DNA of 64,000 bases from Cnuella takakiae (GTDB lineage: Bacteria; Bacteroidota; Bacteroidia; Chitinophagales; Chitinophagaceae), in NCBI RefSeq assembly GCF_001953305.1, contig NZ_MTFE01000010.1, positions 2,980,772-3,044,771 of the forward strand, in the 5' to 3' direction. The first letter of the stretch is position 1. Each line of letters begins with the position of its first letter. Positions 1 to 64,000 of the stretch are shown here, piece after piece. Below the pieces are notes generated by a model. It searched no databases. It was not told where the DNA came from and saw nothing but the letters and a program-made list of their open reading frames with translations. The translations under genes were made by a program, and so were the position numbers.

Positions 1-17
1 GTTTGCATGCTAGGCGA

Positions 18-48
18 TTGTCATGCCGAATTTGTTTCGGCATGACAA
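18..48. terminator. 13-bp hairpin at left edge
   Basis: Perfect inverted repeat 18-30 / 36-48 with a 5-nt TTTGT loop; the core TCATGCCGAA pairs with TTCGGCATGA. There is no clear U-tract on either side. The gene it would serve lies outside the window. It could be a terminator or a dispersed palindrome. Confidence 0.5.
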
Positions 49-121
49 ATTCTGCTATTTCTGAACTATCTCGCTGACAATTGTATTATTTACACATCTT
101 GCAATTGGCCGGTAAAACAAA

Positions 122-141
122 AACCCGCCATCAGGCGGGTT
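122..141. terminator. Bidirectional rho-independent terminator
   Basis: AACCCGCC (122-129) pairs with GGCGGGTT (134-141) around a 4-nt loop. An A-rich tract lies on the left and a T-rich tract on the right, so it can stop transcription from both sides. It lies downstream of the small membrane-protein gene at 221-376, which reads towards it. Confidence 0.75.
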
Positions 142-220
142 ATATTTTGTTTAGGTGCTTACTTCTGTAAGTGACCCAATGATTATAATCTTTTAAAATC
201 TTACAAATCTGCGGTTCCGG

Positions 221-376
221 TTAGATGATATCCATTGCCTTTACAAAGAACAGGGTCACAAATGGAATAATCAGGGTAAGGTAAGGGCAATGACCGAAGA
301 TGGCGATGAGCAGGGCGGCGGTGGAAATGAAAAAGGCTATCCAGTATGCTCCTCTCGACTTCTTTTGTACTTCCAT
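221..376 (-). CDS. Small two-helix membrane protein, 51 aa
   Basis: A 51-residue ORF starting MEVQKKSRGAYW, with two hydrophobic segments (about residues 12-27 and 30-47) split by a short polar turn with His-Cys-Pro. A longer reading frame extends upstream, but a perfect TATTTTTG -7 element (397-404, complement) sits 20 nt before this ATG, which sets the start here. A hairpin terminator lies downstream at 122-141. I do not recognise the family. It looks like an inner-membrane miniprotein and has no operon partner. Confidence 0.6.
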   Translation of the reverse strand: MEVQKKSRGAYWIAFFISTAALLIAIFGHCPYLTLIIPFVTLFFVKAMDII

Positions 377-396
377 GGCGATGTTTGATTTGTGCG

Positions 397-404
397 CAAA
401 AATA
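397..404 (-). promoter_or_regulatory. -7 element TATTTTTG of the 51-aa membrane protein
   Basis: Exact match to the Bacteroidota TAnnTTTG element on the minus strand, 20 nt before the ATG at 376. A TTTG (complement of 428-431) lies 23 nt further upstream and could be the -33 element. Confidence 0.6.
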
Positions 405-567
405 GGGGTTGATTTTATACTTACACACAAAAAATAAACCATCCTGTGACAAACCATAGTTTCTTTTCTGAAGTTCCTTATTTTCGCTAAATGTGTGGTT
501 AAGACACATACAACCCGGTTGCTGCCATGGTCGGATTTCATCGTACTTTATAGGCACTCAAAATAGA

Positions 568-596
568 TTTGAGCAGGTTTTTTATAAATATATTTT
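568..596 (+). promoter_or_regulatory. Probable malQ promoter (TTTG ... TATATTTT)
   Basis: TTTG at 568-571 and TATATTTT at 589-596 are 17 nt apart and resemble the Bacteroidota -33/-7 pair (last base of the -7 differs). The malQ ATG follows at 654, preceded by an AGAAGGA stretch. Confidence 0.45.
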
Positions 597-653
597 AGCA
601 ATCCGCCTCCGCAGACCCGCCGAAACCAGGAATCAACAGAAAAGAAAGAAGGA

Positions 654-3344
654 ATGAAGATTGATTTTTACATCCGCTTCCGCACCCGTTATGGGCAAAA
701 GCTGGCCATTGTAGGTAACCTGCCTCAACTGGGCGCCGGCAACAAGTCCACGGCTATGCCCATGCAGTTTTTAAATGAGGAGTGGTGGCATGCTACGGTG
801 GAAGTGGATGAAGCCGAATACCGTTCGGTGCATTACCAATATATTTTTGCCGACGAGGTAAACGCAGAACAATTCGATGGGGAAGGGGAACGCATCCTTT
901 CCTTAAAAAACTTTTCGGGCAACATTGCAGTTTACGACTACTGGTGCTTTTCGGGTTCCACCGAACTGGCCTTTTATACTGCGCCATTCCAGAATATATT
1001 CTTAACCCAGCACAAAGGTCCTAAGGTAAAAGAACCCAAAACCTTTACCCACCTGTTCCGCATTAAGGTGCCCCTGTTGAAAGCAGGCGAGGCGCCCTGC
1101 TTATTGGGAACGGTAGATGCCCTGTCCAGCTGGAACCAGGAAGCGCCCGTGTTAATGACCCGCAGTGGCGACTGGTGGGAAGCGAAAATCAACCTGACCG
1201 AAGAAGGCTCACCCATCGCGTACAAGTATGGCATCTACAACCACAAAGAATCGAGGTTTGTACGCTTTGAAGAAGGCGACAACCGACTCTTCTTTGTTGA
1301 CCACCAGCCCGGCCGGCAGGTAGTGGTGCAGGATGGATTTATCCGGATGCCTGCCAACACCTGGAAAGGTGCGGGTGTTGCCATTCCTGTATTCAGCCTG
1401 CGGAGCAACAACAGTTTTGGCATCGGTGAGTTTACCGATATACGCCTCCTTGCCGACTGGGCCCACAAGGTTGGGTTGAAGGTGCTGCAACTGCTGCCCA
1501 TCAACGATACCAATGCTACGTTTACGAAGAAAGATTCATACCCCTACGCGGCTATCTCCGCATTTGCCCTCCACCCCGTTTATATTAACCTGGCAAAAGT
1601 GGCCGGTAAGAAAAACAGTGCAGTGGTAAAAGCCCTCGCCAAAAAACAAAGGGCGCTCAACAGCCTGGAAGAAGTGGATTATGAATCGGTGATCCAGTTC
1701 AAGCTGAACGCCCTCCGCGAACTATACGATCTGGATGGTGGCGCCTTTAAGGAGGATAAAGAGTACCAGGCTTTTTTCGACAACAACCGGCATTGGCTGG
1801 TGCCCTACGCTGCTTTCTGCTACCTGCGTGATAAGTGGGGGACTGCCGACTTCAGCAAGTGGAAGTCGCATGCGGTATTTGTTGAAGCAGAAGTGGAAAA
1901 ACTAACCAGTCCCAAGAGCCGCAACTACAAGCAGGTTGCCTTTTGGTATTTTGTACAATACCACCTGCACCTGCAGTTGCTGGAGGCCGTTCAGTATACG
2001 CATAAAAAAGGTGTCGCCGTAAAAGGTGATATTCCCATTGGTATTTACCGCTACGGAGCCGACGCGTGGACCGCTCCCGGGTTGTATAATATGGATCAGC
2101 AGGCCGGTGCGCCACCAGATGATTTCGCGGTGAGTGGACAGAACTGGGGTTTCCCTACCTATAACTGGAAGCGGATGCAGGAAGACGGCTTTGCTTGGTG
2201 GCGCCAGCGCTTTCACCAGATGAGCTATTATTTCGACGCCTTCCGCATCGATCATATTCTCGGTTTCTTCCGCATCTGGAGCATTCCTACCCATGCGGTA
2301 GAAGGCATCCTTGGGGTGTTTGTTCCCGCCCTGCCCATACATGTAAACGAGTTTGGAGAAAAAGGGATTTGGTTCGATTACGACCGCTTTTGCAAACCCT
2401 TTATTTCCAACGAGGTGCTGGGTGAACTTTTTGGTTACCACGCCGACTATGTGCGCCAGCATTTTCTTTACCAGGATGAAAAAGGCCAGTACCACCTGCA
2501 GGAAGCTTTCGACACGCAGCGCAAGGTGGAAGCCCATTTTGCCCGCCTGCCCGAAACCAATGACAATGCAGCCTTACGGCAAGGATTATACACCCTGATT
2601 GCCAACGTGTTCCTGATAGAACACACCGGAGGCAACCAGCAGCAGTTTCATTTCCGCATTGCCATGGACCAAACCTTATCATTCCAGCACCTGGACGACC
2701 AGCGCAAGTGGAAGCTGAAAGAACTGTATTTCCATTATTTCTACCACCGTCAGGAAAGCATCTGGAAACAGGAAGCCCTGCAAAAACTGCCCGAATTGAA
2801 GGCTGCCACAAACATGCTGATCTGCGGCGAAGATCTGGGCATGGTGCCGCATTGCGTGCCGGAGATCATGCAGCAACTGGGTATGCTGAGCCTGGAAATC
2901 CAGCGGATGCCAAAAGATCCGAAAACGGAATTTTTCCATCCTAAAGACGCACCTTACCTGTCCGTGATTACGCCTTCTACCCACGATATGAGCACCATCC
3001 GTGGCTGGTGGCAGGAAAGCCGCGAAAAAACCCAACGTTTTTACAATGGTGTGTTGGAAGCATGGGGCACTGCACCTTTTTACTGCGAGCCCTGGGTAGC
3101 CCGGGCCATCATATTGCAGCACCTGTACGCACCCGCCATGTGGAGCATCTTCCAGTTGCAGGACCTGCTGGCTATGAGCGAGGACCTGCGCCGTGAAGAC
3201 CCCGATGCGGAGCGGATCAACAACCCCGCCGACCCGGATCATTACTGGAACTACCGCATGCATATTCCGCTGGAAGACCTGTTGCAGGAAGATGCTTTCA
3301 ACAGTGAACTTAAAGAATACGTGCACAATAGCGGGAGAGGGTAG
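654..3344 (+). CDS. malQ: 4-alpha-glucanotransferase with two CBM20 domains (DPE2-type, GH77)
   Basis: Disproportionating enzyme that transfers glucan segments between maltodextrins in the cytoplasm. Two starch-binding CBM20 domains occupy about residues 1-105 and 125-235, followed by a GH77 barrel to the C-terminus. At 896 aa it has the size of DPE2-like enzymes, not of the roughly 500-aa bacterial MalQ. Catalytic motifs are visible: nucleophile Asp533 in FRIDH, acid/base Glu726 in GEDLG and Asp778 in STHDMS. There is no signal peptide. It stands alone in its transcription unit, ended by the hairpin at 3491, and fits functionally with the GH13/glg cluster at 25-35 kb. Confidence 0.95.
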   Translation: MKIDFYIRFRTRYGQKLAIVGNLPQLGAGNKSTAMPMQFLNEEWWHATVEVDEAEYRSVHYQYIFADEVNAEQFDGEGERILSLKNFSGNIAVYDYWCFSGSTELAFYTAPFQNIFLTQHKGPKVKEPKTFTHLFRIKVPLLKAGEAPCLLGTVDALSSWNQEAPVLMTRSGDWWEAKINLTEEGSPIAYKYGIYNHKESRFVRFEEGDNRLFFVDHQPGRQVVVQDGFIRMPANTWKGAGVAIPVFSLRSNNSFGIGEFTDIRLLADWAHKVGLKVLQLLPINDTNATFTKKDSYPYAAISAFALHPVYINLAKVAGKKNSAVVKALAKKQRALNSLEEVDYESVIQFKLNALRELYDLDGGAFKEDKEYQAFFDNNRHWLVPYAAFCYLRDKWGTADFSKWKSHAVFVEAEVEKLTSPKSRNYKQVAFWYFVQYHLHLQLLEAVQYTHKKGVAVKGDIPIGIYRYGADAWTAPGLYNMDQQAGAPPDDFAVSGQNWGFPTYNWKRMQEDGFAWWRQRFHQMSYYFDAFRIDHILGFFRIWSIPTHAVEGILGVFVPALPIHVNEFGEKGIWFDYDRFCKPFISNEVLGELFGYHADYVRQHFLYQDEKGQYHLQEAFDTQRKVEAHFARLPETNDNAALRQGLYTLIANVFLIEHTGGNQQQFHFRIAMDQTLSFQHLDDQRKWKLKELYFHYFYHRQESIWKQEALQKLPELKAATNMLICGEDLGMVPHCVPEIMQQLGMLSLEIQRMPKDPKTEFFHPKDAPYLSVITPSTHDMSTIRGWWQESREKTQRFYNGVLEAWGTAPFYCEPWVARAIILQHLYAPAMWSIFQLQDLLAMSEDLRREDPDAERINNPADPDHYWNYRMHIPLEDLLQEDAFNSELKEYVHNSGRG

Positions 3345-3346
3345 GA

Positions 3347-3376
3347 GAAGTTTGGAGTTTGGAGTTGGGAGTTAAG
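3347..3376 (+). repeat. Tandem word repeat GGAGTTT after malQ
   Basis: Starting 3 nt after the malQ stop, the 7-nt word GGAGTTT/GGAGTTG recurs three to four times. It belongs to the class of intergenic word repeats discussed in the findings. No coding potential is seen. Confidence 0.6.
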
Positions 3377-3490
3377 GCGATTAGGTTTGATTGGAATTAT
3401 GGAATTGAGAAAGCCGCCAGAAGCAATTAGCTACTCTTGGTTTTATTTCGAAGTAATTCAAAATAAGAACGCTACTATAAACAATGCAAA

Positions 3491-3520
3491 GAGCCAGGAT
3501 CCCAATCCTGGCTCTTTTTG
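3491..3520 (+). terminator. Rho-independent terminator between malQ and the epimerase
   Basis: GAGCCAGGAT (3491-3500) pairs with ATCCTGGCTC (3505-3514) around a CCCA loop and is followed by TTTTTG. Confidence 0.85.
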
Positions 3521-3524
3521 CACC

Positions 3525-3532
3525 TACCTTTG
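3525..3532 (+). promoter_or_regulatory. -7 element TACCTTTG of the dipeptide epimerase gene
   Basis: Exact TAnnTTTG, directly after the preceding terminator and 17 nt before the ATG at 3550. It rules out the in-frame ATG at 3484, which lies upstream and inside the terminator region. Confidence 0.7.
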
Positions 3533-3549
3533 CCGCAACTTTTTTGTGC

Positions 3550-4569
3550 ATGCAAGTCCAGTTTAAAGCTTACGATCTGCCCTTCAAGCATCCGTTCACT
3601 ATATCCAAAGGCACCAAAACACACCAGCCTACGCTTATTGTTTCGCTCAGCCATTTGGGCCGTACCGGTGTGGGGGAAGCGCCTGCCATCAGCTATTACA
3701 ACATCACCACCGAAAGGATGGTGAAGGAGCTGACCATCAAAAAACAGTTTGTCGAAAAATTTGCGTTTACCGAGCCGGAGCGCTACTGGCACTACCTGCA
3801 CCACCTGATGCCTGCCAATCCTTTCCTGGTGTGTGCACTGGATATCGCCGGCTGGGACCTGTATGGCAAAATGAAAGGCAAACCGTTAGGCGCATTGTTT
3901 CAGTTGCCGGTTGTAAACCCGCAGCCTCTTACTTCTTTTACTATTGGTATGGATACCCCTGAGCAAATGGTGGCGAAAATGCAGGAGCTGCCCTGGCCCG
4001 TGTACAAAGTAAAACTGGGTACAGCGCAGGATATTGAAATAATAGAAGCCTTACGCAAACACACCCAATCCATCATCAGGGTTGATGCCAATGCCGCCTG
4101 GCAAAAGGACGAAGCATTGGATAAAATAACTGCCCTTAAAGAGCTGGGCGTAGAACTGGTAGAACAGCCCCTTGCTAAAGACGACTGGGAGGGTATGGAA
4201 TGGCTGGCCGGGCGTTCGCCGCTTCCGCTGGTTGCCGATGAAGCTTGTGTAGACGAAAAAGATGTAGCCCGGTGCAAGGATTTTTTTCATGGTATCAATA
4301 TCAAGCTCACCAAGTGCAGCGGCATTACGCCGGCAATCCGTATGATGGGAGAAGCCCGAAGCCTTGGGTTAAAAGTAATGCTGGGTTGTATGAATGAAAG
4401 CTCTATTGGCTCTGCAGCCCTTGCGCATATGGCGCCCCTTGCCGACTGGCTGGATGCCGACGGACCCTTGCTGCTGCAGCAGGACGTTGGCAGCGGTCTG
4501 CAGTACGATTTTGGCAAAATTATTTCTGCTGCCGAACCGGGCCTAGGAGTTCAGTGGGTAGGTGCATAA
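3550..4569 (+). CDS. Dipeptide epimerase (enolase superfamily, L-Ala-D/L-Glu epimerase type)
   Basis: Cytoplasmic epimerase of the mandelate-racemase/muconate-lactonising branch. In characterised relatives it epimerises L-Ala-D-Glu or related dipeptides released from peptidoglycan. The 339-aa chain shows the family's acid-base lysines K153 and K155 (KVK), the metal ligands D179 (VDANAAW), E205 (VEQP) and D230 (VADEA), and the opposing K252 (IKLTK). The start at 3550 is set by the -7 element at 3525. The gene is single. Substrate specificity cannot be read from sequence; other dipeptides are possible. Confidence 0.88.
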   Translation: MQVQFKAYDLPFKHPFTISKGTKTHQPTLIVSLSHLGRTGVGEAPAISYYNITTERMVKELTIKKQFVEKFAFTEPERYWHYLHHLMPANPFLVCALDIAGWDLYGKMKGKPLGALFQLPVVNPQPLTSFTIGMDTPEQMVAKMQELPWPVYKVKLGTAQDIEIIEALRKHTQSIIRVDANAAWQKDEALDKITALKELGVELVEQPLAKDDWEGMEWLAGRSPLPLVADEACVDEKDVARCKDFFHGINIKLTKCSGITPAIRMMGEARSLGLKVMLGCMNESSIGSAALAHMAPLADWLDADGPLLLQQDVGSGLQYDFGKIISAAEPGLGVQWVGA

Positions 4570-4720
4570 AAGACATTTATTGCTTTTCCAGAATGCCTTT
4601 GCCTGACAGGAACAGGCCCCTAACTTTTTACACCTTCATTTGTTTATCCTTCAGTACAAATCATTGATACAAAATAGGGTTAAGAACCTCCAGCACTTCT
4701 GAACGAAGTACGGAGGTCTT

Positions 4721-4728
4721 TACCTTTG
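4721..4728 (+). promoter_or_regulatory. -7 element TACCTTTG of the UbiD-family gene
   Basis: Exact TAnnTTTG ending 12 nt before the ATG at 4741. It supports that ATG over the in-frame one at 4726, which would overlap the promoter. Confidence 0.7.
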
Positions 4729-4740
4729 CCCTTGAATATT

Positions 4741-6663
4741 ATGGCATACAAAAATCAAAAGGAATTCATCGACGCCCTGGAAAGGGCAGGGGAGTTGGTA
4801 CGCATTAAATCCTTTGTGGACCCCAAACTGGAGATCGCCGAAATTACAGACCGGGTATCGAAAATGCCGGGCGGTGGCAAGGCCCTGCTGTTTGAAAATA
4901 CCGGCTACAACTTTCCCGTGCTGATGAATGCTTATGGCTCGGACAAGCGGGTGTGCATGGCGCTGGGCGTAAACCACCTGGATGACGTGGCGCACGAAAT
5001 AGAAGGCTTGTTCCACATGCTTTCCGCACCCAAGGAAAGCATCCTCGATAAATTGAAAGTGCTGCCTGAGTTGGGCAAGTTCGCTTCCTGGATGCCCAAG
5101 GTGCGCAGTGGCCGCGGCGACTGCCAGCAGGTGGTGTTACAAGGCGAAGCTGCCAATATCACCAAGCTGCCGGTTATCACCTGCTGGCCTAAGGACGGCG
5201 GTCCCTTTGTTACCCTGCCCGTAATTCATACCAAGGATCCCAACAACGGCGCCCGAAACGTGGGTATGTACCGCATGCAGGTGTTTGGCCCCCATCTTAC
5301 CGGTATGCACTGGCACAAACACAAAGTGTCGGCAAAGCATTTTTCCGAATATAAAAAGTTGGGCAAGAAAATGCCGGTGGCGGTAGCCCTTGGTGGCGAC
5401 CCCGCCTATGCATATTCCGCAACGGCGCCCCTGCCCGAAAACGTGGATGAATACATGCTCGCCGGTTTTCTGCGCAAGAAAAAGGTGGAACTGGTAAAAT
5501 GCATTACCCAGCCCGATATTGAAGTGCCTGCCGATGCCGACTTCATCATTGAAGGCTATGTTGATCCAGAAGAAGAACTGATCTGGGAAGGTCCTTTTGG
5601 CGACCATACAGGTTATTATTCCCTGCCCGACTGGTACCCCCGTTTTCACATTACCGCCATCACGCACCGTAAAGATGCCGTTTACCCGGCTACTATCGTG
5701 GGCATTCCGCCACAAGAGGACGCCTGGCTGATCAAGGCCTCCGAGCGCATCTTCCTGGCACCCATGAAAATGACCATGGTGCCCGAAATAGTAGACATGG
5801 ACATGCCGGTAGAAGGCGTGGCCCACAACCTGGTGATTGCGCAAATTGACAAGAGCTATGCCGGACAGGGGCAAAAAGTGATGAACGCCATGTGGGGGGC
5901 CGGCCAGATGATGTTCAACAAGATGCTGGTGATTGCCGACAAGGGTGTTAAGATACAGGACTACGAGGGGCTGGCTAAATATGTGTTTCGCAACCTGAAT
6001 CCTGCCACCGATATCGCATTTGCACAGGGCCCGATGGACGTGCTGGACCACAGCTGCAGCAAACTGGGCTTTGGCGGCAAAATGTGTTTGGATGGCACCC
6101 GCAAATTTGAAGAAGAGTCCAGCGACGACCAGATGGTGACAAGCGGCAGTCCTGCCTCCATGGACTTCCTGTCGCAATACCCCGAAATACACAGTTACAA
6201 CGCATCGCTTTTACCCAACGAAATCCCGGTGCTGATTGTGGCCATGGAGAAAAACAGGGTAGGGCATTTCCGCCAGTTGCACGACCAGATCTGTAGCCAT
6301 TCAGAAGCCGAAGGCATCAAGTTGATCCTGTACGTGGAGCACACCGTTGATCCGCAGGACCTGGGTGTGGCGCTCTGGCGTTTTTGCAACAACAACGACC
6401 CGCGCCGCGACTACCACCTGGTGCAGCGCCCATCGCATACACAGGCGGGCAAGACCTTTGCTTGTATGGGACTGGACGGCACCCGTAAAACAAAAGAGTT
6501 CGACAATTTCCAACGCGACTGGCCCAATATCATCGTAGCCGATGAGGCTACCATTGCATCGGTTGATGCTAAATGGGATAAGTTGGAATTGGGTGCTTTC
6601 CAGCCATCGCCTTCACTTAAGTTCAAACACCAGATGTATGGTGAAGAAGCGGTGGTAGGATAA
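4741..6663 (+). CDS. UbiD family decarboxylase
   Basis: Predicted prenylated-FMN-dependent (de)carboxylase of the UbiD superfamily, cytoplasmic, 640 aa; starts MAYKNQKEFIDALE. Bacteroidota homologues of this length are usually annotated as menaquinone-biosynthesis decarboxylases, but the substrate cannot be proved here. No UbiX flavin prenyltransferase gene lies in the window. The TACCTTTG element just before 4741 fixes the start. The gene is monocistronic by spacing; the next gene begins 100 nt downstream. Confidence 0.88.
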   Translation: MAYKNQKEFIDALERAGELVRIKSFVDPKLEIAEITDRVSKMPGGGKALLFENTGYNFPVLMNAYGSDKRVCMALGVNHLDDVAHEIEGLFHMLSAPKESILDKLKVLPELGKFASWMPKVRSGRGDCQQVVLQGEAANITKLPVITCWPKDGGPFVTLPVIHTKDPNNGARNVGMYRMQVFGPHLTGMHWHKHKVSAKHFSEYKKLGKKMPVAVALGGDPAYAYSATAPLPENVDEYMLAGFLRKKKVELVKCITQPDIEVPADADFIIEGYVDPEEELIWEGPFGDHTGYYSLPDWYPRFHITAITHRKDAVYPATIVGIPPQEDAWLIKASERIFLAPMKMTMVPEIVDMDMPVEGVAHNLVIAQIDKSYAGQGQKVMNAMWGAGQMMFNKMLVIADKGVKIQDYEGLAKYVFRNLNPATDIAFAQGPMDVLDHSCSKLGFGGKMCLDGTRKFEEESSDDQMVTSGSPASMDFLSQYPEIHSYNASLLPNEIPVLIVAMEKNRVGHFRQLHDQICSHSEAEGIKLILYVEHTVDPQDLGVALWRFCNNNDPRRDYHLVQRPSHTQAGKTFACMGLDGTRKTKEFDNFQRDWPNIIVADEATIASVDAKWDKLELGAFQPSPSLKFKHQMYGEEAVVG

Positions 6664-6763
6664 ATAAAGTTTCACCTCTTATGCAGAAAGTCAAAATTCA
6701 ATCGGTAGTTTCCCATGCAGCACCTGTTGATTTTTGGCTTTCTTTTTTTTACAAACTTCATCT

Positions 6764-7669
6764 ATGAAAAAGATCCTTGCGGCACTGACCCTCCTGCTTT
6801 GTTTTTCGGGCTTTGCCCAAAATAAAAATGATAAAACCCTGCTGTGGCGCATTTCCGGCAATGGCCTGCAGGCGCCTTCCTATATTTTTGGCACCATCCA
6901 CATGATCTGTGCAGACGATATCCAGCTTAGCGATAGCCTCACCCGTGCTATCGGGAACGCTGATGGTGTGTACCTGGAACTGGATATGGACAATATGTTT
7001 GAGATGATGGGTGCGGTGCGCAAAATGAAAATGCGGGGTGATACCACCTTATCCGACCTGTTGGCTCCGGCTGACTACGAACTGGTGAAAACCTTTTTTA
7101 AAAACAAAGGCGGCATGTTGCCTTTCAGCATGCTGGAAACCATGAAGCCCATGCTGGCTGCTTCTACCCTGATGGAAGCGTCTGCCGATTGCGACAATGC
7201 GCAGGCCATGGAGCAACTGGTGATGAAGGAAGCCAAACGCAATGGCAAAGGTATTAAGGGCCTGGAAACGATGGGGTACCAGTTGAGCATATTCGACTCC
7301 ATTCCATATAAGCTGCAGGCCGAGCAACTGGCTGCTTTCATAAAAACGCATGGAAGCGCAGAAGACAGCAAGAAGGAAATGGCCGAACTGGAGCAGGCTT
7401 ACCGCAGCCAGGACCTGGCAAAAATGGAGCAACTCACCCTGGAGGAAGACATGGGCATTGCCAGGTTTACCGACCTGCTGTTGTACAACCGCAACCAAAA
7501 CTGGGCGGTAAAGATGAAAGAGATTATGCCCGGGAAATCACTGGTGTTTGCAGTGGGCGCCGGCCACCTGCCCGGGGATAAAGGAGTATTGAACCTGCTG
7601 CGCAAGCTGGGTTATAAGGTAGAACCGGTGGCCAATAAAATGGATAAAAGAAAGACAGCAGAACTGTAG
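6764..7669 (+). CDS. TraB/GumN family protein, secreted
   Basis: Begins MKKILAALTLLLCFSGFAQ, a signal peptide with probable cleavage after FAQ, followed by the TraB/GumN domain. The N-terminal GTIHM motif (after LWRISGNGLQAPSYIF) and the C-terminal AVGAGHLPGDKGVLNLL block are both present. The 301-aa length is normal. Relatives are predicted metal-dependent hydrolases (Tiki-like fold) of largely unknown substrate. The ATG at 6764 is preferred over 6734 because it opens directly into the signal peptide. A word repeat follows the stop. Confidence 0.85.
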   Translation: MKKILAALTLLLCFSGFAQNKNDKTLLWRISGNGLQAPSYIFGTIHMICADDIQLSDSLTRAIGNADGVYLELDMDNMFEMMGAVRKMKMRGDTTLSDLLAPADYELVKTFFKNKGGMLPFSMLETMKPMLAASTLMEASADCDNAQAMEQLVMKEAKRNGKGIKGLETMGYQLSIFDSIPYKLQAEQLAAFIKTHGSAEDSKKEMAELEQAYRSQDLAKMEQLTLEEDMGIARFTDLLLYNRNQNWAVKMKEIMPGKSLVFAVGAGHLPGDKGVLNLLRKLGYKVEPVANKMDKRKTAEL

Positions 7670-7699
7670 GGATTTTGGATGTACGATTTTTGATTTCGG
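7670..7699 (+). repeat. Word repeat GATTTT-GGAT / GATTTCGG after the TraB/GumN gene
   Basis: Directly after the stop codon the sequence repeats GATTT-type words and ends in GATTTCGG. The same words follow the stop codons of glgC, ogt and the gene ending at 63651. Confidence 0.5.
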
Positions 7700-7733
7700 T
7701 AGTTTCCTTTGAAATTTTATTGCATATTATAAG

Positions 7734-7830
7734 CCCACTGTTTAAACCGTGGGATTTGAAAGAACAAGCATTTCCTTAAAACCGTTTCAACGGTTTTACA
7801 AAAAGCCAGCACAGGAAATTCTTCAAATCC
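7734..7830. repeat. Nested compound palindrome
   Basis: Helices: 7752-7760 pairs with 7822-7830 (9 bp, GGATTTGAA), 7770-7776 with 7813-7819 (7 bp), and 7778-7786 with 7789-7797 (9 bp, AAAACCGTT, 2-nt loop). A fourth hairpin, CCCAC 7734-7738 with GTGGG 7749-7753, shares bases 7752-7753 with the outer helix and would compete with it. This resembles REP/BIME-like elements. There is no transposase nearby. Confidence 0.65.
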
Positions 7831-7848
7831 TTTTTATTTTATAATAGA

Positions 7849-7898
7849 AGAGCCGGAAAATTGTTGCCAGCAATGGCGCCAATTTTCCGGCTCTTTAT
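7849..7898 (+). terminator. Terminator between the TraB/GumN gene and ndk
   Basis: 15-bp perfect stem 7849-7863 / 7880-7894 (AGAGCCGGAAAATTG and its complement), 16-nt loop, followed by TTTA. It lies between convergent genes and can serve both. Confidence 0.75.
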
Positions 7899-7913
7899 AA
7901 TCAGGTTTGTGAA

Positions 7914-8330
7914 TTAGAACTGCTCGAGGCCAGAGAAGAAGAAAGAACCTTCAATCTGGGCGTTCTCGTCGCTGTCGGAACCATGTACGGCATTCTCACC
8001 TACAGAGGTTGCAAACATCTTGCGGATGGTACCTTCTTCAGCCTGGGCGGGGTTGGTAGCGCCAATAAGGGTGCGGAAGTCTGCAACTGCATTTTCTTTT
8101 TCCAAAATGGCTGCGATGATTACGCCGCTGCTCATAAAGGAAACCAGCTCACCGTAGAAGGGACGCTCTTTGTGTACTTCGTAGAAAGCACCGGCTTTCT
8201 CTTCGCTCAGCTTGGTTTGCTTCAGGGCTACCACGCGGAAGCCGGCCTTGATGATTTTATCCAAAATAGCACCGGCATGGCCATTACGCATTGCATCGGG
8301 CTTGATCATGGTGAATGTTCTGTTGCTCAT
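7914..8330 (-). CDS. ndk: Nucleoside diphosphate kinase
   Basis: Transfers the gamma-phosphate of ATP to nucleoside diphosphates through a phospho-histidine. The 138-aa chain begins [14 protein letters not shown] and contains the active-site His116 in NAVHGSDS, the NDK signature. The ATG at 8330 is supported by TATCTTTG 18 nt upstream; a longer in-frame ATG at 8405 falls inside the upstream repeat and is rejected. It is divergent from nrnA. Confidence 0.96.
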
Positions 8331-8348
8331 AACTGTGTTGTTGGGGCG

Positions 8349-8356
8349 CAAAGATA
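8349..8356 (-). promoter_or_regulatory. -7 element TATCTTTG of ndk
   Basis: Exact Bacteroidota -7 consensus on the minus strand, 18 nt upstream of the ndk ATG. Confidence 0.75.
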
Positions 8357-8586
8357 GCGGGAAGACAGGAAAGACGGAAAAGACAGTAAAGACGGAAGTC
8401 GGCAAAGTCCGGAAAGACGGTAAAAGCAGTAGAACAGGGAGCCCCTTTTAAAGCCAACATATCCTGTTGCCTCTAGGTTTAAATATAGTCCAAACAGGTA
8501 AATTCTTTCCTTACTTGTCCGACTTCCCTGACTTCCCACTTTCGCTCCCCTCTTTCCCGTCTCTCCGGTCTTTCCGGTCTTTTCCT
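8357..8586. repeat. Purine/pyrimidine word-repeat island between divergent promoters
   Basis: The left part (8357-8420) repeats GGAAAGACGG-like words and the right part (8508-8586) repeats the complementary CCGTCTTTCC-like words. Each part starts exactly at the -7 element of the gene it precedes (ndk and nrnA). A 20-nt stretch at 8379-8398 recurs exactly at 43572-43591. Confidence 0.7.
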
Positions 8587-8594
8587 TAGGTTTG
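8587..8594 (+). promoter_or_regulatory. -7 element TAGGTTTG of nrnA
   Basis: Exact TAnnTTTG 10 nt before the nrnA ATG, so the transcript leader must be very short. Confidence 0.7.
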
Positions 8595-8604
8595 CCAACT
8601 CTTT

Positions 8605-9615
8605 ATGCAGCCGATCCACGAATTATATCCGCTTTTGACCACTGCACCCAAAAAGGTGGTGGTAACCATGCATCAGAAACCCGATGCCGATGCCATGGGG
8701 TCTACCTTGGGTTTGTACCACTTCCTGATTCAATTGGGACATGATGTGCAGGTAATTTCGCCTACCAACTGGGCTCGTTGGGTGGACTGGATGCCAGGAG
8801 TTGCAAACGTATTGGACTACGAACTCCACCGCTCGCAAGCGGACGAACTGATTGCCGCAGCCGAATGGATCTTCTGTCTCGACTTCAACCATTTCGGCCG
8901 TACCAAGGCTATGGCCGGTGCCCTGAAAGAAGCAAAAGCCGTTAAAGTGCTGATTGATCACCACGAGCAGCCAGATGAAGCCTCTTTCAATTATGGTATT
9001 TCCACGCCGGGTAAAAGCTCTACCTGCGAAATGGTTTACGACCTGATTGTTAATGCTGGGTTCCGGGATAAGATCAACAAATCGGTGGCTGAATGCCTGT
9101 ACGCAGGGGTTGTGGCCGATACCGGTTCCTTCCGTTTTTCCTCCACCGGCGCCAGTGTGCACCACATGGTGGGCTACCTCAAGGAGCAGGGTCTGGAGCA
9201 TGCCCGGGTACACGAGCAGTTGTTTGACAACTACCTGGAAAACCGCCTCCGCTTCCTGGGGCATGTGCTCACCAACCGTATGGAAGTGCTGTACGAGCTG
9301 AATACCGCCCTGGTGTATATTACCCGCAACGACCTGTACAAGTACGACATCAAGACCGGCGACACAGAGGGTATTGTTAACTACCCGTTATCCATTCAGG
9401 GCATCAAACTGGTGGGTTTTATTGTTGACCGTGACGAGGTGCGCAAATGGAGCTTCCGGAGCAAGGGCAATTTCGATTGTAACAGTTTTGCCCGTAAATA
9501 CTTTAATGGTGGCGGCCACTTCAACGCGGCCGGCGGCAGCGACCATGATAGCCTGGAGCGCTCGGTGCAGGCGTTCAAAAAAGCCTTACTTGAAAACAAA
9601 GACCTTTTACAATAA
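8605..9615 (+). CDS. nrnA: DHH-family nanoRNase / pAp phosphatase
   Basis: DHH/DHHA1 phosphoesterase, 336 aa, of the NrnA type, which degrades 2-5-nt RNAs and dephosphorylates 3'-phosphoadenosine 5'-phosphate. Visible motifs: DADAMGS in the first metal motif, LIDHHEQPD (the DHH motif), and the C-terminal DHHA1 glycine motif GGGHFNAAGG. It is cytoplasmic. The FKBP lipoprotein gene starts 12 nt after its stop, so the two are probably one operon. The promoter is divergent from ndk. Confidence 0.9.
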   Translation: MQPIHELYPLLTTAPKKVVVTMHQKPDADAMGSTLGLYHFLIQLGHDVQVISPTNWARWVDWMPGVANVLDYELHRSQADELIAAAEWIFCLDFNHFGRTKAMAGALKEAKAVKVLIDHHEQPDEASFNYGISTPGKSSTCEMVYDLIVNAGFRDKINKSVAECLYAGVVADTGSFRFSSTGASVHHMVGYLKEQGLEHARVHEQLFDNYLENRLRFLGHVLTNRMEVLYELNTALVYITRNDLYKYDIKTGDTEGIVNYPLSIQGIKLVGFIVDRDEVRKWSFRSKGNFDCNSFARKYFNGGGHFNAAGGSDHDSLERSVQAFKKALLENKDLLQ

Positions 9616-9627
9616 ACAAACACACAA

Positions 9628-10599
9628 ATGCGATTTTCCAGCCAGCTATTCAGCGTTGTAGCAATTGGGCTTGCCGTATCGGCCTGTAACAGCGTAGACT
9701 ACAAAAAAACCAAAGGCGGTATGCCCTACCAGCTTTTTTCTTCCGAAAAAGGCGATAGCGTGAAGCCCGGCAGCATCATCAAAATTGCTTTTAATCAGAA
9801 GATTAAAGACAGCACCATGTATCCTCCGGCAGGCCAGCCTGCCACACCGGTATATTTCCAGGTAACTCCCGATAGTCAACCGTATGATATTTCGGAAGTG
9901 CTCACCCATTTGAAGGAAGGCGATAGCGTTTATGCCGTTCAATTGATCGACACCTTTATGGCCCGTATTGCCAAAAATCCCCAGTCGCAGCCCCTGCCTC
10001 CGCAGTTTAAAAAAGGCGACAAAATCGTTACTACCCTGAAGGTGATGAAAGTATTCCAGTCGCCCCAGGAAGCCCAGGCCGATGAAGCCCAGGAGCGCAT
10101 GAATGCATTTAAAAACGATAACAAAATACAGCAGCAGCTGACTGCCGACCAGAAGAAGATCCAGGACTACCTGACACAGAACGGCATCCAGGCCCAGAAA
10201 GTTGGCCTGGGTACTTTTGTACAGGTGCTGACGCCCGGTGCTGAGCCAAAAGTTACCGATGGCAAATATGTAAGCCTGAAGTACAAAGGGCAGACCTTTG
10301 CCGGTACCGTTTTCGATACCAATATGGACAATAGCTTCAACCACACCGATCCCCTTGGTTTTGTGGTTGGCGGCAGCCCCATGATCAAAGGTTTTGAAGA
10401 AGGCATCAAGGGTTTGGGTAAAGGCGCCAAAGCACGCCTGTACATTCCTTCGCCCCTGGCTTATGGTGCCCAAAGCCCTTCACCCGATATCAAGGCCAAC
10501 GAAAACCTGATCTTCGATATCGAAGTGCTGGACGTAACCAACCAGGCACCAACGGCTAATATGCAGCCCTCACCGAATAATGGCGGTGCTGGTCGATAA
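9628..10599 (+). CDS. FKBP-type peptidyl-prolyl isomerase lipoprotein
   Basis: Prolyl isomerase predicted to be anchored in the envelope. Residues 1-20 form a lipoprotein signal with lipobox AVSAC and Cys20 as the modified residue. Residues 21-200 are a Lys/Gln-rich segment with partly FKBP-like character (KPGSIIKIAF, KEGDSVYAVQL). Residues about 205-310 are a clear FKBP domain (DGKYVSLKYKGQT, GGSPMIKGFEEGIKGLGKGAKARLYIPSPLAYG). The first half may be a degenerate second FKBP domain. It is cotranscribed with nrnA by spacing, and a hairpin terminator follows at 10634. Confidence 0.88.
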   Translation: MRFSSQLFSVVAIGLAVSACNSVDYKKTKGGMPYQLFSSEKGDSVKPGSIIKIAFNQKIKDSTMYPPAGQPATPVYFQVTPDSQPYDISEVLTHLKEGDSVYAVQLIDTFMARIAKNPQSQPLPPQFKKGDKIVTTLKVMKVFQSPQEAQADEAQERMNAFKNDNKIQQQLTADQKKIQDYLTQNGIQAQKVGLGTFVQVLTPGAEPKVTDGKYVSLKYKGQTFAGTVFDTNMDNSFNHTDPLGFVVGGSPMIKGFEEGIKGLGKGAKARLYIPSPLAYGAQSPSPDIKANENLIFDIEVLDVTNQAPTANMQPSPNNGGAGR

Positions 10600-10633
10600 G
10601 ACTTCAGTACATATTGGATAATTTTTCACTTTT

Positions 10634-10661
10634 ACGGCTCATCCTACGATGAGCCGTTTCT
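10634..10661 (+). terminator. Terminator of the nrnA-FKBP operon
   Basis: ACGGCTCATC (10634-10643) pairs with GATGAGCCGT (10648-10657), loop CTAC, followed by TTCTTTT. Confidence 0.85.
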
Positions 10662-10800
10662 TTTAGCCCGTTTTTATCCAATAATCTATGTGATTCCTGT
10701 TCCCTTTTACAACCATTGCCCACGAGGGCACCACCACTACCTATCCAACCCTATGAAAGACCGCAACCATCCATTATAGGTTTCAGTCGAATGAAAACAA

Positions 10801-10830
10801 AAACGCACCCCACCAGGTGCGTTTCGTTTT
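10801..10830. terminator. Second hairpin terminator, convergent region
   Basis: AAACGCACC (10801-10809) pairs with GGTGCGTTT (10816-10824), followed by CGTTTT; an A-rich stretch precedes it. Confidence 0.7.
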
Positions 10831-11038
10831 AATAGTTAGATCGATGATGTTTGTACAGATAGCGAAGGAAAGACCACGGACTACGGACGACAGACAACAA
10901 CAGAACGCTATAGATTTTTTACAATAACACAAAAGCTAAGTATAAATGCTTTATTGGAATCCGTGGTCCGTCCACCGTGGTCTGATGTCCATCGACCCAC
11001 TTCCCTCGTCCATAAACCATGGCCTGCCCTTCGTCTCT

Positions 11039-11866
11039 CTATCCCTTTAAACAAGCCATCAGTCTGATCGCCTCCATGGCTTCCTTTACGTCATGCACCC
11101 GGAGCATATGAGCACCTTTCATCAGGCTAATGGTATGCAGTACGGTGCTGCCATTCAATGCCGCATCGGCAGTGATGCCGAGGGTGCGGTGTACCATGCC
11201 TTTCCGGGAAATGCCAATCAGCAGCGGTTTGTCCAGGTGCTGGAAATATTCGATGCCATTCAGCAGGTCGAAATTATGGCGCTGTGTTTTGCCAAAACCA
11301 AAGCCCGGGTCTACGATGATGTCTTTAATGCCCAGGTCTTGTAATGCCTTGAGCTTAAAATTGAGGAAATCAAAAACATCCAGCACCACATCGTTGTACT
11401 GCGGATTTTGCTGCATCGTTTGCGGATCGCCCTGCATGTGCATCAACACATAGGGCACGTCTAAAGAGGCGACCGTGGCAAACATTTCCGGGTCGATGTT
11501 GCCAGCGCTCACATCATTGATGATGGAAGCGCCTGCTGCCACAGCTTCGCGGGCCACGGAAGCGTAAAAAGTATCTGCCGAAATAACAGCGTCCGGAAAA
11601 CGGCGGTGTACGGCATCAATGGCGGGCAAAACCCTGGAAGCTTCCACATCCGGCGACACCCTTTCCGCTTTAGGCCTGGTGCTTTGTCCGCCCATGTCCA
11701 AAATGGTTGCGCCCTGCTCCAACATGGCTTCTGCACGTTGTAAAACCGCATCGATGGTGCTGGCCCTTGAATCGCTGAAAAAGGAATCAGGCGTGGTATT
11801 AAGGATGCCCATGATCAGGGGCTGGTGGAAGGAGAGGAGCCGGCCTTTGCAGTTGATGCTATGCAT
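11039..11866 (-). CDS. folP: Dihydropteroate synthase
   Basis: Condenses 6-hydroxymethyl-7,8-dihydropterin pyrophosphate with p-aminobenzoate in folate synthesis. The 275-aa TIM barrel shows the family motifs in order: GILNTTPDSFFSD, GATILDMGGQSTRP, SIINDVSAGN, and DPGFGFGKTQRHNFDLL. The second loop reads FFSDSRAS where many family members have a glycine-rich SDGG. It is divergent from the DUF1599 operon. No other folate gene adjoins it; purU lies about 46 kb away in this window. Confidence 0.95.
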   Translation of the reverse strand: MHSINCKGRLLSFHQPLIMGILNTTPDSFFSDSRASTIDAVLQRAEAMLEQGATILDMGGQSTRPKAERVSPDVEASRVLPAIDAVHRRFPDAVISADTFYASVAREAVAAGASIINDVSAGNIDPEMFATVASLDVPYVLMHMQGDPQTMQQNPQYNDVVLDVFDFLNFKLKALQDLGIKDIIVDPGFGFGKTQRHNFDLLNGIEYFQHLDKPLLIGISRKGMVHRTLGITADAALNGSTVLHTISLMKGAHMLRVHDVKEAMEAIRLMACLKG

Positions 11867-11879
11867 GGGGTGGATTTGC

Positions 11880-11887
11880 TACTTTTG
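11880..11887 (+). promoter_or_regulatory. -7 element TACTTTTG of the DUF1599 operon
   Basis: Exact TAnnTTTG 31 nt upstream of the ATG at 11919, between the divergent folP and DUF1599 genes. Confidence 0.6.
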
Positions 11888-11918
11888 GCGGCCAAATTAC
11901 ACTACTTAATTTTAGCGG

Positions 11919-12476
11919 ATGCAAACAGACCAGCAGCGTACCGATGTACAATATGATGCCGTGATCCGCGGTTGCGTGGATATTTTTTCGAAGAAGACCA
12001 TTGATTATGGTACTGCCTGGCGGGTACTGCGCCCAATTTCGATAACCGACCAGATCTACATCAAGGCACAGCGCATCCGTACAATTCAGGAGAAAGGCAC
12101 CCAGCGGGTACTGGACGACCTGGAAGGCGAATTTATTGGCATCATCAACTATGCAGTGATCGGTTTGATCCAGTTGCTATTGCCTGCCGATGCACCCGAA
12201 GACCTGGAAGCGGATTACACCATACAGTTGTACAGCCAGCAGGTGGCACAAGCCAAAAAGCTGATGCACGACAAAAACCACGACTATGGTGAAGCCTGGC
12301 GCAGCATGTCGCAGGAAAGCTTCGTGGACCTGATCCTGATGAAGCTGCACCGCATGCGGCAGATCATTGCCAATGGCGGGCAGACCCTGATCTCGGAAGG
12401 ACTGGATGCAAATTATTACGACATCATCAACTATGCTGTTTTTGCAACTATATTGAGGCACGAGCAAAAACAATAA
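11919..12476 (+). CDS. DUF1599 domain protein with internal duplication
   Basis: A 185-aa soluble protein made of two copies of the same unit. Copy 1 has DYGTAWRVLRP, then KAQRIRTIQEKG, then GIINYAVIGLIQ; copy 2 has DYGEAWRSMSQ, then KLHRMRQIIANGG, then DIINYAVFATIL. The DYG.AWR and INYAV blocks are the DUF1599 (nucleotide-modification-associated) signature. Biochemical function is unknown. It is first in an operon with the DoxX-like gene 6 nt downstream and the ABC permease beyond. Confidence 0.85.
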   Translation: MQTDQQRTDVQYDAVIRGCVDIFSKKTIDYGTAWRVLRPISITDQIYIKAQRIRTIQEKGTQRVLDDLEGEFIGIINYAVIGLIQLLLPADAPEDLEADYTIQLYSQQVAQAKKLMHDKNHDYGEAWRSMSQESFVDLILMKLHRMRQIIANGGQTLISEGLDANYYDIINYAVFATILRHEQKQ

Positions 12477-12482
12477 GCACCC

Positions 12483-13640
12483 ATGCGCCCCATCATTACA
12501 GCAGCCAGGATCTTTGTCGGTGTCCTTTTCATCATCTCCGGATTGGTAAAAGCCAACGATCCGCTGGGGCTCAGCTACAAAATGCAGGAGTTTTTCGAGG
12601 TATGGAACAGCGACCTGGCAGCCTCCGGATTTTTTGCCAAAGGCCTGCTGATCTCCCTGTTCAACTGGTTGCATGGGTATTCGCTTGCGCTCTCCATCCT
12701 GGTGATCACCCTGGAAATACTTGCCGGCGTTGCCCTGCTGATGGGCTGGGCACGCAACGCGGTATTGCGCCTGCTGTTGGTACTGATCATCTTTTTTACT
12801 TTCCTGACTGGCTATGCGCTTTGGTCGGGTAAGTTTAAGAACTGCGGCTGTTTTGGCGACTGCCTGCCCATAACACCGGGTACCTCTTTTGGTAAAGACA
12901 TCGTACTGCTGGTGCTCATCCTCGCACTTTGGTGGGGACGTAAATACATCAACCCTGTAGCGAGTGCTACAGCCAGGAAGGCCGTGCTTGCCGGTGCCCT
13001 TGTATTTACTTTGGGTATGCAGTGGTATGTACTCAACTACCTGCCATTTGCCGATTGCCTGCCCTATAAAGTAGGCAATAACATCAACCAGCAAATGCAA
13101 TTGCCTGCCGGTGCCCGTCCGGATTCTTTTGCCATCCAGTTTGTATATGAAAAGGGCGGCAAAAAATATGAGTTCCCTGTGGAAGCCCTGCCCGCTGACC
13201 TGGAAACCTATACCTATGTGGACCGTGTAGATAAGCTGGTGCGCAAGGGCAATGCAGAGCCGCCCATAAAGGGTTTTGCACTCACAGGCATTTCGGGTGC
13301 CGATAGCACCCAGGCCATCCTGCAATTGCCAAAGGTATTGCTGGTCTTATCCGAAAACCTGAATAAGGCCAATAATGGCTGGTTTGAGGAATTGAAAGCT
13401 TTACACCACCAGGCATCCCAGCAAAAAATTCCCCTGATGGTGATTACGGCAGCCTCGCTCACCAATACCCGCAGCTTATTGGATAGCCAGGGTTTTGCCA
13501 ATATCCCACTGTTCTCTTTGGATTTTACGGCCATCCGCACTGCGGCACGCACCATGCCCACGGTTTTGTACCTGGAGCAAGGCACTATCAAAGGCAAATA
13601 CAGCTATCGTCAAATGGAACAGGCCATCTTAAAACAATAA
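12483..13640 (+). CDS. BT_3928-type DoxX/MauE-like membrane protein with periplasmic C-terminal domain
   Basis: 385 aa. The first 180 residues hold about five hydrophobic helices of the DoxX/MauE type with the cysteine motif CGCFGDC, typical of this family and suggestive of redox coupling. Residues about 180-385 are soluble; the region VLLVLSENL ... TMPTVLYLEQGTIKGKYS resembles a thioredoxin-like fold without a CxxC pair (inference). It is translated 6 nt after the DUF1599 gene. The role is unknown; partners could be envelope thiol-redox proteins. Confidence 0.8.
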   Translation: MRPIITAARIFVGVLFIISGLVKANDPLGLSYKMQEFFEVWNSDLAASGFFAKGLLISLFNWLHGYSLALSILVITLEILAGVALLMGWARNAVLRLLLVLIIFFTFLTGYALWSGKFKNCGCFGDCLPITPGTSFGKDIVLLVLILALWWGRKYINPVASATARKAVLAGALVFTLGMQWYVLNYLPFADCLPYKVGNNINQQMQLPAGARPDSFAIQFVYEKGGKKYEFPVEALPADLETYTYVDRVDKLVRKGNAEPPIKGFALTGISGADSTQAILQLPKVLLVLSENLNKANNGWFEELKALHHQASQQKIPLMVITAASLTNTRSLLDSQGFANIPLFSLDFTAIRTAARTMPTVLYLEQGTIKGKYSYRQMEQAILKQ

Positions 13641-13649
13641 GCTTTTACC

Positions 13650-14699
13650 ATGCTAGCCTACTTGTTGCGCCGCTTGTTGTACGGAGTGCTGGTGATGGCC
13701 GGTGTGGTGGTACTGGTATTTGTGCTGTTTCAGGGCTTTGGCGACCCCACGAGGCTTGTGATGGGACAGGGCGGTGATGCGGCCACCCAGGCAGCCATCC
13801 GGAAAGAATTGAATCTCGACCAGCCCAAATGGAAGCAATTGGTTTTTTACATCAATGATATTGCTCCCATCAGTGTGCACCAAGCGGCTGCAATCGATCA
13901 AAACAACTACCAGGGCATTTTTATCGGCGGCAGCTACAAGGTTGGCATAAAGCTCCCATACCTGCGTACCTCGTACCAATCCAGGAAACCAGTCACCACT
14001 ATTTTACTGGAAGCTTTTCCCGGTACGCTGATGCTGGCTGTTGCAGCCATGCTACTGGCCGTTGCCCTAGGCATACCACTGGGTGTGCTTGCCGCCTTGA
14101 AAAAAGGAAGCTGGCTCGATACTACGGCACTTACCACCTCCATCGTTGGTATTTCGGCGCCTTCCTTTTTTATGGGGATTGTTGTAGCCTACCTATTTGG
14201 CTTTGTATGGAGCCAGTATACGGGGCTGCACCTTACCGGCAGCTGGTACGACATTGACCTGCAATCCGGCGAGAAGCGACTTACCCTGCAAAACCTGGTT
14301 TTACCCGCTTTTACACTGGGCATCAGGCCACTTTCCATCATTACCCAACTCACCCGTAGTGCCCTGCTGGATGTGCTGCAACAGGATTTTATCCGAACCG
14401 CATACGCCAAAGGACTAAGCCGCCAGCAGGTTGTGTGGCGGCATGGCGTACGTAATGCACTCAACCCCGTACTTACCGCTGTTACCGGCTGGTTTGCCGA
14501 ACTTCTTTCCGGCGCTTTTTTTATCGAATACATTTTCGGTTGGCAGGGCATTGGAAAAGTGACCGTAGATGCTTTGGAGCAACTGGATTTCCCGGTTGTG
14601 ATGGGCTCTGTTTTATTTACCGCAGCTTTTTTTGTTGCCATCAGCATCCTTGCCGACCTGCTGTATGCCTGGCTCGATCCGAGGGTGCAGGTGCACTAA
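13650..14699 (+). CDS. ABC transporter permease (DppB/OppB type)
   Basis: 349-aa inner-membrane permease. It starts MLAYLLRRLLYGVLVMAG, has about six helices and ends with the family-typical LLYAWLDPRVQVH. The EAA-like loop is recognisable around RTAYAKGLSRQQVVWRHGVRNAL. It follows the DoxX-like gene by 9 nt. No DppC-type permease, ATPase or solute-binding protein is adjacent, so it is a lone half of a peptide/nickel-type transporter in this locus. Confidence 0.88.
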   Translation: MLAYLLRRLLYGVLVMAGVVVLVFVLFQGFGDPTRLVMGQGGDAATQAAIRKELNLDQPKWKQLVFYINDIAPISVHQAAAIDQNNYQGIFIGGSYKVGIKLPYLRTSYQSRKPVTTILLEAFPGTLMLAVAAMLLAVALGIPLGVLAALKKGSWLDTTALTTSIVGISAPSFFMGIVVAYLFGFVWSQYTGLHLTGSWYDIDLQSGEKRLTLQNLVLPAFTLGIRPLSIITQLTRSALLDVLQQDFIRTAYAKGLSRQQVVWRHGVRNALNPVLTAVTGWFAELLSGAFFIEYIFGWQGIGKVTVDALEQLDFPVVMGSVLFTAAFFVAISILADLLYAWLDPRVQVH

Positions 14700-14823
14700 A
14701 GGACATTCGAGGTTTGTAAGGGCAGACCCTGTTTCTGGTATATAAAAATGTGTTTATGCGTTTTAGGAAATGCCCTAACTTTATAAGGCACCCACTATAC
14801 GCTTGCTCACTAAAAACATTTTT

Positions 14824-15264
14824 ATGGAAAGCCTCTCCAACATCTTGGACCGCAAATACCCGCAGTTCAACACAGTAACACCCCAGCATTCTTTACGCGA
14901 TGCGCTTTATCAGATGTGTTGCGAAAACCTGGAATACCTGGTTGTGCTGGAGGGAAATGATTTTATCGGCCTTTTATCCGAACAGGATGTAACCCATAAA
15001 CTGTTTGCGGGCAACAAGCCCATCGACGAGCTCGCCGTAAGTGATATCATGAACTGTTCGCTTCCGGTGGCAGAATCAAAAGACACGATAGAGTGGGCCA
15101 TGCAGGTGTTGAGCCAATACAATAGCCGCTACCTGGCAATTTTCGACCAGTTTGAATTTAAAGGAATCGTGTCGGAGAAGGACCTGATGAAGCAAACCCT
15201 GAACAACCGCAACAGGCTTGCCATGGAGTCGTTGGCAGAAGAAAGTTTTAATAAGTCCTATTGA
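14824..15264 (+). CDS. CBS-domain-pair protein
   Basis: 146 aa composed of two CBS motifs (about residues 10-62 and 75-132), including LEYLVVLEGNDFIGLLSEQDV and YLAIFDQFEFKGIVSEKDL. Such pairs bind adenosyl ligands and regulate other proteins; there is no effector domain here. The ATG at 14824 is preferred over 14803. Its last 7 nt overlap the 3' end of the DUF721 gene on the other strand. Confidence 0.85.
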   Translation: MESLSNILDRKYPQFNTVTPQHSLRDALYQMCCENLEYLVVLEGNDFIGLLSEQDVTHKLFAGNKPIDELAVSDIMNCSLPVAESKDTIEWAMQVLSQYNSRYLAIFDQFEFKGIVSEKDLMKQTLNNRNRLAMESLAEESFNKSY

Positions 15265-15539
15265 ATAACTACTTCCTGGATCTCGTTTGATTTCAAAGCT
15301 TCGTTTACACGGAGCTTTATTGTTTCTTTCTGGTACTTCAATTCCTGTTTGAGAGGGGCCACATCGGTGGTGATGTAGAGCGTGCGGTGTACGATCTTGA
15401 TGCTCTTGGTGTACTTCGAAATGGTCTTACCCATCAACTGCTCCCAAATGGCTTCAATTTGAAAAGCCTGCATATCACCTTTGAGCCGGCTGGCCTGTAA
15501 AAACTTATGCAGGGCATCGCCCATTGAATACTGACCCAT
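15258..15539 (-). CDS. DUF721 (DciA-like) protein
   Basis: 93 aa; MGQYSMGDALHKFLQASRLKGDMQAFQIEAIWEQLMG matches the DUF721/DciA N-terminal pattern, and the KIVHRTLYITTDVAPLKQELKYQKETI part matches the rest. DciA-type proteins in other phyla are helicase loaders; that role is only inferred here. TACTTTTG lies 4 nt before this ATG, so the mRNA is leaderless or translation begins at Met6 (15524). The 3' end overlaps the CBS gene by 7 nt. Confidence 0.8.
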   Translation of the reverse strand: MGQYSMGDALHKFLQASRLKGDMQAFQIEAIWEQLMGKTISKYTKSIKIVHRTLYITTDVAPLKQELKYQKETIKLRVNEALKSNEIQEVVIQ

Positions 15540-15543
15540 GCAA

Positions 15544-15551
15544 CAAAAGTA
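15544..15551 (-). promoter_or_regulatory. -7 element TACTTTTG of the DUF721 gene
   Basis: Exact element on the minus strand, only 4 nt from the ATG at 15539. The transcription start would fall at or next to the start codon. Confidence 0.6.
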
Positions 15552-15679
15552 GGAATAAAGGACTAGGAGTTGGGAAGTTTCCAACCCGTTGATCATGAAA
15601 AACAGAGCTGGTAATTGAGCAATATTCCGCAATGGCTTGAGTATAATGCGCTACCTGGCACCATCTTAATTTTAAATAA

Positions 15680-15707
15680 AAAACCCACGATTTTTGTCGT
15701 GGGTTTT
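15680..15707. terminator. Bidirectional terminator downstream of the TonB receptor
   Basis: AAAACCCACGA (15680-15690) pairs with TCGTGGGTTTT (15697-15707), flanked by an A-rich tract on the left and T-rich on the right. On the minus strand it ends the receptor transcript. Confidence 0.8.
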
Positions 15708-15752
15708 TTATGAAAGACTAGCTAGGAATGTTTGGGTGGCCCGTTTTATGGC

Positions 15753-17786
15753 TTATAAACTAAAACTCAAGCCCACAAAATAATTCCGTTTGGGTGCGGC
15801 ATTATAATACCTTCCGCCAAATGCATTGATGTCGTATCCCAGGGCATAACGCTGGTTGAATAAGTTGTCGGCACCAGCATAAAGCCGCGATTCTTTTTCC
15901 TTCAGGAAAGGCAACCGGTACTGTACCTGTGCATTCATCAAATGATTGATGCCGGAGCGCTCAGTGTTGGCATCATTGAGGGGAAGTGCGTCGATGTATT
16001 GATAGGATAGCTGCACGGAAAACCTATTGATTTGGACATCGGTACCCGCTGCCAGGCTATTGGGTGCTACCCCCGGAATGCGGTTGCCGGAGAAATCATT
16101 GGCCAGTTGCTTGAAGTTGCGGTACTTAAATGCATGGTGCGTAAACGACGCCCAGGCATTGGCCCTGGTATTTCCTTTATGGAAAAAGGGGTACTGCAGC
16201 GCAAGCTCCAAACCTTTTTGGGAGGTTTTGCCGCTGTTTAGGTAAAAGTCGCCACCCGCAGCATCGCGCCTTTGCACAATGGTATTTTGCAATGCGAAAT
16301 AAAACAAGTTGAGGTCATATTGCAATTTGCCAAAATTGCCCCTTGTGCCCAGGTCGTAGTTGATGCCCGTTTCCGGCGACAGGCTGTTGTTGATGGCCCC
16401 ACCGGTAGGCAGCAGCTCGCTGATGGAAGGAGGGGAGAAGCCCCTGGCAACGCTGGCATAAACGGAACTGTTGCCCAGCTTCCGCAAAAGCGCCAGCCTG
16501 CCGGCAAATTCATTGTTGAAGCTGCGGTTTTGCTGCCCTGAGGTTTGGGGCGCAAAACGTTGGTAAGCTAGTTTGTAGCTATTGATGGAAGCGCCTGCTG
16601 TAAACTGCCACTGATCCAGGGCGTAAATAGCCTGCGCAAAAACCAGTGCCTGCCGGTTGCGCACATCGTCGCGGTACCGAAGGCTGTCGGGTTTGCCGTT
16701 CAGGTTTTTAAAGTTTACGATATCCGAACTGCCCCACTGCCCTTCGGCACCACCTTGTACCTGTAAAGTGCCGGTGCCTACCTGCGGGCTCCAGCTTAGC
16801 TGGGTACGGCCCCCAAAATGCGGCTCGGTGCTTTGATCATAGCCCCTGAGGTTGGGATTGCGCAGGCTGGTGGAAGCGCCATACAATACCGTTTTATGGG
16901 TAAGCACATCGCTTAATTTATGCTCCAGCGATGCACCTGCCAGGAAGCTTTCCTGCCTGATGGATGCCCTCGCAATAATGGCAGAAGGCTGTGTAGGCGT
17001 TCCGGGCCGGGCGGCTCTTGGATTTGTTTTGAATTCGGCTGCAGTGAGGGCACCGGGTGTTTCGTAAAACAAATTGCCATACAGGAAACTGGTACGCAAC
17101 ACTGTTCCGCTGCCCAGCTGGTAGCGGCCTGCCCAGCTGGCTACATCCCTTTTTAAGGCACTTTGCTGCCGGTAACCATCGCTTTGCTGGTGCTGGTAAC
17201 TAATCCTGTTTTGGCTGCCTTCGCCGGCCAGGTTAACTGCCGCATGTGCATTGTGGCTGTTGTATGACCCTAAGGTATAATCGGCCTGAACACCGGTTTG
17301 CAATTGACCAGGCAGGCTTTCAATCAGCACTACACCACCGGTACCCGGGCCGTATAAACTGCTTCCCGGTCCTTTGATGATTTCAAGGGACTGGATATTG
17401 TAAAAACCCAGCTGGTTGAGATAGGTAGTACCCCCTGGCAGTGTATAGGGTATATCGTTGAAATACACTTTTACATTCCGCACCCCAAATGGCGACCGCA
17501 AGGAACTGCCCCTGATATTAAACCGGTACGAACCCGGCGAACGCTCTTCCAGTCTTACACCCGGTGTGCTGTTGACAGCCGGTACCAGCGATGCCGGTCC
17601 AAAGCGGTTGAGTGCCTGGCTGCCCACTACATTGATAGCCGCAGGCACATCGCGCAGGCGCCTGTTTTGTTCAAAGGAACGTACCACCACTTCGGGTAGC
17701 GACTGGGTTAAACTGCTGTCGGGCTGCTGCGCAAAACAGGGGCTAAGTGCTAATAGGAGGGCGGTGCTGCAAACAAAATACTTCAT
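15753..17786 (-). CDS. TonB-dependent outer-membrane receptor
   Basis: 677 aa with signal peptide MKYFVCSTALLLALSPCFAQ. The plug domain spans about residues 30-155 (LPEVVVRSFEQNRRLRDVPAAINVV ... RFNIRGSSLRSPFGVRNVKVYFNDIP ... EIIKGPGSSLYGPGTGGVVLI). A 22-strand-type barrel follows and ends NYFVGLSFSL, an aromatic-hydrophobic end suited to outer-membrane insertion. There is no carboxypeptidase-like N-terminal domain and no SusD partner, so it is a siderophore/metal-type receptor, not SusC. The ATG at 17786 starts the signal peptide; the 17879 in-frame ATG is rejected. The ligand is unknown. Confidence 0.9.
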   Translation of the reverse strand: MKYFVCSTALLLALSPCFAQQPDSSLTQSLPEVVVRSFEQNRRLRDVPAAINVVGSQALNRFGPASLVPAVNSTPGVRLEERSPGSYRFNIRGSSLRSPFGVRNVKVYFNDIPYTLPGGTTYLNQLGFYNIQSLEIIKGPGSSLYGPGTGGVVLIESLPGQLQTGVQADYTLGSYNSHNAHAAVNLAGEGSQNRISYQHQQSDGYRQQSALKRDVASWAGRYQLGSGTVLRTSFLYGNLFYETPGALTAAEFKTNPRAARPGTPTQPSAIIARASIRQESFLAGASLEHKLSDVLTHKTVLYGASTSLRNPNLRGYDQSTEPHFGGRTQLSWSPQVGTGTLQVQGGAEGQWGSSDIVNFKNLNGKPDSLRYRDDVRNRQALVFAQAIYALDQWQFTAGASINSYKLAYQRFAPQTSGQQNRSFNNEFAGRLALLRKLGNSSVYASVARGFSPPSISELLPTGGAINNSLSPETGINYDLGTRGNFGKLQYDLNLFYFALQNTIVQRRDAAGGDFYLNSGKTSQKGLELALQYPFFHKGNTRANAWASFTHHAFKYRNFKQLANDFSGNRIPGVAPNSLAAGTDVQINRFSVQLSYQYIDALPLNDANTERSGINHLMNAQVQYRLPFLKEKESRLYAGADNLFNQRYALGYDINAFGGRYYNAAPKRNYFVGLSFSL

Positions 17787-17906
17787 GGTAAAATTTCCGT
17801 GCGAAAGAGCCTGATGGTATTGAAAGACAATGTGCTTACCCATCACTGGCACAATACTGGCAGGCAAAGTATCGGACAAAATTCATTCACCCAAAAACTA
17901 TTTACT

Positions 17907-18104
17907 ATGTCAGGAAGAGGCGATAACAACAAACACGGCAGTGCGGGCCGCGGTGGGAGCAATCAAAGCAACCAACCCATGGAAGGTACCGGAAACAACG
18001 CCAAGTCGAATCACAACCGCCAGCAAACCGGCAGTAAACCTTCGCAGCCGCAACCCAAGAAGCAGGACCAAAGTGCGAACCGGAATACCAGTACCGAAGA
18101 ATAA
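17907..18104 (+). CDS. Small Gly/Asn/Gln/Ser-rich protein, 65 aa, unrecognised
   Basis: MSGRGDNNKHGSAGRGG... is wholly hydrophilic and low complexity, rich in Gly, Asn, Gln, Ser and Lys, with no hydrophobic core; it is probably disordered. It lies between the divergently read TonB receptor and the metallophosphatase. No exact -7 element was found upstream. It may be a nucleic-acid-binding or stress miniprotein, but that is a guess; it may also be a chance ORF. Its low-complexity bias argues mildly for a real protein. Confidence 0.45.
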   Translation: MSGRGDNNKHGSAGRGGSNQSNQPMEGTGNNAKSNHNRQQTGSKPSQPQPKKQDQSANRNTSTEE

Positions 18105-18247
18105 GCATTGTACAACAGCGTTTGCTGCCTGCAGATGTGCCTATGTGCTGTGAAATAAAGTAAAGGGTTTAGCTGAAATTCTATTTTTTTTAAACCGCAC
18201 TTTACAGGAAGTTTCCACACATAGGCACCTTATTTTACGCCACAACC

Positions 18248-18901
18248 ATGCAATTTGTAGCCATCTCCGACACCCACTGCCGGCACCACAACCTGCGTTT
18301 GCCTCCTGGCGATGTGTTGCTCCATACAGGGGATATTACCATGCGGGGCTTGCGCTCCGAGTTGCTCGATTTCCTGCTTTGGTTTCGTTTACAACCGTAC
18401 AAGCATAAAATATTTATTGGCGGAAACCACGACTTTTGCCTGGAGCAAATTCCTGCCCCTCAACTCGCCTGCCTGATACCTGAAGGGGTTACCTATTTGA
18501 ATGATGCTGGTGTTTCTATTGAGGGCCTTCAAATCTGGGGCTCACCGGTTTCGCCTTTTCACCATGGTTGGGCCTTCAACCGGCACCGCGGAGCACATAT
18601 ACGCAGGCACTGGCAGAAAATTCCTGACGATACCGATATCCTGCTTACCCATACGCCGCCATTTGGCATACTCGACCAGATTGTTACCGAAAAAAATAAT
18701 GGAGACAAGGACCTGCTGAAACGTGTGCTTTCCATACAGCCGTCCATTCATGTATTTGGGCATATACACGAAGCTTATGGCCAGCAACGCAAAGGCGCTA
18801 CCCGCTTTTATAATGCCAGCCTGATGAATGAACATTACCAATTGGTAAACCAGCCCTTTTCTTTCCAGTTAAACCCTAAGCCTGTGACCGGATCTGCCTG
18901 A
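18248..18901 (+). CDS. Calcineurin-like metallophosphoesterase
   Basis: 217-aa cytoplasmic metallophosphatase of the MPPED/239FB type. The metal-binding signatures appear in order: ISDTHCRHH (D-x-H), HTGDITMRG (GD), GGNHDF (GNH[DE]), LLTHTPPFG and FGHIHEAYG (GHxH). The substrate is unknown; related proteins hydrolyse cyclic nucleotides or phosphodiesters. The final 26 nt overlap the 3' end of the nnr gene on the opposite strand. Confidence 0.88.
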   Translation: MQFVAISDTHCRHHNLRLPPGDVLLHTGDITMRGLRSELLDFLLWFRLQPYKHKIFIGGNHDFCLEQIPAPQLACLIPEGVTYLNDAGVSIEGLQIWGSPVSPFHHGWAFNRHRGAHIRRHWQKIPDDTDILLTHTPPFGILDQIVTEKNNGDKDLLKRVLSIQPSIHVFGHIHEAYGQQRKGATRFYNASLMNEHYQLVNQPFSFQLNPKPVTGSA

Positions 18902-20381
18902 ATGCGGCACCCAGGTGCGCAACAATATCGCCAGCCACCAGGGCTTCTTCCGACAATTGCTGAACACCAATGTCCCCCGCCAGGCCATGCAGGTACACAC
19001 CCAGTATACAGGCATGCAGGGAAGTATAACCCTGTCCCAGTAAGGAGGTGAGTATTCCGGTGAGTACATCTCCTGAGCCCCCGGTGGCCATACCGGCATT
19101 ACCGGTGCTGTTGAAAAAGGCCTGTCCATCAGGAGCTGCTACCAAACTGTGGTGTCCTTTTAAGATAATGTACAATCCATACTGTCGGGCCATTTCCTGC
19201 GCTAGCTGGATGCGTGCGAAATCATTTTCACAGATTCCAAAAAGCCTTTCAAATTCCTTTTGGTGGGGCGTAAGTATCGAACCTTTGGGCAGGGTAGATA
19301 GCAGGGTAGGCTGTTGCGCCAGGCAGTTGAGGGCATCGGCATCCAGCACCACGGGATATTCCAGGTTGCTCAGCAGGGTAGAAAAGCCTTTCTGGGTTTC
19401 TGCGGCCGTTCCCATTCCCGGGCCAATACCAATAGCCTCGTAGCGGAAGCTCTCGATATTGAATTCGGTAAGTTTTTCTTCTCCCGCTTCGGTCATACAC
19501 ATGGCTTCGGGTACCGCAGTTTGTACAACGAAATACCCTATCCTTGGTACCAGCACGCTTACCAGTCCGGCACCTGCCCGCAAAGCGGCTTTGGCACTGA
19601 GTACCATGGCACCCATTTTACCGGTAGCGCCACCTACCATCAGCACATGTCCAAAATTGCCTTTATGCCCAAAAGGAGACCGGGACTTGTAAATAGTACC
19701 AACCAACTTTTGGTCGATCAGGGTGTAAGGCGCGTTTTCGGAAAACCCTTTGTGTAATCCGATATCCAGCACATGCACCTGTCCTGTAAAGGCGCCGTTC
19801 TCCGGCAACAGGAAAGCCATCTTGGTATTTTGGAAACTCAACGTGTGGCCAGCCCTGATTACCGGACCTTGTGCACTGCTTTCCTCCAACAGCATGCCGC
19901 TGGGAACATCAATGGAGATGATGGGCACTCCCTGGGCATTCAGGTGGTTGACCAGGGCAGCAGCCAAACCATCCAATGGGCGGTTGAGTCCTGAACCAAA
20001 TAATGCGTCAATCACCAGGTCGGTAGGTGCCAGCTGCGGAAAACCGCTTTCGGTTTGTATAAAATGCGGCTGTATGTGCCGGTCGTGCAGTCGTTGCAGA
20101 TTGACCTGGAAATCCGTACTACCCAGGTGTCCAAACTCCAGGATGTATATAACAACCTCAATTCCTCTTTCCTGGAGCAGGCGGCCGATGGCCAGGCCGT
20201 CGCCGCCATTATTGCCTTTGCCGCAAATAATCGTATACCGGTTAAAGCCACCTTTGTGCTGTAGCAGCCACTGTACACATTGTGCGGCAGCACGTTCCAT
20301 AAGATCGATCGAGGCAATAGGTTCGTTGGCAATGGTAAATGCATCCCATTGCCTGGTTTGAAGGGCTGTAAAAAGTTTCAC
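18876..20381 (-). CDS. nnr: Bifunctional NAD(P)H-hydrate epimerase / ADP-dependent dehydratase
   Basis: Repairs hydrated NAD(P)H. The N-terminal YjeF domain (about 1-215) has CGKGNNGGDGLAIGR, which interconverts R and S hydrates. The C-terminal ribokinase-like domain (about 225-500) has GGATGKMGAMVLS, GPGMG and ATGGSGDVLTGIL and dehydrates the S form with ADP. The 501-aa fusion has normal length. It starts 16 nt after the serine-hydrolase stop, so the two are probably cotranscribed. Its tail overlaps the metallophosphatase gene by 26 nt. Confidence 0.94.
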   Translation of the reverse strand: MKLFTALQTRQWDAFTIANEPIASIDLMERAAAQCVQWLLQHKGGFNRYTIICGKGNNGGDGLAIGRLLQERGIEVVIYILEFGHLGSTDFQVNLQRLHDRHIQPHFIQTESGFPQLAPTDLVIDALFGSGLNRPLDGLAAALVNHLNAQGVPIISIDVPSGMLLEESSAQGPVIRAGHTLSFQNTKMAFLLPENGAFTGQVHVLDIGLHKGFSENAPYTLIDQKLVGTIYKSRSPFGHKGNFGHVLMVGGATGKMGAMVLSAKAALRAGAGLVSVLVPRIGYFVVQTAVPEAMCMTEAGEEKLTEFNIESFRYEAIGIGPGMGTAAETQKGFSTLLSNLEYPVVLDADALNCLAQQPTLLSTLPKGSILTPHQKEFERLFGICENDFARIQLAQEMARQYGLYIILKGHHSLVAAPDGQAFFNSTGNAGMATGGSGDVLTGILTSLLGQGYTSLHACILGVYLHGLAGDIGVQQLSEEALVAGDIVAHLGAAFRQIRSQA

Positions 20382-20397
20382 CTGGTTTCTGCTGGGT

Positions 20398-21561
20398 TTA
20401 TTCCGTTACCTCAAAGCCTTTGGCGCCGGGATCGTAATCGCCAAAGAGGTTGTATGCTTTGCGGGCAACAGTGTAAATGGAACTCCGGTATCTGTTGCCT
20501 AAGATAATGACGGTTGCCTTCTCATCGGGCAGGCGGGAGAAGGCAGCGTTAAAACCATGCCACCGTCCATTGTGGTAAATAACCTTTTTGCCGTTTTCCA
20601 GGTTAAGGAGGCGAAAACCCAGTCCATAATTGTGCTGCCCGGGACGCTCATTGCTGTAGGAAGTAAATGCCGAGTCAAGCAAAGCTTTTGAAATCAGCTT
20701 GTTGGCATAAAGTGCCTGGTCCCATTTCAACAGGTCGCGGGGAGTGGAATAGATATTCTTATCGCCATAAGGGCCATCGGTATAATCCATCCCCCAGATG
20801 CCGCCGCCTGCATTGTAGGATATGGTATGCACGGCAGTATCGTTGGGTTGGTACACAAAGCTGTGGGTCATACCCAGGGGCTCAAAAATGTTTTCCTTCA
20901 GGTATTGAGGGAAAGGCATGCCGCTCAGCTTTTCCACAATCAGTGCCAGCAAAACATAATTGGTATTGCAGTACTGAAAACGGGTGTCCGGATTGGACGA
21001 GCGACCGGGCTTCAGGGTCATCAGGGTATTGAGTACATCGGCATTGGTGAGAAAGTTTTTCTTATCCCACAAGCCTCCTTCGAGGTAATACAGGTAATTG
21101 GGCAACCCGCTGCGGTGGTTGAGCAGCATTTTTACCGTAATGCCTGGATAAGGGAAGCCCGGGAAGAACTTGCCAAGTGAGTCGGAAAGTTGCAGCTTGT
21201 TTTCCTGCACCAGTTGCAGGATGGCACCACCGGTAAAGGTCTTTGTGGTGGAAGCGATCTGCATGGGCGTTTCCGCATTGATAGAATCCCCTTTCTGGTG
21301 GTTGGCCCAGCCGGTATAGTGCTCGTAAACTACCGTTCCGTTTTTTGCAATCAGGATGCCGCCATTGAAACCGGAACGCACCAAGGGTTGGAGGTAGGCT
21401 GCAAATGCATCGTGATATCGCTTTTGCTCCAGTGCCGTAAGCTTTGGAAGTTTGGGAGCATATTCCTGAGGGGTCTTTTGCTTTCTGGATTTATTGGCCG
21501 ATCCTTCGCCGCAGCCCACACCAGCCAATGCTGCAGCCATCAAAAAAATATATAGTCTCAC
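20398..21561 (-). CDS. Beta-lactamase-fold serine hydrolase, lipoprotein (GTG start)
   Basis: 388 aa. Starting from GTG at 21561 the protein begins MRLYIFLMAAALAGVGC, a lipoprotein signal with lipobox AGVGC at Cys17. The only in-frame ATG further out (21633) lies upstream of the TACATTTG element at 21576-21583, so GTG is the probable start. Class-C/PBP4*-type motifs: STTK (Ser nucleophile and Lys), YCN (YxN) and HNGRWHGF (the HxG-like motif). It is a probable D,D-peptidase or esterase in the envelope. It leads the operon with nnr. Confidence 0.83.
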   Translation of the reverse strand: MRLYIFLMAAALAGVGCGEGSANKSRKQKTPQEYAPKLPKLTALEQKRYHDAFAAYLQPLVRSGFNGGILIAKNGTVVYEHYTGWANHQKGDSINAETPMQIASTTKTFTGGAILQLVQENKLQLSDSLGKFFPGFPYPGITVKMLLNHRSGLPNYLYYLEGGLWDKKNFLTNADVLNTLMTLKPGRSSNPDTRFQYCNTNYVLLALIVEKLSGMPFPQYLKENIFEPLGMTHSFVYQPNDTAVHTISYNAGGGIWGMDYTDGPYGDKNIYSTPRDLLKWDQALYANKLISKALLDSAFTSYSNERPGQHNYGLGFRLLNLENGKKVIYHNGRWHGFNAAFSRLPDEKATVIILGNRYRSSIYTVARKAYNLFGDYDPGAKGFEVTE

Positions 21562-21575
21562 GTGCCGAATTTTTG

Positions 21576-21583
21576 CAAATGTA
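21576..21583 (-). promoter_or_regulatory. -7 element TACATTTG of the serine hydrolase/nnr operon
   Basis: Exact TAnnTTTG on the minus strand, 14 nt upstream of the GTG start. Confidence 0.65.
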
Positions 21584-21684
21584 AAGGGCCGTAGGAAGCA
21601 TTTTGGTAAACAATACAAAAACAAGTTCCTCATTCTTTAAACAAAATTCAAAGAATGAGCCGGATTATTACGGATATTTGAACC

Positions 21685-22920
21685 ATGGAGACCACCAAGA
21701 CCTCATACCCGCGGGCAAAAGTCAAGATCCTGCTCCTGGAAAATATCAGCCAGAAAGCCGTAGAAAAGTTTACCAGCAATGGTTACGCCAATGTGGAGCG
21801 TTTAACCAAGGCCCTTTCTGAAGAAGACCTCATTGAAAAGATCAAGGGCGTGCACATCCTGGGTATCCGATCTAAAACAAATGTTACCGCCAGTGTGCTG
21901 AAGGCTGCCGACAAGTTGCAGGCAATTGGTTGTTTCTGCATCGGCACCAACCAGGTAGACTTGGCCGCCGCTACCCAGTGTGGAGTAGCAGTATTCAATG
22001 CACCATATTCCAACACCCGTTCGGTAGCCGAACTTGTGATTGGTGCATCCATCATGCTCATTCGTAAAATCATTGATAAAAATAGTGCCGCTCACAAAGG
22101 CGGCTGGATGAAGGACGCCAGCGGCAGCAACGAGCTGCGCGGTAAAACTTTGGGTATCATCGGGTATGGTAATATAGGTGCGCAGGTAAGCGTACTGGCC
22201 GAGGCATTGGGGATGAAAGTAATTTTTTACGACATCGAAACCAAGCTGCCCATGGGTAACGCTACCGACAGCAAAACCCTGAAAGACCTGATGAGCAATG
22301 CAGACGTAATCACGCTGCATGTACCGGAGACCGCACAAACCAAAAACCTGATCAATGCCGAGAACCTGCAATATGTGAAGTCGGGCGCCATTGTGATCAA
22401 CTACGCAAGGGGAGAGGTGATGGACCTGGATGCCCTTGCAGCTACATTGAAATCGGGGCAATTGCGCGGTGCTGCCGTGGATGTTTTCCCGGTAGAGCCA
22501 GAAAAGAACGGCGATATCTTTTCCTCGCCCCTGCAGGGATTACCCAACGTACTGCTCACGCCACATATTGGCGGCTCAACAGAAGAAGCCCAGCAAAATA
22601 TAGGTGATGATGTAAGCAATAAGCTGCTCAATTTTTTGGAAAAGGGCGTTACCTGGGGTTCGCATACTATTCCAGGCCTTTCGCTGCCGCCACAGGAAGG
22701 CGCACACCGCATCCTGCACATTCACCGCAATGTACCCGGCGTATTGTCGGAAATTAACGGACAACTGTCGAAGAACAACATCAACATCTTGGGTCAGTAC
22801 CTGAAAACCAACGACCAGATTGGATACGTGGTGGTGGATGTAGATAAGAAACTATCCGCTCAGGCCAAAAACTTGCTGGATGAAGTGGCCCAGACCATCA
22901 AGGTTCGTATGCTTTATTAA
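21685..22920 (+). CDS. serA: D-3-phosphoglycerate dehydrogenase
   Basis: First step of serine synthesis, oxidising 3-phosphoglycerate with NAD+. The 411-aa chain has the NAD-binding motif GIIGYGNIGAQV, the catalytic-domain blocks TLHVPETAQTKNLI and NYARGEVMDLDAL, and LLTPHIGGSTEEAQ with the active-site His. A C-terminal ACT domain (about residues 338-411, HRNVPGVLSEINGQLSKNNINI) suggests serine feedback control, as in E. coli SerA. It is monocistronic; a hairpin follows. Confidence 0.95.
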   Translation: METTKTSYPRAKVKILLLENISQKAVEKFTSNGYANVERLTKALSEEDLIEKIKGVHILGIRSKTNVTASVLKAADKLQAIGCFCIGTNQVDLAAATQCGVAVFNAPYSNTRSVAELVIGASIMLIRKIIDKNSAAHKGGWMKDASGSNELRGKTLGIIGYGNIGAQVSVLAEALGMKVIFYDIETKLPMGNATDSKTLKDLMSNADVITLHVPETAQTKNLINAENLQYVKSGAIVINYARGEVMDLDALAATLKSGQLRGAAVDVFPVEPEKNGDIFSSPLQGLPNVLLTPHIGGSTEEAQQNIGDDVSNKLLNFLEKGVTWGSHTIPGLSLPPQEGAHRILHIHRNVPGVLSEINGQLSKNNINILGQYLKTNDQIGYVVVDVDKKLSAQAKNLLDEVAQTIKVRMLY

Positions 22921-22944
22921 TTGGATATAGGTTATAGTTAAAAT

Positions 22945-22971
22945 GCCGGCGCCCTTGGGTTCCGGCTTTTT
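22945..22971 (+). terminator. serA terminator
   Basis: GCCGG (22945-22949) pairs with CCGGC (22962-22966), with inner pairing CCC/GGG, followed by TTTTTT. Confidence 0.7.
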
Positions 22972-23015
22972 TGTGTGGCTGATCTTTTGCTGGTAAAGCC
23001 AACAAAAATGTGCTT

Positions 23016-23456
23016 ATGAACCAGCCAAAAATGGACGCAAGAATAAGCCAGGCTGATGGTGGGATCGACAAGCCGGCAGACCAGGAAACTTACCGGCAGC
23101 TGAAGCTTGCCGCTAACAATCCACATCGGATTAATCAGCGATTGGCCGAACTGGAAGGCAGTTGGAATCTGGAAAAAGCGCTGGCGTTGAATGCTGCGAC
23201 ACTGGCACTTACAGGCATCGTGCTGGGCCTGACGGTGAGCAGAAAATGGCTGATCCTGCCAGCAGCTGTCAGTTTATTGCTGGCGCAAAATGCCATCCAA
23301 GGCTGGTGCCCGCCCATAAGGTTGCTAAGCAGGTTGGGGTTTCGTACCCGCACAGATATAGACCGGGAACGCCTGGGATTAAAAATGCTCCGGGGTGATC
23401 TGGGGGCCAAAATGCAGGATGGCGAACAAGTGTGGCAGGCTGTAAAGAACTTATGA
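23016..23456 (+). CDS. DUF2892 (YgaP-type) membrane protein
   Basis: 146 aa. The C-terminal part matches the YgaP-like transmembrane domain: HRINQRLAELEGSWNLEKALALNAATLALTGIVLGL, a second helix around WLILPAAVSLLLAQ, and the QGWCPPIRLLSRLGFRT signature. The N-terminal 40 residues are polar. An in-frame GTG lies 6 nt upstream; the ATG at 23016 is chosen. Family members often accompany rhodaneses; none is present here. Function is unknown. Confidence 0.8.
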   Translation: MNQPKMDARISQADGGIDKPADQETYRQLKLAANNPHRINQRLAELEGSWNLEKALALNAATLALTGIVLGLTVSRKWLILPAAVSLLLAQNAIQGWCPPIRLLSRLGFRTRTDIDRERLGLKMLRGDLGAKMQDGEQVWQAVKNL

Positions 23457-23701
23457 TTTGGTCTTCCAACTAAAATGTAATGATGAACCCAACTGATTTA
23501 AAATGAAAAAGTGCTTTTGATAGGAGCGCTTAGCAAAACTCAAACTTTTTGGTTCCTAAAAATGATAAGGTCATTATGCTAATATGAAAAGGATTATAAA
23601 GTAAGGGCAAACAATTGGATGTAAAAACCTGCGCTTCCTTCGATGTTTATTTTTTCTTCCTATAATTTATATTATGTTAAATAGGGTTTTTTCCTCTTCC
23701 C

Positions 23702-24157
23702 TTATTGCTTGATTCTTGGATCATAAACGAAATCTTCGATAGCTAAAACCCTTACCTGCTGCATACCTGGGTGCAATGGATTGATTAGGAAATTAAACTC
23801 TTGCGGAACCACTGTAGATGGAACTTTAATCATCAAGGTTTCTTTAGCCTGAAGTAAACGGGAACCAAAACGTTGGGTGTGTGCTGGAGCCGGAACATCT
23901 TTCCAGTTGCCCGGCAGATCGGGAATATTGCAAATAGTTATGGAATCGTCCGGAACTTGCAATTGAATGATCTGGAGGGTTCTGGGAATCAGGTGCAGGT
24001 CTACGTTCACTGAATATTCCAGTACAGCAAGCGCACGGTTTTCTGCTGTATAAATGCAAGGCGTTCCGGGCAGGTTCCAGCGGCCACCGTAAAGCCGCGA
24101 TCCTTCGCCGGTTAAATCCTGTGCATATTTAAGGGCTGCAAGCCGGTACAAAATCAT
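23702..24157 (-). CDS. RES-domain toxin (type II toxin-antitoxin)
   Basis: 151 aa. MILYRLAALKYAQDLTGEGSRLYGGRWNLPGTPCIYTAENRALAVLEYSVN is the canonical RES pattern, with the conserved Arg, Tyr and Glu positions. Characterised RES toxins (MbcT, ParT) degrade NAD+ or ADP-ribosylate a target. The ATG at 24157 begins one base after the antitoxin stop (24159-24161), so translation is coupled; an in-frame ATG at 24190 would give a longer, less family-like N-terminus. The AT-rich flanks suggest transfer. Confidence 0.9.
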   Translation of the reverse strand: MILYRLAALKYAQDLTGEGSRLYGGRWNLPGTPCIYTAENRALAVLEYSVNVDLHLIPRTLQIIQLQVPDDSITICNIPDLPGNWKDVPAPAHTQRFGSRLLQAKETLMIKVPSTVVPQEFNFLINPLHPGMQQVRVLAIEDFVYDPRIKQ

Positions 24158-24158
24158 A

Positions 24159-24662
24159 TCAGGCGTAAATGCCGTGTTCGATCCGGCCAATCATATTTTT
24201 TACTTCGTCTACACCAATCATGGTATCCAGCAGTTCCAGTGGCCGAGCATAACCGAGTGCCCTGTTTTCTTTTTCCAGCCAGCTGTTAAATCGTTCCTTC
24301 TCCCCAAACACCGACAAACCGTAGGAATAAAGATCTGCCAGTACAAAGATTTTTTCGCTCAGGGACGGGTTAAACTTTTCTGCTCCTTTTTTATTAAACA
24401 ATGTGGCTTTTGCAACCGACAGCACTTTTGCCAAAGTTTCATAATCCAAGCCGAAGCTTTCCTTTACATCCTCCAGGTCCTTGCGGGTCATGCCCTGGCG
24501 CACTTTGCTAATTTTTTCCATACCAGTCCATTCGTGTACGGGCCTGCCAGTATCATCAGCTGCAGCTGTTTGCGCCATCGAATCAGTTTTTTTGGGAAGC
24601 GCTATAGCCACTTCCCTATCCTGCTTCTTCCCCATCGGTGCCGGTGTTTTGCGGTGTGCCAT
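24159..24662 (-). CDS. Xre/MbcA/ParS-type antitoxin (DUF2384)
   Basis: 167 aa. The central region has an Xre-like helix-turn-helix (TRKDLEDVKESFGLDYETLAKVLSVAKATLFN). The C-terminal toxin-binding domain includes PSLSEKIFVLADLYSYGLSVFG, FNSWLEKENRALGYARPLELLDT and VKNMIGRIEHGIYA, the standard DUF2384 end. The 45-residue N-terminal extension is polar. It sits directly upstream of the RES toxin, the usual order; autoregulation of the pair is expected from the family. Confidence 0.92.
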   Translation of the reverse strand: MAHRKTPAPMGKKQDREVAIALPKKTDSMAQTAAADDTGRPVHEWTGMEKISKVRQGMTRKDLEDVKESFGLDYETLAKVLSVAKATLFNKKGAEKFNPSLSEKIFVLADLYSYGLSVFGEKERFNSWLEKENRALGYARPLELLDTMIGVDEVKNMIGRIEHGIYA

Positions 24663-24797
24663 AAGAAAACATATTGGTTCAAAACTATACCAATTTTCAT
24701 AATAATTGTACTCTGCAGGTGAATAGCCTGGATATGAATGAACAATTATTAAATAGGGTATTTGTAAGTCCTTATTTTGAGACGGGGCAAAATTTTA

Positions 24798-24836
24798 ATG
24801 AAAAAAGCTTCATGTTGCTCCTGAAGCTTTTTTCAT
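24798..24836. terminator. Bidirectional terminator downstream of GH43
   Basis: 15-bp perfect stem 24798-24812 / 24822-24836 (ATGAAAAAAGCTTCA), 9-nt loop. The A6 and T6 runs lie in the stem; it serves the GH43 gene on the minus strand. Confidence 0.8.
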
Positions 24837-24872
24837 GATTACAGAACGGCCTGTTTGTGCAGACCACGGTTT

Positions 24873-25853
24873 TTATTTCAACTTCACCGGTCGCAAACCG
24901 CCATTCGAGATATGAACGGGTTTGATGGTTCCATCTGCGTTAAAGTACATAGGGTCGATACAGGTAACCCGGTAGTTGGCGTCTGTTTCGCCCAAAGGCC
25001 TGCGGTGATACACAATGTACCATTCATCTTTACCCGGGATTTGTACTACCGAGTGGTGCCCCGCTCCTGTTGCCACTTTAGGATCCTGCTGCAATATGGT
25101 ACCGATGCGTTCAAAAGGGCCCATCGGGCTGTCTGCAACAGCATAGGCTACCTTGTAATTGGGGCCGGTCCATCCACCTTCCGACCACATAAAGTAGTAT
25201 TTGCCCTTCCGGGTAAACATGATGGGGCCTTCAACATATCCTTTAGGTGTGATCTCTTTATAGGTACTACCATCCTCCCATGGTTCCAAGCCGGTAAAAT
25301 CAGCCTTTAGTTTTACCATATTGCAATGCCCCCACCCGCCATAGATCATATAATACTGTCCTTTATCCTGGAACACGTACTGGTCTATAGGCTGGGCGCC
25401 ATTGTGGATGGTGCCAATCAGCGGCTTGCCCAACAGGTCGCGGAAAGGTCCTTCAGGCTTATCGGCCACTGCAACCCCAATACCTCCAATCTCTCCTTCG
25501 TGCACATCGTTGGCACCAAAGAACAGGTAGTACTTGCCACCTTTTTGCAAAATGGCCGGCGCCCACATGGCCTTATTGGCCCATTTAACAGCAGCGGTAT
25601 CAATGATGCGGCTGTGTTTTGTCCAATTCACCAGGTCGGGGGACGAAAAAGCATCCATGAACACCTGCTTGCCATAGGGTGCCGAGTAGGTAGGATATAT
25701 CCAAAACTGTTTATTGATGATGGTTGCTTCCGGATCGGCATACCAACCGGGGAATACAGGATTGGTAGTAACGGTTTTACTGTTTTCTTTTTGCGCATAC
25801 ATCGTACCGGGAACGAGGAAAGCAGCCATGCAGAGACGAAGCCATAATTTCAT
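24873..25853 (-). CDS. Glycoside hydrolase family 43, secreted
   Basis: 326 aa. A signal peptide (MKLWLRLCMAAFLVPGTMYAQ) is followed by a five-bladed propeller catalytic domain. The GH43 hallmarks are NPVFPGWYADPEA (general-base Asp), MWAPAILQKGGKYYLFF, and YVEGPIMF (probable general-acid Glu). There is no carbohydrate-binding module. Substrates in the family are arabinan, xylan or related side chains, and specificity cannot be assigned. It lies downstream of the GH13 gene but beyond a terminator, so is probably transcribed separately. Confidence 0.9.
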   Translation of the reverse strand: MKLWLRLCMAAFLVPGTMYAQKENSKTVTTNPVFPGWYADPEATIINKQFWIYPTYSAPYGKQVFMDAFSSPDLVNWTKHSRIIDTAAVKWANKAMWAPAILQKGGKYYLFFGANDVHEGEIGGIGVAVADKPEGPFRDLLGKPLIGTIHNGAQPIDQYVFQDKGQYYMIYGGWGHCNMVKLKADFTGLEPWEDGSTYKEITPKGYVEGPIMFTRKGKYYFMWSEGGWTGPNYKVAYAVADSPMGPFERIGTILQQDPKVATGAGHHSVVQIPGKDEWYIVYHRRPLGETDANYRVTCIDPMYFNADGTIKPVHISNGGLRPVKLK

Positions 25854-25917
25854 GCAGCCAGGGTTGTTTTGCTAAAGATATGGGCAGGTGCCATTCCAAA
25901 CTTAGCCGGGCAAAAAA

Positions 25918-25939
25918 AAGCACCCGGTTAAGGGTGCTT
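25918..25939 (-). terminator. Terminator of the MFS-GH13 operon
   Basis: AAGCACCC (25918-25925) pairs with GGGTGCTT (25932-25939), loop GGTTAA. On the minus strand it is followed by a run of eight T. Confidence 0.85.
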
Positions 25940-25956
25940 GCCTATAGGAAATTTAA

Positions 25957-27834
25957 TCAAGGTAAAAACTCGTAAACAAAACTTTCCTTTGGCCGGATGG
26001 TGAAATCAGCAAGGGGTTTCACAAGTCCCGACTGAACATCCCGCATTTGGGTAAACCCTTTGGTGCGTTCTGCAAAGCGGTCCATCTTTACCTGCATATC
26101 GGCCTTACCGGTATGGCTGATCACCATAACTGTTTGCTTGGGGCTGTACCGGAAATACGTGTACAAACCATTGTCGGGAAGGAATTGCATCAGTTTGCCT
26201 GCACCAATGGCATCTGAACGCTGCCTGAACTTAGCCAGGGTAGACACAAAGCGAAAAGCATCATTTTCCTGCTTGTTGCGGCCGGCCTCGGTAAACTTGT
26301 TGTCCTTGTCGCCCTTAAAGCCTCCGGGGAAATCGCGGCGAACTTCGGCATCAGAAGGATTTTTAAAATTTTTCATGAGGATCTCCGTACCGTAATACAA
26401 TTGCGGGATGCCACGCAGGGTGAGCAGCCAGTTCAGCACCATTTTGTACTTGGCAATGTCCTCACCTACCAGCGAGTACACCCGGTCGAGGTCATGGTTG
26501 TCGAGGAAGATGCAGTTTCGGGTAGGATCCTGGTACATGAAATCCTGTGCAAGGGTATTGTACAACCGGTTCACGCCTTCGCTCCACCCAAAGGGCTCGT
26601 TGGCGGCCTGCACCATTACCGTCATCAGGGGCTTGTCGGTAATGCCCATAACATTGTGCTTAAAGGGCACATTGAAATTGTTGGCACCGAAATAAGCTGC
26701 CGAAACAGGGCTTTCCACAAGGGTTTCCCCAAAAACGGTGAGCTTTGGAAATTCCCGCAACAGGTCGCGGTTGGTCCGGTTGAGGAACTCCGGATCGTTG
26801 TAAAAATAGGTATCTACCCGCCAGCCATCAAGGCCGTATTCTTCCGTGTTCCAGATCAGGTACTGTACCAGGTAATTGGCCACGTACGGATTGCGCTGGT
26901 TCAGGTCGGGCAGGAAGGGAGTAAACCAACCCGCCTCGGAAACCTTTTGGTCGATAGCCGAAGCATGGGGATCAAACAAAGGCTGATCGCGGTAAGAGGT
27001 TTGCTGAAAAGGGCTCCACTGGTTTACCCAATCTTTCATGGGCATATCCGTAAACGTAAAGTTGTCCTGCCCGATGTGGTTGTACACGGCATCGTGCACC
27101 AGCTTCATGCCGCGTTTGTGCATTTCATCGCTCAAGCGCTTGTACGCACTGTCGCCACCAAACCTTTTGTCCACTGCAAAATGGTTGGTAAAATGATACC
27201 CATGGTAGGAACTACGCTGGGTGCCGCCTTCATTGGTTTGTTTTGTATTGTTCTCGGTAACCGGGGTCATCCACAGGGCAGTTACACCCAGTTCCTTAAG
27301 GTAGTCGAGGTGCTGGATGACGCCCTGGATATCACCGCCATGACGCAGATAGGGATTGTTCCGGTCGGCCTGGGGATCCAGCATATCAGCATAGGCATCA
27401 TTGGCAGGATCTCCGTTGGCAAAGCGGTCCGGCATCAGCAGGTAAATAAGATCCTGCTGGCGCACACCGGTAGCAAAGGCAGTACCATTGCCAGCCCTTC
27501 GGGATTTGAGCTGGTAATTGATGGTTTGCTGCCCGGCACCATTGCGCATGGCAATTTTAACCGTTCCCGGCTTGGCGCCAGCGGTTACCTGCAGGTCGAG
27601 AAATGCATAATTGGGACTCTCGGCTTTGTGCACTTTTACCAGTTTTACGCCAGGGTAATTCAAAGTGTATTGAGCCTTACCTGCATTGGGTGCATACACC
27701 ATCAGCTGAAGCGCAGGATTTTTCATACCTATCCACCAATGAGTAGGGTAAACTTTGGTTTGTGCTGTTGCAGTACAAACTGCCAGGAGCAGCAGTCCAA
27801 GCAGGATGCCGCGTACATTGTTCATCATGGTCAT
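25957..27834 (-). CDS. GH13 alpha-amylase/cyclomaltodextrinase-like, secreted (SusA type)
   Basis: 625 aa with a signal peptide ending TATAQ. An immunoglobulin-like N-domain of cyclomaltodextrinases (about 25-120) precedes the GH13 barrel. All four conserved regions are visible: DAVYNH, GWRVDTY (nucleophile Asp), FGETLV (acid/base Glu) and LDNHD (transition-state Asp). The C-terminal beta domain ends KESFVYEFLP. Predicted to split maltodextrins or cyclodextrins in the periplasm. Its ATG overlaps the stop of the MFS gene (ATGA), so the pair is translationally coupled: hydrolase plus sugar importer. Confidence 0.92.
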   Translation of the reverse strand: MTMMNNVRGILLGLLLLAVCTATAQTKVYPTHWWIGMKNPALQLMVYAPNAGKAQYTLNYPGVKLVKVHKAESPNYAFLDLQVTAGAKPGTVKIAMRNGAGQQTINYQLKSRRAGNGTAFATGVRQQDLIYLLMPDRFANGDPANDAYADMLDPQADRNNPYLRHGGDIQGVIQHLDYLKELGVTALWMTPVTENNTKQTNEGGTQRSSYHGYHFTNHFAVDKRFGGDSAYKRLSDEMHKRGMKLVHDAVYNHIGQDNFTFTDMPMKDWVNQWSPFQQTSYRDQPLFDPHASAIDQKVSEAGWFTPFLPDLNQRNPYVANYLVQYLIWNTEEYGLDGWRVDTYFYNDPEFLNRTNRDLLREFPKLTVFGETLVESPVSAAYFGANNFNVPFKHNVMGITDKPLMTVMVQAANEPFGWSEGVNRLYNTLAQDFMYQDPTRNCIFLDNHDLDRVYSLVGEDIAKYKMVLNWLLTLRGIPQLYYGTEILMKNFKNPSDAEVRRDFPGGFKGDKDNKFTEAGRNKQENDAFRFVSTLAKFRQRSDAIGAGKLMQFLPDNGLYTYFRYSPKQTVMVISHTGKADMQVKMDRFAERTKGFTQMRDVQSGLVKPLADFTIRPKESFVYEFLP

Positions 27835-29201
27835 ATGGGTCTTTGTTCTTCCAGTTTCAATTCGTCGATTTCCTGTTGGGAGGCTTTTGTTTTCCGCTCG
27901 TCTACTATCAGGTAGCAGATGATACCGGCAAGGATCATCAGGCCGCCACCAATTTGCACGGCCAGCATCCGGTTATTATCCAGCAGGTGTTCCATGATCC
28001 AGCCAAAGAACAGCGAGGCGATGATTTCGGGCAGTACGATAAAGAAGTTGAAAATGCCCATGTAGATGCCCACTTTTTTGGCTGGGAGGCTGCCGGCAAG
28101 CATGGCGTAGGGCATGGAAAGAATACTGCTCCAGGCAATACCTACACCCGTCATGCAGAGGTAGAGATAGCTCTTGTCGGTCACAAAGCCAACCCCAATT
28201 AAACCAGCGGCACCAACCAATAGACAGAGGGAGTGGGTCAGTTTTCGTCCAAGCCGGTTGGCGATGCCAGGCAACAACAAGGCAAAAAGAAAAGTGATAA
28301 CGCTGTAATAAGAAAGGGTGAGACCGGCAAATTCAACACCCTGTGTATACAGGGGATCTTTTTCGCTGGTGGCGCCAAAGATGTTGCGGGCAACGGCCGT
28401 GCTGTAATAAAACCACATCAGGAACAAGCCCGGCCAGGTAAAAAACTGCACGATGGCCAGTTGCTTCATCCTGCGCGGCATATTGCGGATGGAATGGGTG
28501 ATTTCTTTTACCCCATGCGCAAACCCGCTACCTGTTTCCTTTTCTTCCTCACCGGTGGGTGGGTACTCCTTTGTGGTGAATATGGTGTACATGATGGACA
28601 GGAAGAAAATGGTACCACCCAGGTAAAAGGCAAACTTTACCGAGTCGGGTATATTTCCATCCGAGGAATCGCGCGACACGTTGAAGAAGTTGGACAAGAT
28701 CCAGGGCAAGGCAGAAGCAATACTGCCACCCAACCCGATCAGGAAACTTTGCATGGCAAAACCACGGGTGCTTTGGCTATCGGGGAGCTTGTCGGCAACA
28801 AAGGCACGGAAGGGTTCCATGGCAATATTGCCCGCGGTGTCCAGTATCCACAATAGCCCGGCGGCCATCCAAAGCGCGCTGCTGTTGGGCATCAGGAACA
28901 AACAAATGGTGCTCAATACCGCACCGATAAAGAAGTAGGGGCGCCTCCTGCCCCACCAGGGATGCCAGGTACGGTCGCTCAGGTAACCGATGATGGGCTG
29001 TACCAGCAGACCGGTAAGCGGTGCGGCTAAAAACAACAGGGGTATTTCTTCGGGAGAAGCTTTTAAAAACTCGTAAATGGGACCCATATTGGCCCGCTGC
29101 AAATCCCAACCAAACTGGATTCCGAAAAACCCAAAACTCATGTTGAAGATCTGCCAAAAACTTAAAGGTGGCTTGTTGTGGATGCTGGCTTGTTGCGGCA
29201 T
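27831..29201 (-). CDS. MFS sugar transporter (SLC45/maltose-type)
   Basis: 456-aa, 12-helix carrier. Motifs SFGFFGIQFGWDLQRANMGPIYEFL and GYLSDRTWHPWWGRRRPYFFIG match the SLC45-like disaccharide transporters often found with amylases in Bacteroidota. A cytoplasmic loop (TTKEYPPTGEEEKETGSG) splits helices 6 and 7. Coupling to the GH13 gene points to maltose or maltodextrin uptake. It lies downstream of glgA-glgC on the same strand, but the glgC terminator at 29322 separates them. Confidence 0.9.
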   Translation of the reverse strand: MPQQASIHNKPPLSFWQIFNMSFGFFGIQFGWDLQRANMGPIYEFLKASPEEIPLLFLAAPLTGLLVQPIIGYLSDRTWHPWWGRRRPYFFIGAVLSTICLFLMPNSSALWMAAGLLWILDTAGNIAMEPFRAFVADKLPDSQSTRGFAMQSFLIGLGGSIASALPWILSNFFNVSRDSSDGNIPDSVKFAFYLGGTIFFLSIMYTIFTTKEYPPTGEEEKETGSGFAHGVKEITHSIRNMPRRMKQLAIVQFFTWPGLFLMWFYYSTAVARNIFGATSEKDPLYTQGVEFAGLTLSYYSVITFLFALLLPGIANRLGRKLTHSLCLLVGAAGLIGVGFVTDKSYLYLCMTGVGIAWSSILSMPYAMLAGSLPAKKVGIYMGIFNFFIVLPEIIASLFFGWIMEHLLDNNRMLAVQIGGGLMILAGIICYLIVDERKTKASQQEIDELKLEEQRPI

Positions 29202-29321
29202 AGCAATCGCAAATTTTAAGGGGTTGAAGATAGTGTGTTTTATCTACACAATAGATGTAGTGCGGTGGTACCCCAACAAAATAAACTTTAGAAAATAAGT
29301 GGAGGCATCAGCACAAAAGAA

Positions 29322-29355
29322 AACGTCCAGCTCAATAAGGATTGAGCTGGACGTT
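29322..29355 (-). terminator. Terminator of the glgA-glgC operon
   Basis: 15-bp perfect stem 29322-29336 / 29341-29355 (AACGTCCAGCTCAAT), AAGG loop. On the minus strand it is followed by TTTTCTTTTG. Confidence 0.85.
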
Positions 29356-29407
29356 CAATGGTTTGTTTATTTTCTAAATTCCAGTAGGTTGCAATTTTTT
29401 ACTTTTT

Positions 29408-29437
29408 ACCGAAATCCAAAATCATAAATCCGAAATC
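29408..29437 (-). repeat. Word repeat GATTTCGGATTT after glgC
   Basis: Read on the minus strand directly after the glgC stop: GATTTCGGATTT, ATGATTTTGG, ATTTCGG. Same word family as after the TraB/GumN gene, ogt and the gene ending at 63651. Confidence 0.6.
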
Positions 29438-29439
29438 TA

Positions 29440-30711
29440 TTAGCCAATGGTAAACCCATTGGGTAGGATGGATCCTTTCTTCACCACTACAATACCTTCT
29501 TTAATCGTATAAAGTGGTGTATCGGCATCGGCGAGGTGTTTACCACCAATGATTTTTACATCATCACCTATGCGGCAATCCTTGTCGATGATGGCCCGCT
29601 CGATATAGCAGCGGGCTCCGATACCCAGCAAAGGCGTACCATTTTGCTTGGCATCTTCAATCTGGTCGAGGGTTTCAAAAAAATCGTTACCCATCAGGTA
29701 GGTATGCACCATGGTGGTGCCATAGCCAATACGTGAACGTATACCAATAACCGAAGATTCGATCTTGGATGCGTTGATGATACTGGCTTCCGCAATGATG
29801 GTATGGTCAAGCGTGGTACCGCTGATCTTTGCCGGTGGCAAAAGACGAGGGCGGGTATAAATGGCCTTGGTATTATCAAATAGGTTGAACTCGGGCAGGT
29901 CCTTGGTCAGTGCCAGGTTGGCATCAAAGAAGGCGGCAATATTACCGATGTCTTCCCAATACCCTTCGTACTGGTAGGAAGCTACTTTGTATTTACCAAT
30001 AGATTGCGGGATGATCTCCTTGCCAAAGTCTGCGGAGTCTTTTTTCTCGTGCAGCAGCAGGTCGAACAGCAGCTGGCGGTTGAAGATATAAATACCCATA
30101 GAGGCCAGGTACACTTTTCCCAAGGCCTGCATTTCGGAACCGGTATCACTTACCCAGTCTTCAAGGCCGGTTTTGGGCTTCTCGGTGAAGGCAGTGATGA
30201 TATTGTTTTCTGTTTTCAGGATACCAAATTCAGAAGCTTCCTTCTGCGCCACCGGGATGGTAGCAATTGTAATATCGGCACCGTTGGCTTTATGGCTGTC
30301 CAGCATTTCCTGGAAATCGATCTGGTACAACTGGTCGCCTGAAAGAATGAGGATATAATCGCTGTCGAATGGCTCGATGTGGCGCAAGCACTGACGTACC
30401 GCATCGGCGGTACCTTGGAACCATGCTGGGTTGTCGGGGGTTTGCTCGGCAGCAAGAATGTCTACAAATGCGGAAGAGAAGGGACTAAAATGGTAAGTGT
30501 TTTTAATGTGCCGGTTCAGCGAAGCCGAATTGTACATGGTCAGCACAAACATCCGTCCGATATCGGAGTTGAGGCAATTGGAAATGGGAATGTCAACAAG
30601 CCGATACTTGCCGGCGATGGGTACGGCTGGTTTGGATCGGGTGGCCGTCAGCGGAAACAGACGGGTGCCCGCACCTCCTCCCAAAATCACGGACAGAATT
30701 TCATTATTCAT
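29440..30711 (-). CDS. glgC: Glucose-1-phosphate adenylyltransferase
   Basis: Makes ADP-glucose for glycogen synthesis. The 423-aa chain begins with the nucleotidyltransferase motif LGGGAGTRLFPLTATRSKPAVPIAGKYRLVDIPISNCLNSDI and ends with a left-handed beta-helix (residues about 300-423). PDNPAWFQGTADAVRQCL and the sugar-binding VYLASMGIYIF block are intact. It follows glgA by 12 nt on the same strand. Allosteric control is expected from the family. Confidence 0.96.
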   Translation of the reverse strand: MNNEILSVILGGGAGTRLFPLTATRSKPAVPIAGKYRLVDIPISNCLNSDIGRMFVLTMYNSASLNRHIKNTYHFSPFSSAFVDILAAEQTPDNPAWFQGTADAVRQCLRHIEPFDSDYILILSGDQLYQIDFQEMLDSHKANGADITIATIPVAQKEASEFGILKTENNIITAFTEKPKTGLEDWVSDTGSEMQALGKVYLASMGIYIFNRQLLFDLLLHEKKDSADFGKEIIPQSIGKYKVASYQYEGYWEDIGNIAAFFDANLALTKDLPEFNLFDNTKAIYTRPRLLPPAKISGTTLDHTIIAEASIINASKIESSVIGIRSRIGYGTTMVHTYLMGNDFFETLDQIEDAKQNGTPLLGIGARCYIERAIIDKDCRIGDDVKIIGGKHLADADTPLYTIKEGIVVVKKGSILPNGFTIG

Positions 30712-30723
30712 ATCAACAGGGTT

Positions 30724-32151
30724 TTATACTGATAATTGGGTTGATTGGTAAAGAGCGATATAGTCAAGCGCCGATTTTTCCCAGGAATGGTCAATCTGCA
30801 TCATATAACTACGCATCCATTGAAACAGGTCTGGTTTCTGGTAATACAATTCAAGTGCCCGCTGTAGCGAAAACACGATGTCCTCCACACTGGCCTGGTC
30901 GAAACGGATACCATAACCCTGCCATTCCCCAAAATCTTTAACGGTATCGCGCAGTCCGCCGGTACTGCGCACAATGGGCACGGTACCATAACGAAGCGAG
31001 TACAACTGGTTGAGCCCACAGGGTTCAACACGGCTGGGCATCAATAAAAAATCGGCACCGGCATACATCTGGTGCGCCAGTGCCTCGTTGTACCCGATAA
31101 ATGTATTGACAAAACCGCTGAATTGCTCTTTCAATAAATTCAGTCGATTTTCAACTACAGGCTCACCGGAACCAAGGATCAAAAAAGAAGCGCCGGCATG
31201 GTGCTGGTAAATGGAGTTGCGGATGGCGTCGGGCAGGAGGTCGGCGGCCTTCTCCCCTACCAGCCTGCCGATAAATACAACCAAAGGCTTTTCGGGATCC
31301 ATGCCAAAGCGCTGGCAAACTTCCTTCTTGTTTTTGCGCTTGCCTTCTTTGGCAGTTTGTCCATCAAAATTTTTGTGGAGCAGCGGGTCTGTCATTGGAT
31401 CCCACACTTGTGTATCGATGCCATTTAAGATACCACTGCACTTACCTTTCTCGTATTCAAACAAGGGCTCAAGCCCTGCAGCTTTGTACCGCAGTTCCTC
31501 CATATAAGAAGGGCTAACGGTATTTACCTTCCATGCGCATTTGATGGCCGAAGCCAGTGAGTTGATGGTGCCGTTCCATTCCAGCAACCCGCTCTTCCAG
31601 GTATCGTAGGCAGGCAGCAGGTAAGCTTTGTCCCAACCGATCCAACCCTGGTACTCGGCATTGTGTATGGTGAATATAGAAGGCGTAGCAGCCATCCTGT
31701 TAAACGCATAGGTATGCTTCATCAGGAAAGGAATCAGCCCGGTATGGTGGTCGTGGCAGTGTACCACATCGGGAAGATTGGTCCATTGCACCAGCCAGTC
31801 GCAAACAGCAAGCTGAAAGCCTAAGAACCTCTCGATGTCATCATCATAGCCATACACTTTCTCGCGGTCCAACAAGCCATTGATATCTACCAGGTAGAGA
31901 TCGAAACCCAGCTTATTGGTTTTCTCGCGAATGATGCTGTAATGAAACCACTGTTGGCCCAGGCACTGTCCGCCTTCATGTACCAGTTCCCATTCATTGT
32001 CGTATAAAAACCTGGTTCGGTACATGGGCATTACCACCTTGGCGGTATGCCCCAAAGCACATTGATATTTGGGTAATGCCCCCGCCACATCACCTAATCC
32101 GCCTGCCTTTGCCACGGGGTAACATTCTGCTGTTACGTGGATAATTTCCAT
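30724..32151 (-). CDS. glgA: Glycogen synthase (GT5)
   Basis: Transfers glucose from ADP-glucose to glycogen. 475 aa starting MEIIHVTAECYPVAKAGGLGDVAGALPKY with the KxGGLGDV ADP-glucose motif. The C-terminal GT-B motif is MYAGADFLLMPSRVEPCGLNQLYSLRYGTVPIVRSTGGLRDTV. The start at 32151 fits the family N-terminus; an upstream in-frame ATG at 32187 is unlikely. It is first gene of the glgA-glgC operon. No branching enzyme or phosphorylase gene is in the window. Confidence 0.95.
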   Translation of the reverse strand: MEIIHVTAECYPVAKAGGLGDVAGALPKYQCALGHTAKVVMPMYRTRFLYDNEWELVHEGGQCLGQQWFHYSIIREKTNKLGFDLYLVDINGLLDREKVYGYDDDIERFLGFQLAVCDWLVQWTNLPDVVHCHDHHTGLIPFLMKHTYAFNRMAATPSIFTIHNAEYQGWIGWDKAYLLPAYDTWKSGLLEWNGTINSLASAIKCAWKVNTVSPSYMEELRYKAAGLEPLFEYEKGKCSGILNGIDTQVWDPMTDPLLHKNFDGQTAKEGKRKNKKEVCQRFGMDPEKPLVVFIGRLVGEKAADLLPDAIRNSIYQHHAGASFLILGSGEPVVENRLNLLKEQFSGFVNTFIGYNEALAHQMYAGADFLLMPSRVEPCGLNQLYSLRYGTVPIVRSTGGLRDTVKDFGEWQGYGIRFDQASVEDIVFSLQRALELYYQKPDLFQWMRSYMMQIDHSWEKSALDYIALYQSTQLSV

Positions 32152-32327
32152 ACTGTTTTGTTCGTCCGGCGTCAAGATAAGTAACAATTAAATACTATAA
32201 AGAACAGGTTTGCAATCGTATGTACCGGCAAGGGCAAACTCTTTTTTATTTAAGGTAGATTTTTGACCGCATAAAATGTTTTTATTTTGGACGGATTATT
32301 TTCCGATATTTCACCAAACCTAGTTTC

Positions 32328-34061
32328 ATGTCGCAAACCACGAAGGCTGACGCCAATGAACATGTGAACCCCCACGGCGGTGTTGACATGAATTTTGACC
32401 ATTCTGAAACCGCAACCCTGGCCGCAACCGCTCCGGCAACCAACTGGAGCCAGTTTGGCACCCTTATCTCTGTGTTCTTTTTCTGGGGTTTTGTAGCAGC
32501 CTCCAACAGCATCTTTATTCCATTTTGTAAGGAATATTTCCAGCTCGACCAGATACAATCGCAGCTGGTAGGTTCCGCTTTCTATGGTGCATATTTTTAC
32601 GGATCACTTGCTTTATACCTGGCCTCCTATCTCTCGGGAACGGATATCCTAAATAAGATTGGTTATAAAAAAGGCATCATCTATGGCCTGTTGATTTCCA
32701 TGGTAGGCTCACTGGCACTTGCATTCATCAGTGGTTCGGGGAATGCTACCTTCCCCATGATCCTGGTAGCCTTCTTTATCATTGCACTGGGCTTTTCCCT
32801 GCAACAAACATCGGCCCAGCCTTTTGCTGCTTCACTTGGCTCGCCCGAAACAGGCGCCCACCGCCTCAATATGGCTGGTGGTGTCAACTCTTTTGGTACC
32901 CTGCTCGGACCACTCATTGTATCCTTCCTGCTGTTTGGTGCGGCCAATGCCACCAATGTAAAAGCAGATGTGAGCAGAATCCAGGTATTGTATTTCTTTC
33001 TTTCCGGGCTGTTCATTTTTGCTGCCATCGTTTTTAGTGTGGCCAAGTTGCCCAAAACAACAACAAACGAAAAACTGGAGCGCAGCCCTAAAGCTTTGCG
33101 CACCCTGCTGATAATTGGCGTAGTGTTCCTGCCTGTACTTTTTGCGGAAGCCATCCACGAGAACACCGGGGTGCCAAAGGCCTATATTATTGTAGGCAGC
33201 CTGCTGGTGATCCTTGCCCTGCTCTTTGGCAGTATGGTCGCCGCTAAAAAGAACCCGGTTGGCTGGGGTGCGATGTCTTATCCCCAACTGGTGCTGGGCA
33301 TGGTAGCCATCTTTATATATGTAGGTGTGGAAGTAACCGTGGACAATAACTTCGGCGCCCTGCTGAAGCGTACTGAGTTCGGAGGTTTTGATGAAAGCCA
33401 GATGTCGCACCTGATAGCTTTGTACTGGGGCAGCCTGATGATTGGCCGTTGGACCGGTGCCATCTCGGTTTTTAATGTAAACAAGAAAACAAAACAGCTG
33501 CTCACCATTATTGTACCCTTTATTGCTTTTGCAGTAATCGTTCTGGCCAACCTGGTGAAAGGCAGCCCGATCGGCGATTATAAATACTACCCTATTTTCA
33601 TCCTGTTCCTGATTGCCGCCAACCTGTATGCACAGGAGCGCCCCATCAAACTGTTGCTTTCGGTTTCTGTGTTGGGTGTACTCTTTATCCTGGTATCCCT
33701 GCTTACTACCGGCATGACCGCTAACTATGCCATCATTGCCACCGGCCTTTGCTGCTCGGTAATGTGGCCCTGCATCTTTGCACTGGCCATTACCGGTTTG
33801 GGTAAATACACCAGCCAGGCCTCTGCATTCCTCATTACCATGATCCTGGGCGGTGCCATCATTCCGCCTTCGCAAGGTGCCATCATTGACCTGGACCGGG
33901 GCACAGAAGTAAATGGCATCACTACCGGGCCATATACCCACCTTTCCTATCTTGTGCCCCTGGCCTGCTTTGCCTACCTGGCCTGGCATACCCTGAAAAC
34001 CAAGTCGGTGCTCAAAGCACAGGGATTGGATGTAGACCAGCAGGTAGCCGGAGGTCACTAG
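32328..34061 (+). CDS. Sugar MFS transporter (FucP/GluP family)
   Basis: 577 aa, longer than the usual 410-440 because of an N-terminal polar extension of about 35 residues and interhelical insertions. FFFWGFVAASNSIFIPFCKEYF and the RLNMAGGVNSFGTLLGPLI block are typical of glucose/galactose/fucose proton symporters. It is divergent from glgA and followed by the ROK kinase on the same strand, which suggests uptake and phosphorylation of the same hexose. Confidence 0.9.
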   Translation: MSQTTKADANEHVNPHGGVDMNFDHSETATLAATAPATNWSQFGTLISVFFFWGFVAASNSIFIPFCKEYFQLDQIQSQLVGSAFYGAYFYGSLALYLASYLSGTDILNKIGYKKGIIYGLLISMVGSLALAFISGSGNATFPMILVAFFIIALGFSLQQTSAQPFAASLGSPETGAHRLNMAGGVNSFGTLLGPLIVSFLLFGAANATNVKADVSRIQVLYFFLSGLFIFAAIVFSVAKLPKTTTNEKLERSPKALRTLLIIGVVFLPVLFAEAIHENTGVPKAYIIVGSLLVILALLFGSMVAAKKNPVGWGAMSYPQLVLGMVAIFIYVGVEVTVDNNFGALLKRTEFGGFDESQMSHLIALYWGSLMIGRWTGAISVFNVNKKTKQLLTIIVPFIAFAVIVLANLVKGSPIGDYKYYPIFILFLIAANLYAQERPIKLLLSVSVLGVLFILVSLLTTGMTANYAIIATGLCCSVMWPCIFALAITGLGKYTSQASAFLITMILGGAIIPPSQGAIIDLDRGTEVNGITTGPYTHLSYLVPLACFAYLAWHTLKTKSVLKAQGLDVDQQVAGGH

Positions 34062-34081
34062 ATAATTTGAATGCTCTAAGT

Positions 34082-34125
34082 TGATTGTTCAAAGTCGGAA
34101 TAGTTTGCACGACTTTGAACAATCA
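34082..34125 (+). repeat. 16-bp inverted repeat after the sugar MFS gene
   Basis: TGATTGTTCAAAGTCG (34082-34097) pairs with CGACTTTGAACAATCA (34110-34125), 12-nt loop, no U-tract. It may be a stem-only terminator or stabiliser between the MFS and ROK genes. Confidence 0.65.
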
Positions 34126-34172
34126 GCTCTGGACTTCTAAATAGCCATAAAACTCAAACCACTGAAACAATA

Positions 34173-35135
34173 ATGCTCGACAGAACACAACAGTATGCCT
34201 TAGGTGTGGACATAGGCGGTACCAATACCAAGTATGGGATTGTAAACCACCGCGGTGAAATTTCACACAAAGGCGACCTGCCCACCAACAAGTACGAAAA
34301 AATTGAAGATTATGTCATTGCGCTGCACGAGGCATTGAAGCCTGCCCTCGATGCTGTGGGTATTGAAAACATTAAGGGTATTGGCATGGGTGCGCCCAAT
34401 GGCAATATCTACACCGGCACAATTGAATATGCGCCCAACCTGCACTGGCGCGGTATTGTGCCCATCGCGCAAATGGTAACCGATAAATTCGGCCTTTCTT
34501 GCAAGCTTACCAACGATGCCAATGCGGCGGCTGTTGGTGAAATGATGTACGGTGCAGCCAGGGGCATGCGCGACTTTATTATGATTACATTGGGTACCGG
34601 CGTAGGCAGCGGCATTGTTGCCAACGGGCAGCTGATTGTTGGCCACGATGGCTTTGCCGGCGAACTGGGACATACCGTAATCCGCCCGGGTGGAAGACCT
34701 CATTGGTCCACAGACATTCCAGGCTCACTGGAAGCTTATGCCTCCGCTACCGGTATTGCCTTTACGGCAAAAGAACTGCTGGACGGGAGCCAGGAGCCCA
34801 GCACCCTTCGGAATTATGACCCGGAAAAGATCAACTCCAAAGTGGTATTTGACTGTGCGAAAGCAGGCGATAAAATTGCCCAGGAAGTATACCGCTTTAC
34901 CGGTCAAATCCTGGGTGAGGCCCTGGCCAATTTTGTAATGTTCTCCTCTCCCCAGGCCATCATCCTTTTTGGTGGTGTGATCAAGGCCGGGGACCTGATT
35001 ATGAAACCCACCCGTGAGCACATGGAAAAGAACCTTTTGCCCATTTTCCAAAACAAGGTGCAACTGATCTTTAGCGAACTGCCTGAGGCGGATGCTGCTA
35101 TCCTGGGCGCCAGTGCGCTGGTTTGGGAAAGCTGA
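34173..35135 (+). CDS. ROK-family sugar kinase (glucokinase-like) without zinc cysteines
   Basis: 320 aa. ATP-binding LGVDIGGTNTKYGIV, catalytic region LTNDANAAAVGE and ITLGTGVGSGIV are intact. After GELGHT the usual CxCGxxGC zinc site is replaced by GGRPHWSTDIPGSLEAYASATG, with no cysteine; the histidine of GHT remains. The downstream LEAYASATG matches the family, so this is substitution and not a frameshift. Predicted to phosphorylate glucose or another hexose entering by the upstream MFS. A terminator at 35273 ends the unit. Confidence 0.88.
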   Translation: MLDRTQQYALGVDIGGTNTKYGIVNHRGEISHKGDLPTNKYEKIEDYVIALHEALKPALDAVGIENIKGIGMGAPNGNIYTGTIEYAPNLHWRGIVPIAQMVTDKFGLSCKLTNDANAAAVGEMMYGAARGMRDFIMITLGTGVGSGIVANGQLIVGHDGFAGELGHTVIRPGGRPHWSTDIPGSLEAYASATGIAFTAKELLDGSQEPSTLRNYDPEKINSKVVFDCAKAGDKIAQEVYRFTGQILGEALANFVMFSSPQAIILFGGVIKAGDLIMKPTREHMEKNLLPIFQNKVQLIFSELPEADAAILGASALVWES

Positions 35136-35272
35136 ACCTGAAGTGCGCAGGGTTTGTGAAGGATAAGTTAGGACGTAATATACAGGTGTACCATGTTTTA
35201 CTTCTATGTCCATTACTTTTTATACCAGCTCAAACCTGAAGCTGCACAGTACCATTTTAAGCAACTCATTTT

Positions 35273-35302
35273 AACCCGGAGCTTGGCTCCGGGTTTTATT
35301 TT
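35273..35302 (+). terminator. ROK kinase terminator
   Basis: AACCCGGAGC (35273-35282) pairs with GCTCCGGGTT (35286-35295), 3-nt loop, followed by TTATTTTTT. Confidence 0.85.
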
Positions 35303-35340
35303 TTGGAAGAAAAGATCAAAGCCTGTATTAATTTTAAGGA

Positions 35341-35919
35341 ATGGGAAGGCCAGCAATAAAGGTTTTTTCAGAAGTTGAATACCTGGCCCTGGAAAGGAAA
35401 AGCAGTGAGAAGCACTTTTTCTATAATGGTGAGATATACGCCATGGCAGGCGCTTCCTATGAGCATAATGTAATTGAAGACAATTTGCGTCTTTCCATCG
35501 GCAACCACCTAAAAGGTAAAAGTTGCCGGTCATTTGGCTGCAATCTCCGCATGCAGGTACCTGGACATTCTTTTTATACCTACCCCGATATTATGGTGAT
35601 TTGTGGTGACCCCGTTTTCCGAACCGATACTTTTGATACGGTTACCAATCCCACCATCCTGGTTGAAATTCTTTCTGAAGGCACTGCCGATTATGACAAG
35701 GGGCTGAAGTTTGATTTGTATCGTTATTTCCAGTCTCTCCAGGAGTATGTATTGGTCGATTCGCGCAAGCAACATGTGCTGGTATATTCCCGCAACGACA
35801 ATGGTTCCTGGACCATGGTGGAGTATAAAGAAGCTGCAGACAGGTTTCGGCTCCATTCCATTGACCTTGAGCTCAGTCTTGCAGATTGTTATACCGGGTT
35901 AAACCTGCCTGCAGCATAA
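35341..35919 (+). CDS. Uma2 family (DUF820) putative endonuclease
   Basis: 192 aa of the PD-(D/E)XK-like Uma2 fold: SEVEYLALERKSSEKHFFYNGEIYAMAGAS, HNVIEDNLRLSIGNHL, PDIMVICGD (catalytic-type Asp), NPTILVEILSEGTADYDKGLKFDLYRYF (the ExxS...K pattern) and EYVLVDS. These genes are numerous and mobile in cyanobacteria and Bacteroidota; biochemical function is unproved. It stands alone, convergent with lipA. Confidence 0.87.
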   Translation: MGRPAIKVFSEVEYLALERKSSEKHFFYNGEIYAMAGASYEHNVIEDNLRLSIGNHLKGKSCRSFGCNLRMQVPGHSFYTYPDIMVICGDPVFRTDTFDTVTNPTILVEILSEGTADYDKGLKFDLYRYFQSLQEYVLVDSRKQHVLVYSRNDNGSWTMVEYKEAADRFRLHSIDLELSLADCYTGLNLPAA

Positions 35920-35958
35920 AAGAAAACCCCGCAACGCTGGCGGGGTTTTCTTTTATGC
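35914..35958. terminator. Shared bidirectional terminator containing both stop codons
   Basis: 19-bp perfect inverted repeat 35914-35932 / 35940-35958 (GCATAAAAGAAAACCCCGC), 7-nt loop. The left arm contains the Uma2 stop codon, and the right arm contains the complement of the last lipA codons and its stop. Confidence 0.9.
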
Positions 35959-36885
35959 AATCATGTTGGCTTTTTCTGCTTCCCATTTGGCCTTGCCATA
36001 ACCAGGAATAACATGGCGCTCGCTGTGGTAGCTGGAACGCACAAGGGGCCCACTCTCCACATAATCGATTCCCAGGCTATAACCAAACTCGCGGTATTCC
36101 GCAAATTCATCAGGATGTACGAAACGCTGAACCGGCAGGTGCTTCTTGGAAGGCTGCAGGTATTGCCCGATGGTAACTACATCACAACCGGCATTGTGCA
36201 GGTCGCGGAGGGTTTGAAAAACTTCTTCCTTGGCTTCACCCAGGCCCATCATGATACCACTTTTGGTTCGCATGCCACCTTGCTTCAGGATGGAAATCAC
36301 TTCCATGCTACGCCAGTACTTTGCCTGGATACGCACCTGGCGGGTCAGGCGTTCTACCGTTTCGATATTGTGCGATACCACCTCAGGATGTGCATCTATC
36401 ACGCGCTGGATATCTTCCTGTTTGCCTTTGAAATCCGGGATCAGGGTTTCCAGTGTGGTATCGGGGTTGAGCTGCTTTACGGCCTTGATGGTGTTGTGCC
36501 AAATGATGGAACCGCCGTCCTTTAGTTCGTCGCGGTCTACAGAGGTAATAACGGCGTGTTTTACCTTCATCAGGTGGATGGCTTCAGCCACACGCTGGGG
36601 TTCGTCCCAATCCACGGCATCGGGGCGACCCGTGGCTACGGCACAGAAGCCGCAACTGCGGGTACACACATTGCCCAGGATCATAAAGGTAGCTGTGCCG
36701 GCCCCCCAGCACTCACCCATATTGGGACAGTTGCCACTTTCGCAAATGGTGTGGAGCTTATGCTGGTCCACCAGGCCTCGAACATGTTTATAGCTTTCGC
36801 CGATGGGCAGTTTTACACGTAACCAATCGGGCTTTTTAATTTTGGATTCCTGCGGTTCTGCCGCCACTACCGGTAATTCAATCAT
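35953..36885 (-). CDS. lipA: Lipoyl synthase
   Basis: Radical-SAM enzyme that inserts two sulfurs into protein-bound octanoyl groups, cofactor of pyruvate dehydrogenase and relatives. 310 aa. The auxiliary [4Fe-4S] ligands are C48, C53 and C59 ([12 protein letters not shown]); the radical-SAM cluster ligands are C74, C78 and C81 (CTRSCGFC). The RSSYHSE end supplies the serine ligand. A TACCTTTG element lies 63 nt upstream. pdhB is present about 18 kb away, but no other lip gene is adjacent. Confidence 0.97.
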
Positions 36886-36948
36886 CGGTGTAAAATTGTG
36901 TTATCCGGCCACCAAGCCTGCAAGGCAATGCAGCACTTTTGGCCGGGC

Positions 36949-36956
36949 CAAAGGTA
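36949..36956 (-). promoter_or_regulatory. -7 element TACCTTTG of lipA
   Basis: Exact TAnnTTTG on the minus strand, 63 nt before the lipA ATG; this leader is longer than most in the window. Confidence 0.55.
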
Positions 36957-37196
36957 CAACAGGATGCAACGCAAAATGGTTGTGTTTTGATTGGCTAATG
37001 GGATTATAACTTTTCACGGAAAGGCCGGTGCTGGCCCGGGCGATTCTGGCTGCCAGCTAAAAAACAAAGGCAAGTGTTGGCAGTTACCACATTTTCAATT
37101 TCCATTTGTAAAAAACAAAATGCCGCACAAAGCTGTGCGGCATTACGAAGAGGTTATCTTTTTTTGATCATTTAAAAACCTGGCCCATCTTCGGTG
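36957..37196. other. Intergenic region upstream of lipA
   Basis: Together with the lipA leader this is a 311-nt gap without a credible gene. Apart from the lipA promoter and the terminator at 37119-37144, I see nothing in it. Confidence 0.5.
37119..37144 (-). terminator. Terminator of the 269-aa secreted protein gene
   Basis: AATGCCGCACA pairs with TGTGCGGCATT (37119-37129 / 37134-37144), AAGC loop. On the minus strand it is followed by TTGTTTTTT. Confidence 0.85.
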
Positions 37197-38006
37197 CTAC
37201 TTGCGGCTTCCAAACACCACCGCCACATGCAACTGGGCAAAGAAGCGCTTGGGGTCGCTGAACAGCATCTGCTGTACTGCCTTTGCATAAGCTTCGGCAG
37301 AGATACCAATCTCGATGGCAGTAATGCTTTCGTTATACGCACCAAAATCAAAGCGCAGGCTTGTTTTGGCAAAAAGGCCCGGGCGGACCTTCACTTCACT
37401 CCACCCACGGGTAAAGCCGGAAGAACCTATGATATTACCGCTAACAAAAAGAGCGCTATCCTCCGGTGTATACTTGATATCACGGTCATCGCCGTCGTCA
37501 TTTACCTGCAGGTAGTAAGGCTTTTCAAGCCCTATGGAAAGACCGCCCTGCGCAGTGCCGATTACCGCAATACCGTTCTTGTTGCCTTTCTGGCCAAAAA
37601 TATACTGCCGGCCGAAGCCAAGCTTAGCCTGGTAAAAATTGTTGATTTTACCATATTTAAATGAGTTGCCGAGCAGGAAGCCCTGTGCACTCGAACTGCG
37701 TTCTTCCTTTTGGTGCAGGATCTCGGTAAGTTCCAGGGTATAGATATTTGCCCAGCGCGGCGACACCATTTTTCCTTTTTCCAGGAAGATGCCATAACCA
37801 TTCGACCGCAGCTCGATGCCAAAAGCATTATGCTTATTGTACGAAAGCACCCCTTCTTCTTCCTGCTTGATGATGGCATTGGTACGTTGCCGCTTTTCTT
37901 CTTTCTTCATCGCCTTGGCATCGCGGCGGTCGGTACCCCCTCTCTGCTGCGCCATAGAGCCCAAACAAACAAAAGCCAGTGCTGTAAGGATGATATATTT
38001 TTTCAC
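37197..38006 (-). CDS. Secreted hypothetical protein, probable outer-membrane barrel
   Basis: 269 aa, family not recognised. A signal peptide (MKKYIILTALAFVCLGSMAQ) is followed by a charged Lys/Arg/Glu segment (about 21-50) and then alternating beta-strand-like stretches (FGIELRSNGYGIFLEKG, IYTLELTEILHQKEE, KLGFGRQYIFG, GGLSIGLEKPYYLQV, LRFDFGAY). It ends FAQLHVAVVFGSRK. The strand pattern suggests a small outer-membrane barrel; this is inference. It is divergent from osmC. Confidence 0.7.
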   Translation of the reverse strand: MKKYIILTALAFVCLGSMAQQRGGTDRRDAKAMKKEEKRQRTNAIIKQEEEGVLSYNKHNAFGIELRSNGYGIFLEKGKMVSPRWANIYTLELTEILHQKEERSSSAQGFLLGNSFKYGKINNFYQAKLGFGRQYIFGQKGNKNGIAVIGTAQGGLSIGLEKPYYLQVNDDGDDRDIKYTPEDSALFVSGNIIGSSGFTRGWSEVKVRPGLFAKTSLRFDFGAYNESITAIEIGISAEAYAKAVQQMLFSDPKRFFAQLHVAVVFGSRK

Positions 38007-38055
38007 GTAAAAGGTATGTGTCTAGATGAACGTAAATTACGGCGAAAATAGTATT

Positions 38056-38472
38056 ATGACCTCAGTAGTTGTTTACGAAGGCGACCTGCGCACCACCTGT
38101 ACCCACCTGCAATCTTCATCGGCAATTGAAACCGATGCACCTACCGACAACAACGGAAAAGGCGAACGCTTCTCTCCCACCGACCTTATGGCTACATCGC
38201 TGGCCACCTGCATGTTGACGGTTATGGGCATCAAAGCCCGTACCATGGGTATCGAGCTTAACGGCACCAAAACAGAAGTTGAAAAAATCATGAAGGCCGA
38301 TCCCCGCAGGGTTGGCGCCATCAATATCTGGTTTCATATTCCTGAGCACCTGCAGCACCTGGATGCCAAAGACAAGACGATTTTGAAAAACACGGCACAT
38401 ACCTGTCCCGTTGCGCAAAGTATTCATCCTGATATAGCGGTAACTGTTGACTGGGGTGCGTGGCAGGATTAA
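38056..38472 (+). CDS. OsmC family peroxiredoxin-like protein
   Basis: 138 aa. The two family cysteines occur in SLATCMLTVMGIKA and TAHTCPVAQSIHPDI, the sites that reduce organic hydroperoxides in Ohr/OsmC proteins. The FSPTDLMATSLATC block is diagnostic. The start at 38056 (MTSVVVYEG) is preferred over 38026. It stands alone between a divergent secreted protein and a strong terminator. Confidence 0.9.
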   Translation: MTSVVVYEGDLRTTCTHLQSSSAIETDAPTDNNGKGERFSPTDLMATSLATCMLTVMGIKARTMGIELNGTKTEVEKIMKADPRRVGAINIWFHIPEHLQHLDAKDKTILKNTAHTCPVAQSIHPDIAVTVDWGAWQD

Positions 38473-38487
38473 CCTGTATGCCGCATC

Positions 38488-38526
38488 ATAAAAAATGCTG
38501 TTCCCTGCAGGAACAGCATTTTTTAT
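38488..38526. terminator. Strong bidirectional terminator, osmC / DUF2851
   Basis: 17-bp perfect stem 38488-38504 / 38510-38526 (ATAAAAAATGCTGTTCC), CTGCA loop, lying between convergent genes. Confidence 0.9.
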
Positions 38527-38542
38527 GTCCCTTGTACTTGCA

Positions 38543-39817
38543 TCAATGCGTTGCAATGGCCAGGGCCTTTTTCAACAGGCTATTGCCTACCCCACATTCG
38601 AGGCAGCGCCGTTCGTTGCAATAATTATTGCGCAACTCCAGTAAAGCCTGAGCGTCGGCTGCATGTGCCGCCCTGATTGCTAAAGCCCGAAAGCCCCGGG
38701 TTATCGCATTGTTTTCTGCAGGTAAATGCTCCAGGATATCAACGGCCCTCTGGGTATACGCTGCATTTTTGTGGTAACTGCCATAGGCAAATAGCACCGG
38801 CGACACCACGTTGATGAGCAGGTGGTGGATCATATCTTCCCCAATGCGCTTGGGCTGGAATGGTGTGGTTTCGTCGAAGCGGTAATGATAGTGCCAGTAA
38901 TCGTTTGCCGTTGCCTGGAAAAGCTGCTCCATGCTTTTTACATCTGTGGTAGCGATAACTTTTGAAAACAAGTGTGCCGATTGCTGTACCAGGGCCGCCA
39001 ATTGGGCCAGGCGTATGGTAGGGAAATTGGATGGCCGCATCCGCAGAAAATGAACGGGCAGGCTGATGGGCTTTACATTCCATTTCTGTTGGAGAAAGCG
39101 GTACTCGCGTTGCAGCATTCGGGGGTAATCGTCCGTGTAATCATAGTCAAGCAGGCGTGCCTGCCCCAGCAACATAGCCTCCAACTGGTGAATACTGTTG
39201 CTGTGGCGGGCCAGTATTTTCAAAGGAAGGGAACGGGCAATAGCTTCAAAGGCTTCCGCGTTGGTGCGGGCTCCAAAGCTGCGGGCCAGCAGGTGCCAAA
39301 AACCTTCATCCCAGTGGAGCTGGTTATTGCTTACCGGCTTTGCCAGTTGACCTGCCTTGCGCTGCAGTCTTTCTGCAAGTAAGCGCTCTTTCCAGGCTTC
39401 AAGGGTTAGCTTTGGCACCTGGTTGATACCGCTACCGCAGGGTATGAATGCATTTGACTGCATTAGTTGCTGGTAATGCTCCAACAGCAAACCTGATATC
39501 CGCGGTTGGAGTTCCAGTACCGGAAGATCGCTAGTACCGCCATCGTGCTCATATACTACATGCAAAACAACATTGTGGTAATTGGGGTCGCCGCTGTGCT
39601 GGTGCCGATTCCAGTCGGAAGTGCGCAGGTGCAGTTCCACCGATCCTGCCAGCAAAGTAGTACCGATGCGGACACGTGCCTGCAAGAAGTCTGGCCCCTG
39701 GTGGTGGTTGTGTTGCCCCGGATGAATGATCTCGATGGGCTCGTCAAGCGTGGTGGCAAGCGCCTGGCGGTTGAAGTACTGGAACCGCCAGATGAAATGC
39801 AAGAGTTTTTCGGTCAT
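38543..39817 (-). CDS. DUF2851 family protein
   Basis: 424 aa. LLHFIWRFQYFNRQALATTLDEPIEIIHPGQHNHHQGPDFLQARVRIGTTLLAGSVELHLRTSDWNRHQHSGDPNYHNVVLHVVYEHD is the DUF2851 N-terminal signature. The C-terminal CNERRCLECGVGNSLLK has cysteines that could bind metal. Function is unknown; the H/D/E-rich front part looks enzymatic (inference). The start at 39817 (MTEKLLHF) fits the family better than 39877. Maf lies 103 nt upstream on the same strand. Confidence 0.88.
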   Translation of the reverse strand: MTEKLLHFIWRFQYFNRQALATTLDEPIEIIHPGQHNHHQGPDFLQARVRIGTTLLAGSVELHLRTSDWNRHQHSGDPNYHNVVLHVVYEHDGGTSDLPVLELQPRISGLLLEHYQQLMQSNAFIPCGSGINQVPKLTLEAWKERLLAERLQRKAGQLAKPVSNNQLHWDEGFWHLLARSFGARTNAEAFEAIARSLPLKILARHSNSIHQLEAMLLGQARLLDYDYTDDYPRMLQREYRFLQQKWNVKPISLPVHFLRMRPSNFPTIRLAQLAALVQQSAHLFSKVIATTDVKSMEQLFQATANDYWHYHYRFDETTPFQPKRIGEDMIHHLLINVVSPVLFAYGSYHKNAAYTQRAVDILEHLPAENNAITRGFRALAIRAAHAADAQALLELRNNYCNERRCLECGVGNSLLKKALAIATH

Positions 39818-39920
39818 GGTGCGGCAGTTTTGGCTTTTGGAAAAGTATTCCCTTAAGTTAAACAGCCGCAGCCGCAATTAAAAGCGGTAAAAGGGACAGC
39901 AATACTTCTGTTTGCCTCCA

Positions 39921-40487
39921 TCAATACCCAATAGATGCCAGGGCCTGCACTACCCTGCTCACCGGAAGCCCCATTACATTGTAAAAATCCCCTTTAATGT
40001 TTTTGATACCCACCACCCCGATCCACTCCTGTATGGCGTAGGCGCCAGCCTTGTCATATGGTTTGTATTTGTCTACATAAAAGGCAACCTGTTCAGCCGT
40101 CAACTCATGGAACGCTACTTCAGTAGTGTCGGTAAAGTTGATAGCTCCGGCAGGGTACTGAATGGAAACCCCCGTGATCACCTGGTGTACTTTGCCACTC
40201 AACCTTGAGAGGATGCCAATGGCATCTTCCCGGTCCCTGGGTTTGCCAATCACCTCGCCTCCCAGCACCACAATAGTATCGGCAGCAATGATGGGCCGGC
40301 TGTTTCCGGCACGCTCCGCAACGGCTAAGGCTTTATGCAAAGCGATATGGGCAGCCACAGCTTCAGGGTCATAATGCGCCGGATAAGATTCGTCGGTATC
40401 GGCTACCATGATTTCAAAATCCACTTCCGCCCATTCCAACAGTTGTTTGCGGCGCGGCGATGCCGATGCAAGGATAACAGGAGCCAT
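39921..40487 (-). CDS. maf: Maf-like nucleoside triphosphate pyrophosphatase
   Basis: 188 aa. It hydrolyses dTTP, UTP or modified NTPs to monophosphates (house-cleaning). The signatures LASASPRRKQLLEWAEVDFEI, ADTIVVLGGEVIGKP and YKPYDKAGAYAIQEWIG are intact. The ATG at 40487 follows the prenyltransferase stop by 2 nt, so it is the last gene of the KdsC-like/UbiA/Maf operon. Confidence 0.93.
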   Translation of the reverse strand: MAPVILASASPRRKQLLEWAEVDFEIMVADTDESYPAHYDPEAVAAHIALHKALAVAERAGNSRPIIAADTIVVLGGEVIGKPRDREDAIGILSRLSGKVHQVITGVSIQYPAGAINFTDTTEVAFHELTAEQVAFYVDKYKPYDKAGAYAIQEWIGVVGIKNIKGDFYNVMGLPVSRVVQALASIGY

Positions 40488-40489
40488 AG

Positions 40490-41404
40490 CTAAAAATAAA
40501 TTCGGAAAAAGATCATGGTTATAATGCCGGCCAGCATGATCCATTTGGTATAGCTGCTTAGTTTACCAAACTCTGCCGGGCTGTAGGCACCAAAAAGGCG
40601 TTTAAAAAACAAGACCAGGGGCAGGATCACCAGCAGCGTACAATATATCACAGCCAGGTACCAGCCAAACTGGAGAATATACAATTGCAACACCACAAGC
40701 GCTGCGATCAGCACCACGGTCCATACACCGATATAGATTTTGGTTGCCCTGATGCCCACCAGGATGGGCATGGTACGACAGCCATACCGTTCGTCCCCGA
40801 TCATGTCTTCAATATCTTTTACTGCTTCCCTGATGAGGGAGATGATAAAAGCAAACCCACCATATAGAAAGGAAACCCTGAAGAACTTGGATGAGATTTC
40901 ATCGGCAGCATAAGCAGCAGAAAAGGGCACTTTTAAAAAGAAAAGAATGAGCACCGTCCATGCGGTAAGCAGGGAAATGAGCACATTGCCAATCAGCAGT
41001 TTTCTTTTAAGGGAAGTACTGTATAGCCACAGCAAAACAACACAGGCTGCATTGGCCAGCACCAGGTACCACTTATCGAAACGGGTGGCCAGCATGGTAA
41101 AAACGACACCGATTGTACTCAGTCCCAGGTGAAACAGTATGGCCCAACGCCGGCTGATGATCCGGTTGATCACGTTTTGCCCGGGCTTGTTGACCTGGTC
41201 GATGTTGAGGTCGAAATAATCGTTGATGATATAACCTGCCGCGGCAATCAACAAGGAGGCTGCCAGGAGCCATCCCAGTTGCACCCAGTTGGGGTTGCCG
41301 TATAGCGGGAGGTACAGGCAGGAATAAAAAAGGATTTGGGTAAGGGCGATAAACAGCAGATTAGGCCAGCGGACCATTTGCATAAAGGCGGCAACTAATC
41401 GCAT
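40490..41404 (-). CDS. UbiA-family prenyltransferase (geranylgeranylglycerol-phosphate geranylgeranyltransferase type)
   Basis: 304-aa membrane enzyme with about eight helices. The two aspartate motifs are NDYFDLNIDQ and DIEDMIGDERYG. Bacteroidota homologues in this context are annotated as geranylgeranylglycerol-phosphate prenyltransferases; menaquinone- or other prenyl-transfer roles remain possible. It lies between the KdsC-like gene (9 nt) and maf (2 nt) in one operon. Confidence 0.85.
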   Translation of the reverse strand: MRLVAAFMQMVRWPNLLFIALTQILFYSCLYLPLYGNPNWVQLGWLLAASLLIAAAGYIINDYFDLNIDQVNKPGQNVINRIISRRWAILFHLGLSTIGVVFTMLATRFDKWYLVLANAACVVLLWLYSTSLKRKLLIGNVLISLLTAWTVLILFFLKVPFSAAYAADEISSKFFRVSFLYGGFAFIISLIREAVKDIEDMIGDERYGCRTMPILVGIRATKIYIGVWTVVLIAALVVLQLYILQFGWYLAVIYCTLLVILPLVLFFKRLFGAYSPAEFGKLSSYTKWIMLAGIITMIFFRIYF

Positions 41405-41413
41405 GCATTGTTT

Positions 41414-41935
41414 TTAGCGTGAGGTGACACTGGTGTCGAAATGCCAGTGGTTGTTCAATTTCAGTACTTTTTCGATCACATCGCGCGCACAGCCAAAACC
41501 ACCTTTGATCGGAGAAATGTATTTTGCTACTCTTTTTACTTCCATAACCGCGTCGGCAGGACAGGTAGGAACACCCACAACTTGCAGCACCGCCACATCG
41601 GGCAGGTCGTCGCCCATAAACAGCACTTCCTCCCACCTGAGGTTCTGTTCTTTTAAGTACTGATCGAGGAATCCTTTTTTGTCTTTTACATCGAGGAAAA
41701 CCTCCTGCACGCCCAATTTTTGAAAGCGGCCAATAACAGGTTCCGAGTACCCGCCCGAAATAATCACCACCCTGTACCCGTTCTTCAGGGCCATCTGCAG
41801 TGCCAGGCCGTCCTTTACATGCATCTGGCGAGCCTGCAGCCCATTTTCCAAAAGCAGCACCGTACCATCGGTGAGTACACCGTCGATGTCAAATACAAAA
41901 GTGGTAACCTGGTGGAAGTAGGCGAGGACGTTCAT
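41414..41935 (-). CDS. KdsC-like HAD phosphatase
   Basis: 173 aa. TTFVFDIDGVLTDGTVLL carries the nucleophile and acid Asp pair (DxD); IISGGY and FMGDDLPDVAVL are HAD motifs 2 and 4; there is no cap domain, as in 3-deoxy-D-manno-octulosonate-8-phosphate phosphatases. In an LPS-bearing bacterium this would serve Kdo synthesis, but other C0-type HADs share the fold. The start at 41935 is chosen because the upstream extension runs into the word repeat. Confidence 0.85.
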   Translation of the reverse strand: MNVLAYFHQVTTFVFDIDGVLTDGTVLLLENGLQARQMHVKDGLALQMALKNGYRVVIISGGYSEPVIGRFQKLGVQEVFLDVKDKKGFLDQYLKEQNLRWEEVLFMGDDLPDVAVLQVVGVPTCPADAVMEVKRVAKYISPIKGGFGCARDVIEKVLKLNNHWHFDTSVTSR

Positions 41936-41941
41936 AAAATT

Positions 41942-42010
41942 CAATGTGCTAATTAGCTGATGTGCTAATGTGCTTTTAGCTAATTGGGTAATCAGCACAT
42001 TAGCACATTG
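41942..42010. repeat. TGTGCTAAT word-repeat hairpin between iscX and the KdsC-like gene
   Basis: Words TGTGCTAAT, TTAGCTGA and TTAGCTAAT repeat; ATGTGCTAATGTGCT (41960-41974) pairs perfectly with AGCACATTAGCACAT (41994-42008). Confidence 0.75.
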
Positions 42011-42015
42011 GGCAT

Positions 42016-42255
42016 TTATTTCTGGTTATCACGCCACTCATATACCCAGGCACTTTGGATCATCTCCAGGTGGCCTTCGTTGCTTTCCTCGCGTTTGCCT
42101 ACAAAGTTGGGCAGGGTAAGAACCCATTCCAGCAGGTCGGTAAAACGAATGCGGTAAATTTTGCCTTCCGAAAAATCATCACCAAACTTCTCGTACAGTT
42201 TAAGGGCGATGTCTTCATAGTCGTTCCAATGTATCGGGGGTTCGTAGTGAGCCAT
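42016..42255 (-). CDS. iscX: IscX-like Fe-S cluster assembly protein
   Basis: 79 aa. HWNDYEDIALKLYEKFGDDF ... VRFTDLL-like YRIRFTDLLEWVLTLPNFVGKREESNEGHLEMIQSAWVYEW matches the IscX/YfhJ pattern of acidic helical proteins that regulate cysteine desulfurase. It is longer than the 66-aa E. coli protein by an N-terminal 9-residue extension and the insert GKIYRI. No iscS, iscU or hscA is adjacent. It is bracketed on both sides by the same repeat family. Confidence 0.85.
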   Translation of the reverse strand: MAHYEPPIHWNDYEDIALKLYEKFGDDFSEGKIYRIRFTDLLEWVLTLPNFVGKREESNEGHLEMIQSAWVYEWRDNQK

Positions 42256-42260
42256 AGTTG

Positions 42261-42376
42261 TTAATGTGCTGATTAGCTAATGTGATAATGTGCTAAAGAA
42301 GAATGCAGATTTTGCAAGATTGAGGAAATTTCTGTTTAATCATTAGCACATTAGCACATTGGCTAATTAGCTAATT
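42261..42376. repeat. Second TGTGCTAAT word-repeat hairpin between ferredoxin and iscX
   Basis: The left arm 42261-42296 and right arm 42338-42376 are built from TGTGCTAAT, TTAGCTAAT and complements. TAATGTGCTAA (42286-42296) pairs with TTAGCACATTA (42343-42353); the outer parts pair with few mismatches. Confidence 0.75.
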
Positions 42377-42394
42377 GAACGCACACCAGATTGT

Positions 42395-42733
42395 TTACTC
42401 TCCCAAAAACTGGCTCTGGTCAGGTACGGTGATTTCAACATCGCCGCTTTCATCATCCAGCAGTACGCACTGGCAGCCCAGGCGCGAATTGAGGCGGGGG
42501 TTAATAGCCCGGTCGATAAAATCTTCTTCCCGGTCCGAAAGCTCTTCTACCAGGTCCTCTCCTTTCTGCACATAAATATGGCAGGTGCTGCAGGCGCATA
42601 CACCGCCGCAGTTGTGGTGCAGTTCAATATCATTTTTCAGCAATACCTCCAGCAGGCTTTGTCCGGATTCGATATTCTGAAGGGTCACCGGCTCCAGCCC
42701 GCTTTGCTCAAAATTTATCTTGATCGTGTACAT
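42395..42733 (-). CDS. 2Fe-2S ferredoxin (adrenodoxin/ISC-Fdx type)
   Basis: 112 aa. The cluster ligands are C42, C48, C51 (HNCGGVCACSTC) and C87 (RLGCQC), with extra cysteines C46 and C89. HIYVQKGEDLVEELSDREEDFIDRA is typical of vertebrate-type ferredoxins used in Fe-S assembly or P450 reduction. The start at 42733 is supported by TACTTTTG 18 nt upstream. iscX follows downstream, separated by a repeat island. Confidence 0.92.
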   Translation of the reverse strand: MYTIKINFEQSGLEPVTLQNIESGQSLLEVLLKNDIELHHNCGGVCACSTCHIYVQKGEDLVEELSDREEDFIDRAINPRLNSRLGCQCVLLDDESGDVEITVPDQSQFLGE

Positions 42734-42751
42734 CGTTGTTCGTTTCGGTGG

Positions 42752-42759
42752 CAAAAGTA
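42752..42759 (-). promoter_or_regulatory. -7 element TACTTTTG of the ferredoxin gene
   Basis: Exact TAnnTTTG on the minus strand, 18 nt upstream of the ATG. Confidence 0.65.
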
Positions 42760-42783
42760 TTGCAAACCCGATTATTTATGTGG

Positions 42784-43542
42784 CTAAGCCTTTTGATTTT
42801 GAATACTTAGGGTAAAACGCTGGTACCATTCGGCAAGTGCAGGGTGATTGTTCAGTACCTCCAGGTGGCGTGCGATGGTGTTGGTATCCTGCCTTATGGC
42901 GGGGCCTGTTTGCGCTGCCAAAGGTGCTATTTCGTTGATCCTTTGGGCGGTTTCTGCAATAAGTGGCTGCAACAGGGCGAAATCTAGGCCCTCCTTCTGG
43001 CAATAATCCGCCATCAGCACATACAGGTGGTTGACAAAATTGTTGCAGAAAACAGCAGCAACGTGCAGCTTTAGCCGTGTTGCATCATCTGCTTCCATAA
43101 CATGGTGGGTAATACTGTGTGCCAGTTCGTCCAGCTTATCCAGGGTTGCAGCATCGCTTGCATCTATAATTATAGGTATGTCGGGCTGCCGGCCCAATTC
43201 CTTCTTCAGCGTTTGCAGGGGGTAAAAAACCCCTTGATGCGCGGTACCTTCCAGCACATTCAGCGGCACCGAGGCTGCCGTATGCACCACCGTACTTTCG
43301 GAAAGCTGCAGTTCCTGCACCACTTCTGCAATGGCAATATCGGAAACGGCAATCAGGTAAATATCAGCCTCCCGGTTTACAACCGACCAATAGTTGGTGC
43401 TCTCCGTATCCAGCTCATAGGCCAGGTCCGAAGCGGTTTTGGCATTGCGGCCATATACCTGCAATATCTCATGACCTGCCGCTTTCAGCCTCCGCCCCAG
43501 CACGCTGGCCGTATTACCCGTACCGATGATTACAATGTTCAT
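42784..43542 (-). CDS. Rossmann / DUF2520 dehydrogenase-like protein
   Basis: 252 aa. An NAD(P)-binding N-terminus (MNIVIIGTGNTASVLGRRLKAAGHEI) is joined to a C-terminal DUF2520 helical domain (about 125-250, with LKLHVAAVFCNNFVNHLYVLM). It resembles ketopantoate/pyrroline-carboxylate reductase-like enzymes; the substrate is unknown. It lies upstream of ferredoxin on the same strand, with a separate ferredoxin promoter between. Confidence 0.87.
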   Translation of the reverse strand: MNIVIIGTGNTASVLGRRLKAAGHEILQVYGRNAKTASDLAYELDTESTNYWSVVNREADIYLIAVSDIAIAEVVQELQLSESTVVHTAASVPLNVLEGTAHQGVFYPLQTLKKELGRQPDIPIIIDASDAATLDKLDELAHSITHHVMEADDATRLKLHVAAVFCNNFVNHLYVLMADYCQKEGLDFALLQPLIAETAQRINEIAPLAAQTGPAIRQDTNTIARHLEVLNNHPALAEWYQRFTLSIQNQKA

Positions 43543-43556
43543 AGCTATATTTGAAA

Positions 43557-43650
43557 GTCGGAAGAGACGGGAAAGACAGTAAAGACGGAAGCGATTACCG
43601 CTTCAAAAGTTTTTCTTTGCGGTCTTTTCCGTCTTTCCTGTCTTCAGACT
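43557..43650. repeat. Second GGAAAGACGG word-repeat island, divergent region
   Basis: Purine arm 43557-43591 and pyrimidine arm 43619-43650 face each other around a small AAGCG/CGCTT hairpin. The stretch 43572-43591 is identical to 8379-8398. Like the first site, it fills the space between divergent genes. Confidence 0.75.
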
Positions 43651-43655
43651 AATCT

Positions 43656-44498
43656 ATGCGTAAATCCCAAAAACTCGTTCTCCAGTTAATCCGGGCAAAA
43701 TTCACCTTTCTGAGCATCGTCTCCAAAAAGAAGGCAGCAAAGGAAGCATTCAAATTGTTTTGCACCCCGCAGCACCGCAACACCAAGGAACCTCCCCGCA
43801 TCTTTTCCGAAGCGGAAAACCTCCGCTTTGAATGGGATGGTTACCAGATTCAGGGCTACCGTTGGAACAAAGGCGCCGGCAAGCGGGTGATGATCCTGCA
43901 TGGCTTTGAAAGCAGCATCGTCAATTTCGACCGGTATGTGCGGCCGCTGATGAAAAAAGGCTATGAAGTGCTGGGCTTTGACGCACCGGGACACGGCCGC
44001 AGTACCGGCAAAGAGATTCATGCCCGTATGTACAAAGCTTTTATCCTCCACCTGGTACAGCAGTACGGACCCGTGCAGTCCTTTTTGGCACACTCCCTTG
44101 GCGGACTTGCGGTAAGCCTTGCCCTTGAAGATATACCCCATGATGCCAATACCCGGGTAGCACTGGTAGCGCCGGCAACGGAAACTACTACCGCCATCCG
44201 TTCTTATTTCAAGTTCCTGCAGTTGGACGAAGGCTTGCGGGGAGAATTTGAAAAACTGATCCAGAAGATCGGCGGCGAACCCTCTTCCTGGTACAGTGTA
44301 TCGCGGGCGGTGCCCAACCTGAAAGCAACCATATTATGGTGTCACGATAAGGGCGACGACCTCACCCCTTTTTCGGACGTTGCGCCTGTAGTGGCCCAAA
44401 ATCATCCGCATATTACTTTCCGTTTTTCAGAAGGTTTGGGTCACCGCCGCATTTACCGCGACAACAATACCTCGCGGGCCATTCTTGAGTTTTTATAA
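43656..44498 (+). CDS. Alpha/beta hydrolase
   Basis: 280 aa. The oxyanion motif HGFESS, strand motif GFDAPGHGRSTG, nucleophile elbow AHSLGGLAV (Ser), a probable acid in CHDKGDDLTPF and the catalytic His in EGLGHRRIYRD are all seen. There is no signal peptide. The substrate is unknown. The SGNH hydrolase gene begins 8 nt after its stop. Confidence 0.88.
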   Translation: MRKSQKLVLQLIRAKFTFLSIVSKKKAAKEAFKLFCTPQHRNTKEPPRIFSEAENLRFEWDGYQIQGYRWNKGAGKRVMILHGFESSIVNFDRYVRPLMKKGYEVLGFDAPGHGRSTGKEIHARMYKAFILHLVQQYGPVQSFLAHSLGGLAVSLALEDIPHDANTRVALVAPATETTTAIRSYFKFLQLDEGLRGEFEKLIQKIGGEPSSWYSVSRAVPNLKATILWCHDKGDDLTPFSDVAPVVAQNHPHITFRFSEGLGHRRIYRDNNTSRAILEFL

Positions 44499-44506
44499 AA
44501 GATGTT

Positions 44507-45211
44507 TTGAATAGAATTTTTCATTCCTGCCTGTTATTATTAATAAGTGTGGCCCCCTTATTTGCAGGAGCGCAAAAGAGGCCGGCACAATCAAAGTACC
44601 TTTCCATGAAACAGCCACTTACCTACCTGGCATTGGGCGACTCGTATACTGTTGGCGAGGCGGTAAACCTCCGGGAGTCTTTCCCCTACCAAACGGTTTC
44701 GCTGTTGCGGGAAAAAGGTTTTGCTTTGGCAGCCCCTGAAATAGTGGCTACCACCGGCTGGACCACCGATGAACTGGCTGCGGCAATTGCAGGCCACCGT
44801 TTTTTACCCCATTACGACCTGGTGAGCCTGCTCATTGGTGTGAACAACCAATACCGCGGCAGGGCACTGGATAACTTTCGGGAGGAGTTTAAGGAATTGT
44901 TGGCTGCCGCCATCCGTTTTGCCGGTGATAAAAAGGACAGGGTTTTCGTTTTAAGCATCCCCGATTATGGCGTTACTCCTTTTGCCAAAGACCGCAACCC
45001 CGAAAAGATTGGCAGGGAACTGGATGCCTATAATGCAGCAGCAAAAGCAATTTGCGAGAGCGCTGGGGTCGTTTTCCTGGACCTGAGCACCGGTTTTCGG
45101 AAAGCTGCACAGGATCCGCAGTTAGTTGCAACCGACGGATTGCATCCTTCGGGAAAAGCTTACCAAGAGTGGGCACAGGCGCTTGCAAATGCGGCACAAA
45201 CTGCCCTTTGA
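44507..45211 (+). CDS. SGNH/GDSL hydrolase, probably secreted (TTG start)
   Basis: 234 aa read from TTG at 44507, which gives a plausible signal peptide (NRIFHSCLLLLISVAPLFAGAQ). A later ATG at 44608 (MKQPLTYLALGDSYTVGEA) would give a cytoplasmic form that starts just before the GDS block. SGNH residues: Ser in GDSYT, Gly in ATTGWTTDE, Asn in LLIGVNNQYRG, and Asp/His in DGLHPSG. It is coupled to the upstream alpha/beta hydrolase. Confidence 0.85.
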   Translation: MNRIFHSCLLLLISVAPLFAGAQKRPAQSKYLSMKQPLTYLALGDSYTVGEAVNLRESFPYQTVSLLREKGFALAAPEIVATTGWTTDELAAAIAGHRFLPHYDLVSLLIGVNNQYRGRALDNFREEFKELLAAAIRFAGDKKDRVFVLSIPDYGVTPFAKDRNPEKIGRELDAYNAAAKAICESAGVVFLDLSTGFRKAAQDPQLVATDGLHPSGKAYQEWAQALANAAQTAL

Positions 45212-45270
45212 TTCCCGTTTTTGAACCACTGCCTCAACAGTTCGTTTACCATTTATACATTTTCTTGCGC

Positions 45271-45278
45271 TATACTTG
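45271..45278 (+). promoter_or_regulatory. Probable -7 element TATACTTG of topA
   Basis: One mismatch to TAnnTTTG, 42 nt before the topA ATG. Confidence 0.4.
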
Positions 45279-45320
45279 CAAAGTCCGAAGCGTTAAGCAC
45301 ACATAAAGAAAAGGAAGAAT

Positions 45321-47909
45321 ATGCCGAAGAATCTGCTCATTGTGGAGTCGCCTGCCAAAGCTAAAACCATTGAAAAAATACTCGGTTCCGACTTTGAGGT
45401 TAAGAGCTGCTATGGCCACATCCGCGACCTGGAGAAGGACGATATGGGCATTGATATAAAAAACAACTTCCAACCCCGTTATACGGTACCCGAAGAAAAA
45501 AGGAAAGTGGTTGCCGAGCTAAAATCGCTTGCTAAAAAGAGCAACGAAGTATGGCTGGCAACGGATGAGGACCGCGAAGGTGAGGCCATCAGCTGGCACC
45601 TTTGCGAAGTACTGGGGCTGGATCCTTATACTACCAAACGGATCGTTTTTCACGAGATCACCAAGCCTGCCATTCAGAAGGCGGTACAAAAACCACGCAC
45701 GGTTAATATGGACCTGGTAAATGCCCAGCAGGCACGCCGGGTGCTTGACCGCATCGTGGGTTTTGAACTAAGCCCTGTACTCTGGCGCAAGATGAGCATG
45801 AAGAACAACCTGAGTGCCGGCCGTGTACAATCCGTTGCCGTAAGGTTGGTAGCCGACAGGGAGCGGGAAATCAACGCATTTACCGCACAGAGCAGTTTTA
45901 AGATTGAAGCCATCTTTACCGCACCCGATGCTGCAGGCCGCAAAATTACTTTCAAGGCCGAGGGCAGCCGCTTCGACCAGGTAGAAGGTGCCGAAAAGTT
46001 CCTGAATGATTGTAAAGGCGCCACCTATACGGTGAAAGATATCCAGGTAAAACCAACGCGTCGTTCGCCGGCAGCGCCTTTTACCACTTCTACCCTGCAG
46101 CAGGAAGCCAGCCGCAAACTGGGATACAGTGTAAGCCGCACCATGCAGATCGCACAACGACTGTATGAAAACGGTTATATCACTTATATGCGTACCGACA
46201 GCGTTAGCCTAAGTGAAACCGCGGTAGGCGATATCCGCAACCAGGTGCAGAGCAGCTTTGGCGAGCGCTACTTCCAGGCACGCAAATTCAAGAACAAGAA
46301 CGAGTCGGCGCAGGAAGCCCACGAAGCCATCCGCCCCACCTATATGAGCAATACCTCGGTGCCCGATGCCGAGAGCCGCCGCCTGTACGAACTGATCTGG
46401 AAACGCACGATGGCCTCGCAAATGGCCGATGCGGAACTTGAAAAGACCATTGCCAAAATTGGCGTGAGCACCAATAATGCGGAACTCACAGCAACCGGCG
46501 AGGTGATGAAGTTTGAAGGCTTTATTAAGGTATACCGCGAGGACAAGGACGAAGAGGATATCATGGACGGAGAAGACGGCGCCGAAGGCGTACTGCCTCC
46601 CTTGCGTACCGGCCAGCAATTGCCCCTCACCCAGATGCAGGCCATTGAACGTTTTACCCGTGCCCTGCCCCGTTACACGGAAGCTTCCCTTGTTAAAAAA
46701 CTGGAAGAACTCGGTATCGGCCGTCCTTCCACGTATGCACCTACCATCTCTACCATCCTCAAAAGGGGATATGTAGAAAAGCGCGATAAAGAAGGCATTC
46801 AGCGTGCTTACCGGGTGCTTACCCTGGCTGCAGATAACATCAGCAAAAAGACTGAAACCGAAAACACAGGTGCCGAAAAGGCCAAGCTTTTCCCAACCGA
46901 TCTTGGTTTGGTGGTTACCGACTTTTTAAAGCAATACTTCGACGACATCATGGACTACGGGTTCACAGCCCGTATCGAGGAAGAGTTTGATGAAGTGGCC
47001 CGCGGCCGGATGCGCTGGAGCAAGATGATCGACGAGTTCTACAACCCGTTTAAAAAGGATGTAGACAATACCATCGTGAACGCGGAGCGCATCAAAGGCG
47101 AACGGGAATTGGGCAAAGATCCATCTTCAGGCAAACAGGTAGTTGCCCGCATGGGCCGGTATGGACCCATGGTGCAGATTGGCAGTACCGAAGATGAAGA
47201 GAAACCCCGTTTTGCAAGGCTGAAGCCCAACCAAAGCATTGAAACAATCTCCTACGATGAAGCGCTGGACCTGTTTAAACTGCCCCTCTCCTTGGGTAGC
47301 CACGAAGGGCAGGAAGTTTCGGTAAATGCCGGCCGCTTTGGTCCTTATGTAAAATTTGGGGAGCAGTTTATTTCCCTGCCCAAGGGCAAGGATCCGCTGG
47401 ATGTGACTATCGAGGAAGCTATTTCCCTGATAGCAGAAAAGCAGGAAGCCGATGCGCCCATTGGGTATTTTGAAAGTGCCCCCGTAACCAAGGGTAAAGG
47501 CCGCTTTGGTCCTTTTATTAAGTGGAATGATATTTTTATCAATGTTCCCAAGGCTTACAATTTCGACCATCTTACCCAAAAGGACATTGACGAACTGGTA
47601 ACCAAAAAGCTGGAAAAAGAAAGCAACCGCTTCATTAAGCAGTTTCCTGCCGAAAAGATTTCGATTGAAAACGGCCGTTGGGGTCCTTTCATCCGATTTG
47701 GTAAAAAGATGCTGAAGCTGGATCGCAAGCCTAATGGCGAAAAATACACTGCAGAGGAACTGGTAGATGTAGATGTGGAAGCCATCAAGAAAATGATTGA
47801 AGCCCAGGTGCCCGGTGCTTTTACCAAGAAAGCAGCGGCAAAGGCGCCTGCAAAAAAATCGGCTGCGAAAAAAACAACCGCAAAGAAAACCACCACCCGT
47901 AAAAAATAA
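45321..47909 (+). CDS. topA: DNA topoisomerase I
   Basis: 862-aa type IA topoisomerase that relaxes negative supercoils. The TOPRIM domain starts LLIVESPAKAKTIEKILG and has ATDEDREGEAISWH (acidic triad). The active-site Tyr289 lies in ITYMRTDSVSLS. The C-terminal part has no Cys4 zinc fingers but several topoisomerase C-terminal repeats (GRFGPYVKFG, GRFGPFIKWN, GRWGPFIRFG) and a Lys/Ala/Thr-rich basic tail. The SirB1-like gene begins 21 nt downstream. Confidence 0.97.
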   Translation: MPKNLLIVESPAKAKTIEKILGSDFEVKSCYGHIRDLEKDDMGIDIKNNFQPRYTVPEEKRKVVAELKSLAKKSNEVWLATDEDREGEAISWHLCEVLGLDPYTTKRIVFHEITKPAIQKAVQKPRTVNMDLVNAQQARRVLDRIVGFELSPVLWRKMSMKNNLSAGRVQSVAVRLVADREREINAFTAQSSFKIEAIFTAPDAAGRKITFKAEGSRFDQVEGAEKFLNDCKGATYTVKDIQVKPTRRSPAAPFTTSTLQQEASRKLGYSVSRTMQIAQRLYENGYITYMRTDSVSLSETAVGDIRNQVQSSFGERYFQARKFKNKNESAQEAHEAIRPTYMSNTSVPDAESRRLYELIWKRTMASQMADAELEKTIAKIGVSTNNAELTATGEVMKFEGFIKVYREDKDEEDIMDGEDGAEGVLPPLRTGQQLPLTQMQAIERFTRALPRYTEASLVKKLEELGIGRPSTYAPTISTILKRGYVEKRDKEGIQRAYRVLTLAADNISKKTETENTGAEKAKLFPTDLGLVVTDFLKQYFDDIMDYGFTARIEEEFDEVARGRMRWSKMIDEFYNPFKKDVDNTIVNAERIKGERELGKDPSSGKQVVARMGRYGPMVQIGSTEDEEKPRFARLKPNQSIETISYDEALDLFKLPLSLGSHEGQEVSVNAGRFGPYVKFGEQFISLPKGKDPLDVTIEEAISLIAEKQEADAPIGYFESAPVTKGKGRFGPFIKWNDIFINVPKAYNFDHLTQKDIDELVTKKLEKESNRFIKQFPAEKISIENGRWGPFIRFGKKMLKLDRKPNGEKYTAEELVDVDVEAIKKMIEAQVPGAFTKKAAAKAPAKKSAAKKTTAKKTTTRKK

Positions 47910-47930
47910 CCGCCGGAGAGGCTTGTGCAG

Positions 47931-48797
47931 ATGGAAGCAAACAGAGAGATATCGGCCTTGTTGCAACTGATAGATGACCCGGACGAAGAAGTGTTTGGTG
48001 TGATCCAGGAACGTATTGTCGGATATGGCAAACCCATTATTCCCAGCCTAGAAAACCTTTGGGAAAACACACCCGACGAAGAGATACAAAACAGGATCGA
48101 AATGCTGATCCACCGGCTTCATTACACCGACCTTACCGAAGATTTCAGGCAGTGGAGTGTGGCCGGCCATTTCGACCTGATGGTAGGATGCCTGCTGGCA
48201 GCCAAGTTTCAGTATCCCGACCTGTCTACCGCGCCGGTGCTGCTGGAAGTGGAAAAAATCCGCCGCAACATCTGGCTGGAATTGAATAACTACCTCACGC
48301 CCCTGGAGCAGATCCGGATTGTTACCGGTATTTTATATGGATACTATGGATTGAAGGGCACTGAAACCTCGGCGGCTCACCTCAACGATTTCCTGTTGCC
48401 CCGGGTATTGGAAAGCAAGAAGGGCAACCAACTGAGCAACGGTATTCTTTACCTGATTCTTTGCGAGATGCTGGACATCCCCGTACGTGCCATCAATATT
48501 CCCAAGCAGTTTGTACTGGCTTTTTTTAAACCCGGCTACTCCGAAGAACTGGGTGATGATTACGCCACCAAGGTGGAGTTCTATATTGAACCCGCATCAG
48601 GCCAGGTATTTTCGCAAAAGGATGTAGAGAGTTATTTCAAACGCATTTCTGTGCCTTCGGTACCCTCCTACTACAAGCCCCTTTCCAATAAGCGGGTGAT
48701 CCAACACCTGCTGGAGGAAATGGCGCAATGCTTTATAGAGGAAAAAAACAGCTACAAGAAAAACGAATTGTTGCTGCTGGCTTCCATGCTCGACTAA
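47931..48797 (+). CDS. SirB1/transglutaminase-like family protein
   Basis: 288 aa. The N-terminal helical region (ISALLQLIDDPDEEVFGVIQERI) is followed by the SirB1-like transglutaminase domain: LNNYLTPLEQIRIVTGILYGYYGLKG, GNQLSNGILYLILCEMLDIPVRAINIPKQFVLAF, and YIEPASGQVFSQKDVESYFKR. The usual catalytic cysteine position (after S-x-G) is not evident as a Cys; the motif reads LSNGILYL, so catalytic activity is doubtful. It is probably cotranscribed with topA. Confidence 0.8.
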   Translation: MEANREISALLQLIDDPDEEVFGVIQERIVGYGKPIIPSLENLWENTPDEEIQNRIEMLIHRLHYTDLTEDFRQWSVAGHFDLMVGCLLAAKFQYPDLSTAPVLLEVEKIRRNIWLELNNYLTPLEQIRIVTGILYGYYGLKGTETSAAHLNDFLLPRVLESKKGNQLSNGILYLILCEMLDIPVRAINIPKQFVLAFFKPGYSEELGDDYATKVEFYIEPASGQVFSQKDVESYFKRISVPSVPSYYKPLSNKRVIQHLLEEMAQCFIEEKNSYKKNELLLLASMLD

Positions 48798-48805
48798 ACT
48801 CCTTG

Positions 48806-48885
48806 CGCCCATTGTATTTGGCTGTTGTGTTGCAGGTTTTACTTTCCAACCATGCTAACAAAAGCAATACAATGGGCGTTTTTTT
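48806..48885 (+). terminator. Long-loop terminator after the topA operon
   Basis: CGCCCATTGTATT (48806-48818) pairs with AATACAATGGGCG (48866-48878), 47-nt loop, followed by seven T (48879-48885). Confidence 0.7.
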
Positions 48886-48911
48886 ATAATTCACCCTTTG
48901 TACATTCGGGC

Positions 48912-49250
48912 ATGATCCCGATTAGTTGGCCCGACTTTGAAAAAATAGATATCAGAACCGGTACCATCATTGGCGCACAGGCGTTTCCGAAAGCAAGAAA
49001 GCCTGCTTACCAATTAACCATTGATTTCGGCCCGGAACTGGGCGTTCGGAAATCTTCTGCCCAGATTACTGCACACTACACTCCCGATGCCCTTGTGGGG
49101 CAACAAGTAGTAGCGGTGGTTAACTTTCCACCCAAACAAATAGCCAATTTTATTTCTGATTGCCTGGTACTGGGCGTGTACGATGATGCTGGTGACGTGG
49201 TGTTGCTGCAACCCAAGCACGAAGTATCCAACGGTCAAAAAATAGGATGA
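48912..49250 (+). CDS. csaA: CsaA-type tRNA-binding / chaperone protein
   Basis: 112-aa OB-fold protein: WPDFEKIDIRTGTIIGAQAFPKARKPAYQLTIDFG, then SSAQITAHYTPDALVGQQVVAVVNFPPKQIANFISDCLVLGV, the CsaA signature. Relatives act as export chaperones and bind tRNA. The start at 48912 is chosen on family length. Its stop overlaps the start of ogt (ATGATG), so the two are coupled. Confidence 0.92.
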   Translation: MIPISWPDFEKIDIRTGTIIGAQAFPKARKPAYQLTIDFGPELGVRKSSAQITAHYTPDALVGQQVVAVVNFPPKQIANFISDCLVLGVYDDAGDVVLLQPKHEVSNGQKIG

Positions 49251-49735
49251 TGTTCCGAAAAATATTCCATTCCCCTATCGGGACCATTGATATGCAAGCC
49301 ACCAATGAGGGCATAACCCTTTTGGGCTTTGTGGAAAATGCCGAAGAGGTTTTTGATACTTCCAATTCCATTTTGGAGCAGGCCTGTATTCAATTAACCG
49401 AATACTTCAATGGGCAGCGCATCCAATTTGAAGTGCCTTTGGCACAGAGTGGTACCGCTTTTCAAAAAGACATATGGCAATTGTTGTCGCAGATACCATT
49501 TGGTACTACAACTTCTTACCACGCTTTAGCTCAAACCTACGGTGATGTAAAAGCGATCCGGGCCATCGCTTCTGCTAATGGAAAAAATAATATTGCCATC
49601 CTTGTACCCTGTCACCGGGTCATTGGCAGCAATGGCGAACTCACTGGCTTTGCCTGGGGACTGGAGCGCAAACGTTGGTTATTGGAGCATGAGGCAAGGC
49701 TGAGTGGTAAAACCTTGCAGGCTAGAATGTTTTGA
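49247..49735 (+). CDS. ogt: Methylated-DNA-protein-cysteine methyltransferase
   Basis: 162-aa suicide repair protein for O6-alkylguanine. The acceptor Cys122 is in VPCHRVIGSNGELTGFAWGLERK; the helix-turn-helix region is QIPFGTTTSYHALAQTYGDVKAIRAIASANGKN. ATG at 49247 and 49250 are both possible. It lies immediately downstream of csaA with a 4-nt overlap. Confidence 0.95.
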   Translation: MMFRKIFHSPIGTIDMQATNEGITLLGFVENAEEVFDTSNSILEQACIQLTEYFNGQRIQFEVPLAQSGTAFQKDIWQLLSQIPFGTTTSYHALAQTYGDVKAIRAIASANGKNNIAILVPCHRVIGSNGELTGFAWGLERKRWLLEHEARLSGKTLQARMF

Positions 49736-49825
49736 TTTTGGATTGGTGATTTCGGATTTCGGTTTTTGTTTGCAAAACAGGAACATTACCTGCTTTCCCT
49801 TCCTAAATCCGAAATCACCAATCCA
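49735..49825. repeat. GATTTCGGATTT inverted word repeat between ogt and cdd
   Basis: 21-bp perfect stem 49739-49759 / 49805-49825 containing GATTGGTGATTTCGGATTT, 45-nt loop. It begins within the ogt stop region and ends 3 nt before the cdd stop; it may terminate both convergent genes. Confidence 0.8.
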
Positions 49826-49828
49826 CTA

Positions 49829-50314
49829 TCATTTGAGTTCTTCGCTGGTAAAAGCCAGCGGCAACAATTGGCTTACATTTTCAATTACGTATACGGGTCC
49901 TTCCATGCCACCCAGGATCAACCGGATTGGGTGTTTCATGCGGCCTTCAAATTCCTGTAATGACTGGCGGCACATACCGCATGGCGAAATAGGGTGATCG
50001 CTGGGTTGCCCTTCACCCTGGTAGCTGATGGCCATGACCTCTATGGGGGTTTCGGGGTAATCGGATGATACGGTGGCCAGCAGTACCCGCTCGGCGCAAA
50101 GCGCCATGGGATAAGCTGCATTTTCCTGGTTGGCGCCGGAAAGTATTTCCCCATTAGCCAGTAGGGCAGCTGCACCTACATGAAAATGCGAGTAGGGTGC
50201 ATACGATTTGTTTGTGGCCTTGCGGGCTTCCAACAACAAGTTTTTGTCCGCTTCCATCATCTCCGCTATGCTATCGAATACCTGATAATTAAACTCGAAT
50301 TTTTGTTCCTTCAT
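49829..50314 (-). CDS. cdd: Cytidine deaminase
   Basis: 161-aa zinc enzyme converting cytidine to uridine. Zinc/catalytic residues: CAE in NAAYPMALCAERVLL and PCGMC in SPCGMCRQSLQEF; SYAPYSHFHVGAA and GANQENAAYP bind substrate. The start at 50314 (MKEQKFEF) is chosen because the longer frame runs back through the lepB terminator. Confidence 0.95.
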   Translation of the reverse strand: MKEQKFEFNYQVFDSIAEMMEADKNLLLEARKATNKSYAPYSHFHVGAAALLANGEILSGANQENAAYPMALCAERVLLATVSSDYPETPIEVMAISYQGEGQPSDHPISPCGMCRQSLQEFEGRMKHPIRLILGGMEGPVYVIENVSQLLPLAFTSEELK

Positions 50315-50336
50315 ACGCAAGGTTTGTCGACAAAAA

Positions 50337-50358
50337 CGCCCCTGTTCTTTCAGGGGCG
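50337..50358 (-). terminator. lepB terminator
   Basis: CGCCCCTG (50337-50344) pairs with CAGGGGCG (50351-50358), 6-nt loop, followed on the minus strand by TTTTTG. Confidence 0.8.
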
Positions 50359-50372
50359 GTTCTAAAGGTAAT

Positions 50373-51914
50373 CTATTTAACGATGCGGAATAAACGGTTC
50401 CACCGGGGACCACTCTCCCAGCTGAACCAGATCATCCATGCTTTGCCTACAACACGGTCTTCGGGAACAAATCCCCAAAAGCGGCTGTCCTGCGATCCAT
50501 GGCGGTTATCACCCATCATCCAGTAATAGTTCAGTTTGAAGGTATAGCGGTCTACGGGTTTGCCATTCAGGTAAAACTTTCCATCACGCATGTAAAACTC
50601 GTTCTTTTCGTATACCCTGATCACCCTTTCGTAAATGCTGTACAGGCGCGGTGTGAGTACCATTGTTGCTCCTTTTTTAGGTACCCAGATAGGACCGAAA
50701 TTGTCGATGGTCCAGCCGTTTTCAATAACATAGTTGTTGAACGAAGGGTCGTAATAGGCGGTATCCACCAGGCGCGGTTCCATGGTTTTGATGAGCGGGC
50801 TGCCTTTCAGCTTTTGCACTGCGTTGCTGGTAAGCCACATCTGGTACAGGTTGCCTCCGCCGGGCTGAAATTGTTCGGGGTTGTTGATATCAATGTTGTA
50901 CTCCTCCTGCATTACAGTTGGATCCAGCTGTTGCCCATTGGTTTCGATGATATAGGGCATTACCGAATTAGGTGGCGGCGTTTGTGCCTTGCTGTCGATA
51001 TATACCACTGCATTACGAATGGAAAGTGTGTCGCCGGCAACTGCCACACAACGCTTGATGTAGTTGTCTGTTTTATCTGCCGGGTGGATGGCCAGCGGGT
51101 ACTCTTCGGGGTTACCCATGATGGCTTGCCTGCCTTTTTCTTCATTACCTGCACCTGCCTGCCTGATTACATCGTAATAAGGCCTGAAGGACTGGTACTC
51201 GGGTCGGTTGATCACTGTATCGCCAGCCGGAAAATTAAATACTACTACATCGCCGCGTTGTACAGGCGAAGCAAACCAACGGATATACGGAAGCTTTACA
51301 ATTTCGGTATACGACTTACGATCCGATCCCGGAATGTAATTGTGTACAAAAGGAATGGACAATGGCGTATTGGGAATACGCGGTCCGTAGCTGAACTTGG
51401 AAACAAAAAGAAAATCATTCACCAGCAGGGTCTTCTCCATTGAACCCGAGGGAATGGTATAGGCTTCAAAAATAAAAGTGCGGATAAGGGTTGCCGCAAC
51501 AATGGCAAATACCGCTGCATCGATCCACTCGCGCCAGCCGGGCTTTACATAACGGCGCACACCTTCGGGACCAATGTAACGCACCTTATCGGAACTGCCC
51601 AGGTAAGGAAAGTAAAAGGGCGCCGCAATTGCTGCCAGGGTATGGTCGCCCAAAGAAAAACGGCCAAAAAGTTTAACAAACTCGATGAAGATGCCGGGGG
51701 TAATAAACCAACCCACAACAGGAATGAATTGCCAGAATACCCAATGCTTGGGCCTTAGGGCCAGTTCCTGCATCACCCAGGTATTGTAAAAAGGAACATA
51801 AGCTTTCCAGGAGGCTACACCAGCTTTCTGAAACATCTTTGCTAAACCAAAGGAAGGTAGAAATACCAGGAGAAAGGAAATCAAATAAACAGTCAGAACG
51901 TGCGAAAGCGGCAT
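50373..51914 (-). CDS. lepB: Signal peptidase I, long form
   Basis: 513 aa, about twice the minimal SPase I. The first 120 residues carry hydrophobic helices resembling DUF5684 (SWKAYVPFYNTWVMQELALRP). A further helix precedes YTIPSGSMEKTLLVNDFLFV with the catalytic Ser. The Lys is in DNYIKRCVAVAGDTLSI, and MMGDNRHGSQDSRFWGFVPEDRV is box E. An insert of about 150 residues between the Lys box and box E is usual for Bacteroidota. TAAATTTG lies 20 nt upstream of the ATG. Confidence 0.94.
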   Translation of the reverse strand: MPLSHVLTVYLISFLLVFLPSFGLAKMFQKAGVASWKAYVPFYNTWVMQELALRPKHWVFWQFIPVVGWFITPGIFIEFVKLFGRFSLGDHTLAAIAAPFYFPYLGSSDKVRYIGPEGVRRYVKPGWREWIDAAVFAIVAATLIRTFIFEAYTIPSGSMEKTLLVNDFLFVSKFSYGPRIPNTPLSIPFVHNYIPGSDRKSYTEIVKLPYIRWFASPVQRGDVVVFNFPAGDTVINRPEYQSFRPYYDVIRQAGAGNEEKGRQAIMGNPEEYPLAIHPADKTDNYIKRCVAVAGDTLSIRNAVVYIDSKAQTPPPNSVMPYIIETNGQQLDPTVMQEEYNIDINNPEQFQPGGGNLYQMWLTSNAVQKLKGSPLIKTMEPRLVDTAYYDPSFNNYVIENGWTIDNFGPIWVPKKGATMVLTPRLYSIYERVIRVYEKNEFYMRDGKFYLNGKPVDRYTFKLNYYWMMGDNRHGSQDSRFWGFVPEDRVVGKAWMIWFSWESGPRWNRLFRIVK

Positions 51915-51934
51915 TAGCTTATTTTTAAGGCGTT

Positions 51935-51942
51935 CAAATTTA
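51935..51942 (-). promoter_or_regulatory. -7 element TAAATTTG of lepB
   Basis: Exact TAnnTTTG on the minus strand, 20 nt before the ATG at 51914. Confidence 0.6.
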
Positions 51943-52025
51943 TGGTATTAAATACGTAGCCTGCCGGGAGGCTCAGCAAAGTTTTTGCTAAAGTAAGGGC
52001 AGTGCAGGCAAACTACGAAAAAGAC

Positions 52026-52943
52026 ATGCAGCAATTCAGCATAAAGGATGTGGAGCACCTGTTGGGTATAAAGGCACATACACTAAGGGTATGGGAGCAG
52101 CGCTATGGCTTTTTTGCCGCCAAACGCAAAGCCAGTACCCATCGTACGTACGATAACGAAGACCTGAAGGTGTTGCTCCGGGTCGCGTTTTTGTACCACC
52201 AGGGAAAAAAAATCTCGCATATTGCCGCATTATCTCCTGAGGCGCTGGAGCAGGAAGTAGCCAATGTGCCGCTTAACGGTGATACCTACCCGCTCTTCGT
52301 GGTGCAACTGGTAGAGCATGCCCTAGCTTTTGATGAACTTGCTTTTGCACAATTGCTCGATCGTGTTACCAACCTGATTGGCTTCACCCGCACCATCGAG
52401 GAAGTATGCTTTCCTTTTCTGCAAAGAGTGGGTTTGCTGTGGATGACGAACCATATGGTGCCAGCACAGGAACATTTCTCCTCCTACCTCATCCAGAATA
52501 AAATAATTGCGGCTACCGAATCCATACCCCTGCCAGGAAGCCCAACGGAGATGATTCTTTTTGCCCCTAAGGGCGAATTTCACGAGTTGCCTTTGTTGTA
52601 CCTGCATTACCTGCTGCGCAACCAGGGATGGAGTGTAATGTTCCTGGGCAAGAATGTAGATATACCTGTGTTAAAGGAATGTGCCGCGCAACCTTCGGTA
52701 CAATACCTTTTTATGCACCTGCTTACCAATCTCAACCAAATGGACCCGGAAGATTACCTGGAAGAACTGGTTCGCCAGTTTCCAGTTAAAAGCATTATTG
52801 CTTCCGGTGCCGGCATCCACCGGGTAAAAAGGTCTTTTGTAAATGTGCACCTGCTGCTTACCGATAAACAAATACACCAGTTCATCAACCGCAAGGATGA
52901 AATACCCAAATACATTATCAAGGTGCCGCCAAAATCTAAGTAG
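52026..52943 (+). CDS. MerR-family regulator with B12-binding domain (CarH/LitR-like photoreceptor)
   Basis: 305 aa. The N-terminal MerR helix-turn-helix is FSIKDVEHLLGIKAHTLRVWEQRYGFF. The helical cobalamin cap has the light-sensor motif W-x9-EH as W139 MTNHMVPAQ E149 H150. The Rossmann-like B12 domain has GEFHELP, where His186 corresponds to the lower axial ligand. The residue after the Trp is Met140 rather than the His that ligates cobalt in illuminated Thermus CarH. It should repress target genes in the dark with adenosylcobalamin. No carotenoid gene is in the window. GTG at 52002 is an alternative start. Confidence 0.85.
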   Translation: MQQFSIKDVEHLLGIKAHTLRVWEQRYGFFAAKRKASTHRTYDNEDLKVLLRVAFLYHQGKKISHIAALSPEALEQEVANVPLNGDTYPLFVVQLVEHALAFDELAFAQLLDRVTNLIGFTRTIEEVCFPFLQRVGLLWMTNHMVPAQEHFSSYLIQNKIIAATESIPLPGSPTEMILFAPKGEFHELPLLYLHYLLRNQGWSVMFLGKNVDIPVLKECAAQPSVQYLFMHLLTNLNQMDPEDYLEELVRQFPVKSIIASGAGIHRVKRSFVNVHLLLTDKQIHQFINRKDEIPKYIIKVPPKSK

Positions 52944-52990
52944 GGCTGTTTTGAGGAAATTTATTGCTGAATGATTTTGAACCAGGTATA

Positions 52991-53031
52991 AAACACAAGA
53001 GGCTGAAGAAATACTTCAGCCTCTTGTGTTT
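52991..53031. terminator. Bidirectional terminator, CarH-like / sigma-54 regulator
   Basis: 18-bp perfect stem 52991-53008 / 53014-53031 (AAACACAAGAGGCTGAAG), AAATA loop, between convergent genes. Confidence 0.88.
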
Positions 53032-53035
53032 TGGG

Positions 53036-54196
53036 TTATTTAGGCAACACATAGTTGCGTACATCTTCCTTATTGATACTTTTCCCGGAAAGGATAACCA
53101 GTCGTTCCACAACATTTCTAAGTTCGCGGATGTTACCGGTCCAATTATATTGCTGCAAATTTTTTAAGGCATCTGGTTCAATACCTTTCTTGGGAACGCC
53201 ATAATCGGAGCATATATCATTTAAAAATCTTTGTACCAAAAGGGGAATATCATCACGCCTTTCGTTGAGCGATGGTACATGGATCAAGATTACACTGAGA
53301 CGGTGGTACAGGTCGAGGCGGAAGGTTTTAGTCTCCACTTCCTGCAACAGGTCTTTGTTGGTGGCTGCAATTACGCGTACATCTACATTAATCTCCTTGT
53401 CGCCACCCACCCGGGTGATCTTTCCTTCCTGCAAGGCACGCAGCACCTTGGCCTGGGCACCAAGACTCATGTCGCCAATTTCATCCAAGAAAAGCGTACC
53501 GCCACTGGCCTGTTCAAATTTGCCGATCCGTTGTTTGATGGCCGAAGTGAAAGAGCCTTTTTCGTGCCCAAACAACTCGCTTTCGATCAGTTCGCTGGGA
53601 ATTGCTGCGCAGTTTACTTCCACAAGCGGCCCCTCGGCACGGTTGCTTTTTTCATGTATCCAGCGTGCCACCAGTTCTTTACCCACTCCATTTTCGCCTG
53701 TGATCAGGATACGGGCATCTGTAGGCGCTACTTTCTCGATGGTGTCTTTGATTTTTTTTATGGTGGGCGATTCGCCAATCATGTCCTGCACTTTGGACAC
53801 TTTGCGGCGCAGGGTTTTGGTTTCGGTTACAAGGTTATTGCGTTCCTGTGCATTGCGGATGGTGATGAGCAGGCGGTTGAGGTCGGGTGGCTTTTGTATA
53901 AAGTCGTATGCGCCCTTTTTAACGGCTTCTACGGCCGTTTCTATATTGCCGTGGCCCGATATCATGATAACGGGTACATCGGGGTTAATTTCAACTGCTT
54001 TCTGGAGGAATTCAAGGCCGTCTAATTTCGGCATCTTGATATCGCAAAGAACCACATCGTAGGTCTTGGCTTTAAATTTCTGAAGGCCTTCTTCGCCGTC
54101 TGCGGCTTCGTCGATAATATAGCCTTCAAAGGTGAGGATCTCGGTTAGGGTCTTTCGGATCGCTCTTTCGTCATCAATGATCAGAATCGTGGGCAT
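53036..54196 (-). CDS. Sigma-54-activator response regulator lacking an HTH domain
   Basis: 386 aa. The receiver domain (1-120) has phospho-acceptor Asp52 (VVLCDIKMP). The AAA+ domain (about 140-370) has Walker A GENGVGKE (167-174), the sigma-54 loop GSFTSA (214-219, consensus GAFTGA), Walker B LFLDEI (235-240), and sensor II NWTGNIRELRN. It ends 25 residues later at KEDVRNYVLPK, with no Fis-type helix-turn-helix. It may act from solution on sigma-54 holoenzyme. No histidine kinase is adjacent. Confidence 0.9.
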   Translation of the reverse strand: MPTILIIDDERAIRKTLTEILTFEGYIIDEAADGEEGLQKFKAKTYDVVLCDIKMPKLDGLEFLQKAVEINPDVPVIMISGHGNIETAVEAVKKGAYDFIQKPPDLNRLLITIRNAQERNNLVTETKTLRRKVSKVQDMIGESPTIKKIKDTIEKVAPTDARILITGENGVGKELVARWIHEKSNRAEGPLVEVNCAAIPSELIESELFGHEKGSFTSAIKQRIGKFEQASGGTLFLDEIGDMSLGAQAKVLRALQEGKITRVGGDKEINVDVRVIAATNKDLLQEVETKTFRLDLYHRLSVILIHVPSLNERRDDIPLLVQRFLNDICSDYGVPKKGIEPDALKNLQQYNWTGNIRELRNVVERLVILSGKSINKEDVRNYVLPK

Positions 54197-54218
54197 CGGG
54201 TTTCTTGGTTAAGTGGCA

Positions 54219-54226
54219 CAAATGTA
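54219..54226 (-). promoter_or_regulatory. -7 element TACATTTG of the sigma-54 regulator
   Basis: Exact TAnnTTTG on the minus strand, 22 nt before the ATG at 54196. Confidence 0.6.
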
Positions 54227-54515
54227 AAAGAATGCTTGCAGGCAGGTAAGGCAAAATGGGAGCAAAACTCCAGGTCCTGGCAAGGGTATTAACTCAAGGA
54301 TAGCAGGAATATTTTCCGGGAAAGAAGGAAAATGGGGGAAGTTCTTGGAACAAAGGATATAGGCAAGATAGCAGTGGATACGGGAAGGAAAAATAAAGGC
54401 CGGATAGAAATCCAGCCTCGTGTAAAATCCAATATCCTATGAAAAACCGTAACAAAGATGCAGGCCATTTTTGATATTTCAAAGTTTCATGGCAATTATT
54501 TTTAAGCTCACTTGC
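54227..54515. other. Purine-rich intergenic region
   Basis: Part of a 384-nt gap. 54290-54410 is strongly purine-rich with GGAAAA/GGAAGG words and a small hairpin (GGCCGGAT / ATCCAGCC). No credible gene is seen. The one ORF here reads through the pdhB terminator and is not real. Confidence 0.45.
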
Positions 54516-54559
54516 TGAAAATGAAAAAGTTGTGCCTGTGCACAACTTTTTCATTTTCA
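54516..54559. terminator. pdhB terminator
   Basis: 20-bp perfect stem 54516-54535 / 54540-54559 (TGAAAATGAAAAAGTTGTGC), CTGT loop. Confidence 0.88.
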
Positions 54560-54580
54560 TATTATTAAAAGATTAATGCC

Positions 54581-55567
54581 TTACTTCTTCAGGTACATTA
54601 CTTCTTTCACCAAATTAACGGTACGGGCCACATCGGGCAATGCGCCGGCAACGAGGTTGGGTGCATAGTGCAACGGCGCATCGGCAGCGGTAATGCGGCG
54701 GATGGGAGCATCCAGGTAATCGAAACCTTCTTTCTGGATGCGGTAACTGATCTCGGAAGAGATAGAGGCAAAAGGCCACTGCTCTTCAACAATCACCAGG
54801 CGGTTGGTTTTCTTTACGCTTTCCAGGATGGTCATCCAGTCCAGCGGGCGGATGGTACGCAGGTCAATTACCTCGGCGGAAATACCTTCTTTTTCCAGTT
54901 CGGCGGCAGCACCCAGCGCAACTTTCATCATCTTGTTGAAAGAAACGATGGTTACATCGCGGCCAGCCTTTTTGATATCGGCTTTACCTAAGGGAATGTA
55001 GTACTCTTCTTCGGGCACTTCACTCTTTTCGCCGTACATCAGTTCGCTTTCCATAAAGCAAACAGGATCTTCTTCGTAACGGATGGCTTGTTTCAGCAGG
55101 CCTTTGGCATCATAACCGTTGGAAGGAGAAACCACCTTCAAACCGGGAATATTGGCATAAAGGGCTTCAAAAGCGGTGGAGTGCTGTGCGCCCAGCTGAC
55201 CGGCAGAACCGTTGGGGCCACGGAATACGATGGGGCAGGAAATCTGTCCACCACTCATTGCCAGCATCTTGGATGCCGTGTTGAGGATCTGGTCGAGTGC
55301 CAGTACGGCAAAGTTCCAGGTCATGAACTCTACCACGGGACGAAGGCCTTTCTGCGCAGCGCCTACGGCAATAGCAGTAAAACCAAGTTCGGCAATGGGT
55401 GTATCCAGCACGCGTTTGGGACCAAACTCGGCAAGCATACCCTGGGTCACTTTATAGGCACCGTTGTATTCAGCTACTTCCTCACCTAGGATGAACACGC
55501 GGTTGTCGCGGCGCATCTCTTCTGATAAGGCTTCACGCAAGGCTTCGCGAAATGCAATTTGTCTCAT
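54581..55567 (-). CDS. pdhB: Pyruvate dehydrogenase E1 component, beta subunit
   Basis: 328 aa. The transketolase-type beta subunit of the thiamine-diphosphate E1 enzyme: REALREALSEEMRRDNRVFILGEEVAEYNGAYKVTQG (catalytic Glu of the beta subunit), DTPIAELGFTAIAVGAA, and GQLGAQHSTAFEALYANIPGLKVVSPS. The C-terminal domain is VIDLRTIRPLDW. No alpha-subunit gene adjoins it, so E1 alpha is encoded elsewhere. TAATTTTG lies 30 nt upstream. It depends on lipoylated E2, linked to lipA. Confidence 0.95.
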   Translation of the reverse strand: MRQIAFREALREALSEEMRRDNRVFILGEEVAEYNGAYKVTQGMLAEFGPKRVLDTPIAELGFTAIAVGAAQKGLRPVVEFMTWNFAVLALDQILNTASKMLAMSGGQISCPIVFRGPNGSAGQLGAQHSTAFEALYANIPGLKVVSPSNGYDAKGLLKQAIRYEEDPVCFMESELMYGEKSEVPEEEYYIPLGKADIKKAGRDVTIVSFNKMMKVALGAAAELEKEGISAEVIDLRTIRPLDWMTILESVKKTNRLVIVEEQWPFASISSEISYRIQKEGFDYLDAPIRRITAADAPLHYAPNLVAGALPDVARTVNLVKEVMYLKK

Positions 55568-55597
55568 GAAGGTTCAATCTTTTTTTCGGAACGGGGG

Positions 55598-55605
55598 CAA
55601 AATTA
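55598..55605 (-). promoter_or_regulatory. -7 element TAATTTTG of pdhB
   Basis: Exact TAnnTTTG on the minus strand, 30 nt before the ATG. Confidence 0.6.
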
Positions 55606-55678
55606 GCGGAGCACCTCCACATTACCTAAACAAAAAACAGGGCCTAAAAAATGGAACGATGTTTTGTACAATAATACC

Positions 55679-55951
55679 ATGGAATCGATGGAATGGATCG
55701 GCATTGCTGCCGGGGTATTAACAGCCGTTAGCATGTTGCCGCAACTGGTAAAAGTGATCAGGGAAAAACACGTGGAAGACCTATCCATTGCGATGTTGCT
55801 GGTGTTAATTGCCGGCCTTGCCCTGTGGGTAGTGTATGGCTTTGTGCGCAAAGACCCGCCGCTTATATACACCAATATTTTCTCTGTGGCAGTCAATTTG
55901 GCGCTCGTATTTTTCCGGGTAAAGTACAGTCGGAAGAAAGTATTAGGCTGA
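55679..55951 (+). CDS. SemiSWEET sugar transporter
   Basis: 90 aa, a three-helix half-transporter that dimerises to carry sugars. The first helix holds the PQ-loop motif SMLPQLVKVIREKHVEDLS; helices two and three follow (MLLVLIAGLALWVVYGF, IFSVAVNLALVFF), ending with a basic tail. ATG at 55679 or 55688 is possible; a TTG at 55664 is unlikely. The substrate is unknown. It is monocistronic, divergent from pdhB. Confidence 0.9.
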   Translation: MESMEWIGIAAGVLTAVSMLPQLVKVIREKHVEDLSIAMLLVLIAGLALWVVYGFVRKDPPLIYTNIFSVAVNLALVFFRVKYSRKKVLG

Positions 55952-56023
55952 GGGTAAGGATAAGGGCTCAATTTTTTATCAACTACTTTTTAAACCTTAT
56001 CCTGTTCCCCTAACCTGTTTTGT

Positions 56024-57199
56024 TTATACCCGTTCAATAATGATGGCACTGGCACCCCCACCTCCATTGCAAATGCCAGCCATACCATAACGGCCTCCTT
56101 CCTGCTGCAGGATGCTGGCAAGGGTGATGGTAATACGGGCACCGCTGCAACCAATTGGATGACCAAGCGCCACTGCCCCACCCCATTTATTGAGTTTTGC
56201 AGTGTCTATATTCAGTTCCTTCGCATTGATGATGGCCACGCAGCTGAATGCTTCGTTAACTTCAAAAGCATCGATATCGGAAACCTGGAGCCCGCTTTTA
56301 TCCAGTGCCTTTTGCATGGCTTTTACCGGTGTGGTGGTAAACCATTCGGGCGCCTGCGACGCATCGGCAAAAGCAACAATACGTGCAATGGGTTTCAAGC
56401 CAAGTTCTTTCATCTTAGCTTCACTCACCAGCACTACTGCTGCAGCCCCATCATTGATCTTGGAAGCATTGGCTGCGGTAATGACTCCTTCCTTTGTAAA
56501 GGCAGGTTTCAGTGAACCCATCTTGTCAAAGTTAGCCTTGCGGTGCTCTTCGTCTTCACTTACTATGGTTGTGGTTTTTCCTGCCACTTCAACGGGAACA
56601 ATTTCGTTGGCAAAATATCCTTTGTTCCAAGCTTCCTGCGCCCGCTGGTAACTCTGCCGGGCAAAATTGTCCTGGTCTTCGCGGGTGATGTTGTGCGTAG
56701 TGCTGCACAGTTCACCGGCATTGCCCATATGATAATCCGAGTAGGGATCCCAAAGGCCGTCGCGGATAAGGCCATCAATAATTTTATCATGTCCCAGGCG
56801 GTAACCATTGCGGGCTTTTTCCAAGTAATAAGGAATATTGCTCATGCTTTCCATGCCGCCTGCAACAACGATATCATTATCCCCGCATTGAATGCTTTGT
56901 GCCCCCAGCATTATGGCTTTCATGCCACTGGCGCAAACTTTATTGATGGTGGTACAGTTTACCGTTGTGGGAATACCGGCATAAATGCTTGCCTGTTGCG
57001 CTGGCGCCTGACCAATGCCTGCACTTACCACATTTCCCATATATACTTCCTGCACCTGCTCGGGAGTAATGCCGGCACGTTCGATAGCAGCTTTGATGGC
57101 GGCAGCACCAAGCCTGGGAGCTGTTACACTAGCAAGCGCACCGTTGAAGCTTCCAATTGGGGTACGGGCTATACTAACAATGAAAACATCTGTTGTCAT
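56024..57199 (-). CDS. Acetyl-CoA C-acetyltransferase (thiolase)
   Basis: 391 aa. Thiolase motifs: the acyl-accepting Cys in NKVCASGMKAIML (about residue 89), GGMESMSNIPYY, NEAFSCVAI, GGAVALGHPIGCSGARI (His) and CNGGGGASAIII (second Cys). Length and motifs fit biosynthetic acetoacetyl-CoA thiolases; degradative use is possible. TACATTTG lies 21 nt upstream of the ATG. No fatty-acid or polyhydroxyalkanoate genes adjoin it. Confidence 0.93.
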   Translation of the reverse strand: MTTDVFIVSIARTPIGSFNGALASVTAPRLGAAAIKAAIERAGITPEQVQEVYMGNVVSAGIGQAPAQQASIYAGIPTTVNCTTINKVCASGMKAIMLGAQSIQCGDNDIVVAGGMESMSNIPYYLEKARNGYRLGHDKIIDGLIRDGLWDPYSDYHMGNAGELCSTTHNITREDQDNFARQSYQRAQEAWNKGYFANEIVPVEVAGKTTTIVSEDEEHRKANFDKMGSLKPAFTKEGVITAANASKINDGAAAVVLVSEAKMKELGLKPIARIVAFADASQAPEWFTTTPVKAMQKALDKSGLQVSDIDAFEVNEAFSCVAIINAKELNIDTAKLNKWGGAVALGHPIGCSGARITITLASILQQEGGRYGMAGICNGGGGASAIIIERV

Positions 57200-57220
57200 A
57201 AAGCAATCGTATTTAGCTCA

Positions 57221-57228
57221 CAAATGTA
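57221..57228 (-). promoter_or_regulatory. -7 element TACATTTG of the thiolase gene
   Basis: Exact TAnnTTTG on the minus strand, 21 nt before the ATG at 57199. Confidence 0.65.
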
Positions 57229-57346
57229 ATCAGTACATAATTTGAAGCGCCAACTGCATGGTAAGGCTTTGCTAATTCTAAAAAAACTTACCAGGCAGTT
57301 GCCAACCGCAGTACTTTATTGTTTGTTAGTTCTTAAATTATTTTCT

Positions 57347-58063
57347 GTGGCGTCTGGCTTCCTGAAAGCTGAGTGGCAAAACCTATTATTTGCCAATTAT
57401 GCTGTTGATCCAAACATCCTCCTTCCCTACCTTCCTTTTGGTACCGAGCTGGATTTTTACAAAGGCGTTTGTTATTGCAGTATGGTCGGTTTTGTATTTG
57501 CCAACACAAGGGTTCTGGGCTTGAAGGTTCCTTATCACCATACATTTGAAGAAGTCAACCTCCGGTTTTACGTGCGGTATAAAGACGGAGAAATTTGGAA
57601 GCGGGGTGTTGTTTTCGTGAAGGAGATTGTGCCTCGTTTTATGATTAGCGGGATCGCCAATATGCTGTATGGCGAAAAGTATATGACCCTGCCAATGAAG
57701 CACTACCGGGTAGTAAAAGAAAATGCAATAGAACTTGAATACAGCTGGAATATCCATGGTAGCTGGAATTACCTGCATGCTACCACCTTTCTTACCGCCC
57801 ATCCATTGATACCTGGATCGCAGGAAGCATATATCACAGAACATTATTGGGGTTACAATGCCCGGGGCAATTACAGGACGGGCGAATACCAGGTTGCACA
57901 TCCCCGTTGGGATATTTACCCGGTGAATGATATTAGCTGCCATATTGATGCCGCAACTTTGTATGGTGCCGCCTTTACCGAAGTGCTCCAGGCAAAGCCT
58001 GCATCCGTGTTCGTAGCTACCGGGTCGGCTGTATCAGTAATGATGGGAAAAAACATCCGGTAA
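57347..58063 (+). CDS. DUF2071 (YqjF-like) protein, GTG start preferred
   Basis: 238 aa from GTG 57347: ASGFLKAEWQNLLFANYAVDPNILLPYLPFGTELDFYKGVCYCSMVGFVFANTRVLG is the DUF2071 N-terminus, and YVRYKDGEIWKRGVVFVKEIVPR plus ITEHYWGYN continue the family. No in-frame ATG precedes the domain. A TTG at 57242 would add 35 residues including a hydrophobic stretch (TAVLYCLLVLKLFSVASGF), so a membrane-anchored form cannot be excluded. Function is unknown (an acetoacetate-decarboxylase-like fold is suspected for the family). Confidence 0.8.
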   Translation: MASGFLKAEWQNLLFANYAVDPNILLPYLPFGTELDFYKGVCYCSMVGFVFANTRVLGLKVPYHHTFEEVNLRFYVRYKDGEIWKRGVVFVKEIVPRFMISGIANMLYGEKYMTLPMKHYRVVKENAIELEYSWNIHGSWNYLHATTFLTAHPLIPGSQEAYITEHYWGYNARGNYRTGEYQVAHPRWDIYPVNDISCHIDAATLYGAAFTEVLQAKPASVFVATGSAVSVMMGKNIR

Positions 58064-58136
58064 TGAAACGGGCTCAATAGGATAAAATCTTATTTTCCAT
58101 GCCGAACCACGGTTGCTTGCTTGCACATATGGTTTT

Positions 58137-58973
58137 ATGGCTGCACATATTCTTTTGATTCATTGTCCCGACAGGCCCGGACTGATCGCTGCTGTCACGG
58201 GTGTTTTATTTCAGCACCAACTTAATATTATCAGCAATGGCGAGTTTGTGGAAAGAACCCACAACCATTTTTTTATGCGCACCGAATTTTCGGGAGCGGT
58301 TGATTTAGTTCACCTGGAAAAAGACTTGCGTGAAGCCTTACCCACAGATGTAATCATAAGGCTTTCTGCACAGCGCAATAAGGAAATTGTGGTGCTGGCA
58401 TCCAAAGAGCACCATTGTCTTGCCGATCTTTTAGTGCGGCATTACTATGGCGAACTCGGCGCGACTATCAAAGCTGTCATTTCGAACCACCCTTTGCTGG
58501 AGCCCCTGGTAAAAAAGTTTGACATTCCTTTTATTTGCCTGCCACACGATGGTGTGGACCGCAACCAGCATGAAAATTCCCTGGCCAAGCATATTGACCA
58601 ATTCCAACCTGAGTTTATTGTTTTGGCAAAATACATGCGCATCCTGTCTGCCGGTTTTGTTGCCCGCTATCCCAACCAGATCATCAATATTCACCATTCT
58701 TTCCTGCCTGCATTTGTGGGTGCCAAGCCTTATGCCCAGGCTTATGAAAGAGGTGTGAAAATCATTGGTGCTACGGCGCATTTTGTAAACGACAACCTAG
58801 ACGAAGGGCCCATCATTGCACAAAATGTAATACCCGTGAACCACACCCACAATGCCAAAGAAATGGCACAGGCTGGGCGCAACGTGGAGCAGATCGTACT
58901 GGCCAATGCCCTTGGATTGGTATTTGATGAACGCGTATTCGTACATGGCAATAAGACCATCATTTTCGATTGA
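58137..58973 (+). CDS. purU: Formyltetrahydrofolate deformylase
   Basis: 278 aa. Releases formate from 10-formyl-tetrahydrofolate, balancing one-carbon pools and feeding PurT. The N-terminal ACT domain (about 1-85) starts HILLIHCPDRPGLIAAVTGVLF. The formyltransferase domain has the catalytic triad N184, H186 (INIHHSFLPAF) and D222 (LDEGPI). The start at 58137 fits the family N-terminus. pncA follows after 73 nt. Confidence 0.95.
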   Translation: MAAHILLIHCPDRPGLIAAVTGVLFQHQLNIISNGEFVERTHNHFFMRTEFSGAVDLVHLEKDLREALPTDVIIRLSAQRNKEIVVLASKEHHCLADLLVRHYYGELGATIKAVISNHPLLEPLVKKFDIPFICLPHDGVDRNQHENSLAKHIDQFQPEFIVLAKYMRILSAGFVARYPNQIINIHHSFLPAFVGAKPYAQAYERGVKIIGATAHFVNDNLDEGPIIAQNVIPVNHTHNAKEMAQAGRNVEQIVLANALGLVFDERVFVHGNKTIIFD

Positions 58974-59046
58974 ATGCTTGACTTGTTCCATTCATTAAAA
59001 ATGGATGCTGCCCTTGTGAACATTTCCCACATCCAAAATCCACTTT

Positions 59047-59661
59047 ATGGACGCATTGATCCTGGTAGACATACAACCCGATTTTCTTCCTGGTGGCGCC
59101 CTGGCTGTCCCGGATGGCAATGCCATTATTCCGGTGGTAAACCAGTTGGTAACACATTTTGATCTGGTAGTGGCTACCCAGGACTGGCACCCTTCAGGCC
59201 ATGGCAGTTTTGCCTCTGCCCATAAGGGGAAGCAGCCCTTTGAAGCGATTGACCTGTATGGCCTGCATCAGGTACTATGGCCCGACCATTGTGTGCAGGG
59301 CAGTGCAGGTGCAGCTTTGAGCGATGCCATTAATTGGGATAAAATAGCTGCCATTTTCCGCAAAGGCATGAACCCCGGTATTGACAGCTACAGCGGCTTT
59401 TATGACAATGGCTACCGGAAACGTACCGGCTTGGATGGTTACTTGAAAGCCTTGGGCGTTCAACGGGTATTTGTGGCAGGTTTGGCTGCAGACTATTGCG
59501 TGTATTATACTGCTAAGGATGCCCTGAAAGAAGGTTTTGATACAGTATTGATAGAAGATGCTACCCGGCCTATAGATGCCTCCAATTTTAAAGAAGCGAA
59601 GGCCGATCTAAAGAGTAAAGGAGCAAGCATTATGTATAGTTCGGAGTTGCTCGGGAGGTGA
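59047..59661 (+). CDS. pncA: Nicotinamidase
   Basis: 204 aa. Converts nicotinamide to nicotinate in NAD salvage. The catalytic triad is visible: Asp8 (ILVDIQPDF), Lys106 (FRKGM) and Cys151 (GLAADYCVYYTAKDA). The metal site is in QDWHPSGHGSFA. Normal length. A convergent terminator at 59727 separates it from infC. Confidence 0.95.
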   Translation: MDALILVDIQPDFLPGGALAVPDGNAIIPVVNQLVTHFDLVVATQDWHPSGHGSFASAHKGKQPFEAIDLYGLHQVLWPDHCVQGSAGAALSDAINWDKIAAIFRKGMNPGIDSYSGFYDNGYRKRTGLDGYLKALGVQRVFVAGLAADYCVYYTAKDALKEGFDTVLIEDATRPIDASNFKEAKADLKSKGASIMYSSELLGR

Positions 59662-59726
59662 AATTGACAAGAAGAAAACGACAGGTGTAAAGATCAACAT
59701 ATTGCTTCGGATCAACAAAACAGATA

Positions 59727-59755
59727 AAGCCCGCATCCAGGGTGAATGCGGGCTT
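59727..59755. terminator. Terminator between pncA and infC
   Basis: AAGCCCGCAT (59727-59736) pairs with ATGCGGGCTT (59746-59755), 9-nt loop. It lies just 20 nt past the infC stop. Confidence 0.75.
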
Positions 59756-59775
59756 ACCAATTGTTTATACCTGAA

Positions 59776-60372
59776 TTAAGCCTGTGCAGACTTTGTCTCG
59801 GGCTTCTTCTTTGCCTTTGGGGTAAAGATGGCCAGCATGCGTTTGCCTTCCAGTTTTGGCATGCTTTCCAGGGTTCCAAACTCACCCAGGCGCTCAGCAA
59901 ATTTCAGGAGGAGCAGTTCGCCACGATCTTTAAACATGATGGCGCGGCCCTTGAACTGAACATAAGCTTTTACCTTGTTGCCTTCCTTCAGGAAGTTCTC
60001 GGCGTGTTTGGCTTTGAAGTCGAAGTCATGGTCATCGGTATTAGGGGTAAAGCGGATCTCCTTCATTTCGGAGGTCTTGGCCTTAGCCTTCATTTCCTTT
60101 TCCTTCTTCTTCTTATCGTACAAAAACTTGTTGTAGTCAATGATCTTACATACCGGCGGGTCGGCTTGCGGGGAAATTTCCACGAGGTCCATTTCCTGCG
60201 CCTGCGCCATTTTCAGGGCTTCCGATGTGGTGTAAACACCTACGGTAACGTTATCGCCCACCAAACGCACCTGCGGTACGCGGATGTGATGGTTAATGCG
60301 GTGTTCCGCTTCTTTGCGGATGGGAAACCTGCCCCGGCCTCCCTTGTTGATTCCTTTATTAGGTAATGCCAT
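59776..60372 (-). CDS. infC: Translation initiation factor IF-3
   Basis: 198 aa. The N-domain has HRINHHIRVPQVRLVGDNVTVGVYTTSEALKMAQAQEMDLVEISPQADPPVCKIIDYNKFLYDKKKKEKEMKAKAK, and the C-domain KEIRFTPNTDDHDFDFKAKHAENFLKEGNKVKAYVQFKGRA binds 16S rRNA. The ATG at 60372 is preceded directly by ATT (60373-60375), the codon from which infC starts in many bacteria. A C-terminal AKKKPETKSAQA tail follows. It lies downstream of thrS, but L35 and L20 genes are missing after it. Confidence 0.96.
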   Translation of the reverse strand: MALPNKGINKGGRGRFPIRKEAEHRINHHIRVPQVRLVGDNVTVGVYTTSEALKMAQAQEMDLVEISPQADPPVCKIIDYNKFLYDKKKKEKEMKAKAKTSEMKEIRFTPNTDDHDFDFKAKHAENFLKEGNKVKAYVQFKGRAIMFKDRGELLLLKFAERLGEFGTLESMPKLEGKRMLAIFTPKAKKKPETKSAQA

Positions 60373-60453
60373 AATGTTGTTTACCACGCCACCGCCGGCA
60401 GCCGGCGCATCGGTAAGTGTTTGCGTTTTGTTTTTGTTCTGCCGAAAATAAGA

Positions 60454-60527
60454 AAGTCCAAAGTAAAAACTAAAAAGTCAAAAATCATTCCTTTCAGAAC
60501 GATGGCTTTGATTTTTACCCTGGACTT
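60454..60527. repeat. AAGTCC/AAAGTAAAAAC word-repeat hairpin between thrS and infC
   Basis: AAGTCCA (60454-60460) pairs with TGGACTT (60521-60527) and GTAAAAA (60463-60469) with TTTTTAC (60512-60518); AAGTC/AAGTAAA words repeat in the left arm. It may separate thrS from infC expression. Confidence 0.6.
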
Positions 60528-60540
60528 ATAAAAATCTACG

Positions 60541-62475
60541 TTAATCGCTGGAGCGGTCGGTAATTTCCTGCTGTACCCGGCCGATAAAAGCCTGCACATC
60601 TTCCACGCCCATATCACCTTTGCCCTGGCGGCGGATGGCTACCTTCCCTTCGGAAGCTTCCTTCTCGCCTATCACCAGCATGTATGGCACCTTCATCAGC
60701 TCCGTATCACGGATCTTCTTGCCGATCTTTTCGTTACGTTCGTCCAGTTCTGCACGGATACCTGCTTTACGCAGCTGCTTCAGCACGTTTTTGCCGTAGT
60801 CCATAAACTTGTCGGAAATGGGCAACACTTTTACCTGCAGGGGTGCGATCCAGGTGGGGAACTTACCGGCATAGTGCTCGATGAGGAAGCCGATAAAGCG
60901 TTCGTGGGTACCCAAGGGTGCACGGTGGATGATCAGCGGCACTTCGGGCTCGTTGTTCATGTTGGTAAACGACAACTTGAAGCGGCGGGGCTGGGCAAAA
61001 TCCACCTGGTTGGTAGCCAGGGTAAATTCGCGGCCAATAGCACTCCATATCTGTACATCGATCTTGGGACCGTAGAAGGCGCCTTCACCTTTAACTTCCA
61101 CAAAAGGAATATTGGCTTCAATCAGCACCTCCCGCACCATGGATTCTGTTTCCAGCCACAGCTCGGGTTCGTTGATGTATTTCTGTCCCAGTTTCTCCGG
61201 GTCGTGGAGGCTGAGGCGCATCACATATTTCTCGATACCGAAAATCTTGAAGTACTTCAGGTACATGTCGTTAACTGCCTTGAACTCTTCGGCAAACTGC
61301 TCCTTGGTACAATAGATATGCGCATCGTTCATGTGGAGGCAGCGTACCCGCATAAGGCCAAACAATTCTCCACTTTGCTCGTAGCGGTAACAGGTACCGT
61401 ACTCAGCTATGCGGTAGGGCATATCGCGGTAGCTTTTGGGCTCCGCATCGAAAATTTTGTGGTGGTGCGGGCAGTTCATGGCCTTGAGGTAGTATTTCTC
61501 CCCATCCATTTCCATAGGGGGGAACATACTGTCCGCATAATAAGGCAGGTGACCGCTGGTGAGATACAGGTTCTCTTTGGCGATGTGCGGGGTTACCACA
61601 CGCTTGTAACCGGCTTCATTTTCGGTTTCCTTTGCCAGCTTTTCCAGTTCCTCAATGATAACGGTACCGTTGGGCATCCACATGATAAGACCCTGGCCAA
61701 TATCGTCGTTGGTTGTATAGATACCTAGTTCTTTACCCAGTTTGCGGTGGTCGCGCTTTTTGGCTTCTTCCACCATTGCCAGGTATTCATCCAACTGTTT
61801 TTGGGAAGGAAAGGTTACACCGTAAATGCGGGTAAGCATTTTGTTCTTTTCATCGCCTTTCCAGTAAGCGCCCGAAATATTGGTCAGTTTGATGGCTTTG
61901 ATAAAACCGGTGTTGGGGATATGTGGCCCGCGGCACAGGTCGGTAAAAGCACCTTGTGTATAAAAGGTGATCTCGCCATCGGTAAGATTTTGCAGGAGGT
62001 CGAGTTTATACTCATCGCCCTTTTCTTCAAAATAGGCTATGGCTTCCGCCTTAGGTATGGCCTTGCGCTCATAACTGTTGGCCTGCTTGGCCAGTTCGTT
62101 CATCTTTTTTTCCAATGCCTTCAGGTCCTCTTCGGAAATGGTGCGGCCGCCCAGGTCTACATCATAGTAAAAACCGTTTTCAATGGCGGGCCCTACCCAG
62201 AACTTCACACCGGGGAACTGCGACTCAATAGCCTCGGCCATCAGGTGGGCCGAGGAATGCCAGAACGTGCTTTGGCCGCCCTTATCATCCCAGGTCAGCA
62301 ACTTAAGGGCACTGTCTTCATTGATGGGCCGCGTTGCATCCCACACTTCGCCATTCACTTCTGCGGCCAGTACTTTACGGGCAAGACCTTCCGAGATGGA
62401 CTTGGCCACCTCCAAGGCAGACACGCCTGCCTCGTAGCTGCGCACCGCGCCATCCGGAAATTTTATTTGAATCAT
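60541..62475 (-). CDS. thrS: Threonyl-tRNA synthetase
   Basis: 644-aa class II synthetase. The TGS domain (about 1-60) starts MIQIKFPDGAVRSYEAG. The editing domain has HSSAHLMAEA (HxxxH). The catalytic core holds GPGEN-type motif 2 RVRCLHMNDAHIYC and motif 3 PLIIHRAPLGTHERFIGFLIEH; the anticodon domain is WIAPLQVKVLPIS. The start at 62475 fits the TGS domain, and the 62523 in-frame ATG is rejected. infC lies downstream on the same strand. Confidence 0.97.
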   Translation of the reverse strand: MIQIKFPDGAVRSYEAGVSALEVAKSISEGLARKVLAAEVNGEVWDATRPINEDSALKLLTWDDKGGQSTFWHSSAHLMAEAIESQFPGVKFWVGPAIENGFYYDVDLGGRTISEEDLKALEKKMNELAKQANSYERKAIPKAEAIAYFEEKGDEYKLDLLQNLTDGEITFYTQGAFTDLCRGPHIPNTGFIKAIKLTNISGAYWKGDEKNKMLTRIYGVTFPSQKQLDEYLAMVEEAKKRDHRKLGKELGIYTTNDDIGQGLIMWMPNGTVIIEELEKLAKETENEAGYKRVVTPHIAKENLYLTSGHLPYYADSMFPPMEMDGEKYYLKAMNCPHHHKIFDAEPKSYRDMPYRIAEYGTCYRYEQSGELFGLMRVRCLHMNDAHIYCTKEQFAEEFKAVNDMYLKYFKIFGIEKYVMRLSLHDPEKLGQKYINEPELWLETESMVREVLIEANIPFVEVKGEGAFYGPKIDVQIWSAIGREFTLATNQVDFAQPRRFKLSFTNMNNEPEVPLIIHRAPLGTHERFIGFLIEHYAGKFPTWIAPLQVKVLPISDKFMDYGKNVLKQLRKAGIRAELDERNEKIGKKIRDTELMKVPYMLVIGEKEASEGKVAIRRQGKGDMGVEDVQAFIGRVQQEITDRSSD

Positions 62476-62565
62476 ATGCGGTAGGTTCTTAAGAGGGGCG
62501 AAATTAACAAAGCCTTGCCACATTGCACGAAAGACCCGATTTTTGAAACGCTAATTTCACGGAAT

Positions 62566-63651
62566 ATGAAGTTGAGGCCGGCGTTTTACCTTTTTTTACT
62601 GGTATTGCTTGCAAGTGGCAGTGTACAGGCACAAAACCTTTCCGGTATCTGGAGGGGTTATTTTATTACCGAAGCATACGATCAGTACAAGTTCGAAATA
62701 CAGATCAAGCAAACCCCTAAACGTACCGTTAGTGGTGTTTCTTATTCTTATCTCACAACTGTCTTCTATGGTAAGGCAACCCTTACGGGTAGCTATAATC
62801 CCACGAGCAAACAAATTTTGCTACAGGAAATAAAAACGGTTGAACTCCGCATGTCGGGCAGTTCGGTTGCCTGTATCATGCGCTGCCTGATGGAATACAG
62901 CAAGTCGGGCAAAGAGGAATTTTTGGAGGGAACCTATTCGTCCAAGTACGAAAAAAGCGACAAGGAGTTTGGCATCAGCCGCGGCGCTGGCTGTGGCGGC
63001 GGTAAGGTGTTTTTGCGCAAGGTGACTACCTCCGATTTTTACGTGGAGCCTTTTTTGCGCCAGGGGCCTGCACCGCGCAAACCTGATGTTGCCACCACCA
63101 AACCCAAGACTACACCAAAGCCCACGGTGCCGAAGGTTGCACCAAAACCGCAACCCAAGCCTCCGGTAGCGAGCACACCCAAAAAAGCAGTTGTGCCCCG
63201 GAAAGATTCGGTACGTAAAACTCCAGCACCGCCAATAGCACGCCAGGATGCACCCAAGGTGACCATCCCTGCACCCCGCATCAACCTGCCCGCTACTACG
63301 CGGAACCGGACCAACGACCTGGCGGAAACCGTAAGGGTAAGTGCACCCGAGATCGTGGTAAAGATTTACGACAATGGGGAAATTGACGATGACACCATCT
63401 CGGTTTACCTGGATAATAAACTGGTGCTTTCGCAAAAGAAACTGACTGCAGCCCCGCTGACCATCAACCTGAAAATGGACCCGGACAACCCGGATCACAT
63501 CCTGGTGCTGGTAGCCGAAAACCTGGGCCGCATTCCACCCAATACCTCACTGATGATTGTGCAGGACGGCGACAAACGCCACCAGGTGCGTATCACTTCC
63601 ACCGAGCAAAAGAATGCAATGGTGCGGTTCCGGTATGAAGCTGAAAAGTGA
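62566..63651 (+). CDS. Secreted protein of unknown family with Pro/Lys linker
   Basis: 361 aa. The signal peptide is MKLRPAFYLFLLVLLASGSVQAQ. The N-terminal domain (about 24-165) begins LSGIWRGYFITEAYDQYKFEIQIKQ and looks like a small beta-barrel; a conserved Cys-Cys pair (CIMRC) and CGGGK lie in it. Residues about 170-265 are a Pro/Lys/Thr/Val linker. The C-terminal domain (about 275-361) is IVVKIYDNGEIDDDTISVYLDNKLVL ... LVLVAENLGRIPPNTSLMIV. Family not recognised. The next gene is a paralogue of its N-terminal domain. Confidence 0.75.
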   Translation: MKLRPAFYLFLLVLLASGSVQAQNLSGIWRGYFITEAYDQYKFEIQIKQTPKRTVSGVSYSYLTTVFYGKATLTGSYNPTSKQILLQEIKTVELRMSGSSVACIMRCLMEYSKSGKEEFLEGTYSSKYEKSDKEFGISRGAGCGGGKVFLRKVTTSDFYVEPFLRQGPAPRKPDVATTKPKTTPKPTVPKVAPKPQPKPPVASTPKKAVVPRKDSVRKTPAPPIARQDAPKVTIPAPRINLPATTRNRTNDLAETVRVSAPEIVVKIYDNGEIDDDTISVYLDNKLVLSQKKLTAAPLTINLKMDPDNPDHILVLVAENLGRIPPNTSLMIVQDGDKRHQVRITSTEQKNAMVRFRYEAEK

Positions 63652-63655
63652 TGTC

Positions 63656-63731
63656 TGATTTGTGGTTTCGGATTTCGGCAGTTTACAATGATGCCAACAA
63701 CCCCTTTTTGGGCAAGATCCGAAATCCGAAA
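63656..63731. repeat. GATTTCGG inverted word repeat after the 361-aa secreted protein
   Basis: TTTCGGATTTCGG (63666-63678) pairs with CCGAAATCCGAAA (63719-63731). It begins a few bases after the stop codon at 63651. Same word family as at 7670, 29408 and 49735. Confidence 0.75.
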
Positions 63732-63812
63732 TCATAATTCCAAACTCCATCCCTGCTTTGCCGTTCGTGTAAAAATGCTCCCGGCTGGAGCCAATTACCG
63801 TACTTTGCTTCA

Positions 63813-64000
63813 GTGAGAAAACCAGCTGCAGCCTTATTATTTTTTTGTATCATTCTTTCTTTTGCCGGCAAAAGCCAGGTGCTCAATGGCATCTGGAAAG
63901 GTACCATGACCCAGGCACCGGGGGGCTGCTTTCCTGAATACAACCTCGAACTGCAAATAAAGATTGTTGGCAAACAGGTAACCGGCGTATGCTACCATTA
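63813..64000 (+). CDS. Partial secreted protein, paralogue of the upstream gene
   Basis: Open reading frame from GTG at 63813 to the window edge, 62 codons seen. It begins RKPAAALLFFCIILSFAGKSQ, a signal peptide, followed by VLNGIWKGTMTQAPGG and YNLELQIKIVGKQVTGVCYHY. This aligns with LSGIWRGYFITEAYD and YKFEIQIKQTPKRTVSGVSYSY of the upstream protein, so the two are tandem paralogues. The 3' end lies outside the window. Function is unknown. Confidence 0.75.
   Translation, partial: MRKPAAALLFFCIILSFAGKSQVLNGIWKGTMTQAPGGCFPEYNLELQIKIVGKQVTGVCYH

Follow-up and report, generated by a model that had tools for sequence, protein, structure and literature searches.

Facing arrays of degenerate heptamers in the intergenic spacers of Cnuella takakiae read away from gene edges whatever their word

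Results

An island of facing heptamer arms between an FKBP gene and folP

The window analyzed here, a 64,000-nt stretch of the Cnuella takakiae genome, contains a spacer bounded by a gene for an FKBP-type peptidyl-prolyl isomerase (9628–10599, + strand; PF00254) and by folP, which encodes a member of the dihydropteroate synthase family (11039–11866, − strand; PF00809). A tandem/inverted-repeat scan of this spacer revealed a left arm at 10871–10898 (+ strand; AGACCACGGACTACGGACGACAGACAAC), made of 27–28 nt of degenerate GACNACR (GAC-N-A-C-R) heptamers, and a right arm at 10960–10983 (− strand; TCCGTGGTCCGTCCACCGTGGTCT), where the same word group lies on the opposite strand. The facing arms pair over 24 nt with 79% complementarity and are 65 nt apart. 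The sequence between them (10899–10959) is AT-rich and no canonical terminator was found in it; a separate canonical terminator hairpin is located outside the island, at 10799–10821. As read from the sequence, the right side continues in degenerate form at 10984–11025 (− strand), adjoining the folP stop codon, in the sister vocabulary GACNATR (GTCCATCG, CGTCCATAAACCATGGCC).

The spacer contained 19 inverted 7-mer pairs versus 3.5 in dinucleotide shuffles (p = 0.005), and 5 direct pairs versus 2.2 (p = 0.11), the latter not being significant alone because the words are degenerate. Folding z scores of the island were −3.8 and −6.1 on the two strands. The presence of a heptamer arm facing an inverted arm confirmed that 10872–10990 is a tandem-plus-inverted island, as the initial annotation had described it. 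Its GACNACR word forms 48 triple arrays in the C. takakiae genome.

All four islands named in that annotation were inspected, searched for repeats, tandem as well as inverted, and compared with dinucleotide shuffles, and the other three proved to carry the proposed design of repeated and then mirrored words only in part. The GGAGTTT array at 3347–3376 (+ strand) is a single arm that begins 2 nt past the malQ stop codon and reads away from malQ; the repeat scan found no inverted partner for this tandem. The element called at 34082–34125 consists of inverted words that pair over 19 bp around a 12-nt loop (34079–34128; AGTTGATTGTTCAAAGTCG), a clean hairpin (95%) with no tandem. Between infC and thrS, AAGTCC/AAGTAAAAAC words and their inverted partner (60454–60527) combine a weak 7-nt tandem with a 21-nt inverted pair at 81%, and are weak in both respects. 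Since these three islands differ, “tandem plus mirrored” suits the class better than each single case.

Further islands were detected in the same window. An arm of the 9-mer GGAAAGACG lies upstream of ndk (8360–8424, + strand) and an inverted GGAAAGACG arm lies upstream of a DHH-family gene (8521–8582, − strand). Within 8310–8604 a GGAAAGAC island directly precedes the conserved ndk motif TATCTTTGCG, probably the ndk promoter, which relatives retain with a different sequence upstream of it. Two islands of the 8-mer GTGCTAAT have both arms (41943–42013 and 42262–42376), GGAAAGACG words recur with a TCTTTCCCG partner at 43571–43644, and in a GGATTTC island (49748–49825) GATTTCGGATTTCGG faces CCGAAATCACCAATCC.

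Heptamer arrays are abundant in spacers and fall into recurring vocabularies

The genome-wide survey covered 1.66 Mb of the 5.7-Mb genome, some stretches of which were N, with approximate gene calls from a simple codon-usage script; 7-mer pairs were counted in the first 1.26 Mb, which has 769 spacers. There were 3135 direct pairs (920 in dinucleotide shuffles) and 5487 inverted ones (1581 in shuffles), i.e. 3.4–3.5 times the shuffle expectation, and 91 spacers carried both signals, versus 47.5 if these were independent. When arrays were sought de novo, by periodicity alone and with no word definitions, 184 intergenic arrays of period 7 were found in the 1.66 Mb (versus 1 in shuffles), together with 15 of period 8, 15 of period 9 and none of period 5, 6, 10 or 11. 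Shuffled spacers, which the initial annotation had named as the way to refute such islands, thus fell far below the genome in both pair counts and heptamer arrays. Consistently, 6-mers matched themselves at lag 7 798 times in spacers, 48 times in coding DNA and 35 times in shuffles. In the lag spectrum of the spacers a sharp maximum stands at 7 and recurs at the harmonics 14, 21 and 28; lag 9 has a lesser series and lag 8 a weak one. The lag-7 peak is absent from coding DNA and shuffles.

In a held-out 400 kb, unused for word definition, the 74 kb of spacer had 126 arms, whereas the 325 kb of coding sequence had 13 and the reversed spacers 16. Depending on the vocabulary, the number of arms per Mb was several-fold to more than 100-fold higher in spacers than in coding DNA. 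Density was 2.16 per kb in convergent spacers, 1.66 in codirectional and 0.66 in divergent ones, and most arrays lay close to a gene edge, their distances to the neighboring genes having medians of 34 and 135 nt.

It had been proposed that each island has its own word. The 184 heptamer arrays indeed form 75 consensus classes, but these classes fall into about 15 vocabularies, grouped by hand, that recur at many loci genome-wide. Unit identity within arrays decreased with lag (0.64, 0.59, 0.54 and 0.44), as local duplication would give, which lends weak support to the slippage that the initial annotation had suggested. Variation within units was concentrated at certain positions, such as 4 and 7 of GACNACR, in a per-vocabulary test that carries some framing selection bias; the pooled test gave 0.63 versus 0.60. 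Taken together, the arrays are short tandemly repeated (STRR/heptameric) intergenic arrays in a many-word variant, a classification much firmer than any mechanism. The suggestion of one shared design, and probably of one generating process, was borne out genome-wide, with period 7 above all, and extends to same-genus genomes with other words.

The folP–FKBP, thrS–infC and ndk islands, the three islands tested, are missing from the orthologous spacers of same-genus genomes, which mostly hold plain terminators or are short; with FolP identities of 60–68%, these relatives are too diverged to show single insertion events. At other loci, some relatives carry their own word islands, and the arrays are probably lineage-specific with fast turnover. 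The GACNACR array is found in many phyla. However, among 295 further genomes sampled from the phylum, 5 had a triple GACNACR array and 3 the reversed control word, while in viral contigs the GACNACR count (47) lay between those of the reversed (82) and permuted (21) control words. We therefore make no claim that phyla share this vocabulary by descent or transfer. Separately, a distant genome of the phylum (G240, contigs C76 and C83) contains long exact ACGGACA arrays, one of them at a contig end.

The G-rich strand of the arrays is directed away from the nearest gene

Analysis of the de novo heptamer arrays revealed that their G-rich strand was directed away from the nearest gene in 100 cases and toward it in 18. 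Near stop codons the ratio was 56:13, versus 402:425 in matched control segments, and near starts 44:5, versus 818:337. Within 40 nt of a gene, with periods 7, 8 and 9 counted, it was 92:5, and the held-out 400 kb gave 104 away and 21 toward. In array-free spacers, the strand that leads away from starts is richer in G than in C, with a skew of 0.19 over 50 nt, and the skew after stops is only 0.04; the stop-side polarity therefore cannot be background.

The same rule governed spacers with two arrays, where a G-rich array preceded a C-rich one in 34 of 35 cases, counted word-free. When words were written in the orientation of the 5′ arm, the word came before the inverted word by 55:4 among pairs of the first set and by 27:1 among held-out pairs. 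The same order prevailed where the two arms had different vocabularies (21:1 and 18:0, respectively), and spacers with no same-vocabulary pair gave 23:1. Arrays with no inverted partner words were still directed away from the gene (33:5). Because polarity is kept without a partner and across vocabularies, it belongs to each array and the gene edge beside it rather than to a hairpin; because starts and stops of genes show it alike, it is unconnected with transcription. We conclude that neither the word, nor the presence of an inverted partner, nor the type of gene end (start or stop) matters for the polarity rule.

The rule concerns the G-rich strand, and GC skew is near zero in several vocabularies (GCTGCAA, GGACCAC, CACGGAT), the GACNACR word likewise being almost without skew. 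In about 100 kb from each of seven same-genus genomes and one same-order genome, with largely other words, polarity was 20:1. A set of 119 loci, selected in many phyla by a single word and with genes called crudely, gave 53:31 for polarity and 19:2 for order; for GACNACR in other phyla, a strict order of word and then reverse complement was not confirmed (7 versus 5).

Facing arms share a vocabulary but hardly a sequence

The initial annotation had offered slippage and inversion of hairpin terminators during replication as a possible origin. In this scheme existing hairpins would slip and be inverted by fold-back or template switching, and the second arm would be a copy, later scrambled. In line with such copying, of the roughly 121 facing pairs 82 had arms of a single vocabulary (chance level about 8%), and some pairs, such as those at C1:2932049 and C1:2831286, hold near-identical arm copies. 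However, facing arms have their vocabulary in common and not their sequence order: ranked against same-vocabulary arms of other islands, an arm's own partner was only a slightly better match (mean rank 0.43, where 0.5 means no preference; p = 0.08), so that arms as inverted copies of each other are weakly indicated at best. Nor were T-tracts enriched, TTTT occurring within 12 nt of 24 of 331 arms (7%), compared with 10% of random spacer 12-mers, and arms as intrinsic terminators were accordingly rejected; separate canonical terminators are present in part of the array spacers. Combined with the polarity of partnerless arrays (33:5) and of spacers with mixed vocabularies (23:1), and with the sharing of words across the genome, which copying within a hairpin leaves unexplained, these results speak against an origin by inversion from hairpin terminators, and we regard hairpin slippage and inversion as unlikely.

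Selection for regulatory or structural elements at transcript ends, be they RNA hairpins, sites for Rho or another protein, or G-quadruplexes, appears less likely still. Facing arms are computed to be able to fold, as illustrated by the z scores of the focal island, the arrays lie near gene edges and their units vary at specific positions, all points in favor of selection. Against this, polarity is alike at starts and stops and is obeyed by partnerless arrays, T-tracts are not enriched, relatives lack the three islands tested, and no regulatory role was found for the repeats of Xanthomonas and Nostoc (Rehm et al. 2015, PMC4692102). Since polarity persists where partners are lacking, folding is not its cause, and since most words lack a GGG run, G-quadruplexes cannot be the general reason. 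Considering that polarity is independent of word, partner and gene-end type, both hairpin-terminator and transcript-level origins are excluded as general explanations.

The islands do not accompany the transposase genes of the genome

Being dispersed, intergenic, palindromic, sometimes nested (CACGGAT words surround GGACCAC words at C1:2831286–2831495) and missing from the orthologous spacers of relatives, the islands could resemble a mobile palindromic repeat family of the REP/BIME or MITE type, moved in trans by a transposase, and the genome does encode two Y1 transposases (RAYT-like). However, one of these genes (L098, 1340–2260) has the palindromes CCCACGGTTTCAACCGTGGG and GAAACGGTTTCAACCGTTTC on both sides, which belong to a family recurring elsewhere in the genome, and the second (L099, 1280–2140) lies among different palindromes (GTAGGGGTTGAA, CCGCCGGTGCAACCGGCGG, CAACCCCGTAGGGGTTG). 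No word arrays were found beside either Y1_Tnp locus, both being flanked by REPs of another kind, and we rejected a RAYT/REP origin of the islands. Inspection by eye revealed no shared core or ends among the word islands, arm order is not conserved and vocabularies are many, so that a mobile family is largely refuted and improbable as the source.

Other palindromes share these spacers. A REP-like palindrome, TGTCATGCCGAACTTGTTTCGGCATC, is frequent and often paired, occurring in at least 20 of the spacers examined (e.g. C1:4832173–4832432 and 377044–377489). Long inverted arms, CCCCCTGTCCCCCT–AAGGGGGAACTTAGG, stand astride an intrinsic terminator between convergent genes and constitute a different, well-conserved family (e.g. 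C1:2834109–2834284, 2950242–2950424, 4731583–4731754 and 4809259–4809437). Clusters of short perfect hairpins (ACACCTAACAGGTCT–AGACCTGTTAGGTGT, AACCTATAAGGTT, AACCTTCAAGGTT) have a common design with changing stems (e.g. C1:2869126–2869311, 2940059–2940348 and 4611851–4612003).

An enzyme that copies and diversifies the words, the other origin put forward in the initial annotation, was not found: the search for RVT_1 (PF00078) reverse transcriptases was negative in this 99.7% complete genome and positive in control genomes, and the two RAYT-like genes keep company with other palindromes. Ku was not found in the genome either; classical end joining therefore cannot do the joining step, and Ku-dependent end joining was discarded. 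A telomerase-like reverse transcriptase that adds templated words to 3′ ends at breaks, leaving interstitial telomere-like blocks, predicts the facing G-rich arrays, the mixed vocabularies on two sides and the non-identical arms that we observed, but with neither RVT_1 nor Ku in the genome it is very improbable.

Discussion

The polarity rule points to the manner in which a strand is synthesized. The explanation that we favor, tentatively, is that the arrays grow at 3′ ends by slippage-prone synthesis, outward from gene edges. An array would begin as a short word at a 3′ end within a spacer, at a break, a gap or a stalled fork, and would lengthen by reiterative, slippage-prone synthesis that starts on the gene-proximal side and proceeds outward. 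Where both sides grow, a facing pair would result, usually of one vocabulary because both sides may be seeded by the same word stock, and further rounds in the middle would give nested arrangements. The ability of facing arms to form hairpins would then be a by-product rather than a cause, while purifying selection would clear arrays from genes and thin them in divergent promoter spacers.

Several observations count against 3′-end growth. No enzyme or intermediate was identified in the genome, and slippage alone leaves the recurrence of words at distant loci, the preference for 7 and the position-specific variation unexplained. Moreover, the arms are often separated by long stretches (up to 219 nt, the median being close to 50) in which a terminator sometimes lies, something that the repair of a single break would not leave. 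It is conceivable, although we give it little credence, that a word-adding activity other than a known reverse transcriptase extends spacer 3′ ends outward, writing genome-specific 7-nt words. Such an activity would be a bacterial counterpart of interstitial telomere addition, with the word-independent convergent polarity seen here and in other phyla as its footprint. Whatever their origin, the arrays make the spacers of such genomes unreliable for simple terminator or regulatory-motif calls.

Comparison with known repeats

Heptameric spacer repeats of bacteria have been known for decades and, to our knowledge, have no accepted origin. The cyanobacterial STRR that Mazel et al. are said to have described in 1990 are reportedly degenerate tandem heptanucleotides in Calothrix spacers, with several words per genome; they are cited, without that name, in PMC4692102. 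The C. takakiae arrays are alike in these respects, and their facing arrangement and word-independent polarity are apparently not described there.

In Gramella and Elizabethkingia, the intergenic TAACTGA direct repeats known from Beggiatoaceae, Cyanobacteria and some Bacteroidetes occur among other heptamers, and Gramella/Aequorivita relatives have shorter spacers without them (MacGregor 2015, PMC4679880). The C. takakiae arrays resemble them as intergenic heptamers that in some genomes are mixed with others; however, TAACTGA is a single exact word that in most cases immediately precedes starts, and only one indirect case is recorded in the main genome, whereas the C. takakiae words are degenerate and paired. 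According to work cited in the same study, heptamers are the most abundant repeat class in most genomes, and slippage has been proposed. REP/BIME elements with RAYT transposases are also dispersed intergenic palindromes (Di Nocera et al. 2013, PMC3733652), and the C. takakiae genome itself has RAYT-like genes with adjacent REPs. By contrast, the word islands have no conserved 20–40 nt unit and do not lie beside transposase genes.

The closest resemblance is to the GGGAATC and GGGGA(C/T)T heptameric repeats of Xanthomonas and Nostoc, which use one word per organism (Rehm et al. 2015, PMC4692102). Both sets consist of dispersed, intergenic, heterogeneous heptamers, and both include convergent inverted pairs, of which there are 70 in Xcc and 75 in Xac (PMC4692102). 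The G-rich strand is directed away from the gene in C. takakiae and is placed alike in all three organisms of that study, Nostoc included. Depletion between divergent genes, reported for Xanthomonas, is shared, and the distances to neighboring genes are nearly the same: on average 28 nt to the 5′ and 160 nt to the 3′ neighbor (PMC4692102), compared with our medians of 34 and 135 nt. Unlike those repeats, whose GGG units can form G-quadruplexes, most C. takakiae words contain no GGG run, and the genome has about 15 vocabularies, 8- and 9-mers, and nested and mixed islands. What is new relative to the Xanthomonas and Nostoc repeats is thus the coexistence of many vocabularies in one genome and a polarity rule shown to be independent of the word.
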